Source: Flavobacteriales bacterium | Lineage (GTDB): Bacteria; Bacteroidota; Bacteroidia; Flavobacteriales_G; JALEGO01 | Length of the DNA: 38,479 nt | Direction of reading: 5' to 3' | Assembly (NCBI GenBank): GCA_020631045.1 | Contig: JAHDHZ010000024.1 | Coordinates: forward strand, 1-38,479 | Part shown: positions 1-38,479 of the stretch, piece after piece | Numbering within the stretch: the stretch's first letter is position 1 | Layout: each line of letters begins with the position of its first letter | Program-made: the position numbers and the translations under genes | The notes under the pieces: model-generated | Seen by the model: only the letters and a program-made list of their open reading frames with translations | Databases searched by the model: none | Told to the model about the DNA's origin: nothing

Positions 1-611
1 GAAATATCTTTATCATCAAAGCTTACCAATTGCGAAAAACCCATTACTTTTTCGTAGAACTCTACCCAAGTATTCATCTCACCCCACCCTACATTGCCAA
101 CCATATGGTCAATGTATTTTAAGCCTACTGGTTCAGGATTATAGTCAGAATCCCATTTCTTAAAACCTGGTAAAAACACGCCTTTATAATTTTTACGCTC
201 TACAAATAAATGCACAGTCTCGCCATAGGTGTATATACCTGAGGTAACCACCTTTCCGTTTTCATCTTCAATTGTTTGTGGCTCTTGATATGATTTTGCG
301 CCACGAGAAGTAGTTTCTTTCCAAGCCTGATTAGCATCATCGACCCAAAGTGCTACAATTTTAACGCCATCACCATGCTTGTCGATGTGCGCGTTTACCT
401 CACCTCCTTTGGTCAATGGCGTGGTTAAAACCAAGGTGATTTTATCTTGTCTTAACACATATGACACACGATCTTTAGACCCTGTTTCAAGGCCCTTGTA
501 AGCTAAAGACTGAAATCCAAAAGCTGTTTTGTAAAAATGGGCCGATTGTTTTGCATTACCAACATACAATTCAACAAAGTCAGTGCCGTTAATGGGTAAA
601 AAGTCTTGCAT
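1..611 (-). CDS. hpd: 4-hydroxyphenylpyruvate dioxygenase, N-terminal ~203 aa (truncated by window edge)
   Basis: Manual translation from ATG at 611: MQDFLPINGTDFVELYVGNAKQSAHFYKTAFGF...LKYIDHMVGNV; VOC-fold HPPD with the iron-ligand His in DHMVGNV. Open to the window edge, so absent from the ORF track. Confidence 0.9.
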   Translation of the reverse strand, partial: MQDFLPINGTDFVELYVGNAKQSAHFYKTAFGFQSLAYKGLETGSKDRVSYVLRQDKITLVLTTPLTKGGEVNAHIDKHGDGVKIVALWVDDANQAWKETTSRGAKSYQEPQTIEDENGKVVTSGIYTYGETVHLFVERKNYKGVFLPGFKKWDSDYNPEPVGLKYIDHMVGNVGWGEMNTWVEFYEKVMGFSQLVSFDDKDI

Positions 612-622
612 AATTTTATTTT

Positions 623-1099
623 TTAAATTTCAAGATTATCTCTGATTTTTTTAAGTTCTATCAAATCAATTTGATCTTTAGGTCTTTTTGAAGCTTCTTT
701 TGCGGTAATTAAGTGATTGATGTGCAGAAACTGCACTTGCACATCATAAATTTCAGCACTTGGTGCCATGTTATAACATTCTTCAAATTTTTCTTGCTCA
801 AAGCCTTTTATTGAAGTCATGATATCAAGTTGAAACCCTGATTTCATTGAAATTGAACTCCAGCCAGCCACAAACTGCATACTTTCAATTTGGGGCAAAT
901 CTCCCAAACCAATTTCATAAAGCACTTTTTTGAGTTTTTTTCTATTTTCTGCACTTTCTTCAATCCATAAATCTAAGTCAGCTGTCGTTCTACTAAATCC
1001 ATGCAAATTGGTGGCAAATCCACCAATCATAATATAGCGCACTTCATATTTTTCTAGTGCTTTCCACAATTCTAATATTTCAGCATCAAATACATCCAT
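623..1099 (-). CDS. nucleotidyltransferase-superfamily protein (MNT/AbiEii/DUF6036-like)
   Basis: IMIGGFATNLHGFSRTTADLDLWI matches the GG...(T/S)xDxD nucleotidyltransferase motif; 158 aa. Confidence 0.7.
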   Translation of the reverse strand: MDVFDAEILELWKALEKYEVRYIMIGGFATNLHGFSRTTADLDLWIEESAENRKKLKKVLYEIGLGDLPQIESMQFVAGWSSISMKSGFQLDIMTSIKGFEQEKFEECYNMAPSAEIYDVQVQFLHINHLITAKEASKRPKDQIDLIELKKIRDNLEI

Positions 1100-1108
1100 A
1101 GCCCCCCC

Positions 1109-1222
1109 CTATTTAGCAGGTCTAATTTTAGCATTTTTAAGCATCTGATCAATCTTAATAAGCTTCATGAGCATTTGAAAGCGCTTTTTATATATCTCTT
1201 TTATGTCTTGATTTTTATTCAC
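1109..1222 (-). CDS. candidate 37-aa basic small protein upstream of and in frame with the nucleotidyltransferase
   Basis: GTG start: VNKNQDIKEIYKKRFQMLMKLIKIDQMLKNAKIRPAK then TAG; preceded by GGGGGGA; not in the supplied ORF track. Confidence 0.4.
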   Translation of the reverse strand: MNKNQDIKEIYKKRFQMLMKLIKIDQMLKNAKIRPAK

Positions 1223-1304
1223 TCCCCCCAAAATCTTAAAAATTCTTCGCCTTACATTTTTTCAATACAATCTAAACTTTGCTAAAGATAAACACAGTTC
1301 TTGT

Positions 1305-1312
1305 TAGTTTTG
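1305..1312 (+). promoter_or_regulatory. Bacteroidota -7 box TAGTTTTG upstream of aldehyde dehydrogenase
   Basis: Matches TAnnTTTG; 7 nt before ATG at 1320. Confidence 0.4.
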
Positions 1313-1319
1313 TAAAACC

Positions 1320-2762
1320 ATGCAAAAAATTCTCAACTACATCGATGGCAAACATCAACAAGCTGTTTCTGGTCAGTTTTTAGACAATTACAATCCATCA
1401 ACTGGTGAAGTTTATAGCCTTATTGCTGACTCAGATGCGCAAGACATCGCCCATGCTTATAAAGCTGCTGAGAAAGCCTTTAAGGGTTGGAAAAACACTC
1501 CCACTGAAAAACGCGCTGCTATACTCTTAAAAATCGCCCAACTCATCAAAGAAAATTTAGAGGAATTAGCCAAAGCTGAAAGCATTGACAATGGTAAACC
1601 TTTGTGGCTTGCAAAAGCGGTTGATATACCTAGAGCTGCTAGTAATTTTGAATTCTATGCCTCAGGCATCAAACACTGGGCATCAAATGCGCATTTCACT
1701 GACCAAATTGCGATCAACTACACCAAACATGAGCCTTATGGAGTAGTGGGCTGTATTTCTCCTTGGAATCTACCTTTGTATTTATTTTCTTGGAAAATAG
1801 CGCCAGCTTTAGCTGTTGGCAATACCGTGGTCGCTAAACCCAGTGAGGTGACACCTATGACGGCTTATTTACTGACTAAAATTTGTGATCAAGCAGGACT
1901 GCCAAAAGGGGTTTTAAATGTGGTGCACGGACTGGGTCAAAAAGCAGGTAACGCTCTTGTTGAACACCCCAAAATTGAAGTGATTTCGTTTACTGGAGGC
2001 ACTAAAACTGGAGCTGAAATTGCAAGCAAGTGCGCCCCACATTTCAAAAAACTCTCTTTAGAACTGGGGGGTAAAAACCCCAACATTATTTTTGATGATT
2101 GTGATTTTGAAAAAGCAGTCGACACTTCTGTAAAAGCAAGTTTTTCAAACCAAGGGCAGATTTGTTTGTGTGGATCACGCATTTTAGTGCACGCCTCTAT
2201 CTATGAAAAGTTTAAAGCGGCTTTTGTAGAAAAATCGAACGCTTTGAATGTAGGAGACCCTCTTGAAAAGAGCTCTAATTTAGGAGCTGTGGTGAGCAAA
2301 GAGCACATGCACAAAATCTTAGCTTGTGTTGAGCAGGCAAAACAAGAAGGGGGCACCATTTTATTGGGTGGAAAGCGCCTAAACTTAAGTGGTAAACTCA
2401 AAGACGGCTATTATGTTGAACCCACCATCATAGAAGGATTAGATAATAACTGCAAAACCAATCAAGAAGAAATCTTTGGCCCAGTAGTGACACTTCAGTC
2501 TTTTGAAGACGAAGATCAGGCTATTGCTTTGGCAAACGACACCAGATACGGATTATCAGCCACCATTTTTACAGAAAACCTCTCTAGAGCACATCGTGTT
2601 TCAAATAAACTACAAGCGGGGCTTATTTGGGTAAATACTTGGCTACTGAGAGATTTACGCACGCCTTTTGGAGGCGTTAAACAATCGGGGATTGGCAGAG
2701 AGGGAGGGTTTAAGGCTTTTAAATTTTTTACCCAGACAAAAAATGTGTGTATTAAGGTTTAG
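1320..2762 (+). CDS. aldehyde dehydrogenase (2-aminomuconic/2-hydroxymuconic semialdehyde dehydrogenase-like)
   Basis: ALDH motifs LELGGKNPNIIFDDCD and FSNQGQICLCGSRILV (catalytic Cys), GGVKQSGIGREGG C-terminal motif. Confidence 0.9.
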   Translation: MQKILNYIDGKHQQAVSGQFLDNYNPSTGEVYSLIADSDAQDIAHAYKAAEKAFKGWKNTPTEKRAAILLKIAQLIKENLEELAKAESIDNGKPLWLAKAVDIPRAASNFEFYASGIKHWASNAHFTDQIAINYTKHEPYGVVGCISPWNLPLYLFSWKIAPALAVGNTVVAKPSEVTPMTAYLLTKICDQAGLPKGVLNVVHGLGQKAGNALVEHPKIEVISFTGGTKTGAEIASKCAPHFKKLSLELGGKNPNIIFDDCDFEKAVDTSVKASFSNQGQICLCGSRILVHASIYEKFKAAFVEKSNALNVGDPLEKSSNLGAVVSKEHMHKILACVEQAKQEGGTILLGGKRLNLSGKLKDGYYVEPTIIEGLDNNCKTNQEEIFGPVVTLQSFEDEDQAIALANDTRYGLSATIFTENLSRAHRVSNKLQAGLIWVNTWLLRDLRTPFGGVKQSGIGREGGFKAFKFFTQTKNVCIKV

Positions 2763-2790
2763 TTTTTTTTATCGAGTACTCAAAAAAGAG

Positions 2791-2897
2791 CAGAAAAATT
2801 GTAAAGCAGCGCCAGCATGTGTGCCAAAAAAATCAGGCGAAGCAATCTGATTTTTTAAGAGGGTTTGCTAATTTTTCTAGCGATTTTTTGTCATGAG
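2791..2897 (+). repeat. dispersed intergenic element, copy A
   Basis: ~83% identical by hand alignment to the reverse complement of 15723-15831; internal stem AAAAAATCAG/CTGATTTTTT around a GCGAAGCAAT loop. Confidence 0.8.
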
Positions 2898-2907
2898 ATA
2901 AAAAAGG

Positions 2908-3795
2908 CTAAACAATCACCTGCAAAGCTTTTTCTAAAACCTTAAACTCTACCTGCTGTTCACAGCGAAAAGGCTCTCCATCTAAATGCATAAAATTGCT
3001 AGTACTCTTCAATTTTAATTGTTTTACAGATATACGCTGATAGCAAACATGTCGATCAACACGTTTTGCAAATACCATCAAAGCTAATGTAATGGCTTGC
3101 CAAAAAGTTGGTTTTTTAAATATGCAAACCTCGAATAATCCATCATCAAATTTGGCCTTAGGAGCAATAAAGGCATTGTTTCCGAACTGAGTGCCATTGG
3201 CAATGCTAAACATAAAACAAGATTGTTTGTGCCACTTACCTTGATATTGATATTCAATCTCAATAGACTGATAAGCTTTAAATTCTTTGAGTATTAACTT
3301 CGTGTAGGTACGCAGTCCTCGAGTTTTTAGCTCAGAGAACAAGTGGGCTATGTGAGCATCAAATCCAATCCCTGCAACATTGATGAAAAACTCATTACCC
3401 ATTTGTACAACATCAATTTCTTTGGTTTTGGTTGCAAGTAATTTCTGCAAGTTTTTTTTGGGCGGATGATTCAGCCCTACAGCTCTTGCAAAACCATTCC
3501 CTGATCCGCATGGAAGCACTGAGAAAAACACATCTCTCAAGCCTACTAAAGCACCTACTACTTTATTAACCGTACCGTCTCCACCCACAGCAATAAATAC
3601 ATTATAACCCAAGCTATAGCCTTTTTGAACCAACTCAGGTTCTCTTTGCTTGTCAGAAGTGTAAAGTATATTGTAATCAATTTTCTTATGCTTATTGAAA
3701 AATTGCTCAAGCTTTTGCAACAATTTTTGCTTAGATCGCCCTCCTGAAATGGGATTTACAATAAAACAGTAGCGGTATTTATTTGTTTGTTTCAA
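2908..3795 (-). CDS. diacylglycerol kinase family lipid kinase (YegS/DgkB-like)
   Basis: VNPISGGRS, AVGGDGTVNKVV and LPCGSGNGFAR motifs. Confidence 0.92.
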   Translation of the reverse strand: MKQTNKYRYCFIVNPISGGRSKQKLLQKLEQFFNKHKKIDYNILYTSDKQREPELVQKGYSLGYNVFIAVGGDGTVNKVVGALVGLRDVFFSVLPCGSGNGFARAVGLNHPPKKNLQKLLATKTKEIDVVQMGNEFFINVAGIGFDAHIAHLFSELKTRGLRTYTKLILKEFKAYQSIEIEYQYQGKWHKQSCFMFSIANGTQFGNNAFIAPKAKFDDGLFEVCIFKKPTFWQAITLALMVFAKRVDRHVCYQRISVKQLKLKSTSNFMHLDGEPFRCEQQVEFKVLEKALQVIV

Positions 3796-3809
3796 ATGCT
3801 TCTCTCAAC

Positions 3810-5651
3810 TTACAGTGTTTGATTGTTTAATACAATAGCATTTCTGTAAGCCGACAAATAATCTTGAAAAAAAAGGACTTCTCGAGCACTTACATTAGGG
3901 CTCTCATTTTTTTGATCACTTAGAATGTCTAATGCAAAATCTAATACAAATCCTTGTTCATTTTCTTTAAAGTAGAGCTTGTATTGTTTGTAAAAAAACA
4001 CGTAATAATCTGATCTAAAATGCGCAGAAAAAGCCATAGCATTTGTGTCTAAAGCACTTGATCCAAATGCAAAAAAAGGCACATCAAAATTTAAATAATC
4101 TAGCAAAGTGGGCATGATATCTGCTTGAGAAGTAATGCGATCTATTTGCCCTGGTTGCAAATTAGAAGGGTCATAAATAAAAAAAGGAATCTTATATTCG
4201 AATTGAGCAGGCACTTCACTTACCTTCATGTTGGTAGGTGCACAATGATCTGCTGTAAAGACAAACACCGTGTTTTCAAACCAATGCTGTGTAGCTGCTT
4301 TTTTAAAAAATTGCGCCAAAGCATCATCTACATATCTTAGGGTTTTATAGATCTGTAACTCATCTGATGGCTTTTCAAAAATTTGATTTAAACTATCGTT
4401 TAAAGCGTACGGGTGATGTGAAGAAAGAGAAAAAAATGATGCGCAAAAAGGTACTTGAAATTTACTGAGTTCTTGGTTGAAAAACTCAAGAAAATGATGG
4501 TCATAGACTCCCCAAAACCCGTCATAATGGGTCTTGTTTTTACACTGATTTAATCCCAGATATTTATTTATACCAGCCGCTCTTGAGAACGACTCAAATC
4601 CCATACTTCCATTTTTTGCCCCATGAAAAAATGCTGTTTCATAGCCTTTATCTGACAAAACTTTAGGCAAAGCACTAATCTGATTCAAATTATATTGAGA
4701 GGAGATATATGCACCAGGCATTAAACTGGGCAATGAAGCAAGCACACTGGGCATAGCATCCATCGATCTTCTGCCATTTGCATAGGTGCTGGTAAAGTCA
4801 ATGCTTTGTTTTTTGATGGAGTTCAAAAATGGCATCAAACTCAATGCACTGTCTTGAATAAAATAATCGTATGAAAAACTCTCAAGAATAAAAATTACAA
4901 TATTTTTAGGTTCAAATTTTTTATTGTTTTTATACTGATGCTTAAAAAACTGCTTGTCATTAACTTGTGGTTTTTGTTTTAACCCTTGCTTGCCAAATGT
5001 TCTAAAAAAAGTGAAGGTGCTGTTCAGTGCTAAAGAGGCATGTTGCTGATTATGCACTTGATAAGCATCCATAATTTTAATGGGCTTTAAACCTACTGAA
5101 GATCGAGCCGCCAGAAATAACAGTGAAAGCGCAAATAAGAAACCTATTGAAGATGTTATACTCCTCTCAACAGGTTTTTTAAACGCAATTATCTTTTTGT
5201 AAAAGGCGACTGAACATCCAACCAAAACAAAAGAAAACACTACACTAAAACAGTGTGAAAATATCAATTGCACCCCTTGATTTAAAAACTCATCACTCGA
5301 GCGCACATACCCCAAAAACGCATAAGTCACCCGCTTTGAGTTATAGGCAAAATACTCCGCATCAAACACCTCAACAGCAACCCACACGACAACTCCAAGC
5401 AAATACAAAACAAAGGTGATGCTTTTAAACCAAGCCTTTTGAGTAAATGAAAAAGGCAAAAAATAAAAAATAGTAAACAATCCAAACACATAAGCCATGG
5501 CAGGCAAGGTGAATTTCAAGCTCAACAACATCCAATCTGAACTTAGATCAGAAAAATGGTAATACTTAATAAAAAACAATGCCTTTAGCACACTCATCAA
5601 TAAAAATTGAAAGAGTATAAGCTGACAAAATATTTTTATGCGCTGTTTCAC
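3810..5651 (-). CDS. LTA synthase/sulfatase family phosphoglycerol transferase-like membrane protein
   Basis: N-terminal multi-TM region followed by sulfatase-fold domain: NIVIFILESFSYD, YANGRRSMDAMPS, FTADHCAP. ORF track starts at 5669 (TTG), which overlaps a -7 box; GTG at 5651 is more likely. Confidence 0.88.
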   Translation of the reverse strand: MKQRIKIFCQLILFQFLLMSVLKALFFIKYYHFSDLSSDWMLLSLKFTLPAMAYVFGLFTIFYFLPFSFTQKAWFKSITFVLYLLGVVVWVAVEVFDAEYFAYNSKRVTYAFLGYVRSSDEFLNQGVQLIFSHCFSVVFSFVLVGCSVAFYKKIIAFKKPVERSITSSIGFLFALSLLFLAARSSVGLKPIKIMDAYQVHNQQHASLALNSTFTFFRTFGKQGLKQKPQVNDKQFFKHQYKNNKKFEPKNIVIFILESFSYDYFIQDSALSLMPFLNSIKKQSIDFTSTYANGRRSMDAMPSVLASLPSLMPGAYISSQYNLNQISALPKVLSDKGYETAFFHGAKNGSMGFESFSRAAGINKYLGLNQCKNKTHYDGFWGVYDHHFLEFFNQELSKFQVPFCASFFSLSSHHPYALNDSLNQIFEKPSDELQIYKTLRYVDDALAQFFKKAATQHWFENTVFVFTADHCAPTNMKVSEVPAQFEYKIPFFIYDPSNLQPGQIDRITSQADIMPTLLDYLNFDVPFFAFGSSALDTNAMAFSAHFRSDYYVFFYKQYKLYFKENEQGFVLDFALDILSDQKNESPNVSAREVLFFQDYLSAYRNAIVLNNQTL

Positions 5652-5666
5652 TTTAATTCGGTGAGG

Positions 5667-5674
5667 CAAAGATA
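5667..5674 (-). promoter_or_regulatory. -7 box TATCTTTG for LtaS-like gene
   Basis: Reverse complement of CAAAGATA; matches TAnnTTTG, 15 nt before the GTG at 5651. Confidence 0.45.
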
Positions 5675-5681
5675 GTTTATC

Positions 5682-5689
5682 TAAATTTG
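5682..5689 (+). promoter_or_regulatory. -7 box TAAATTTG for dCMP deaminase gene
   Basis: Matches TAnnTTTG, ends 4 nt before ATG at 5694. Confidence 0.5.
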
Positions 5690-5693
5690 CAGC

Positions 5694-6149
5694 ATGTCAA
5701 AACCTTCTTTCGATGAAATCTACATGAATCTAGCTGTTGATATCAGCAAAAAATCACACTGCGTGATGCGCCATGTAGGAGCAGTAATTGCCAAAGACAC
5801 CAGAATTGTTTCAGTAGGCTATAACGGACCGCCCGCAGGCACACACAATTGTGATGAAGACTTTCCTGATAAGGGTTGCCCAAGAAGTGAAAAAGGCGGA
5901 TGCTCTTTAGCCCTACACGCTGAAGAAAACGCGATTTTATACGCTGCCAAACAAAAATTAAGCCTTGAAGGGTGCACGATTTACACCACGCTTTCCCCAT
6001 GCTTGCCTTGTGCTAGAACCATTTATACCTCAGGCATTAAAAAAGTATTTTTCAAAGACTCATACGCTCAATACAAGGGCTATAAAAGTGATGAGGGTGT
6101 TGATTTTTTAAGAAAATTTGGAGTCGAGGTAGTGCATCAAAAAGCCTAA
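5694..6149 (+). CDS. dCMP deaminase family protein
   Basis: Zn-deaminase motifs HAEENAILYAAK and SPCLPCARTIYTSGIKKV. Confidence 0.92.
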   Translation: MSKPSFDEIYMNLAVDISKKSHCVMRHVGAVIAKDTRIVSVGYNGPPAGTHNCDEDFPDKGCPRSEKGGCSLALHAEENAILYAAKQKLSLEGCTIYTTLSPCLPCARTIYTSGIKKVFFKDSYAQYKGYKSDEGVDFLRKFGVEVVHQKA

Positions 6150-6221
6150 TCACACTATCGTTTCTCAATAGCAAACAATAAAATCAACCTACCCTTCGTT
6201 AGGGCATAAATCAAAATCAAC

Positions 6222-7766
6222 TTGAACAACCACCTTCGATTTCAAGACCTCGCATTTTATGGACTCATTGCTTTGAGCATAGCTGTGGCAAGTTCGATGT
6301 TTATGATGAGCTTATCATTGATTTACCTGAGCCTTATTTGGTTGTATTTTTCATCAAGTAAGGCTGTTTTAAAAACTGTTCAACAAACTATTTTTAAGAA
6401 CAAAGCCTTGTTGTTCACTTTATTGATCTTCTTACTTTATCTAGTCGGACTACTCTATTCAAACGATCTTCAAACAGGCTTACAAGAAGTGAAAACAAAG
6501 CTCCCTTTTTTGGTGCTCCCTCTTGTTTTTGCCCATCCAAACCTTGATCTTAATCGGTTGAAAAAAAATAAATTACTGCTCTTATTCAGCTTAACTACTG
6601 TGGTAGTTAGCTTCATTAATTTCTCAGTGTTTCAACTGGTTTCAAATGCAGAGAATACAAGGCAAATGTCTTTATTTTACTCCCACATTCGCTTTTCAAT
6701 TTGCGCAAGTTTTTCGATGCTTTTTTTCTTACATCTTATCTTTTCAAATGCTCAAAAATCAGTGAGCGTTTTATATTTTTTTTTTATTGGGTGGATGGGT
6801 TTTTATCTGGTTTACTCTCAATCATACACAGGGCTTGCCCTTTGTCTTATAGGCCTTGTTTTATACACACTTAAATGTCAAAAAATTGCACGCTCACTAC
6901 GTATACTCTTCAGTGGTTTTATCTTGTTAATTTTTGTTTTCAGCTTTTTTAAAATCAATCAAGAATATCAATTTTTTAAAAACCGATCTCAGATCAATCA
7001 AAACAATTTTAAGCAGTATACAGTAAATCAAAATGCTTATTTACATGACTTTAAAAACACCCAAGTAGAAAATGGCTATTATATCTGGCGAAACATTTGC
7101 GAAGAAGAGCTTAAAACATGTTGGAATAAGGCCTCACATCAAGATTATTCTAAAGCAGATCAAAAACAAAATCCTCAATATGCAACCTTGATTCGATACA
7201 TGACTTCTTTGGGTCTTACAAAAGATTCTGTTGGATTCAGTAAACTCAATGATGCTCAAATTAAAGAGATTGAGCAAGGGCAAACCAATTATCGTTTTTC
7301 ACACCTCTCAAAATTTCAGCAGCGCATCTATGAAACCCTTTGGGAGCTTGACTACTACAATCAAGGCATTGCACCCATCAATGGTTCTTTGGTTCAACGT
7401 TTTGCTTATTGGAAAACTGGGCTCAAAACATATCTGAACAACAACCTGTTGTTTGGCGTAGGTTCGGGTGATTTAAAAATAGCTATGCAACCACACTTTC
7501 TTGACTCAAAGCTAAAAGATCATGCAAAATTTTGGAACAAACCTCACAACCAATTCATTACTTTTTTAGTCTTGTTTGGAGCGGTTGGATGTCTAGTATT
7601 AATACTTACCATGCTCATAGCATTTAGTCACTCTAGCCTATTGTTTAAAATCGTCACGCTTGTTTTATTTTTATCTATGCTTACTGAAGACACCCTTGAC
7701 ACACAGGCAGGTGCTACAATTTTCAGCTTTTTTTATACCCTTTTAAGCTACAAAAAGTCTGAATAG
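6222..7766 (+). CDS. O-antigen ligase/polymerase-like membrane protein
   Basis: ~10 hydrophobic segments; large soluble loop with GVGSGDLKIAM and HNQFITFLVLFGAVG typical of Wzy/WaaL-like proteins; TTG start. Confidence 0.8.
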   Translation: MNNHLRFQDLAFYGLIALSIAVASSMFMMSLSLIYLSLIWLYFSSSKAVLKTVQQTIFKNKALLFTLLIFLLYLVGLLYSNDLQTGLQEVKTKLPFLVLPLVFAHPNLDLNRLKKNKLLLLFSLTTVVVSFINFSVFQLVSNAENTRQMSLFYSHIRFSICASFSMLFFLHLIFSNAQKSVSVLYFFFIGWMGFYLVYSQSYTGLALCLIGLVLYTLKCQKIARSLRILFSGFILLIFVFSFFKINQEYQFFKNRSQINQNNFKQYTVNQNAYLHDFKNTQVENGYYIWRNICEEELKTCWNKASHQDYSKADQKQNPQYATLIRYMTSLGLTKDSVGFSKLNDAQIKEIEQGQTNYRFSHLSKFQQRIYETLWELDYYNQGIAPINGSLVQRFAYWKTGLKTYLNNNLLFGVGSGDLKIAMQPHFLDSKLKDHAKFWNKPHNQFITFLVLFGAVGCLVLILTMLIAFSHSSLLFKIVTLVLFLSMLTEDTLDTQAGATIFSFFYTLLSYKKSE

Positions 7767-7788
7767 TTTATCTTTACTTTTACTGTTT

Positions 7789-8286
7789 GTGAGTAAAAAG
7801 ATTTCTATAGAGTTTGAATATGAATTTTATGATTCATTAAAGGGGCTTTCTAAAACTGATCAAGAATTGATCATTGCCTCAAGAAAAGCTGCAAAAAAAG
7901 CTTATTCACCTTATTCAAATTTTCATGTAGGCTCAGCTGTTTTATTAGATAATAAAAAGGTTATTACAGGAAACAACCAAGAAAATGTTGCATTTTCTGA
8001 TGGTACTTGTGCTGAGCGCACTGCGCTTTTTTATGCTCGGGCCCAATACCCTAACAGTGCTATTGAAAAAATTGCTATTTCAGCTTACAGCAACAATTTT
8101 AAGCTCTCAAAACCCATTAGTCCTTGCGGAAGCTGTCGGCAAGTATTGGCAGAATATGAACACATACAAAGCTTTCCAATTGAGATTTTATTGGCTTCTA
8201 ACTATGATGAAGTCTACAAAATAAAGGGTGCCACCCAACTGTTACCCCTTTTGTTTTACGAGAAAAACCTACAAGAAAACAATTAA
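7789..8286 (+). CDS. cdd: cytidine deaminase
   Basis: AYSPYSNFHVGSAVLL, CAERTAL, SPCGSCRQVLAEY; GTG start. Confidence 0.93.
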   Translation: MSKKISIEFEYEFYDSLKGLSKTDQELIIASRKAAKKAYSPYSNFHVGSAVLLDNKKVITGNNQENVAFSDGTCAERTALFYARAQYPNSAIEKIAISAYSNNFKLSKPISPCGSCRQVLAEYEHIQSFPIEILLASNYDEVYKIKGATQLLPLLFYEKNLQENN

Positions 8287-8289
8287 GTT

Positions 8290-9285
8290 ATGGCTAAAAA
8301 ATTTGATAAAAAAACCTATTTAAAGTGGTTTGAATCGATGCTATTGATGCGCCGTTTTGAAGAAAAATGCGGTCAATTGTATACCATGCAAAAATTTGGC
8401 GGATTTTGCCACCTCTATATTGGCCAAGAAGCCTTACTGGCAGGCATGGTCTCAGCGATGCACAAAGACGATAATGTGATTACTGCCTACAGAGATCATG
8501 CGCACCCTATTGCCTTGGGTACGGACCCTAAATTGGTCATGGCAGAGCTGTATGGAAAAAAAACAGGCACTTCAAAAGGCAAGGGGGGCTCGATGCACAT
8601 GTTTGATAAAAGCAAAAATCTTTTCGGAGGCCATGGTATTGTAGGGGGGCAAATCGGGCTTGGAGCAGGCATTGCTTTTGCTGAAAAATACAAAGGTACT
8701 AAGCGTGTAACCTACTGCTTTATGGGTGATGGTGCTACCCGCCAAGGCATTTTACACGAAACCTTCAACATGGCCATGATGTGGCAACTGCCAGTTGTGT
8801 TTGTGATTGAAAACAACGGTTATGCCATGGGTACTTCAGTTGAAAGAACTTCAAATGTGACCAAGTTGCATGAGTTGGGTGAGTCGTATGACATGCCTGC
8901 CATGCCCGTTGATGGCATGAGCCCAGAGGCTGTGCATGAAGCTTTTGCAAAAGCTGCTGAACACGCCCGCAAGGGCAAAGGGCCTTATTTACTTGAAATG
9001 CGCACTTATCGTTATAAGGGGCATTCAATGTCTGATCCAGCTAAATACAGAACTAAAGAAGAGCTTGCAGCATACAAAAAAGAAGACCCTATTGAAAAGG
9101 TTAGAGAAGTGATTTTAAAGCAAAAATATGCTACTGAGACTGCCCTTGAAAAAATTGCTGAAAAGATTCAAAAACAAGTTGCAGAGTGTGTTGAGTTTGC
9201 TGAACAATCTGAATTACCAGATGGCAGTGAGCTGTATAAAGATGTATACGTGCAAAAAGATTACCCATTTTTAAAACATTATTAG
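8290..9285 (+). CDS. pdhA: pyruvate dehydrogenase E1 component subunit alpha
   Basis: TPP-binding region GDGATRQGILHETFNMAMMWQLPVVFVIENN; YRYKGHSMSDPAKYR. Confidence 0.95.
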   Translation: MAKKFDKKTYLKWFESMLLMRRFEEKCGQLYTMQKFGGFCHLYIGQEALLAGMVSAMHKDDNVITAYRDHAHPIALGTDPKLVMAELYGKKTGTSKGKGGSMHMFDKSKNLFGGHGIVGGQIGLGAGIAFAEKYKGTKRVTYCFMGDGATRQGILHETFNMAMMWQLPVVFVIENNGYAMGTSVERTSNVTKLHELGESYDMPAMPVDGMSPEAVHEAFAKAAEHARKGKGPYLLEMRTYRYKGHSMSDPAKYRTKEELAAYKKEDPIEKVREVILKQKYATETALEKIAEKIQKQVAECVEFAEQSELPDGSELYKDVYVQKDYPFLKHY

Positions 9286-9286
9286 A

Positions 9287-10555
9287 ATGGCTGAGATTAT
9301 TAGAATGCCCAAATTGAGTGATACCATGACTGAAGGAGTGGTTTCAAAATGGCATAAAAAAATTGGAGAAACCATAAAATCTGGCGATTTACTCGCTGAT
9401 ATTGAAACCGATAAAGCCACTATGGAGTTTGAAAGTTTCAATGATGGAGTGTTACTGCACATAGGAGTAGAAGAAGGTGCAACTGCTCCTGTAAATGGAA
9501 TATTGGCCATCTTAGGTAAAAAAGGAGAAGACATCTCTAAACTCTTAAAAGAAGAGGCGCAAAAGCAAGAAAAAACTGATGAACAACCAGTTCAGCAAAA
9601 AGCTGAGCCTGAAATAGAAAAACCACAACAAACACACACCCCTCCTCTTACTGAACCAGCTCAACAAACCCTAAAAACATCTGCAAGCTCATCCAGCCCA
9701 AAAAGTAATGTACAGATCAAGGCTTCTCCTCTTGCAAAAAGATTAGCCAAAGAAAAAAATATTGATCTTTCTCGCGTAAAAGGTACAGGAGATGCGGGTA
9801 GAATAATCAAAAGAGATGTTGAGAGTTTCTCAGGCGGTAGGTTCTCTAATGTATCTATGGTTGAAAGCTCGAATGAAGTGGCTGTTTCTCAAATGCGTAA
9901 AACCATTGCCAGAAGACTTGCTGAAAGTAAATTCTCGGCCCCACATTTTTACCTGACCATTGACATTGACATGAGTGAGGTGATTGCCTCTCGCAAGCTC
10001 ATCAATGAGATTGCGCCTTCAAAAATATCATTCAATGACATTGTCATCAAAGCAGCCGCAAGAGCCTTGCAGGATCACCCGGCTGTGAACAGTGCATGGC
10101 TTGATGATCGCATCAGATATAATGATCATGTACATATTGGTGTGGCCATTGCCGTGCCAGATGGATTGGTAGTGCCTGTGGTAAAATTTGCAAATGGCAA
10201 ACGTCTTTCAGATATTGCCAGTGCTGTAAAAACCTTTGCTCAAAAGGCAAAAGATAAAAAACTACAGCCTCAAGATTTTGATGGCAGCACCTTTACAATC
10301 TCAAATTTAGGCATGTTTGGCATCGAAGAGTTTACTGCCATCATCAATGCTCCGAACTCTTGTATTATGGCCGTAGGAGCGATTCGAGAAACACCAGTAG
10401 TGAAAAATGGTCAGTTGGTGATTGGCCAGCAAATGAAAGTGACCCTTTCTTGTGATCACAGAACAGTTGACGGGGCGAGTGGAGCTGCATTTTTAAATAC
10501 CTTTAAAAAGTTGTTAGAGCATCCTGTCTTATTGCTAGGTGAACCCATGATCTAA
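9287..10555 (+). CDS. pyruvate dehydrogenase complex dihydrolipoamide acetyltransferase (E2)
   Basis: One lipoyl domain (ETDKATMEFESF), peripheral subunit-binding domain (SPLAKRLAKEKNIDLSRVKGTG), catalytic DHRTVDGASGAAFL. Confidence 0.95.
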   Translation: MAEIIRMPKLSDTMTEGVVSKWHKKIGETIKSGDLLADIETDKATMEFESFNDGVLLHIGVEEGATAPVNGILAILGKKGEDISKLLKEEAQKQEKTDEQPVQQKAEPEIEKPQQTHTPPLTEPAQQTLKTSASSSSPKSNVQIKASPLAKRLAKEKNIDLSRVKGTGDAGRIIKRDVESFSGGRFSNVSMVESSNEVAVSQMRKTIARRLAESKFSAPHFYLTIDIDMSEVIASRKLINEIAPSKISFNDIVIKAAARALQDHPAVNSAWLDDRIRYNDHVHIGVAIAVPDGLVVPVVKFANGKRLSDIASAVKTFAQKAKDKKLQPQDFDGSTFTISNLGMFGIEEFTAIINAPNSCIMAVGAIRETPVVKNGQLVIGQQMKVTLSCDHRTVDGASGAAFLNTFKKLLEHPVLLLGEPMI

Positions 10556-10561
10556 TTATGG

Positions 10562-11776
10562 TCAATACTCGTGCTTTTTGAGCATGATTTTACTTGATAA
10601 AAGAGCGAAGAGGTATCCTACCAAACTTACTGTAACAAGTACTGTAAATACATCTAAAAAAGACAGTGCTACAGGGTAGAACTCTACCACAGAACTTTCT
10701 AGAGCTAAAAGACCTATGTGTTGTTGAATCAATACCAATACAGCACCCAACAATACGCCTAAAAGAGCTCCGAAAAAGGCGATGAAAAACCCAGAGAAAA
10801 TAAATACTCGCTGGGCATCTTTGAAGCTTAAGCCTATTGCTTTTAATGTCTTGAGTTCTTTTTTCTTATCTAAAATCATCATGGTTACTGAAGCTATCAA
10901 GTTCATGGCAGCTACGATTAAGACAAAAATTAAAATGCAGTAGGTGATCCATTTTTCAGTTTTATTGGTCTTATAAATAAGCTCGTTGAGTTGATCAATG
11001 GTTTGTACTTTAAAATCATTCCCTAAACGTGTTTGAATTTCTTGGGCTATTTCTTTTTTGTTGGTGTTTTCATCTAACTTAAGCTCTAAAGCTGAATACT
11101 CATCAGCCTGAAAACCAAAAAGGCGTTTAAAATAAGCTAAATTGACTAATATATACTTAGCATCAAAATCTTGATTGATCGCATAAATTCCTGTCGGATA
11201 AAGTACGCTTTGCCTGAAAGCAGCACTCGGGTTTAGGTTTGAAAAACGTGCAGATCTTTGAATGGCATATACCTGAACAGGGTCAGCAAATTCTCTAACA
11301 AACAAATTCATCTCCCTGGCAATGCCATATCCTATAAAAGCATAATTTGCAGCAGTATCTTCTATGTCATAAGTACCTTCATATGTTGTTGAAACAATAG
11401 ATGTTAGACTGTCAAAATTTGCATCAACTCCTTTAAGCAAAACCACCTTTTCAGAGCCTTCGTAGTTGATGTAAGCCATCTCTTGAGCAGTTTTACTCAC
11501 CAAGACAACTCCACTAAGGTTTGATATGTCATTGATTTGCTGTTCTGACAAGCTAAAGGTTTTTGCTTTTGAGGCCTCGATTTTTATTTGTGGATCAAAA
11601 CTTGAATACAAAGAGCGAATCACATCATCTAAACCATTGAATGCAGAGAGTACGATAAGCATAGCCATAGCAGCAATAGCAATACTAAAAATAGAAATGT
11701 AAACTACTAGATTTAGAAAATTAAGTTTGCGTTTGGCTAAAAAATAACGCAACGATATTCTGATGTATGCGGGCAT
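10562..11776 (-). CDS. FtsX-like ABC transporter permease (LolC/LolE type)
   Basis: N-terminal TM plus IVLSAFNGLDDVI, C-terminal 3-TM FtsX module (MMILDKKKELKTLKAIGLSFKDAQRVFIFSGFFIAFFGALLG). Confidence 0.88.
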   Translation of the reverse strand: MPAYIRISLRYFLAKRKLNFLNLVVYISIFSIAIAAMAMLIVLSAFNGLDDVIRSLYSSFDPQIKIEASKAKTFSLSEQQINDISNLSGVVLVSKTAQEMAYINYEGSEKVVLLKGVDANFDSLTSIVSTTYEGTYDIEDTAANYAFIGYGIAREMNLFVREFADPVQVYAIQRSARFSNLNPSAAFRQSVLYPTGIYAINQDFDAKYILVNLAYFKRLFGFQADEYSALELKLDENTNKKEIAQEIQTRLGNDFKVQTIDQLNELIYKTNKTEKWITYCILIFVLIVAAMNLIASVTMMILDKKKELKTLKAIGLSFKDAQRVFIFSGFFIAFFGALLGVLLGAVLVLIQQHIGLLALESSVVEFYPVALSFLDVFTVLVTVSLVGYLFALLSSKIMLKKHEY

Positions 11777-11802
11777 AAAAAAAGCGGCACAAAAGCCGCT
11801 TT
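11777..11802 (-). terminator. Rho-independent-like terminator AAAGCGGC-TTTTGT-GCCGCTTT-TTTT abutting downstream ATG
   Basis: Perfect 8-bp inverted repeat 11781-11788/11795-11802 and T-tract on minus strand. Confidence 0.75.
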
Positions 11803-11824
11803 AAAGTTAAGAGATTTTTTACGC

Positions 11825-12625
11825 TTACTGCACAATTAATTGCTGATCAAATCGTACTGAACCAATTTGACCTTGCAATAGGTAAATGCCTTTGCTTAAT
11901 TGGTGTTGTATCATAAATGTATTTTGAGATTCAATTTTTTGATTCACAATACTTTGCATGAGCTTACCTGTCACATCTAATATGTTAAGATTTAAAAGTC
12001 CTGACTGGTTTGATCTGATTTGTAATGCTTGGCCTACTTGTAAAGGATTTGGAAAAGCCTCAACATTCAAAGATTTAAGGTCTATTGAAGTGGTAATGTT
12101 TTCAGTCACACTTGTAGAACTTAAATAAACTTGATCTCCAGAAGTCGTTCCGTTTGCATTTGTACTATTTACAGCTGCATAAAATGTAACACTTCCTGTA
12201 TTTGCTGATGGAGCAACCCACTGAAATACCCATGAGTTATTTGAAGTAGTACTTTGTTTTTGAGCAGCATAAGCACCGTTACTCAAGACTTGAGCATCGT
12301 TACTGGCCAAGAATTCACCCGCTAAGTTGCCTGAAGCATCTTTAGCTGTAATTTCAAAACCATTGACACTGTTATTACTCGGGGTAGAAACAGTGATTGA
12401 GTAAGTCTGTCCTGCCAAATACACATCAGATGAAATATCATGCGCAATTAAGTTAGCCGTTTGCGTACTTCCAGTATGACAATCAGTACAATTACCTTCA
12501 CCAGGAGCTCCTGTTTTAGCCGGAGGAGGAGTAGATGAAAACGCTTCTACTTGCGCTGTATTTGAAAAGAAATAAAATGTAATGCCTGCAATAGCAAGAC
12601 TAGAAAAAAATAGTTTTTTAAGCAT
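11825..12625 (-). CDS. secreted T9SS type A protein with N-terminal CxxCH (choice-of-anchor V-like)
   Basis: Signal peptide; GAPGEGNCTDCHTGSTQ; C-terminal FPNPLQVGQALQI...KGIYLLQGQIGSVRFDQQLIVQ sorting domain. Confidence 0.85.
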   Translation of the reverse strand: MLKKLFFSSLAIAGITFYFFSNTAQVEAFSSTPPPAKTGAPGEGNCTDCHTGSTQTANLIAHDISSDVYLAGQTYSITVSTPSNNSVNGFEITAKDASGNLAGEFLASNDAQVLSNGAYAAQKQSTTSNNSWVFQWVAPSANTGSVTFYAAVNSTNANGTTSGDQVYLSSTSVTENITTSIDLKSLNVEAFPNPLQVGQALQIRSNQSGLLNLNILDVTGKLMQSIVNQKIESQNTFMIQHQLSKGIYLLQGQIGSVRFDQQLIVQ

Positions 12626-12694
12626 AAGGGTATAATTTGAAGTTAAAGTATAAATTTTTTGACAATCATCTGATTAAAATCATCATGATTTGCA

Positions 12695-13741
12695 TTAGAA
12701 TTTCCAATCAGGTTTATCTATTTGTAAAAGTGCTTCAACCAATAAATCAATACTGGCCTGTGTGTCTTTTTTGTTGCACATTTCAACGGTTTGGTGAATG
12801 TGTCGGGTCGGAATTGAGATGCTGCCTGCTATTGATCCGCCTGGGGTCATGCGTTGTAAGTTTGCTGTGTCAGTGCCACCACCTGTAAGCAATTCGGTTT
12901 GCCATTTGATTTTCTTTTTATCGGCCGTGTCTTTTAAAAACTGTACCATACGATAATCACAAATGGTCGATGAATCCATGATCTTAATGGCGGTGCCCCC
13001 ACCAAGCTCACTCACCTTTTCTTCGGGTCTTGCGCCAGGTACATCAAAGGCAATGGTGGTATCTAAATTGATCGCAAAATCTGGTCTGATGCTTTGAGTA
13101 GCGACCTGCGCTCCGCGCAAACCTACTTCTTCTTGTACCGTAAATACACCATAAAAATCATAGGCCGGTTTTTTGAGCTTTTTCAAGGCTTCAATTAAGA
13201 TGAATACACTGATTCTATTGTCTAGGCTCTTGCAATTGATCTGCTCGCCCATTTCTATCAATCCACGATCTCTTGTTATTGGATCTCCTACCTTGATGTA
13301 CTTTTCAACCTCTTTTTTTGAACGACCTAAATCAATGAAATAGTCTTTGGTGCTGGGTGTTTTTTTACGCTCCTCTGGGCTCATCACATGAATGGGTTTG
13401 CTGCCCATTACTCCTATAATGTCTTTTTTACCATGAATGATCACGCGTTGCGAGGTCAAGGTTTTAGGATCAAATCCACCCAAAGTATGAAACTTCACAA
13501 AACCTTTATCGTCAATATGCTTTACGATAAATCCAATCTCATCCATGTGCGCTGCAGTCATTACTTTTTTAGCAGAAGATTTGCCTTTTTTCAGAGCAAT
13601 TACATTGCCCATATTGTCAACTTCAATCTTATCGACAAAGGGTTTCACCTCTTTGATGATCAATTGTCTGATTTTAGTTTCAAAACCAGGAGCGCCTGGT
13701 GTTTCACAGATTTTTTTGAGTAGTTTAATGTCTAATCCCAT
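12695..13741 (-). CDS. M42 family metallopeptidase
   Basis: MTAAHMDEIGFIVKHID, VQEEVGLRGAQVAT, TGGGTDTANLQ, SIPTRHIHQTVEM. Confidence 0.93.
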   Translation of the reverse strand: MGLDIKLLKKICETPGAPGFETKIRQLIIKEVKPFVDKIEVDNMGNVIALKKGKSSAKKVMTAAHMDEIGFIVKHIDDKGFVKFHTLGGFDPKTLTSQRVIIHGKKDIIGVMGSKPIHVMSPEERKKTPSTKDYFIDLGRSKKEVEKYIKVGDPITRDRGLIEMGEQINCKSLDNRISVFILIEALKKLKKPAYDFYGVFTVQEEVGLRGAQVATQSIRPDFAINLDTTIAFDVPGARPEEKVSELGGGTAIKIMDSSTICDYRMVQFLKDTADKKKIKWQTELLTGGGTDTANLQRMTPGGSIAGSISIPTRHIHQTVEMCNKKDTQASIDLLVEALLQIDKPDWKF

Positions 13742-13747
13742 CTTCTT

Positions 13748-15172
13748 TTATTTTACGTAGCTTAATTTTAACATATTACTTTTTCCTCGATCGGTTATCG
13801 GCATGGAGGCGATATTAATCACCAAATCATTTTCTTTTACATAGCCTTTTTTGCGCAACAAAAATTTAATGTCTGCAATCGTATGATCGGTACTCACAAA
13901 CTTATCATAGTACAAACCATGCACTCCCCAATACAAGCTTACGGTATTTAAAATACCCACATTACTCGTACAAGCAAACACATTGGTTTTGGGTCTAAAA
14001 CTAGAAACTTTTAAAGCTGAATATCCAGAGAAGGTCATGGTTACAATCGCTTTGACATCAACTGTTTCAGTTAGTTTGCAGGCATTCTCACAAATGGCAT
14101 CAGAAATCGTGCGCTCTGTATTTTCTTTTGATGGAAAACTTTTGTGATAAATCTCCTGCATGCGCTCGGTGTTGAGCACAATCTTTTTCATCATTTCGAT
14201 CACCTTTACAGGAAACTTTCCCACTGAAGTCTCTCCACTCAGCATCACAGCATCTGCCCCATCAGTTACGGCATTTGCCACATCACTTACCTCAGCTCTA
14301 GTGGGCGTTACACTCTCAATCATAGTTTCCATCATCTGAGTAGCAATAATCACAGGTTTTGCTTGCTCATGGCATTTTTTCACAATGCTTTTTTGAATTA
14401 CAGGCACTCGCTCAATAGGCACCTCAACGCCTAAATCACCACGTGCCACCATAATGGCATCAGCCTCTTTAATTATGTCATCAATCTCTTTGACTGCTTC
14501 TGGTTTTTCAATCTTAGCAATCACCTTGGCTTTTTGACCCGCTTCTTGAATCAAATGTTTAAGCTCAATCACATCAGGAGCACAGCGCACAAAAGAAAGG
14601 GCAATCCACTCAATATCTTGGGTCAACACAAATGCCAAATCTTTGCGATCATTATCAGTCAAAGAAGGCAGTGAAATATTGGTGGTAGGTAGATTAATGC
14701 CTTTGCTGGTAGAGAGTATTCCACCATGCAATACTTTAGCTTTGACCTCGTCTTTTTTATTTGAAGATATGGCTTGTAGATGCAGTTTTCCGTCGTTAAT
14801 CAAAATCATATCATCGGCTTGAACATCTTTGCAAAACAGCTTGTACTTCACAGGAATTACGCCTTTTTCGCCCAATACTTTTTTAGTCGTTAAAGTCACA
14901 ATCTGATCATTTTCTAAGAGCATTTTATTGCCCTTGATCTCTCCTACTCGAAGTTTTGGCCCTCCTAAATCAGCCAATAAAGCTACATGCGTGCCCATTT
15001 CTTGGTTTAAAGCAGACACATGATCAATCACCTTTTTGTGATCTTCATGCGTGCCGTGTGAAAAATTAAGTCGAAAAACATTGACCCCTGCCTCGATCAA
15101 AGAAGCTAATACTTCTTTGCTGTTAGAAGCTGGGCCAACTGTGGCGACAATTTTGGTTTTATTTAAAAGCAT
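13748..15172 (-). CDS. pyk: pyruvate kinase
   Basis: TKIVATVGPASNSKE, FRLNFSHGTHEDH, VMVARGDLGVEVPIERVP, MLSGETSVGKFPV. ORF track starts at 15202; ATG at 15172 (MLLNKTKIV) fits the family better. Confidence 0.95.
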   Translation of the reverse strand: MLLNKTKIVATVGPASNSKEVLASLIEAGVNVFRLNFSHGTHEDHKKVIDHVSALNQEMGTHVALLADLGGPKLRVGEIKGNKMLLENDQIVTLTTKKVLGEKGVIPVKYKLFCKDVQADDMILINDGKLHLQAISSNKKDEVKAKVLHGGILSTSKGINLPTTNISLPSLTDNDRKDLAFVLTQDIEWIALSFVRCAPDVIELKHLIQEAGQKAKVIAKIEKPEAVKEIDDIIKEADAIMVARGDLGVEVPIERVPVIQKSIVKKCHEQAKPVIIATQMMETMIESVTPTRAEVSDVANAVTDGADAVMLSGETSVGKFPVKVIEMMKKIVLNTERMQEIYHKSFPSKENTERTISDAICENACKLTETVDVKAIVTMTFSGYSALKVSSFRPKTNVFACTSNVGILNTVSLYWGVHGLYYDKFVSTDHTIADIKFLLRKKGYVKENDLVINIASMPITDRGKSNMLKLSYVK

Positions 15173-15211
15173 AGGCTGCGTAATTAAAGAAAAGATACAC
15201 ATTATTTTCTT

Positions 15212-15219
15212 TACTTTTG
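15212..15219 (+). promoter_or_regulatory. -7 box TACTTTTG for CvpA gene
   Basis: Matches TAnnTTTG, ends 4 nt before the GTG at 15224. Confidence 0.5.
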
Positions 15220-15223
15220 GCCC

Positions 15224-15709
15224 GTGCAGCTAATTGATGTTATTATTTTATTGCCCTTACTTTATGGTTTTTACAAAGGCTATCGACAAGGACTAATCTA
15301 TGAGTTGATCTCTTTGATTTCTTTATTTGTAGCGGTATATTGCGCGTTTAAATTCTCATTTATTGCCACACATTATGTGCAGAGTAATGGGTGGATTTCT
15401 GAGCAGTACAGTTCAATTGTGGGTTTTGTACTGACCTTTATTCTGGCCATTATCTTAATTCAGTTTGTAGGCAAGATGATCAACACTTTCATCAAAGCTT
15501 TGAAACTTACCACGGTAAATAAACTTTTGGGTGGATGTTTTGGTGCTTTGAAATTGTTTGTTTTTGTCTCTGCCTTTTTATTGGCTATTGATGCAGCGAA
15601 TGAAAAATTTGCATTTATTGAGCCTTCGGTTTTAGAGGCTAGCGTGTTGTATAAACCTGCTGTTAGTGTGGCGCAGGTGTTGGTGCCTTATGTGAGGGGA
15701 TTGTTTTAA
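15224..15709 (+). CDS. CvpA family membrane protein
   Basis: MQLIDVIILLPLLYGFYKGYRQGLIYELISLISLF, 4 TM; GTG start. Confidence 0.88.
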   Translation: MQLIDVIILLPLLYGFYKGYRQGLIYELISLISLFVAVYCAFKFSFIATHYVQSNGWISEQYSSIVGFVLTFILAIILIQFVGKMINTFIKALKLTTVNKLLGGCFGALKLFVFVSAFLLAIDAANEKFAFIEPSVLEASVLYKPAVSVAQVLVPYVRGLF

Positions 15710-15722
15710 GTAGATTTCTTCA

Positions 15723-15831
15723 CTCATCACATAAAATCGTCTAGAAAAATGAGCAAACCCGCCTAAAAAATCGGAATGCTTCGCCCGGTTTTTTTTGTCG
15801 CATAGGCCAGCGCTGCTTTGCACTTTTTCTG
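15723..15831 (-). repeat. dispersed intergenic element, copy B
   Basis: Reverse complement matches 2791-2897 (~17 mismatches and 2 single-nt gaps by hand); conserved GCGAAGC loop. Confidence 0.8.
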
Positions 15832-15880
15832 CCGATTTTACGATTGATTCGTTCAGAAACTACTTAAAATCTCCTACACC

Positions 15881-16579
15881 TTAACCCTGCTCAGTTCTAT
15901 TGTAGTCCCAAAAAATACGGCAAGCCTTCTGGTCAGCATCTTTCTTTGAACCAGAGACGCCCACTGTTTGCACATCTCCATCAATAAATAGAGTAGCCAA
16001 AAACTTTTTTTGAGGCAATTCTTGAGACTCTAATTTCCATTTTTTGCCCATACGTTGCGCCCACTCAATCACCTCTCCTTTATAGTTATGTGCTTTTTCA
16101 CTAGCCATGTTTAAATCAATGTGTCGATCAAAAAATTGTACTACTACTTTTTGAGTGCGCTTGTAGCCTCGATCTAAATAAATCGCTCCAAAAAGTGATT
16201 CTAAGGCATTGCCATAAACAGAAGTGCGTTCACTTAAATTTCTGCCATCAGTTTTAAGCATTTGATCGACGCCTATTTCTCTGGCGATCTTGCCCAATGT
16301 TTTGCGACTCAATAAAAAAGATTTGAGTTTGGTGAGCTCTCCTTCAGTTTTGTCATCGAAGCGCTGCATTAAATAATCTCTAATAATCAACTCAATTACG
16401 CCATCTCCTAAAAACTCTAAGCGCTCAAAGGTACTTACCGCTGCTTTTTTCTCTTTGGAGGAATGTGTGAGGGCTTTTGAATACCAGTGGGTACGATATA
16501 CAAAAACACCAAACTTTTCATACATAAACCTTCTAATACTTGCCTTTGGCAAAAAAGGTATGAGAATTTGGCCTAACAT
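15881..16579 (-). CDS. rnc: ribonuclease III
   Basis: FERLEFLGDGVIELIIRDYL signature; ALESLFGAIYLDRGY; C-terminal dsRBD. Confidence 0.95.
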   Translation of the reverse strand: MLGQILIPFLPKASIRRFMYEKFGVFVYRTHWYSKALTHSSKEKKAAVSTFERLEFLGDGVIELIIRDYLMQRFDDKTEGELTKLKSFLLSRKTLGKIAREIGVDQMLKTDGRNLSERTSVYGNALESLFGAIYLDRGYKRTQKVVVQFFDRHIDLNMASEKAHNYKGEVIEWAQRMGKKWKLESQELPQKKFLATLFIDGDVQTVGVSGSKKDADQKACRIFWDYNRTEQG

Positions 16580-16584
16580 GTATT

Positions 16585-17829
16585 TTAAGAAAATCGCTTA
16601 AAGATTACCGAAGCGTTGTGGCCCCCAAAGCCGAAAGTATTACTGATGGCAACATCTACCACTCTTTTCTGAGCTTTATTTAAAGTTAGATTTAGTGCAG
16701 AATTGATCTGCTCATCTAAAGTAGAGTTATTGATGGTTGGCGGAACAACACTGTCTTGAATCGCCATGATGCTGGCAATTGATTCAATAGCTCCTGCAGC
16801 ACCCAGTAAGTGCCCTGTCATTGACTTGGTTGAGCTGATGTTAAGCTTGGTGGCATGCAAGCCAAACACCTGTTCAATGGCTTTGGTCTCAACAATATCT
16901 CCTAAGGGTGTTGATGTTCCATGCACATTGATATAATCTACACTTGAAGGGTCAAGATTCGCGTCTTTAAGTGCTTCTTGCATGACTTTTATTGCTCCTT
17001 TTGCTTGTGGGTGTGGAGCTGTTAAGTGGTGGGCATCAGCAGACATCCCTCCACCCATAACTTCTGCATAAATTTTTGCCCCTCTTTTTTGAGCGTGTTC
17101 TAATTCTTCTAAAATAATCGCGCCAGATCCTTCACCCAAGACAAATCCATCACGATTTTGGTCAAAAGGTCTTGATGCTGAAGTAGGATCATCATTTCTA
17201 GTAGATAGTGCTCTTAGAGCGTTGAATCCACCAATACCTGCTTGATTCACTGCAGCCTCGCTTCCGCCTGAAACAATCACATCTGCCTTGCCCAATCGAA
17301 TGTAATTAAAGGCATCAATCAATGCATTGGTAGAAGAAGCACAAGCAGATACAGTCGTGAAATTAGGACCTGTAAATCCATGTTTCATAGAGATGTGCCC
17401 AGAGGCAATATCGGCAATCATTTTTGGGATAAAAAACGGATTGAATCGCGGAGTTCCATCGCCTTGATTAAAGGCTGTTACCTCATCAAAGAAAGTAACC
17501 AATCCACCAATGCCACTGCCCCAAATGACACCTACACGGTCTTTATTGACCTCATCTAGGTTGGCATCTTTAATCGCTTGATCAGAGGACACCATAGCAT
17601 ATTGACCGAACAAATCAAGCTTTCTAGCCTCTTTGCGATCAAAATAGTCTTGCGGGTCATACCCTTTTACCTCACAGGCAAATTGGGTTTTAAACTTTGA
17701 GGCATCAAAATGTGTAATGGGAGCTGCTCCGCTATTACCAGCAACAAGAGCCTTCCAATAACTCTGAAGATCATTCCCCAGAGGAGTAATTGCGCCTAAG
17801 CCTGTAACAACTACGCGTTTAAGCGCCAT
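16585..17829 (-). CDS. fabF: beta-ketoacyl-ACP synthase II
   Basis: VVTGLGAITPLGND, active site VSACASSTNALIDAF, HGTSTPLGD, NTFGFGGHNASVIF. Confidence 0.97.
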   Translation of the reverse strand: MALKRVVVTGLGAITPLGNDLQSYWKALVAGNSGAAPITHFDASKFKTQFACEVKGYDPQDYFDRKEARKLDLFGQYAMVSSDQAIKDANLDEVNKDRVGVIWGSGIGGLVTFFDEVTAFNQGDGTPRFNPFFIPKMIADIASGHISMKHGFTGPNFTTVSACASSTNALIDAFNYIRLGKADVIVSGGSEAAVNQAGIGGFNALRALSTRNDDPTSASRPFDQNRDGFVLGEGSGAIILEELEHAQKRGAKIYAEVMGGGMSADAHHLTAPHPQAKGAIKVMQEALKDANLDPSSVDYINVHGTSTPLGDIVETKAIEQVFGLHATKLNISSTKSMTGHLLGAAGAIESIASIMAIQDSVVPPTINNSTLDEQINSALNLTLNKAQKRVVDVAISNTFGFGGHNASVIFKRFS

Positions 17830-17833
17830 GAAA

Positions 17834-18070
17834 TTATTTTGTGTTTTCTTCGATGTAGCTTACCGCTTCTCCGACAGTAGCAATGTTTTCTGCTTGATCG
17901 TCAGGAATAGCAATGTTAAACTCTTTTTCGAATTCCATGATTAGTTCAACGGTGTCTAATGAATCAGCACCTAAATCATTGGTAAAGCTTGCCTCAGTGT
18001 TCACTTCTGACTCATCAACGCCTAACTTATCTACAATAATGGCAACTACTTTTGATTTAATATCTGACAT
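17834..18070 (-). CDS. acpP: acyl carrier protein
   Basis: [23 protein letters not shown]...[16 protein letters not shown] (4'-phosphopantetheine DSL). ATG at 18070 chosen over the ORF-track start at 18187. Confidence 0.97.
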
Positions 18071-18094
18071 AACCTTTGTTTTTGTGTTATCAGA

Positions 18095-18102
18095 CAAATG
18101 TA
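18095..18102 (-). promoter_or_regulatory. -7 box TACATTTG upstream of acpP
   Basis: Reverse complement of CAAATGTA; matches TAnnTTTG; 24 nt before ATG. Confidence 0.45.
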
Positions 18103-18131
18103 TATAAAAAAAGTATTGAGGTAAACTTTTT

Positions 18132-19004
18132 TTAAAAAACCCTCTTAACCCTTTGATAAACATGATTTTGCGCACCAAATCCAGCATAAAAACGCGCTAA
18201 ACCTTCTTGATCTGAGCCTTCAAAATCAAGCTGTGTAGCCTTTTGAGCCTTTTCTTGAATGATTTGATCAATCAAATAAGGCATGGCTGAAGTACTTTTA
18301 CCAATAGCAGAAGTAGAAGAAAATAAAAAATAATACCTACCCAAATATTGAGTAAACACAATGCCAGCAGCAAAATCATTGTAAAGATTGACCTGAACAA
18401 GCTCAAGGGCATTGTGCTGATCAGCTTGGTGTATTAAATGTTTTAGAATTTTATAAAAAGAAGGTTTTAACTTAATTTCTTGAGCTTTTGTTTGCTTAAA
18501 ACAGGCTATAATTTCATCTGCATTTTTTGGATTAAAAACCTCAAAGCTGTTTTCTTGCGCCCGTTTAATATTGCGTTTGGTGTTTTTGCTGTACTGCTTT
18601 TGAATCTCACTATATGGCTTTTGAAGATCTAACACAAAATTATTGCGCTCTATGCTTTTTTCATCTAGAGCTTTGTTGTGCAGATGAATATCTGTTTTTA
18701 TACAAAAGGGCAGCTGTTTTATGAATAATTTTAACGCCTCAGCACTTAATGGCTGAGCTGAAAAGACTCCTAATTGTTGGGCAAATTGAGGTTGTAATAA
18801 CCTTTTAAGACCCATTTTATAATTGTAGGTCAAGGGCATTACAATCTCATAATCTTTGTAAATCATGGCTTGCCAACCAGGACTGACAATATCTAAATAC
18901 CAGCTTAGAGCATAAATCAGTGGAGTATGTGCCTTTGTGATGGCCGCATCCCATTTTGAAACATCAATTTGATGTCTATTGAGTATGTGTATGGCTTTGC
19001 TCAA
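18132..19004 (-). CDS. GNAT/FemAB-like acyltransferase family protein
   Basis: Fem-like central region [19 protein letters not shown] and C-terminal [45 protein letters not shown]. Confidence 0.72.
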
Positions 19005-20259
19005 AGAGTTGTTGAATTAAATCTTTATGTTTTTGTACATCATGGTCTTTGTCAAGGGCAAATAAATGAGAATGAAACACCATGCAATTATAGCCATTTA
19101 TTTGTTTGAGCAGCGCGATTGTTTCTTTTGCTTGCTTCTCTATGGCAAGCATCTTATTTTTTGTTTTAGTTACATGAATGTCCATCATCCAAAAAGGATA
19201 CACCAACAACTCAGTAGTTTTTTCTTGGCTTAAATCATACCAATAAAAAGGGTTTGAACATGAAGCTCTAAAACCCATGGTATTAGGGTAGCCCATAGAG
19301 TAATCTTTAATGATACCTGCCCCTAGTAAAGCATTGTAAGTATCTGGAAATTCAAGAGCAATGAAATGTTGGCGTGAAGCCTCAACCTTGGTGTAATCTT
19401 CAAGAATTCGTTTTTCTTCTTTGAGTTTTTGAGCGTCTAAAAAGGCGTGATAAGAAGGGTGGAGTTGAACTCTTGCAGTGCCTTTCAGGGCAGTGAAAAG
19501 ATCTTCTAGGGCCCAGTAAGAAATGGGTGGAGGGTCGATCTTGAAGTGCGACCCCGTATTGAGAAAGTAGGTGGGTAGAGTGTTGAATTTTTTAGAAAGG
19601 GAGGTGAAGAAAGAGAGATGGTTATAGGGGTCTTCTTTTGTTTCTAAATAGCGCTTGTATTGTTTAAACCTACCTTTTAATAATGATTTGAATGCTGTTG
19701 TAATGTTCGATTGGTGCTTAAATGCAAAAGGCTGGTCAACATCTATGGTAGACTCAAACTGATAGGCTTTCTTTGAAAATCTTAGAGTTTTAAACTCTGT
19801 TTTGAGTTTTGTTTTAAAATCAGTAATCCATAGATCAATCAAAGGCACTCTTAAAAAATCGTGCTGATGAGCAAGAGCGTGCTCAAATTTAAAGCGTTTG
19901 TACTGATCAAAAGCACTTTGGCTTGCTGTGTACTCTTCATATCGTGAAATCAAGTAAAAAATCGCAGCAAACAGATCAAACTCTAGAATATTACTAGTAG
20001 TCTTAAAAAAATAGACATTAGAACTCTTATATATCTTAATTTCTTTGTCAGTAAGCCCTTTTTCAAATAACAAACTTACGGGCTCTATATAAACTCCCTT
20101 GGTTTGTGCTGCATATGACAGTTTTGGTAAACTTGATTTTTGAAAATCTTTTAAATCATTTGTTAGCTTAAAGTGTAGACCTATAAACCCTGAGAGTTGG
20201 CTTAACACATAGGTTAGCCTGCTAGAAGTTTTTTCGCTGTATACTAAAAGTGTATTCAA
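18976..20259 (-). CDS. polysaccharide deacetylase family protein (DUF7033-like N-terminus)
   Basis: FESTIDVDQPFAF metal-site-like motif, QLHPSYHAF, MGFRASCSNPFYWYDL. TTG at 20259 (MNTLLVYSEKTSSRLTYVL) preferred over 20310, which lies in the rpsT terminator. Confidence 0.75.
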   Translation of the reverse strand: MNTLLVYSEKTSSRLTYVLSQLSGFIGLHFKLTNDLKDFQKSSLPKLSYAAQTKGVYIEPVSLLFEKGLTDKEIKIYKSSNVYFFKTTSNILEFDLFAAIFYLISRYEEYTASQSAFDQYKRFKFEHALAHQHDFLRVPLIDLWITDFKTKLKTEFKTLRFSKKAYQFESTIDVDQPFAFKHQSNITTAFKSLLKGRFKQYKRYLETKEDPYNHLSFFTSLSKKFNTLPTYFLNTGSHFKIDPPPISYWALEDLFTALKGTARVQLHPSYHAFLDAQKLKEEKRILEDYTKVEASRQHFIALEFPDTYNALLGAGIIKDYSMGYPNTMGFRASCSNPFYWYDLSQEKTTELLVYPFWMMDIHVTKTKNKMLAIEKQAKETIALLKQINGYNCMVFHSHLFALDKDHDVQKHKDLIQQLFEQSHTHTQ

Positions 20260-20288
20260 AGCTCTTTGGGTGGATGGGCTAGTGCCAT

Positions 20289-20325
20289 AAAAAAAGTCCT
20301 TACGAATCAATTATCGCAAGGACTT
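20289..20325 (-). terminator. rpsT Rho-independent terminator
   Basis: 12-bp stem AAGTCCTTRCGA/TCGYAAGGACTT, 8-nt loop, then T7 on minus strand; the single mismatch is G.U in the minus-strand RNA. Confidence 0.8.
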
Positions 20326-20348
20326 CTTTTTACAATTTCTTTTTTTGC

Positions 20349-20612
20349 TTACTTTTTTGCTGCTAAAGAAGCTACAAACTTGGTCAACTTTGACTTTAAG
20401 TTTGCTGCTTTGTTTTTGTGGATAATGTTTCTTTTAGTCAACTTATCTAACATAGAAACAACCTTTGGTAATTCTTTTTCAGCTTTTTTCTGATCAGTAG
20501 CATTTCTTAAATCTCTAACTGCATTACGAGCAGTTTTATGCTGGTAACGGTTTAAAGTCTTTTTACGCTCATCAGATCGAACTCTTTTTAATGCTGATTT
20601 ATGGTTTGCCAT
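20349..20612 (-). CDS. rpsT: 30S ribosomal protein S20
   Basis: MANHKSALKRVRSDERKKTLNRYQHKTARNAVRDL...IHKNKAANLKSKLTKFVASL. Confidence 0.96.
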   Translation of the reverse strand: MANHKSALKRVRSDERKKTLNRYQHKTARNAVRDLRNATDQKKAEKELPKVVSMLDKLTKRNIIHKNKAANLKSKLTKFVASLAAKK

Positions 20613-20635
20613 AGCTTCTGTTACTTTTGGGAGGC

Positions 20636-20643
20636 CAAAGATA
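20636..20643 (-). promoter_or_regulatory. -7 box TATCTTTG upstream of rpsT
   Basis: Reverse complement of CAAAGATA; 23 nt before ATG. Confidence 0.45.
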
Positions 20644-20648
20644 GAAAG

Positions 20649-21236
20649 TTATTTACGCTTTAGCAAGGGCTTTAAGTAAAAATATCTGATATTGTGCCCT
20701 ACCACAGAGCCAAGTGCCGCACCCAAAAGCCATCCACCCAAAACATCTAAAGGATAATGCACACCTAAATACACTCTGGTAAAACCAATAAATAAGGCCC
20801 AAGAAATCAAGAACAACTTAGAAAATCGACCTAAGGGTAGCACGCTAATAAAATAAAGAACTACACCCATAAAATTGGCAGCATGTGAAGAAACAAACCC
20901 ATAGGTGCCTCCGCAGTGGTTTTTAACTAGCTCAACTTGACCCATAAGCTCTAGGTTGTGACAAGGCCTGTAGCGTTGAAAGACCTCTTTAAAGGCATGC
21001 ACTGAAAGCCCGTCTGTCAAAAAAATTAAAATCCCCAAGCCTACAAAAATCAAAATTCGATTGTGTGTGCTACTGTGCGATTTGAAAATCATATACATTA
21101 AAAACACATAAATCGGCAGCCAAATAAGGCCTTGAGTAGCTAGCAACATAAACTGATCTAACCACTCTGGATAAACCCCGTTGATGGCTAAAAAAATCTG
21201 GTGATCAAAATCTTCTATGTATTGAAAGAAACTCAA
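20649..21236 (-). CDS. phosphatase PAP2 family protein
   Basis: FQRYRPCHN, YGFVSSHAANFMG, RVYLGVHYPLDVLGGWLLG: the three PAP2 motifs; TTG start overlaps folD stop. Confidence 0.92.
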   Translation of the reverse strand: MSFFQYIEDFDHQIFLAINGVYPEWLDQFMLLATQGLIWLPIYVFLMYMIFKSHSSTHNRILIFVGLGILIFLTDGLSVHAFKEVFQRYRPCHNLELMGQVELVKNHCGGTYGFVSSHAANFMGVVLYFISVLPLGRFSKLFLISWALFIGFTRVYLGVHYPLDVLGGWLLGAALGSVVGHNIRYFYLKPLLKRK

Positions 21237-22102
21237 AAATCAAAGTTTTGTGTGTGGGCCTTTAGGGTGTTTTTCAAAAGAGAGGCAATGGTCAAAGGAC
21301 CTACTCCACCCGGAACAGGAGTGATATAACTTGATTTTTCAGCTACTTGCCTAAAGCACACATCTCCTTTCAGTACATATCCTTTTTTGGTATTCGGGTC
21401 ATCTTCTCTATGAATACCCACATCAATAATTACTGCATTTTCTTTGATCATATCAGCAGTGATGGCTTCTTTTTTGCCCATAGCAACAATTAAAATATCT
21501 GCTTTTTGAGTAATTGAAGCCAAATTTTGGGTGCGGCTATGACAAATAGTAATGGTGCAGTTTCCTGGCTTTGCTTTTTGGGCAAGCATAATGCTGATGG
21601 GCATTCCTACAATATTGCTTCGCCCCAACACCACACAATTCTTACCTTCTGTTTCAATATCATAAAATTTTAAAAGCTCTAAAATACCTGATGGAGTAGC
21701 AGGCTTTAGGCCTTGAAGACCAATGGTCATTTTTCCGATGTTTTCTGGATGAAAACCATCGACATCTTTCTTGGGGTCAATGGCTAAAATTATTTTCTTA
21801 GCATCGATGTGACTGGGCAAAGGCAACTGAACAATAAAGCCACTGATTTGATCGTCATTGTTGAGTTTTTCAATTTCTAACAACAGTGCCTCTTGCTTGA
21901 TGTTTTCAGAATAAGAAAGCACGCTTGAGTTAAAGCCTACTTTTTTGCAAGCCCTCATCTTTGCATTGACATATGTTTTACTAGCAGGATCTTCTCCGAC
22001 AATTACGGCACACAAATGTGGTTTTTGCTCTAAACGCTGAGTTTGAACTTGTATTTTTTCAAATAGATGTTGTGCTGTTTTTTTACCGTCTAGAATTGTC
22101 AT
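21233..22102 (-). CDS. folD: bifunctional methylenetetrahydrofolate dehydrogenase/cyclohydrolase
   Basis: GEDPASKTYVNAKMRACKKVGF, VLGRSNIVGMPISIMLAQ, TPVPGGVGPLTIASLLKNT. Confidence 0.96.
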   Translation of the reverse strand: MTILDGKKTAQHLFEKIQVQTQRLEQKPHLCAVIVGEDPASKTYVNAKMRACKKVGFNSSVLSYSENIKQEALLLEIEKLNNDDQISGFIVQLPLPSHIDAKKIILAIDPKKDVDGFHPENIGKMTIGLQGLKPATPSGILELLKFYDIETEGKNCVVLGRSNIVGMPISIMLAQKAKPGNCTITICHSRTQNLASITQKADILIVAMGKKEAITADMIKENAVIIDVGIHREDDPNTKKGYVLKGDVCFRQVAEKSSYITPVPGGVGPLTIASLLKNTLKAHTQNFDF

Positions 22103-22119
22103 GAAAGTAAAGTTAAAAA

Positions 22120-23205
22120 CTAATATTTAAGTGCCCTATCCTTCCATTTAGGCTTTAAGACAAAGCCCATATAAAGACAGCTTAACAGGTAAAAAGGATA
22201 ACAAAATGATAATATAAAGCTCTGATGTTCTTTAAGGCCTGCCCGATCTCCAACAAACAAATCGATGACTATTTTAACAATTACAATAATTAAAAATTCT
22301 GGCCAAAAGAAAGCCAAAATCAGGGCAAAGAAAAACAAAAGATTCGCTATGCTAAACAATGCTCCTATAAACCAGGTAAAGGCATGCTTGACTAAAAATG
22401 TTTTTTTTGCCCACCGCACCCTTTGTTCAAAAAACTCATTTACATCATTCGGATAAACAGTAAAACAATGCTCTTTATTTAAAAACCCTATTTTTCGATA
22501 AAACTTCTTGTGAAAATCTTGCATCAAAAACACATCATCTCCCGAAGCAATATGTTGATTTGACTCATACGCACCCACCTGATCAAACCCTTGCTTTGTA
22601 TACATCAAATTTGCTCCGCTGTTCATCAAAGGACGATGCGCTTTTAAAAATTGCTCAGAAAGATAATTCAAGAGTTTTCTTTCTTGGTAAATGAACCATT
22701 GCATTTCAGTTTTAGGAGCATGGTAATGCACACTTCCGCAAAGCATTTTCAGGTCTTTAGCATCAAATTCACCCAACATTTCTTTGGCCCAAAAAGGGTC
22801 GTAAATACAATCAGCATCAGCCGTAAGTATGGTTTGGTTCTTTGATTTGTCAACCCCCATCTTAAGCGCTGCTTTTTTTCCTTTTTGATCAGCCTCTAAA
22901 GCCCATAACTGCACATTTAAAGTTCTGTGGTTCTTGATAAACTGTTGTGCGATTTCTTTAGAGCGGTCTGTTGAATGATCATCAACTAAAATAAGCTCAA
23001 AGGCTTTAGCATCTGTTTTTTGAGCGGCAATAGAATCTAAACAGTCCTTTAAATGCAACTCTTCATTTCTAAAAGCTATTATGATGGATAAGCTGCTGCT
23101 TTTTTTTGCAGTTTTAATGTTGTGGCTGTTTTTATAAAACATGACCCTGATCAGCACAAAGGCATAGGTCAGAATAACCAGAAAAAAACAGTTGAACAAC
23201 AGCAT
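22120..23205 (-). CDS. glycosyltransferase family 2 membrane protein
   Basis: SIIIAFRNEELHLKDCLDSI, LVDDHSTDRS, TADADCIYDPFW, QRVRWAKK; C-terminal TMs. ATG at 23205 preferred over 23238 because a -7 box occupies the earlier region. Confidence 0.9.
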   Translation of the reverse strand: MLLFNCFFLVILTYAFVLIRVMFYKNSHNIKTAKKSSSLSIIIAFRNEELHLKDCLDSIAAQKTDAKAFELILVDDHSTDRSKEIAQQFIKNHRTLNVQLWALEADQKGKKAALKMGVDKSKNQTILTADADCIYDPFWAKEMLGEFDAKDLKMLCGSVHYHAPKTEMQWFIYQERKLLNYLSEQFLKAHRPLMNSGANLMYTKQGFDQVGAYESNQHIASGDDVFLMQDFHKKFYRKIGFLNKEHCFTVYPNDVNEFFEQRVRWAKKTFLVKHAFTWFIGALFSIANLLFFFALILAFFWPEFLIIVIVKIVIDLFVGDRAGLKEHQSFILSFCYPFYLLSCLYMGFVLKPKWKDRALKY

Positions 23206-23209
23206 AAAA

Positions 23210-23217
23210 CAAAGATA
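23210..23217 (-). promoter_or_regulatory. -7 box TATCTTTG for GT2 gene
   Basis: Reverse complement of CAAAGATA; ends 4 nt before ATG at 23205. Confidence 0.5.
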
Positions 23218-23250
23218 AAGTTTTGTACTTTCATACAAGTAGTTTAAGCG

Positions 23251-23811
23251 TTGAAAGAGAAAATTATATTGGGCGTTGATCCAGGAACAACCGTTTTAGG
23301 ATATGGCATTATCAATGTCAAAGGCAATCAAATTAAAATGATTGCCGCCGGAGTGATCGAGCTTAAAAAGCTAGAAACCCACTATCAAAAACTGCAAAAA
23401 ATCTATGAAAAACTCGATGCGCTAATCAAAGAATACAAACCAGATGAGTTTGCCGTAGAAAGCCCTTTTTTTGGCAAAAACGTACAATCCATGCTCAAAC
23501 TAGGTAGAGCGCAAGGCATCACCATTGTCTGTGCCATGAACAATGGTCTTGAGGTGTTTGAATACAGCCCTAAAAAGATCAAACAATCAGTTACCGGCAG
23601 TGGCAATGCTTCAAAAGAACAAGTTGCCTCGATGCTTTCTACACTTTTAAACACCAAAGAAATTCCTAAAGTCTTAGATGCTACAGATGCTTTGGGAGCA
23701 GCAATCTGTCATCACTTTCAAAAAGGGCGAGATGCCTTAAACTTTAACAGTTCTAAAAAGTACTCTGGGTGGAGTGGATTTGTAAAGAACAACGAAAAGC
23801 GCATTCAATAA
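23251..23811 (+). CDS. ruvC: crossover junction endodeoxyribonuclease RuvC
   Basis: ILGVDPGTTVLGYGII, FAVESPFFGKNVQSMLKLGRAQG, DATDALGAAICH; TTG start. Confidence 0.95.
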   Translation: MKEKIILGVDPGTTVLGYGIINVKGNQIKMIAAGVIELKKLETHYQKLQKIYEKLDALIKEYKPDEFAVESPFFGKNVQSMLKLGRAQGITIVCAMNNGLEVFEYSPKKIKQSVTGSGNASKEQVASMLSTLLNTKEIPKVLDATDALGAAICHHFQKGRDALNFNSSKKYSGWSGFVKNNEKRIQ

Positions 23812-23816
23812 GGTGC

Positions 23817-26144
23817 TTATTTAACCAGCTTTTGAATCAAAAGACGTTGATTGTGTTGATCAACAACATTCAAGTAATAAATGCCCTTTGATAGTTTTTG
23901 GGTGGATAATGTAACTTGATTTGAGTTTGTAGGTTGTTCGACGACCACCGCCCCTAGGTTGTCGAACAACCTGATTTTAGAAGATGGAGTTAAACCAGAA
24001 ATAAAGAGTTGCTCTTTAAAAGGGTTAGGAAAGACCTTTAGCTCACTTTTATTCATCAGCGAGGTTGACGTAGGAATATCAAGCCCTGTGGTGAAATTCC
24101 ATACATCACTCCACTGAGAGGTGTCTTGCCCTGTAATGTAGGCGGCTCTCCAATAATAAGTTGTTTGAGGTAATAAATTACTTGATACCTCAAATTCTGT
24201 ATCTGTATTATTGGGTGATTGATCAATATAATCTGTCATCTGCTCTTGTAGTAGTGCAGAAGAAAAATCAGCTGCAGTGTCTAGCTGCAAAATATAATGC
24301 TCAACTTGATCGACTGATTTGAAATCTAAAGTAGGTTGTAAAATCACGTCTTGGGCATTTGTTTGAGGATCACTCAAGACCACCGTGTTTTTATAAATAC
24401 CCGTAATGTTTATATCATCAATGTAAATGTTGTTTCCTCCCTTGCCGGTAAACTCAAACTTAAATTGAAAGCCTTCTTTCAAGAAAAAGTTAGGAATACT
24501 AGCCGTAAAGCTCTTCCAATCATCATCTGATGAAGGCACAAATGCAGCTGTTTGAGGCTCAACACTCTTTAATGTTGGACCCAATCTGAGTGAGCGCATC
24601 AACCAAGTATTTCCACAATCTGAAGAAATTAATAACCTCAAAGCATCTTGATCAGTTGCTTGCTTTTGAGCATAAGCCACTTTATAGGTCATGGTAGCTG
24701 ATAGCATTGGGCTTAAATCTAAACCAGAACTGTATAGCGTTGATGTTTGCTCAGTAGTTGATGAAAAATTATTAATCGAAACACTGCTTGTGCTTTGATA
24801 TCCTACAGTTGAATTAATTTGAAACGGGTATTGGTCTTCGTCAACCATCCATTTGTTTGAAGGAATTACATCAGCCTCAAAGCTTTCTTGATAAGGTAAG
24901 AAGTTTTGCTGAGGATCAACCACCAAAACAAAAGACTGCTTAAGCGCACTCAAGGTATTTTGCGTATTTGAAACCTGCAACAATACATCATACAAACCAG
25001 GCTGATCATAGAGCACTTCTTGCTTGGGTTCAATAGAAGATGACGGGCTTGCACCTGAAAAACTCCAAGTTCGATCACATACTCCATACTCAGAAAAATC
25101 TTGGTACAATACAGTATCTTGCCTACAAACAATTTTTTTATCTACATCAACACGCACCTCAACCAACTGACTTACACCTGTTGCATTTAAATTGCTTTGA
25201 GTAGATAAGTTGTTGCGATCAGAAATAGATGAGTTTAAGGTGTTTTGCATTCTAAGGGCCTGTCCTTCTGTAAACATGGCATTACAAAAAGAATACTCCA
25301 TGTAATTTTGAATATTATCTAGACTTGAGCATGACTCACCTGATAGGTTACATGAACTCCAACCAACCGTGTTGGGCGTGTCAAATACTCCATCATCGTC
25401 AAAACAATTGTCAGGCAATCCTGGGTCATTTGACCCTCCCCAGAGATGGTCTAAATTTAACCAATGACCGATTTCATGTGTCAAAGTTCTCTCATCGAAT
25501 CCAATCACATCAGCTCTACAAAAAATGGCATCGTTTTCAGGATTGTTTTGCATCCATGCGGGCAAATAAGTAAATCCACCAATGCCTTCACCTACTGTTC
25601 TGCCTGTATATACATTTAGGTATTTAGAACGTGGCCATTGACGATTGTCTGTCCAAGGGCTTGAAAAACTGGGTGCATCTGTCGTTTGAGTGGTTTCGTA
25701 TCGAACAATGCCTGTTGTTGGATTGCCAAAAGGATCAATGCGTGCCAATCGAAACTCAAAGCCCGCATTGCCAATAATTGATTTAAAAGCATCAATTACT
25801 TCAGAAGTATCAGCATTTTGCTTATTAAAATCAAGGTTTAAACGTCTTACTTGCTCATGAATGGTTTCATCTGAAAGATTTTCACTGCCATTGTTGTGCA
25901 ACACGTGAAACACGATAGGAATAATGTAATTGCTTCCACAAGAAGTGCTTTGAGCAGACTTTTGTTGTAAGTTTTGATCAGCGCCCTGGTCAAGCAAGCT
26001 TTGTGCTTGTTTGATGTTTTGATATTCTAGCGGATCGTTTTGCTTAATGTACTCTATGTAATCATAAGTAGAACAGGCATGCTGAGCAGTAAGATTACTC
26101 AAAGCCACCCATAGAACACTAAATGTTAAACAAAGATTTCTCAT
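23817..26144 (-). CDS. secreted M43 (pappalysin-like) zinc metalloprotease with PKD, jelly-roll-like, FN3-like and T9SS type A domains
   Basis: LTHEIGHWLNLDHLWG (HExxHxxxxxH), NYMEYSFC (Met-turn), PKD-like region, C-terminal FPNPFKEQLFISGL...KGIYYLNVVDQ. Confidence 0.92.
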   Translation of the reverse strand: MRNLCLTFSVLWVALSNLTAQHACSTYDYIEYIKQNDPLEYQNIKQAQSLLDQGADQNLQQKSAQSTSCGSNYIIPIVFHVLHNNGSENLSDETIHEQVRRLNLDFNKQNADTSEVIDAFKSIIGNAGFEFRLARIDPFGNPTTGIVRYETTQTTDAPSFSSPWTDNRQWPRSKYLNVYTGRTVGEGIGGFTYLPAWMQNNPENDAIFCRADVIGFDERTLTHEIGHWLNLDHLWGGSNDPGLPDNCFDDDGVFDTPNTVGWSSCNLSGESCSSLDNIQNYMEYSFCNAMFTEGQALRMQNTLNSSISDRNNLSTQSNLNATGVSQLVEVRVDVDKKIVCRQDTVLYQDFSEYGVCDRTWSFSGASPSSSIEPKQEVLYDQPGLYDVLLQVSNTQNTLSALKQSFVLVVDPQQNFLPYQESFEADVIPSNKWMVDEDQYPFQINSTVGYQSTSSVSINNFSSTTEQTSTLYSSGLDLSPMLSATMTYKVAYAQKQATDQDALRLLISSDCGNTWLMRSLRLGPTLKSVEPQTAAFVPSSDDDWKSFTASIPNFFLKEGFQFKFEFTGKGGNNIYIDDINITGIYKNTVVLSDPQTNAQDVILQPTLDFKSVDQVEHYILQLDTAADFSSALLQEQMTDYIDQSPNNTDTEFEVSSNLLPQTTYYWRAAYITGQDTSQWSDVWNFTTGLDIPTSTSLMNKSELKVFPNPFKEQLFISGLTPSSKIRLFDNLGAVVVEQPTNSNQVTLSTQKLSKGIYYLNVVDQHNQRLLIQKLVK

Positions 26145-26152
26145 GAGCCTTC

Positions 26153-28525
26153 TTATTTATGAATCAATAACTTTTGGGTTGTTTGATCGCCTTTTTGATT
26201 GCTCAATCTTAAATAGTACATCCCAGCAGGTAATTCTTGAACAAAGAATTGAAAAGCCTGATCTTTCTGAACCAATGCATCACTAAAATAGTTTTCAATG
26301 TGTCTACCCGTAAAATCAAACAAATCTAAAGAGAGTAATTCTTTGCCTGTTGTATTTAAAGCAACAGTCACAAAATCTTTTGTTGGATTCGGAAATACAT
26401 GCAGGCTGTTTTTCGAGGCAAAAACATCAGGTAAAGAAAGGCTTGGATCAACCATAAAACTCCATGGAGCTGACCAAGCTAAAGGCAAGCCATTTTGAAT
26501 GTATCTAACCCTCCAATAATAAGTTGTGCCTTTGACCAATCCATTGACATCAAACTCTGTATCACTGTTGTAGTGTTGATTGTCAATATAATTAAAAGTC
26601 TGTTGCTGTAGGTTAGGTGAATTAAACCCCGCATCAGTATCAAACTGTACTTCATAGGCATCTACTGCAGTGGCCTGCGCTTTCCAATCTAGGGTAGCAC
26701 TGTAATCTTGAATGAGTGACTGATCTTGAGGAGACGATAAAATAATATCAGTAGTAAAGGTTCCGTCAACTTCAAAAGCATCAAAATAAAAGTTGTTTCC
26801 ACCTCCAGAAATAAACTCTATTTTAAACATCATTCTATCAGTTAAGTCATTGGCTCCCATTGTGAAAGTATGATTCTTCCACTCTGAATCATCTGCAGGC
26901 ACAAAACTACCCGTTTGATTGTCAGCAGAGAAAAGCGTAGAGGCTGGTCGAATGTATTTTAAAGTCCAAGTTTGCCCACAATCTTTAGAGAAGTAAACAT
27001 TCATCTTATCAACGTTGGTGATTACTTTTCTAGCAAAAGCTGTTTTAAAACTTACCGCTGCAAAACTCATGTTTGAAAGGTCAAACAAGGGTGAAATCAA
27101 CACATCAGTATTGCCAGATGTATTAAGAGTATTGTTTAGGTAAATGCTTGAAGAAGAGCTATACCCAGAAAGTGCTGAACTTTCAAAAGTGATCACATCT
27201 TGCTCAACATTATCAACATCCCAATCTAATGAAGGAATGGCAATGCTTTCAAAATCTTCATTAAATGGAGCTGCCTTACCTTCAGGTTGAATGACTCTTA
27301 CAACTCCTTGCTTATTTACAGATAGATTGCCAGAAGCATTGGTCACAGCAAGAGAGATGTCAGAAAATCCTTCAGTAACAAAAATCATTTCAGGATCTTG
27401 AGTACTGTAACTACCAGCATTTGTAGCATTCCAAGACCAAGAAGTTGGCCCATGATAAGAAGCGTCTAACACCTTAAAAGTGTCGCCCACACACGCTACT
27501 GATGAAGGTACTAAAAAATCAGCCACACATAAATTATCATTGCCATCAGTACCAGTAGCAGCTAGATTGGCCGCCGTCCAGAGGTTGTTGCGTTGAGAAA
27601 GGTTTGAATTCAAAGCAGCATTCATTCTATCTGCTTGCCCTTGGGTAAACATGTGCGTGCAAGCAGCATAATTCATGAAGTTTTGCACGTTATCTAAACT
27701 ACCACAAGTGGTAGAAGCAGTATTGCACCCTGATGCATTACCAATACAATTAGGAGTATCTGACACCCCATCATCAGTATTGCATGCAGCAGTGATTCCG
27801 ATCTCTCCATTACCCCAAGTATGCGCCAAATTAATCCAATGGCCTACTTCGTGTGTCAATGTTTTTCCATCAGCATTTGAAGCTGTTTCAATAGTCCCTA
27901 AAGCGGAGTGTCTAATCACAATACCATCAATTTGAGGGCTAAAATTTGCAACAGATGGATATTGAGAATAGCCCAAGACAATGCCTTGGCCAGATCCACC
28001 CACATCAATTGATTTAACAACCCATACGTTTAGATATTTTTCTCTTGGCCATTGATTGATTTTTGAATTGTTATCAGCACTATTGGTCAAAGCTGTCTCA
28101 TAACGGTTAATTCCGTTGGTACAATTACCCTGAGGATCTTTTTGAGCCAATTTAAATTCAATTTCAGAGTCAGCTGCAATACCTGTAAAATCAGCAATTA
28201 CACTAGAGAAATCAGCGTTTGTTTTGCGCATGTCTTCATTCAACACTCGAAGGCCATCTAAGACTTGTCTGTCTGAAATGTTTTCTGTTCCGTTCTCATG
28301 TAGAATATGAAAAACAATAGGAATGGTTTTCACAACTGATGATGCCTTTTGATGTTGATAAGCAGCAGCCTCTTGCTCAGCTTGTAATTTTGCAGCTTTG
28401 ATCTGTGATACCAAATGAGGATTGGCTTGAATAAATTGCTGCTCGGCCAATCTGTGTCCACAAGGTTCTTGTGCCAAGAGTGCAGTTGAAACAATGCCTG
28501 TCAGTAGAAGAAGTATATTTTTCAT
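26153..28525 (-). CDS. secreted M43 zinc metalloprotease, paralogue of the adjacent gene, T9SS type A
   Basis: LTHEVGHWINLAHTWG, NFMNYAACTHMFT, PKD-like region, C-terminal FPNPTKDFVTVALNT...PAGMYYLRLSNQ. Confidence 0.92.
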   Translation of the reverse strand: MKNILLLLTGIVSTALLAQEPCGHRLAEQQFIQANPHLVSQIKAAKLQAEQEAAAYQHQKASSVVKTIPIVFHILHENGTENISDRQVLDGLRVLNEDMRKTNADFSSVIADFTGIAADSEIEFKLAQKDPQGNCTNGINRYETALTNSADNNSKINQWPREKYLNVWVVKSIDVGGSGQGIVLGYSQYPSVANFSPQIDGIVIRHSALGTIETASNADGKTLTHEVGHWINLAHTWGNGEIGITAACNTDDGVSDTPNCIGNASGCNTASTTCGSLDNVQNFMNYAACTHMFTQGQADRMNAALNSNLSQRNNLWTAANLAATGTDGNDNLCVADFLVPSSVACVGDTFKVLDASYHGPTSWSWNATNAGSYSTQDPEMIFVTEGFSDISLAVTNASGNLSVNKQGVVRVIQPEGKAAPFNEDFESIAIPSLDWDVDNVEQDVITFESSALSGYSSSSSIYLNNTLNTSGNTDVLISPLFDLSNMSFAAVSFKTAFARKVITNVDKMNVYFSKDCGQTWTLKYIRPASTLFSADNQTGSFVPADDSEWKNHTFTMGANDLTDRMMFKIEFISGGGNNFYFDAFEVDGTFTTDIILSSPQDQSLIQDYSATLDWKAQATAVDAYEVQFDTDAGFNSPNLQQQTFNYIDNQHYNSDTEFDVNGLVKGTTYYWRVRYIQNGLPLAWSAPWSFMVDPSLSLPDVFASKNSLHVFPNPTKDFVTVALNTTGKELLSLDLFDFTGRHIENYFSDALVQKDQAFQFFVQELPAGMYYLRLSNQKGDQTTQKLLIHK

Positions 28526-28546
28526 AGCTTAGATGTTAGTGCCCCA

Positions 28547-28554
28547 CAAATGTA
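28547..28554 (-). promoter_or_regulatory. -7 box TACATTTG upstream of M43 protease gene
   Basis: Reverse complement of CAAATGTA; 21 nt before ATG at 28525. Confidence 0.45.
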
Positions 28555-28645
28555 ACTCATAAAAAAGAAACCATAGTCTTAGGGGGGAGTTATTCAGAAT
28601 TTATAAATTTAAGATATATTTCGTTTTTTGTCAACCCCGTAAACC

Positions 28646-29275
28646 ATGGCTAAATACTTAACCCTAGAAGAAGCTAAGCAACATACTTTAAAGAGTGAAA
28701 GTACTCTTAGAAGACTGGTGAGAACCTGTTTGAAAGATGCCAAACTGAAGAAAAACATCAAAACCAAAAAGTTGGCCAATGGCGGATACCAGTACTTGAT
28801 CAACAGTGCATTGCTCGATGAGAAGTACCAAAAAATAGACAAAAAAACCTCAGCAGTGGGCGCCACATCCACCCCAAAAAAAAGCATTAAAAAACCTTCT
28901 AAAAAAACTGTAGAAACACCAAAAAAACAAGACAATCAAACCATTGAGGTTTTACAGCAATACATTCAAACACTTAAAAGTCAATTAGAGGTTAAAGATG
29001 CTCAAATTGCCGCTAAAAACAATCAAGTCTCTGAACTGTTAGAACGCGATCGAGAAAGTAATTTACTGCTTGAGCGTATCAATCAAGCATTGATCAAATA
29101 CAAAATACCTGAATACATTGAAACACAGGTTGTTGAAGTTGAACAAATACCAGAAAAAAGCCCTATAATTGAGGTTAAAAAAGAGCCTGAACATTCAAAG
29201 CCTGCAAAAAAGAAAAAGAAGAAAAAAAACAAAAAGGGCAAAGCAACTTTTTCAGATTGGCTCAATCAATTTTAA
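28646..29275 (+). CDS. hypothetical protein: HTH-like N-terminus, coiled coil, Lys-rich tail
   Basis: KYLTLEEAKQHTLKSESTLRRLVRT resembles a helix-turn-helix; QLEVKDAQIAAKNNQVSELLERD coiled coil; PAKKKKKKKNKKGKATFSDWLNQF. Confidence 0.7.
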   Translation: MAKYLTLEEAKQHTLKSESTLRRLVRTCLKDAKLKKNIKTKKLANGGYQYLINSALLDEKYQKIDKKTSAVGATSTPKKSIKKPSKKTVETPKKQDNQTIEVLQQYIQTLKSQLEVKDAQIAAKNNQVSELLERDRESNLLLERINQALIKYKIPEYIETQVVEVEQIPEKSPIIEVKKEPEHSKPAKKKKKKKNKKGKATFSDWLNQF

Positions 29276-29278
29276 GAC

Positions 29279-29914
29279 ATGCCTCAGCCCAAAATCAAAG
29301 CGCTGATTGACTTTTTAAGTGCTGGTTACAAGAAGGGCCTAGCAGGTGAACACGCTCATGAAAAATTAGCTCCTAAAGGCAGACTCAAACCTGATCAATT
29401 TGCCAATAAAATTGCTTTGGCAAAAAAAAGTGCTGTATTGGCACTCTTTTATTTAAAAGAAGGAAAAGAATATTTGCTGTGTATTAGGCGCCCTAAATAT
29501 GAGGGTACCCATAGCAATCAAATTGCTTTTGCTGGAGGTAAATGCGAAGATGAAGACCAAGATTATTTAGATACGGCTCTGAGAGAAACGCATGAAGAGG
29601 TGGGCATTTATAAAGATGAGATTCATGTGGTTGGAAAGCTCTCTTCACTGTATATTCCACCAAGTAATTTTTATGTGCAACCTTTTTTAGGAGTTTGCTT
29701 GAGTGAAAATCCGAAATTTAAACCAGATCAAAGAGAAGTTGAAAAACTGATTGAAATTGAACTAAACGAGCTTAAAAACTTTCAAGTTACCCACCAAAGT
29801 ATTACAAAAGGGACAATAAAGATGCGTATGCCCAGTTACTTATACAATCAGCACATTATTTGGGGAGCAACCGCCATGATGATTGCTGAGATAAAAGCAT
29901 TGATTGATTCTTGA
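29279..29914 (+). CDS. CoA pyrophosphatase-like Nudix hydrolase
   Basis: Nudix box GGKCEDEDQDYLDTALRETHEEVGI; NQIAFAGGK upstream motif. Confidence 0.92.
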   Translation: MPQPKIKALIDFLSAGYKKGLAGEHAHEKLAPKGRLKPDQFANKIALAKKSAVLALFYLKEGKEYLLCIRRPKYEGTHSNQIAFAGGKCEDEDQDYLDTALRETHEEVGIYKDEIHVVGKLSSLYIPPSNFYVQPFLGVCLSENPKFKPDQREVEKLIEIELNELKNFQVTHQSITKGTIKMRMPSYLYNQHIIWGATAMMIAEIKALIDS

Positions 29915-32900
29915 AGTTTTTTTTGAATGTCATACTCATCTGCTATGCGCAACAGTTTTTCAGCCAAATCTATGCTGTAAAGCGCGTTAAACTTAAAGCT
30001 CAAACAAATGTTTGGATGCAAATTGATTCTTCTTCAATTGCTCCTAATTCTCTACTTGTTTGGTGTGGTGATGCCTTGTTAGACAGCTCTTTTTTTAACT
30101 ATTCTGCTGAAAAAGCGAAGATCAAGTTTTTAAACACTTCTTGCGATTCTGTGGTATTGACTTACAGGCGCCTGGGCTTTGATTTTAATAAGACGTATCA
30201 AAACAAAAAATTTGACGATTACTTGTACATCAAAGAAAGTAAAAATCCTTTTGAGTATTCTGCTTTAACAGACCAAACATCTAATTCAAAAAACACCATT
30301 TACAAACAAGGGAGTATTGCAAGAGGATTGCGCGTGGGCAACGCTCAAGATTTAGCCCTCTTGTCAAATCTAAACCTGCAATTAGAAGGCAAAATATCTG
30401 AAGAAATAAATATCAGAGCAGCCATAACCGACCAAAATTTGCCCATTCAACCTGAAGGAAACACCCTTCAATTGCAAGATTTTGATCGAGTATTTATTGA
30501 ACTATACAACCAGAAAAATTCGATTATTGCGGGTGATTTTCAAATCAAATCACCCCATCATCACTTCTTACGATACCAGAAAAAATCACAAGGCCTCCAC
30601 TTTGTTCACGGGCCCAAAAAAGAAGGTCTTTACACTTCTATCTCAGCAGCTGCATCGCGCGGAAAATTTGCCAGAAAAACCCTAGCACAACAAGAGGGTA
30701 AACAAGGGCCTTATGCTTTGAGAGGTGCCGAGAACGAACTGTTTATCATCATACTTTCAGGCACCGAAAAAGTCTTTATTGATGGCAAGCAACTCAAACG
30801 CGGCGCAGAGCATGATTACATCATTGATTACAACACTGCTCAACTTACCTTTACCCCCAAACAACCCATTACCAAAGACAAGCGAGTAATCATTGAATTT
30901 CAGTACACCGACCAGAGCTATGCTCGGTTGCTCTCACAAGCTCAAGTGGGCTATCAAAAAGACAGTTTACATGCCTTTTTACACCTTTACACCGAAGGTG
31001 ATTTAAAAAACCAGTCTGTCAATGCAGAGCTTGACGATGCCAAAAAGAGTTTTTTAAGCACTTTGGGCGATGATATTGATGCAGCATTTTTCAATGCGCA
31101 AGATTCAATTGGTTATGTGCAAGATCGGGTATTGTATGAAAAAATAGACTCTTTAGGGTATACTGTTTACCGCTACTCTACCGACCCTTCAGTGGCACAC
31201 TATGCCTTGAGTTTTTCAGATTTAGGACAAGGCAAGGGCAATTATGTGCTTTCAGAAAACGCTGCCAATGGTAAAGTATACAAATGGGTCAAACCAGATA
31301 CTGTAAATGGGGTGTTACTGCAGGTGGGTAGTTTCGAGCCCATTGTTTTATTGAAAACACCTAAACTCAATCAAATGGTTACCACAGGTATTTCAAAAAT
31401 CTATAAAAAGGCAAGTTTTGCTATTGAAACGGCTCTTTCAAATAACAATCTCAATACGTTTTCTGCCTTAGATAACCAAAACAATATTGGAACAGCCTTA
31501 AATGCGAAGGGGTCAAAAAAGATCGATGTTTCTAAGCATAGTTATTTAGAGCTTCAATTAGATTACGAATTTGTGCATCGAGATTTTACAGCCATTGAGT
31601 GGTTTAGGGCGCCTGAATTTTCACGTGATCAGAACATCAACAGCCTTGAAATCAAAGAACACCAACATTTGAGTGCTGGTGGGTTGGCATTAAACAACAC
31701 CAAATACAACAAACTGCTTGCTTATAAATTTCAGCACTATTTGATTGAAAAAAACACCCTGAATAGTTTTAAACATCAGATTTTACAAGACATTAAAAGC
31801 AAGAAATTCACCATCAATACCAACACAGAAGTGTTGAGTAGTGATTTTGAGGTACAAACCAGTACGTTTTGGCGCAACCGCTCATTGCTCATCTGGCACA
31901 TCAATGCACAAACCGATTTGGGGTTTCGAGACGATTTTGAAAACAACCAATTTTTCTTACAAGACTCTTTGCTTGGCAATGCTTATCAGTTTTTAGAACT
32001 CGAAGGCTTTATTCAGCGCAAAGACAGCAGTAAATCTTTGCGATTGTCTTACATTCAGCGCACCGATCAAAAGCCTTTTGAAAACAAACTCTCTGGTGCA
32101 ACTTATGCTGACAACATTGCACTGAGTACGCATTTTTTTAAACACACACACTTTAATATTAAAACACAAACAACCTACAGAAATCTTAAGATTCAAAACA
32201 CCGACTTATCGAACGATCAGCCTGAAGAGACCTTCTTAAACCGCATTGAATATAACGTTCAGCACCCCAAACAATGGTTTGCCCACCAGTTTTTTTATGA
32301 AACGGCTTCTGGTTTTGAATCGAGAAAAGAATACGTTTTTGTAGCTGTAGCACCGGGCAGAGGCAACTACACTTGGATAGACTACGACTCATCAGGCACC
32401 CAAGAACAAAATGAATTTGAGATTGCTCAATTTACAGACCAAGCCAATTATGTGAGAGTACTCACTCCTTCAACTGAATTTATCAAAACCAAAAATAACC
32501 AACTCTCAACAGCTTTAAACTTAAACTTATCTGGTCTTTCAAGCCCTGAAAAAAAGCTTTTAAACACCTTTTCTAAATTCTCAAATCAAACGGCCTTTCA
32601 ATTGAACACTAAAGATGCTTCTGATGGTGTTTTTACAGTTCAAAACCCTTTTGATGTTGCACTTACAGATACTAATTTATTAGGTATGAATCGGGTGTTT
32701 AGAAATACTATTTTCTTCGATCAATCTGGCCATAAATTCTCAAGCAACTATACTGTTTCAAACACAGCCAATAAAGTACTTTCAAACAATGGTTACCGAT
32801 TTATTTCAAATCAAACTCAAGAATTATACCTGCGCGCTAAACTCTCAAAACTTGCGCTGTTTGAAGCCAAATTACTCGAAGGGCAAAAGCAACAAGAAGA

Positions 32901-33354
32901 CGCCTTTTTTAGTTCCAGAGATTTCAACATTTACTTGCAAAGCATAAGTCCTAAAATAAGCTTGCAACCCACCATAAATCATAGAATTTCTTTAGAATAT
33001 CAATGGGCTAAAAAACAAAACAACATTGATTTAGGGGGGCAAAATAGCCAAAAACACGAAATAAAAACCATTTATCGGTACAGCAAAGCTGCCAAAATCA
33101 ATCTAGAATTAGAAGCAGCCTTATTGCTGTTAGACTTTAAAGACGCCTTTGATAATCCTATTACCAGCAACAGTTCTAGCATTGCTTTTGAAATGCTTGA
33201 AGGCCTTAACACCGGGCAAAATATCTTGTGGGGATGTTCAGCTCAAAAAACCATTAAAAAAAACACGCAGGTTACTTTCTTATACAACGGCAGAAAAAAT
33301 CAAAATTCAAAAGCCATTCACACTGGTTCTGCTGAGATTCGCATATTTTTCTAA
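29911..33354 (+). CDS. large predicted outer-membrane/cell-surface protein, Bacteroidota conserved hypothetical
   Basis: Signal peptide-like N-terminus (MKFFLNVILICYAQQFFSQ), alternating beta-strand pattern, C-terminal ...GSAEIRIFF ending in aromatic residue; TTG start overlaps Nudix stop. Confidence 0.7.
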   Translation: MKFFLNVILICYAQQFFSQIYAVKRVKLKAQTNVWMQIDSSSIAPNSLLVWCGDALLDSSFFNYSAEKAKIKFLNTSCDSVVLTYRRLGFDFNKTYQNKKFDDYLYIKESKNPFEYSALTDQTSNSKNTIYKQGSIARGLRVGNAQDLALLSNLNLQLEGKISEEINIRAAITDQNLPIQPEGNTLQLQDFDRVFIELYNQKNSIIAGDFQIKSPHHHFLRYQKKSQGLHFVHGPKKEGLYTSISAAASRGKFARKTLAQQEGKQGPYALRGAENELFIIILSGTEKVFIDGKQLKRGAEHDYIIDYNTAQLTFTPKQPITKDKRVIIEFQYTDQSYARLLSQAQVGYQKDSLHAFLHLYTEGDLKNQSVNAELDDAKKSFLSTLGDDIDAAFFNAQDSIGYVQDRVLYEKIDSLGYTVYRYSTDPSVAHYALSFSDLGQGKGNYVLSENAANGKVYKWVKPDTVNGVLLQVGSFEPIVLLKTPKLNQMVTTGISKIYKKASFAIETALSNNNLNTFSALDNQNNIGTALNAKGSKKIDVSKHSYLELQLDYEFVHRDFTAIEWFRAPEFSRDQNINSLEIKEHQHLSAGGLALNNTKYNKLLAYKFQHYLIEKNTLNSFKHQILQDIKSKKFTINTNTEVLSSDFEVQTSTFWRNRSLLIWHINAQTDLGFRDDFENNQFFLQDSLLGNAYQFLELEGFIQRKDSSKSLRLSYIQRTDQKPFENKLSGATYADNIALSTHFFKHTHFNIKTQTTYRNLKIQNTDLSNDQPEETFLNRIEYNVQHPKQWFAHQFFYETASGFESRKEYVFVAVAPGRGNYTWIDYDSSGTQEQNEFEIAQFTDQANYVRVLTPSTEFIKTKNNQLSTALNLNLSGLSSPEKKLLNTFSKFSNQTAFQLNTKDASDGVFTVQNPFDVALTDTNLLGMNRVFRNTIFFDQSGHKFSSNYTVSNTANKVLSNNGYRFISNQTQELYLRAKLSKLALFEAKLLEGQKQQEDAFFSSRDFNIYLQSISPKISLQPTINHRISLEYQWAKKQNNIDLGGQNSQKHEIKTIYRYSKAAKINLELEAALLLLDFKDAFDNPITSNSSSIAFEMLEGLNTGQNILWGCSAQKTIKKNTQVTFLYNGRKNQNSKAIHTGSAEIRIFF

Positions 33355-33410
33355 TGTCAGGTTTCTAAAAAGATTTATCTTTTGTGCACTAATCATCAAA
33401 ACAAAACACA

Positions 33411-34220
33411 ATGAACAACACTTACATTCAACAAGGCATTGACATGGCCGTTCAATACTTTCCTAAAGTCCTTTTAGCAATTCTTACCCTTTGGATTGGT
33501 TTTTGGGTCGTTAAAAAAATCGTCAAACTCTCAGAACGTTTAATGGGTAGATCAGATTTAGATGAATCACTCAAAAAATTCTTAGGCTCTTTAATTGGTA
33601 TTTTATTAAAAGTACTTGTCGTGCTTTCAGTGGCCTCTATGTTTGGTGTAAATACCACCTCTTTTGTAGCAATTCTATCTGCTTTGATGGTTGGAGTTGG
33701 CATGGCGTTAAATGGTACAATTGGCCACTTTGCATCAGGGGTAATGCTTATGATTTTTAAACCCTTTAAGGTCGGTGATTTGGTTGATATAGGGGGCGGA
33801 AATCTTGGTGCAGTAGATGCCATTAACGCTTTTAATACTACCCTTAAAACCCTAGACAATAAGCGCATTATTATTGGCAACTCAAATGTAACGGGCAATA
33901 CCATTACCAATATTTCTGGTCAAGGTACGGTTGGAGTTGAGCTCACCTTTGGTATCGCTTATGACGCAAGCATTGACAAAGCCCGTGAGATTATTCTAAA
34001 GGTTGGAAAAGCTTGCCCGCACATTTTAGACAATCCCGCTCAAGGTGTAGTCGTGGCTGAATTGGCTGACAATTCTGTGAACTTAGCAACCCGCCCATTT
34101 TGCAAGTCAGAACACTATTGGGACACGCTTTTTTACATGCAAGAAAATGTTAAAAAAGAATTAGATAAAGCAAACATTGGCATTCCGTTTCCGCAGATGG
34201 ATGTGCATATGATCAAGTAA
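33411..34220 (+). CDS. MscS family mechanosensitive ion channel
   Basis: SALMVGVGMALNGTIGHFASGVMLMIFKPFKVGDLVDIGG: TM3 and beta-domain signature. Confidence 0.94.
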   Translation: MNNTYIQQGIDMAVQYFPKVLLAILTLWIGFWVVKKIVKLSERLMGRSDLDESLKKFLGSLIGILLKVLVVLSVASMFGVNTTSFVAILSALMVGVGMALNGTIGHFASGVMLMIFKPFKVGDLVDIGGGNLGAVDAINAFNTTLKTLDNKRIIIGNSNVTGNTITNISGQGTVGVELTFGIAYDASIDKAREIILKVGKACPHILDNPAQGVVVAELADNSVNLATRPFCKSEHYWDTLFYMQENVKKELDKANIGIPFPQMDVHMIK

Positions 34221-34277
34221 CCCAATTTTTAGAACGCTTCAAAAAATAGCCTTTCTTCGTTATCGAAACAAAACTGC

Positions 34278-34366
34278 GAGCAGGGCTTTTGGAAAAAGTC
34301 TTTTGCAGAGCGGTCAAAGATAAACTTTGAATGCTTTGCAAAAGACTTTTTCCAAAAGCCCTGCTC
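34278..34366. repeat. 89-bp long palindrome (42-bp arms, 5-nt loop)
   Basis: 34278-34319 versus reverse complement of 34325-34366: 39/42 identical, the outer 30 bp perfect. Confidence 0.9.
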
Positions 34367-34429
34367 TGGTTTTATTAAACAACAACAATCAAGTTGCTTT
34401 AGAACGAGTAAAATTCTGGGTAAAGTTTG

Positions 34430-34437
34430 TACATTTG
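34430..34437 (+). promoter_or_regulatory. -7 box TACATTTG for six-repeat T9SS protein gene
   Basis: Matches TAnnTTTG, ends 5 nt before ATG at 34443. Confidence 0.5.
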
Positions 34438-34442
34438 GCAGC

Positions 34443-37139
34443 ATGAAAAAACTTTATGCTCTTACACAAATTATTCTGCTATCTATAATTTCATTATCAC
34501 AAACTGGTATTGGGTGTGACCAAGCAATAAATCTTGCTGGAAATTCAGGAAATGTTACCTTCAACACCTCAACATCTCAAAGTGCTTTCAACGGTGGAAA
34601 CTTTGGTCTAGGGAATTTCATTTGCCCTTTTGATAACGACGGAAAAGATCTTGTTTACAAACTAAATAATCAAATACCCGCAGGCTACACAATTTATGTT
34701 TGGGGAGAAAGTATTTCAGCCGATCCCTACGTTACCTTAACAATAGATAGTTGTTTAGGCGAAGATCAAAGCTGCAAACCCTTATCAAATGACTTGTTGG
34801 CTTGGTACAACAACACAGGCGTAAATAAAGATGCATACCTAATCATTGATCAAGAAAACTCAAGTGTTGGATCTGGAATTTTACATTGGGAGATCAAACA
34901 ACAAACTAATGGCAACACTTGTAACGATGCTATTGTTCTAAGTGGCACTTCAGGGATGGTAAACATAAGTAACAATCAACCGAATTTAATAAACACTTTT
35001 ACTTCTTCGTTTTGTGGCTCTTCAGATGCTTCAGACGTTGTCATGCAGTTAGATCTTGTGCCAGATGGTTACAGTCTTTATATAAATCATGTTAAAAGCA
35101 GTCAGAATATTGATATTATAGCTTATCAAAATGATTGTAACTCAATCAACAATAGCTTAGATATTTGTTTGGGCGACAATCAAAGCGCCATTTGGGAAAA
35201 CAACTCAGGCGCTAGCCAGCAGATTTATCTAATCCTAGACGGTGAAGAATCATATAACACAGGAGGCAGTCAAATAGAATGGGAAATTTTTCAAACTCAA
35301 CCAGGAAATACTTGTGAGAACGCAATTTCACTTACTGGTTCAAACGGCACAATAAATTACAATACTGATCAGACTTACTATTCTGACAATTATTCTTCTT
35401 TTTGTGGAGGAAGCAATGGGAATGATGTTGTTTACAAGACTATTCCAGTACCTGCAGATTCAATTTTTACCGCATGGATAAACAACTCTAATCATGATCA
35501 TGTATTAACCGCATACCTTCATTGTGACTCAAGTCATTTAGATTGTGAAACAGACAATGATACTGTTGTTTGGTTCAACAACACAGGAAGCTCTCAAGAG
35601 CTTTTTATAGTAGTAGACGGACACTACGATAATGGAATGGGTGATTTAAACTGGAGCATCTCATCTCTTATACCCGCAGATGGCAACACATGTCAAAACT
35701 CTATTACTTTAACTGGTGATTCGGGTAGCTACGACTATAACACCAATAATATCTCTTTCACTAATTCTTCTAATTTTTCTTGTAATGAGGGAGGAAATGA
35801 CATCTACTTTTTAACACCTAACATACCAGTGGGTCATTCTATAAGCTTGTCAATTACTAATGATAATTACGATATTGTAATATATGCTGGATATGGATCA
35901 TGTGGTCAATTTACCGAAGTAATCTGTCATGACGAACCAGATAGTGAAATCCAATATTGGACTAATAACACAAACAGTCCTGTTCAACTCACCGTCGTTG
36001 TAGATGGTTGGGTTGGTGGATTTTTATCCAATGGCAATGGGGCTGGAAGCGGCACTCTAAATTGGGGTATTTCTGAGCCTACAACTAGTAACGCTCAGGG
36101 GCAATCTTGTGATAATCCCATTTCTCTGATGGGTTCACAAGGATCTTACACATACAACTCTTCTATAGATTATTCTAATGTGTCTACTTTTAATTGTAAT
36201 GCTGATGGTAATGATGTTTTCTTTGAGGTAGCAAATTCTATAAGCCCAGGACAATCTATACAAGTATGGTCCTCAAATGACAATTATGATGTGGTGTTTT
36301 CTGCAGGATATGGGTCTTGCAGTCAATTTACCGAAGTGATCTGCCATGATGACCCTGATGGTGACGTACAAACATGGACGAACAACACCAGTCAAAATCA
36401 AACACTGCTAATCATAACTGATGCATATAACTCTGGCGGAGGAGTTGCTGACTTAAATTGGCAAATCTTAGACTCTTCTTCTACTGGTATTGATTGTGAA
36501 TCTGCAATTCCATTAAGTGGTGTTTCTGGCTCGTACAACTATAACACCGACAATCTTACACTTCAAGATTTAAACTTATTATGCAATAGTGGTGGTAATG
36601 ACTTATATTTTGTTTTTTCTGAACAAGTTCCTTTTGAACATTATCTAAATGTGAGAACAGTAAACGATAATTATGACGTAGTACTGGGTGTTGGCTCAGG
36701 TTCTTGCTTAAATTTAACCCCACAACTTTGCCATGATGACCCTGATGGTGAGACTCAGAGCTGGTTTAATAATACCGGAACAGCACAACAAGTATTTGTT
36801 GTTGTTGATGGTTATAATGGGAGTAATGGTCAGGCAACCTTAGAATGGAATATTTCAGAAAATAATTTTCCAGTTTCAAGTACCTTAAAAAACAAAAAAA
36901 TAGGGTTTGATTTATATCCCAACCCAGCATCTGATCTAATCAACATCAATTTTCATGATTTTAATTCAAAAGAATTGTACATCGTTGAAATTACTGATGT
37001 TTTAGGTAAAACTGCTATTAAAGAAGCCTTAGGGTCTGCTGAACAAAGTTTTTCTATAAGTGCCCTGCCCTCTGGCTTTTACCATGCAATCATAAAAAGT
37101 GAAAACAATTCATATTCAGTCAATTTCTCTAAAAAATAA
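34443..37139 (+). CDS. secreted T9SS type A protein with six ~120-140-aa Cys-containing repeats
   Basis: Signal peptide; repeated [NTC].AI.L.G.SG..(Y)NT...C...GND...GSC...C(HDDPDGE)...W.NNTG...VVDG......L.W.I; C-terminal YPNPASDLININFHDF...PSGFYHAIIKSENNSYSVNF. Confidence 0.9.
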   Translation: MKKLYALTQIILLSIISLSQTGIGCDQAINLAGNSGNVTFNTSTSQSAFNGGNFGLGNFICPFDNDGKDLVYKLNNQIPAGYTIYVWGESISADPYVTLTIDSCLGEDQSCKPLSNDLLAWYNNTGVNKDAYLIIDQENSSVGSGILHWEIKQQTNGNTCNDAIVLSGTSGMVNISNNQPNLINTFTSSFCGSSDASDVVMQLDLVPDGYSLYINHVKSSQNIDIIAYQNDCNSINNSLDICLGDNQSAIWENNSGASQQIYLILDGEESYNTGGSQIEWEIFQTQPGNTCENAISLTGSNGTINYNTDQTYYSDNYSSFCGGSNGNDVVYKTIPVPADSIFTAWINNSNHDHVLTAYLHCDSSHLDCETDNDTVVWFNNTGSSQELFIVVDGHYDNGMGDLNWSISSLIPADGNTCQNSITLTGDSGSYDYNTNNISFTNSSNFSCNEGGNDIYFLTPNIPVGHSISLSITNDNYDIVIYAGYGSCGQFTEVICHDEPDSEIQYWTNNTNSPVQLTVVVDGWVGGFLSNGNGAGSGTLNWGISEPTTSNAQGQSCDNPISLMGSQGSYTYNSSIDYSNVSTFNCNADGNDVFFEVANSISPGQSIQVWSSNDNYDVVFSAGYGSCSQFTEVICHDDPDGDVQTWTNNTSQNQTLLIITDAYNSGGGVADLNWQILDSSSTGIDCESAIPLSGVSGSYNYNTDNLTLQDLNLLCNSGGNDLYFVFSEQVPFEHYLNVRTVNDNYDVVLGVGSGSCLNLTPQLCHDDPDGETQSWFNNTGTAQQVFVVVDGYNGSNGQATLEWNISENNFPVSSTLKNKKIGFDLYPNPASDLININFHDFNSKELYIVEITDVLGKTAIKEALGSAEQSFSISALPSGFYHAIIKSENNSYSVNFSKK

Positions 37140-37142
37140 CTT

Positions 37143-37988
37143 ATGTTGAAAATCTTTAATGCTAAAAAAATTGCTCTCATAATTTGCTTGTTTGCCTATT
37201 CACTTCAAACTCAAGCTCAAAACGAAGTTGAAGCATACGATCAAGTCTACATGCGTGATGGTAGAATTCTAAAAGGACAAATAATTATGTTTCAAGATTC
37301 TGACGGAGATATAAACTTTAAAGACTTAGATGGCAGAACATATTCTATAACAAGAAAGCAATACCGTTTCTTTAGAGAAGATGTAGTATATATAAAAGGG
37401 GGTGATACTTTAGTTGTAAGACAGAGAAAAGAAGAAGGTTTTGGAGGAAGTGTCGGTTTTTACCTCGGAGGATATTCAAGTTCTTTGTCTGGTGGCAATC
37501 TCCCTGTTAGTTTACATGCTGCATTTGGTAAATATTTTTCAAGACAATTGTATACCGGATTAGCTTTTGATTATGGTTTTGTAGAGGGCGAAATAAGCCA
37601 ATTCTTCAATCCAAAAGCATTTATAAAATACCAATATGACGCTTACAAGAAAAACATTTCATCATACCTAATTGGTGAGCTAGGATATGGATATATGCAA
37701 GGAGAAATGGCTGCACCTTACTATTATAATGACAATTTCAATAACTTACAACAGCATACTCATGTTGTAACACAAGAGGCTGACTACTTAACACTCACTG
37801 TTGGGCATGGACTTGGTTTTATTTTAAAAAACTCTAACAGCATCTCTGTTGATCTAGTCTTGTCTAGATTTAATGCATTGAATAGAAACATCACCAATCA
37901 TAATCTTGAAAGTTGGTATAAACTTGATAAAGATGAGCCTATCCCATCTTTGACAACTTACGGTATTCGCATTCTTGTAAATCTTTAA
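37143..37988 (+). CDS. secreted/outer-membrane beta-barrel-like hypothetical protein
   Basis: Signal peptide ending QTQAQ; alternating aromatic/hydrophobic beta-strand pattern; C-terminal YGIRILVNL. Confidence 0.65.
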   Translation: MLKIFNAKKIALIICLFAYSLQTQAQNEVEAYDQVYMRDGRILKGQIIMFQDSDGDINFKDLDGRTYSITRKQYRFFREDVVYIKGGDTLVVRQRKEEGFGGSVGFYLGGYSSSLSGGNLPVSLHAAFGKYFSRQLYTGLAFDYGFVEGEISQFFNPKAFIKYQYDAYKKNISSYLIGELGYGYMQGEMAAPYYYNDNFNNLQQHTHVVTQEADYLTLTVGHGLGFILKNSNSISVDLVLSRFNALNRNITNHNLESWYKLDKDEPIPSLTTYGIRILVNL

Positions 37989-37997
37989 ACAAAAAAC

Positions 37998-38465
37998 ATG
38001 AAAAATCTCACCCTTTTATCTGCTTTACTTTTCATTTTCTCTCTAAACTCTTGTGTGAAAGAAGAAGAAAATGTCTTTAATGGTTACTATGAAAATGTAG
38101 GCAATAATTCCGAAGATGGATCCTATTCTTCATTTAAAATCACTAATGTTCAAATTTTAAATTTAGGGCAGCTTGATGGAGGTAGCCTTTACTTTACTGT
38201 TAGTGATCAAGATGGGGTAAATTACCACAATACTGAAAGCTATTATATTTATGATAGTGACTTACCTGCATCAATTGCTTACACAGACTGGAATGAATAT
38301 ATTCCAATCACCAACTTTACTTCTATGATTACTGTAACCATTAACGACTATCCTACCGATGCTGAATTAAAATTTATTCCAAACGATAAATTGGGGCAAT
38401 CTAGCTTTCAGTTAAGTGATCAAAGTACTGGTTTAATTGCCAATTTAACACTTCAGTGGAATTAA
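37998..38465 (+). CDS. hypothetical lipoprotein
   Basis: MKNLTLLSALLFIFSLNSCVKEEEN: type II signal peptide lipobox. Confidence 0.75.
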   Translation: MKNLTLLSALLFIFSLNSCVKEEENVFNGYYENVGNNSEDGSYSSFKITNVQILNLGQLDGGSLYFTVSDQDGVNYHNTESYYIYDSDLPASIAYTDWNEYIPITNFTSMITVTINDYPTDAELKFIPNDKLGQSSFQLSDQSTGLIANLTLQWN

Positions 38466-38479
38466 GCATAGATGTAAAT

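Follow-up and report, generated by a model that had tools for sequence, protein, structure and literature searches.

When REP, IS200/IS605, and attC elements move, folds adopted by single-stranded DNA matter. REPs are defined as stem-loops of 20–40 bp that carry a conserved GTAG/CGTC tetranucleotide tag and are associated with a RAYT (PMC3733652). Point mutation does not readily produce long perfect stems. Their origin is an open question, and template switching can generate a perfect stem in one event that is favored or primed by stable loops (PMC8794818). Here, we describe a repeat family (family 1) from the window, the stretch of 38,479 nucleotides of a Flavobacteriales genome that was analyzed, and a second family of the same design. 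Family 1 resembles REPs and BIMEs in that its palindromes are scattered among intergenic regions, both convergent and co-directional, and form a strand-asymmetric hairpin, but it differs in its unit of ~145 bp and in its copy-specific outer arms, which REPs are without (PMC3733652).

We interpret family 1 as a non-autonomous, strand-specific DNA-hairpin element that would serve as an orientation-neutral 3'-end hairpin and whose arms would be copied from the local flank, and we assign this reading as a whole a probability of roughly 45%. A literature search returned no description of this element, nor of any dispersed core whose perfect arms are copy-specific, which, given the incomplete coverage of the search, is weak evidence of novelty.

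The earlier note had reported a ~107-bp unit with a second, reverse-complemented copy 13 kb away at ~83% identity. In a blastn comparison of the window and fetched loci, positions 2791–2897 align with the reverse complement of 15723–15831 at 81.4% identity over 118 columns (E = 7e-26), which bears out the second copy (copy B) and its opposite orientation relative to the first (copy A). A gapped alignment concurs, and both copies are among the top inverted repeats of the window in an inverted-repeat scan. The repeat is therefore real, but the size given for it was too small: a covariance model (R1) built from an alignment of 16 copies (A2) has 133 positions, and the unit measures ~145 bp once the conserved T-run/A-run on both sides is counted.

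When copy A was used as a blastn query, 17 places were recovered in its own genome (E < 1e-7), a 2.34-Mb draft in 86 contigs with a completeness of 98.6% and a contamination of 0.05%. Relatives of a protein encoded in the window occur in draft genomes of Flavobacteriales and of other Bacteroidota. R1 identified 19 full-length copies there, including 17 beyond copies A and B, which agrees with the proposal of an unannotated dispersed family. Core identity between copies is 67–88%. Two further copies are partial, one cut by a contig end (C49:37749) and the other a half copy (C82:34815). In this half copy (locus L055, C82:34815–34935), the 5' half is intact and stops at the central A-run, beyond which the sequence is unrelated; the break is possibly a deletion or an insertion junction. 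R1 had no matches in the three remaining genomes of the family. The same was true of the other 41 genomes of the order and the other 394 drawn from the class, where the stricter filters used could let weak matches escape. The element also had no matches in plasmids and phages screened by blastn or in viral contigs screened by pattern scans, and no Rfam family matched at its gathering score in the window and nine further loci.

Folds of the individual copies, read on the + strand of copy A, yield one long hairpin each. Outermost are the outer arms (10–33 aligned positions in most copies), followed by a short T-run/A-run. Next inward, GAACGAATC faces GATGAGTGA through the pairs G·A, A·G, A-T, C-G, G·A, A·G, A-T, T-A, and C-G, and thus forms two tandem G·A steps. 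Column counts for the inner of these show G·A in 14 of 16 copies and A·G in 14 of 16, and the pair adjoining this motif covaries, alternating among A-T, G-C, and T-A between copies. Further inward are a covarying A/T stem and then a conserved stem (CAKAAAAATTGCAAAGC/GTTTGCTNATTTTTMTAG), inside which a conserved and mostly unpaired strand (GCAGSGCNGGCCTGTGCGCC) lies opposite AAGAGGG. The tip is a central hairpin, AAAAAATCAGG-CGAAGCA-CTGATTTTTT, and its stem shows A-T/G-C exchanges. The description of the core as an A/T-flanked stem was correct; however, the sequences proposed as outer ends (AGAAAAATT/AATTTTTCT) both belong to an inner stem, and the real outer ends are the copy-specific arms. 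The imperfect inverted ends of the unit (TTTTCTGAACGAATC/GATGAGTGAAGAAAA) are also part of the conserved fold. The strand-specific tandem G·A module offers a route to a protein that would recognize the element. A hammerhead ribozyme was considered and rejected; CGAA...(C)TGATGAG resembles a permuted hammerhead core, but because only one stem separates the two motifs, with no room for a third helix, they are read as tandem G·A pairs.

The inner stems covary. Changes on both sides are seen in 13 of 33 pairs, including pairs in helix 4 (the central hairpin), and the covariation score of 0.234 compares with 0.097 for shuffled and at most 0.068 for slid alignments (0 of 500 shuffles attained it). 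With RNA parameters, 18 of 19 copies fold better as the element strand than as the complement, and with DNA parameters all 19 do, the copies being related and thus not 19 independent tests. Relative to dinucleotide shuffles, the whole hairpins of copies A and B have z-scores of -5.5 and -5.2, respectively, and so are not due to chance.

Table 1. Features of the repeat elements within the window.
Feature	Position	Strand	Evidence and remarks
Copy A, conserved unit	2770..2900	+	R1, 130 bits, positions 1-133/133; alignment A2
Copy A, 5' outer arm, copy-specific	2757..2773	+	GTTTAGTTTTTTTTATC; pairs with 2897-2913; stem seen in fold; extends over final codon and stop codon of aldehyde dehydrogenase gene (ends 2762)
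Copy A, GA of inner tandem G·A motif	2774..2775	+	Column counts (16 copies), covarying neighbors
Copy A, central hairpin (A7-TCAGG-loop-CTGA-T6), resembles terminator in either direction	2826..2856		Sequence, fold, helix 4 covariation
Copy A, partner GA of tandem G·A motif	2895..2896	+	Column counts, covarying neighbors
Copy A, 3' outer arm, copy-specific	2897..2913	+	GATAAAAAAGGCTAAAC; fold; covers stop codon of convergent lipid-kinase gene (ends 2908)
Copy B, conserved unit, opposite orientation	15720..15854	-	R1, 137.6 bits; alignment A2
Copy B, 5' outer arm (element orientation), RNase III side	15855..15869	-	TTTTAAGTAG-TTTCT pairs with 15704-15719; fold
Copy B, 3' outer arm (element orientation)	15704..15719	-	AGAAATCTACTTAAAA; fold; contains cvpA stop codon 15707-15709
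Copy B, central terminator-like hairpin	15765..15796		Sequence, folds
Family 2 hairpin element, core GCATTCAAAGTTTATCTTTGACCGC, copy-specific arms	34294..34350	-	Model R2, 69.7 bits; A3 covariation
Family 2 hairpin with full arms, 32 bp per side of 25-nt core	34278..34366		Inverted repeat with 42-nt arms, pair counts; between MscS-type channel gene and T9SS-secreted protein gene

Every family 1 copy is flanked by inverted arms, of 10–33 bp in most copies, that are paired within a copy and unrelated between copies. When every non-Watson–Crick pair is scored as a mismatch, the arms of a copy pair with each other at scores of 15–54 compared to a cross-copy mean of 9.2 and maximum of 23, and 391 of 439 aligned arm positions are Watson–Crick. 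Arm identity is independent of core identity (Spearman rho of about 0.02, p = 0.79), and the arms of copy pairs with 86–88% identical cores are no closer than those of other pairs. This independence indicates that the arms did not drift alongside the core and that the unit has a sharp edge, which lies some six bases beyond the G·A motif on its outer side. The arms are AT-rich with T-runs on their inner side, and no T-run follows them. Their mispairs include 17 G·T versus 6 A·C (p = 0.035), an excess that hints at selection at the RNA level.

Pfam assignments confirm that both copies in the window lie between convergent genes, as had been proposed. Copy A separates an aldehyde dehydrogenase (Aldedh, 1320–2762, +) from a diacylglycerol-kinase family protein (2908–3795, -) and copy B separates a CvpA/Colicin_V protein (15224–15709, +) from RNase III (15881–16579, -). 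Gene calls elsewhere were based on long open frames, matches in a same-genus genome, and recognizable products, Pfam confirmation being confined to the window genes. Of the full-length copies, 17 have a gene on either side; nine of these are in convergent, eight in co-directional, and none in divergent contexts, and in 15 of the 17 the nearer gene end is no more than about 45 bases from the model. Were one site in four expected to be divergent, a proportion that is assumed and is not a measured genome value, the probability of observing none in 17 would be about 0.008. The outcome that the earlier note set as refuting, no preference for convergent sites, was not seen (9 of 17 are convergent), although the preference extends to gene 3' ends generally. 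The element runs with transcription at four of the eight co-directional sites and against it at the other four.

Placement of this kind, together with the A-run/stem/T-run organization of the central hairpin, is consistent with the suggested role as a bidirectional terminator, but a simple terminator scan lists the central hairpin in neither copy A nor copy B. The hairpin has T6–T8 on both strands, few G-C pairs, and a loop of 8–12. Judging from sequence and position, a bidirectional terminator role is a plausible prediction. Intrinsic bidirectional terminators likewise lie between convergent genes and share an A-run/stem/T-run hairpin; unlike family 1, however, they do not make up sequence families that share a conserved 145-bp fold and carry tandem G·A modules.

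A second family was found through a scan for long inverted repeats, which recovered positions 34278–34366 of the window and other hairpins with the core GC-ATT-CAAAG-TTTAC-CTTTG-TCA-GC. The cores of families 1 and 2 are unrelated, and their architecture is alike in the same genome. The earlier note had overlooked this second family, as well as the paired outer arms and the strand-specific tandem G·A motif of family 1. Searching with the core pattern and no arm requirement yielded nine family 2 sites, with long arms at all sites where both sides are readable, and a second covariance model (R2) places about 50 distinct sites in the genome (83 rows with both strands counted). R2 had no hits when 394 other genomes from the class were searched. 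Arms are about 23–47 bp long, with up to 34 perfect pairs. In the family 2 alignment (A3), 15 of 18 arm pairs are doubly changed, for a covariation score of 0.704 versus 0.152 when shuffled, and the arm pairs comprise 351 Watson–Crick, seven G·T, seven A·C, and nine other pairs, plus six gaps. Because G·T pairs are only as numerous as A·C pairs beside 351 Watson–Crick pairs, family 2 arms show no sign of tolerating G·T. Clusters of family 2 include four copies within 350 bp (C36:31910–32259) and nine on contig C45; the family was seen at loci L197–L205. A third long hairpin, with 34-nt imperfect arms and the loop CTCCTGATCCTTTCGGATCAAAGTTTC, sits immediately between a copy of family 1 and one of family 2 (L044:1687–1781) and may represent another core family.

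The element sits directly behind stop codons, facing either way, and caps a longer hairpin. Under the interpretation that we favor, its fold would be recognized as single-stranded DNA during spread. Once in place, the hairpin might act as a terminator or attenuator between convergent genes and as end protection for co-directional ones. The outer arms would be written and renewed locally by DNA templating, with the stable core promoting template switches of the fold-back type. Action of the fold as DNA is favored because the fold is strand-specific and conserved, yet its orientation relative to transcription is random. Local templating is proposed because the arms are nearly perfectly Watson–Crick, are unrelated between copies, and are of a style common to a second family with a different core; we put local writing of the outer arms at somewhat less than even odds. 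Selection on structure must also act, since templating that covered the whole stem would not have left the G·A mismatches in place. Evidence against the interpretation as a whole is that searches of the genome tied no transposase, recombinase, or target-site duplication to the element.

Hairpins attributed to template switching (PMC8794818), including the coding palindromes of Nematomorpha mitochondria (PMC6649704), are similar in having long, perfect Watson–Crick stems that are site- or species-specific. They differ in that they have no conserved dispersed core, whereas here two families with conserved cores carry the arms. The about 70 sites that each combine a conserved core with a site-specific stem can be regarded as replicates of the same event, which makes the question of stem origin testable. 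Small cores that, wherever they land, trigger inverted copying of the adjacent flank by fold-back template switching might constitute an arm-writing class of selfish hairpins; this broader proposal is on balance doubtful. If it were true, every copy would tip a long, nearly perfect stem of host sequence.

Among the alternatives, family 1 may comprise bidirectional 3'-end hairpins that act at the RNA level, as terminators and stabilizers of mRNA ends, with an old dispersal and arms kept paired by compensatory mutation. Location after stop codons and between convergent genes, the central hairpin, the strong covariation of the inner stems, the very stable RNA folds, and the excess of G·T over A·C in family 1 arms are all consistent with such a role, as is the similar placement of REPs at gene ends in other bacteria (PMC3733652). 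Stepwise divergence with the core, however, is not what the arms show, since they are unrelated even where cores are 86–88% identical. The strand-specific fold does not fit with an orientation that is random relative to transcription, and the outer arms lack trailing T-runs. Arms under selection as RNA should tolerate G·T, and family 2 arms have no excess of G·T over A·C. We consider the RNA-level alternative unlikely, with a real chance of being right.

IS elements of some families insert into the loops of palindromes. Similarly, the core could have inserted into the loops of pre-existing bidirectional terminator hairpins, such that the arms are the occupied target. The sharp unit boundary and the placement at gene ends would follow from such insertion. 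In the window scan, however, all intergenic hairpins of this size belong to families 1 and 2, the sole other one being in a coding region, and the other two convergent gene pairs in the window have spacers of 5–6 bp that leave no room. Moreover, the AT-rich arms with T-runs on their inner side are not terminator-like, and arms of up to 34 perfect pairs are unlikely to be a common pre-existing feature. No direct repeat of 2–10 bp indicative of a target-site duplication was found at the unit edges, the best-scoring placements being inside conserved sequence. Orthologous flanks were found for most copies in the same-genus genome, nearly all of which was covered, but the intergenic sequence there is too diverged to show whether a hairpin pre-existed. 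Collectively, we regard insertion into existing hairpins as quite unlikely.

Spread of a classical REP/BIME family by a RAYT (Y1) transposase would explain dispersed palindromic repeats at convergent and co-directional intergenic sites. Yet the genome has no matches to the Y1/RAYT transposase family (PF01797), which was detected in control genomes, and this refutes an active RAYT in the genome, although a RAYT may once have been present and been lost; furthermore, neither a conserved GTAG nor a conserved CGTC is present in alignment A2 or its flanks. With a unit of ~145 bp and arms that are not a REP feature (PMC3733652), family 1 does not fit the earlier description as REP-like, and we consider this origin very improbable. 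An even less credible explanation is that the palindromes are fold-back artefacts of assembly or amplification, as might be suspected for an 86-contig draft with several copies near contig ends, given that two unrelated cores each recur at 20–50 scattered sites where the arms end close to stop codons, that cores diverged to 67–88% identity are incompatible with random fold-back chimeras, and that the genome is nearly complete with little contamination.

The parallel suggestion of a MITE-like family is possible. Family 1 is short, non-coding, and multi-copy, with no gene of its own, and its imperfect inverted ends are ambiguous as terminal repeats because they also belong to the conserved fold; it differs in having flanks that form copy-specific inverted arms, no target-site duplication was found, and a partner transposase is not known. 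The same-genus genome (G001; loci L174, L105, L100, L196, L074, L175, and L058) contains two families that resemble MITEs and whose terminal inverted repeats are conserved, namely TAGAGCTAAATTGTGATAAAA (with a 103-nt interior in most copies) and AAGAAACTGTTTAGGTTTTA (with a 108-nt interior). Because both are MITE-like in the ordinary way, the copy-specific design does not extend to the genus as a whole.

Integron attC sites share with family 1 a single-strand fold, conserved mispaired positions, and copy-specific paired segments. In attC, however, the conserved boxes are outermost and the variable part is inside, a layout that is reversed in family 1. The integron integrase model TIGR02249 reached at best 110.7 bits for a segment in the genome, compared to a cut-off of 265, and three tyrosine recombinases were all below this cut-off. 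Identity as attC was rejected based on the inverse layout and the absence of an integrase above the cut-off. The best-scoring protein is a 359-aa tyrosine recombinase that resembles integron integrases (C50:35491–36282 of the same genome, G000), with 110.7 bits in its N-terminal part and profile positions 180–239 unmatched; the other two recombinases are encoded on contigs C74 and C81.

Loss of SbcCD was also considered as an explanation for the tolerance of palindromes. SbcD (TIGR00619) was undetected in 29 of 31 genomes of the order (G000–G030), that is, in this genome but also in 28 others, and its loss was rejected as an explanation, being permissive at most. Long palindromes may be tolerated across the whole order. 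Elsewhere in the window, a 17-bp inverted repeat (TAGGTTGTTCGACGACC/GGTTGTCGAACAACCTG) occurs at 23930–23973 within the 3' end of a gene for an M43-peptidase/T9SS protein, and imperfect direct repeats of 113-nt units that are 62–76% alike occur at 35703–36775 in the gene for a T9SS-secreted protein (34443–37139).
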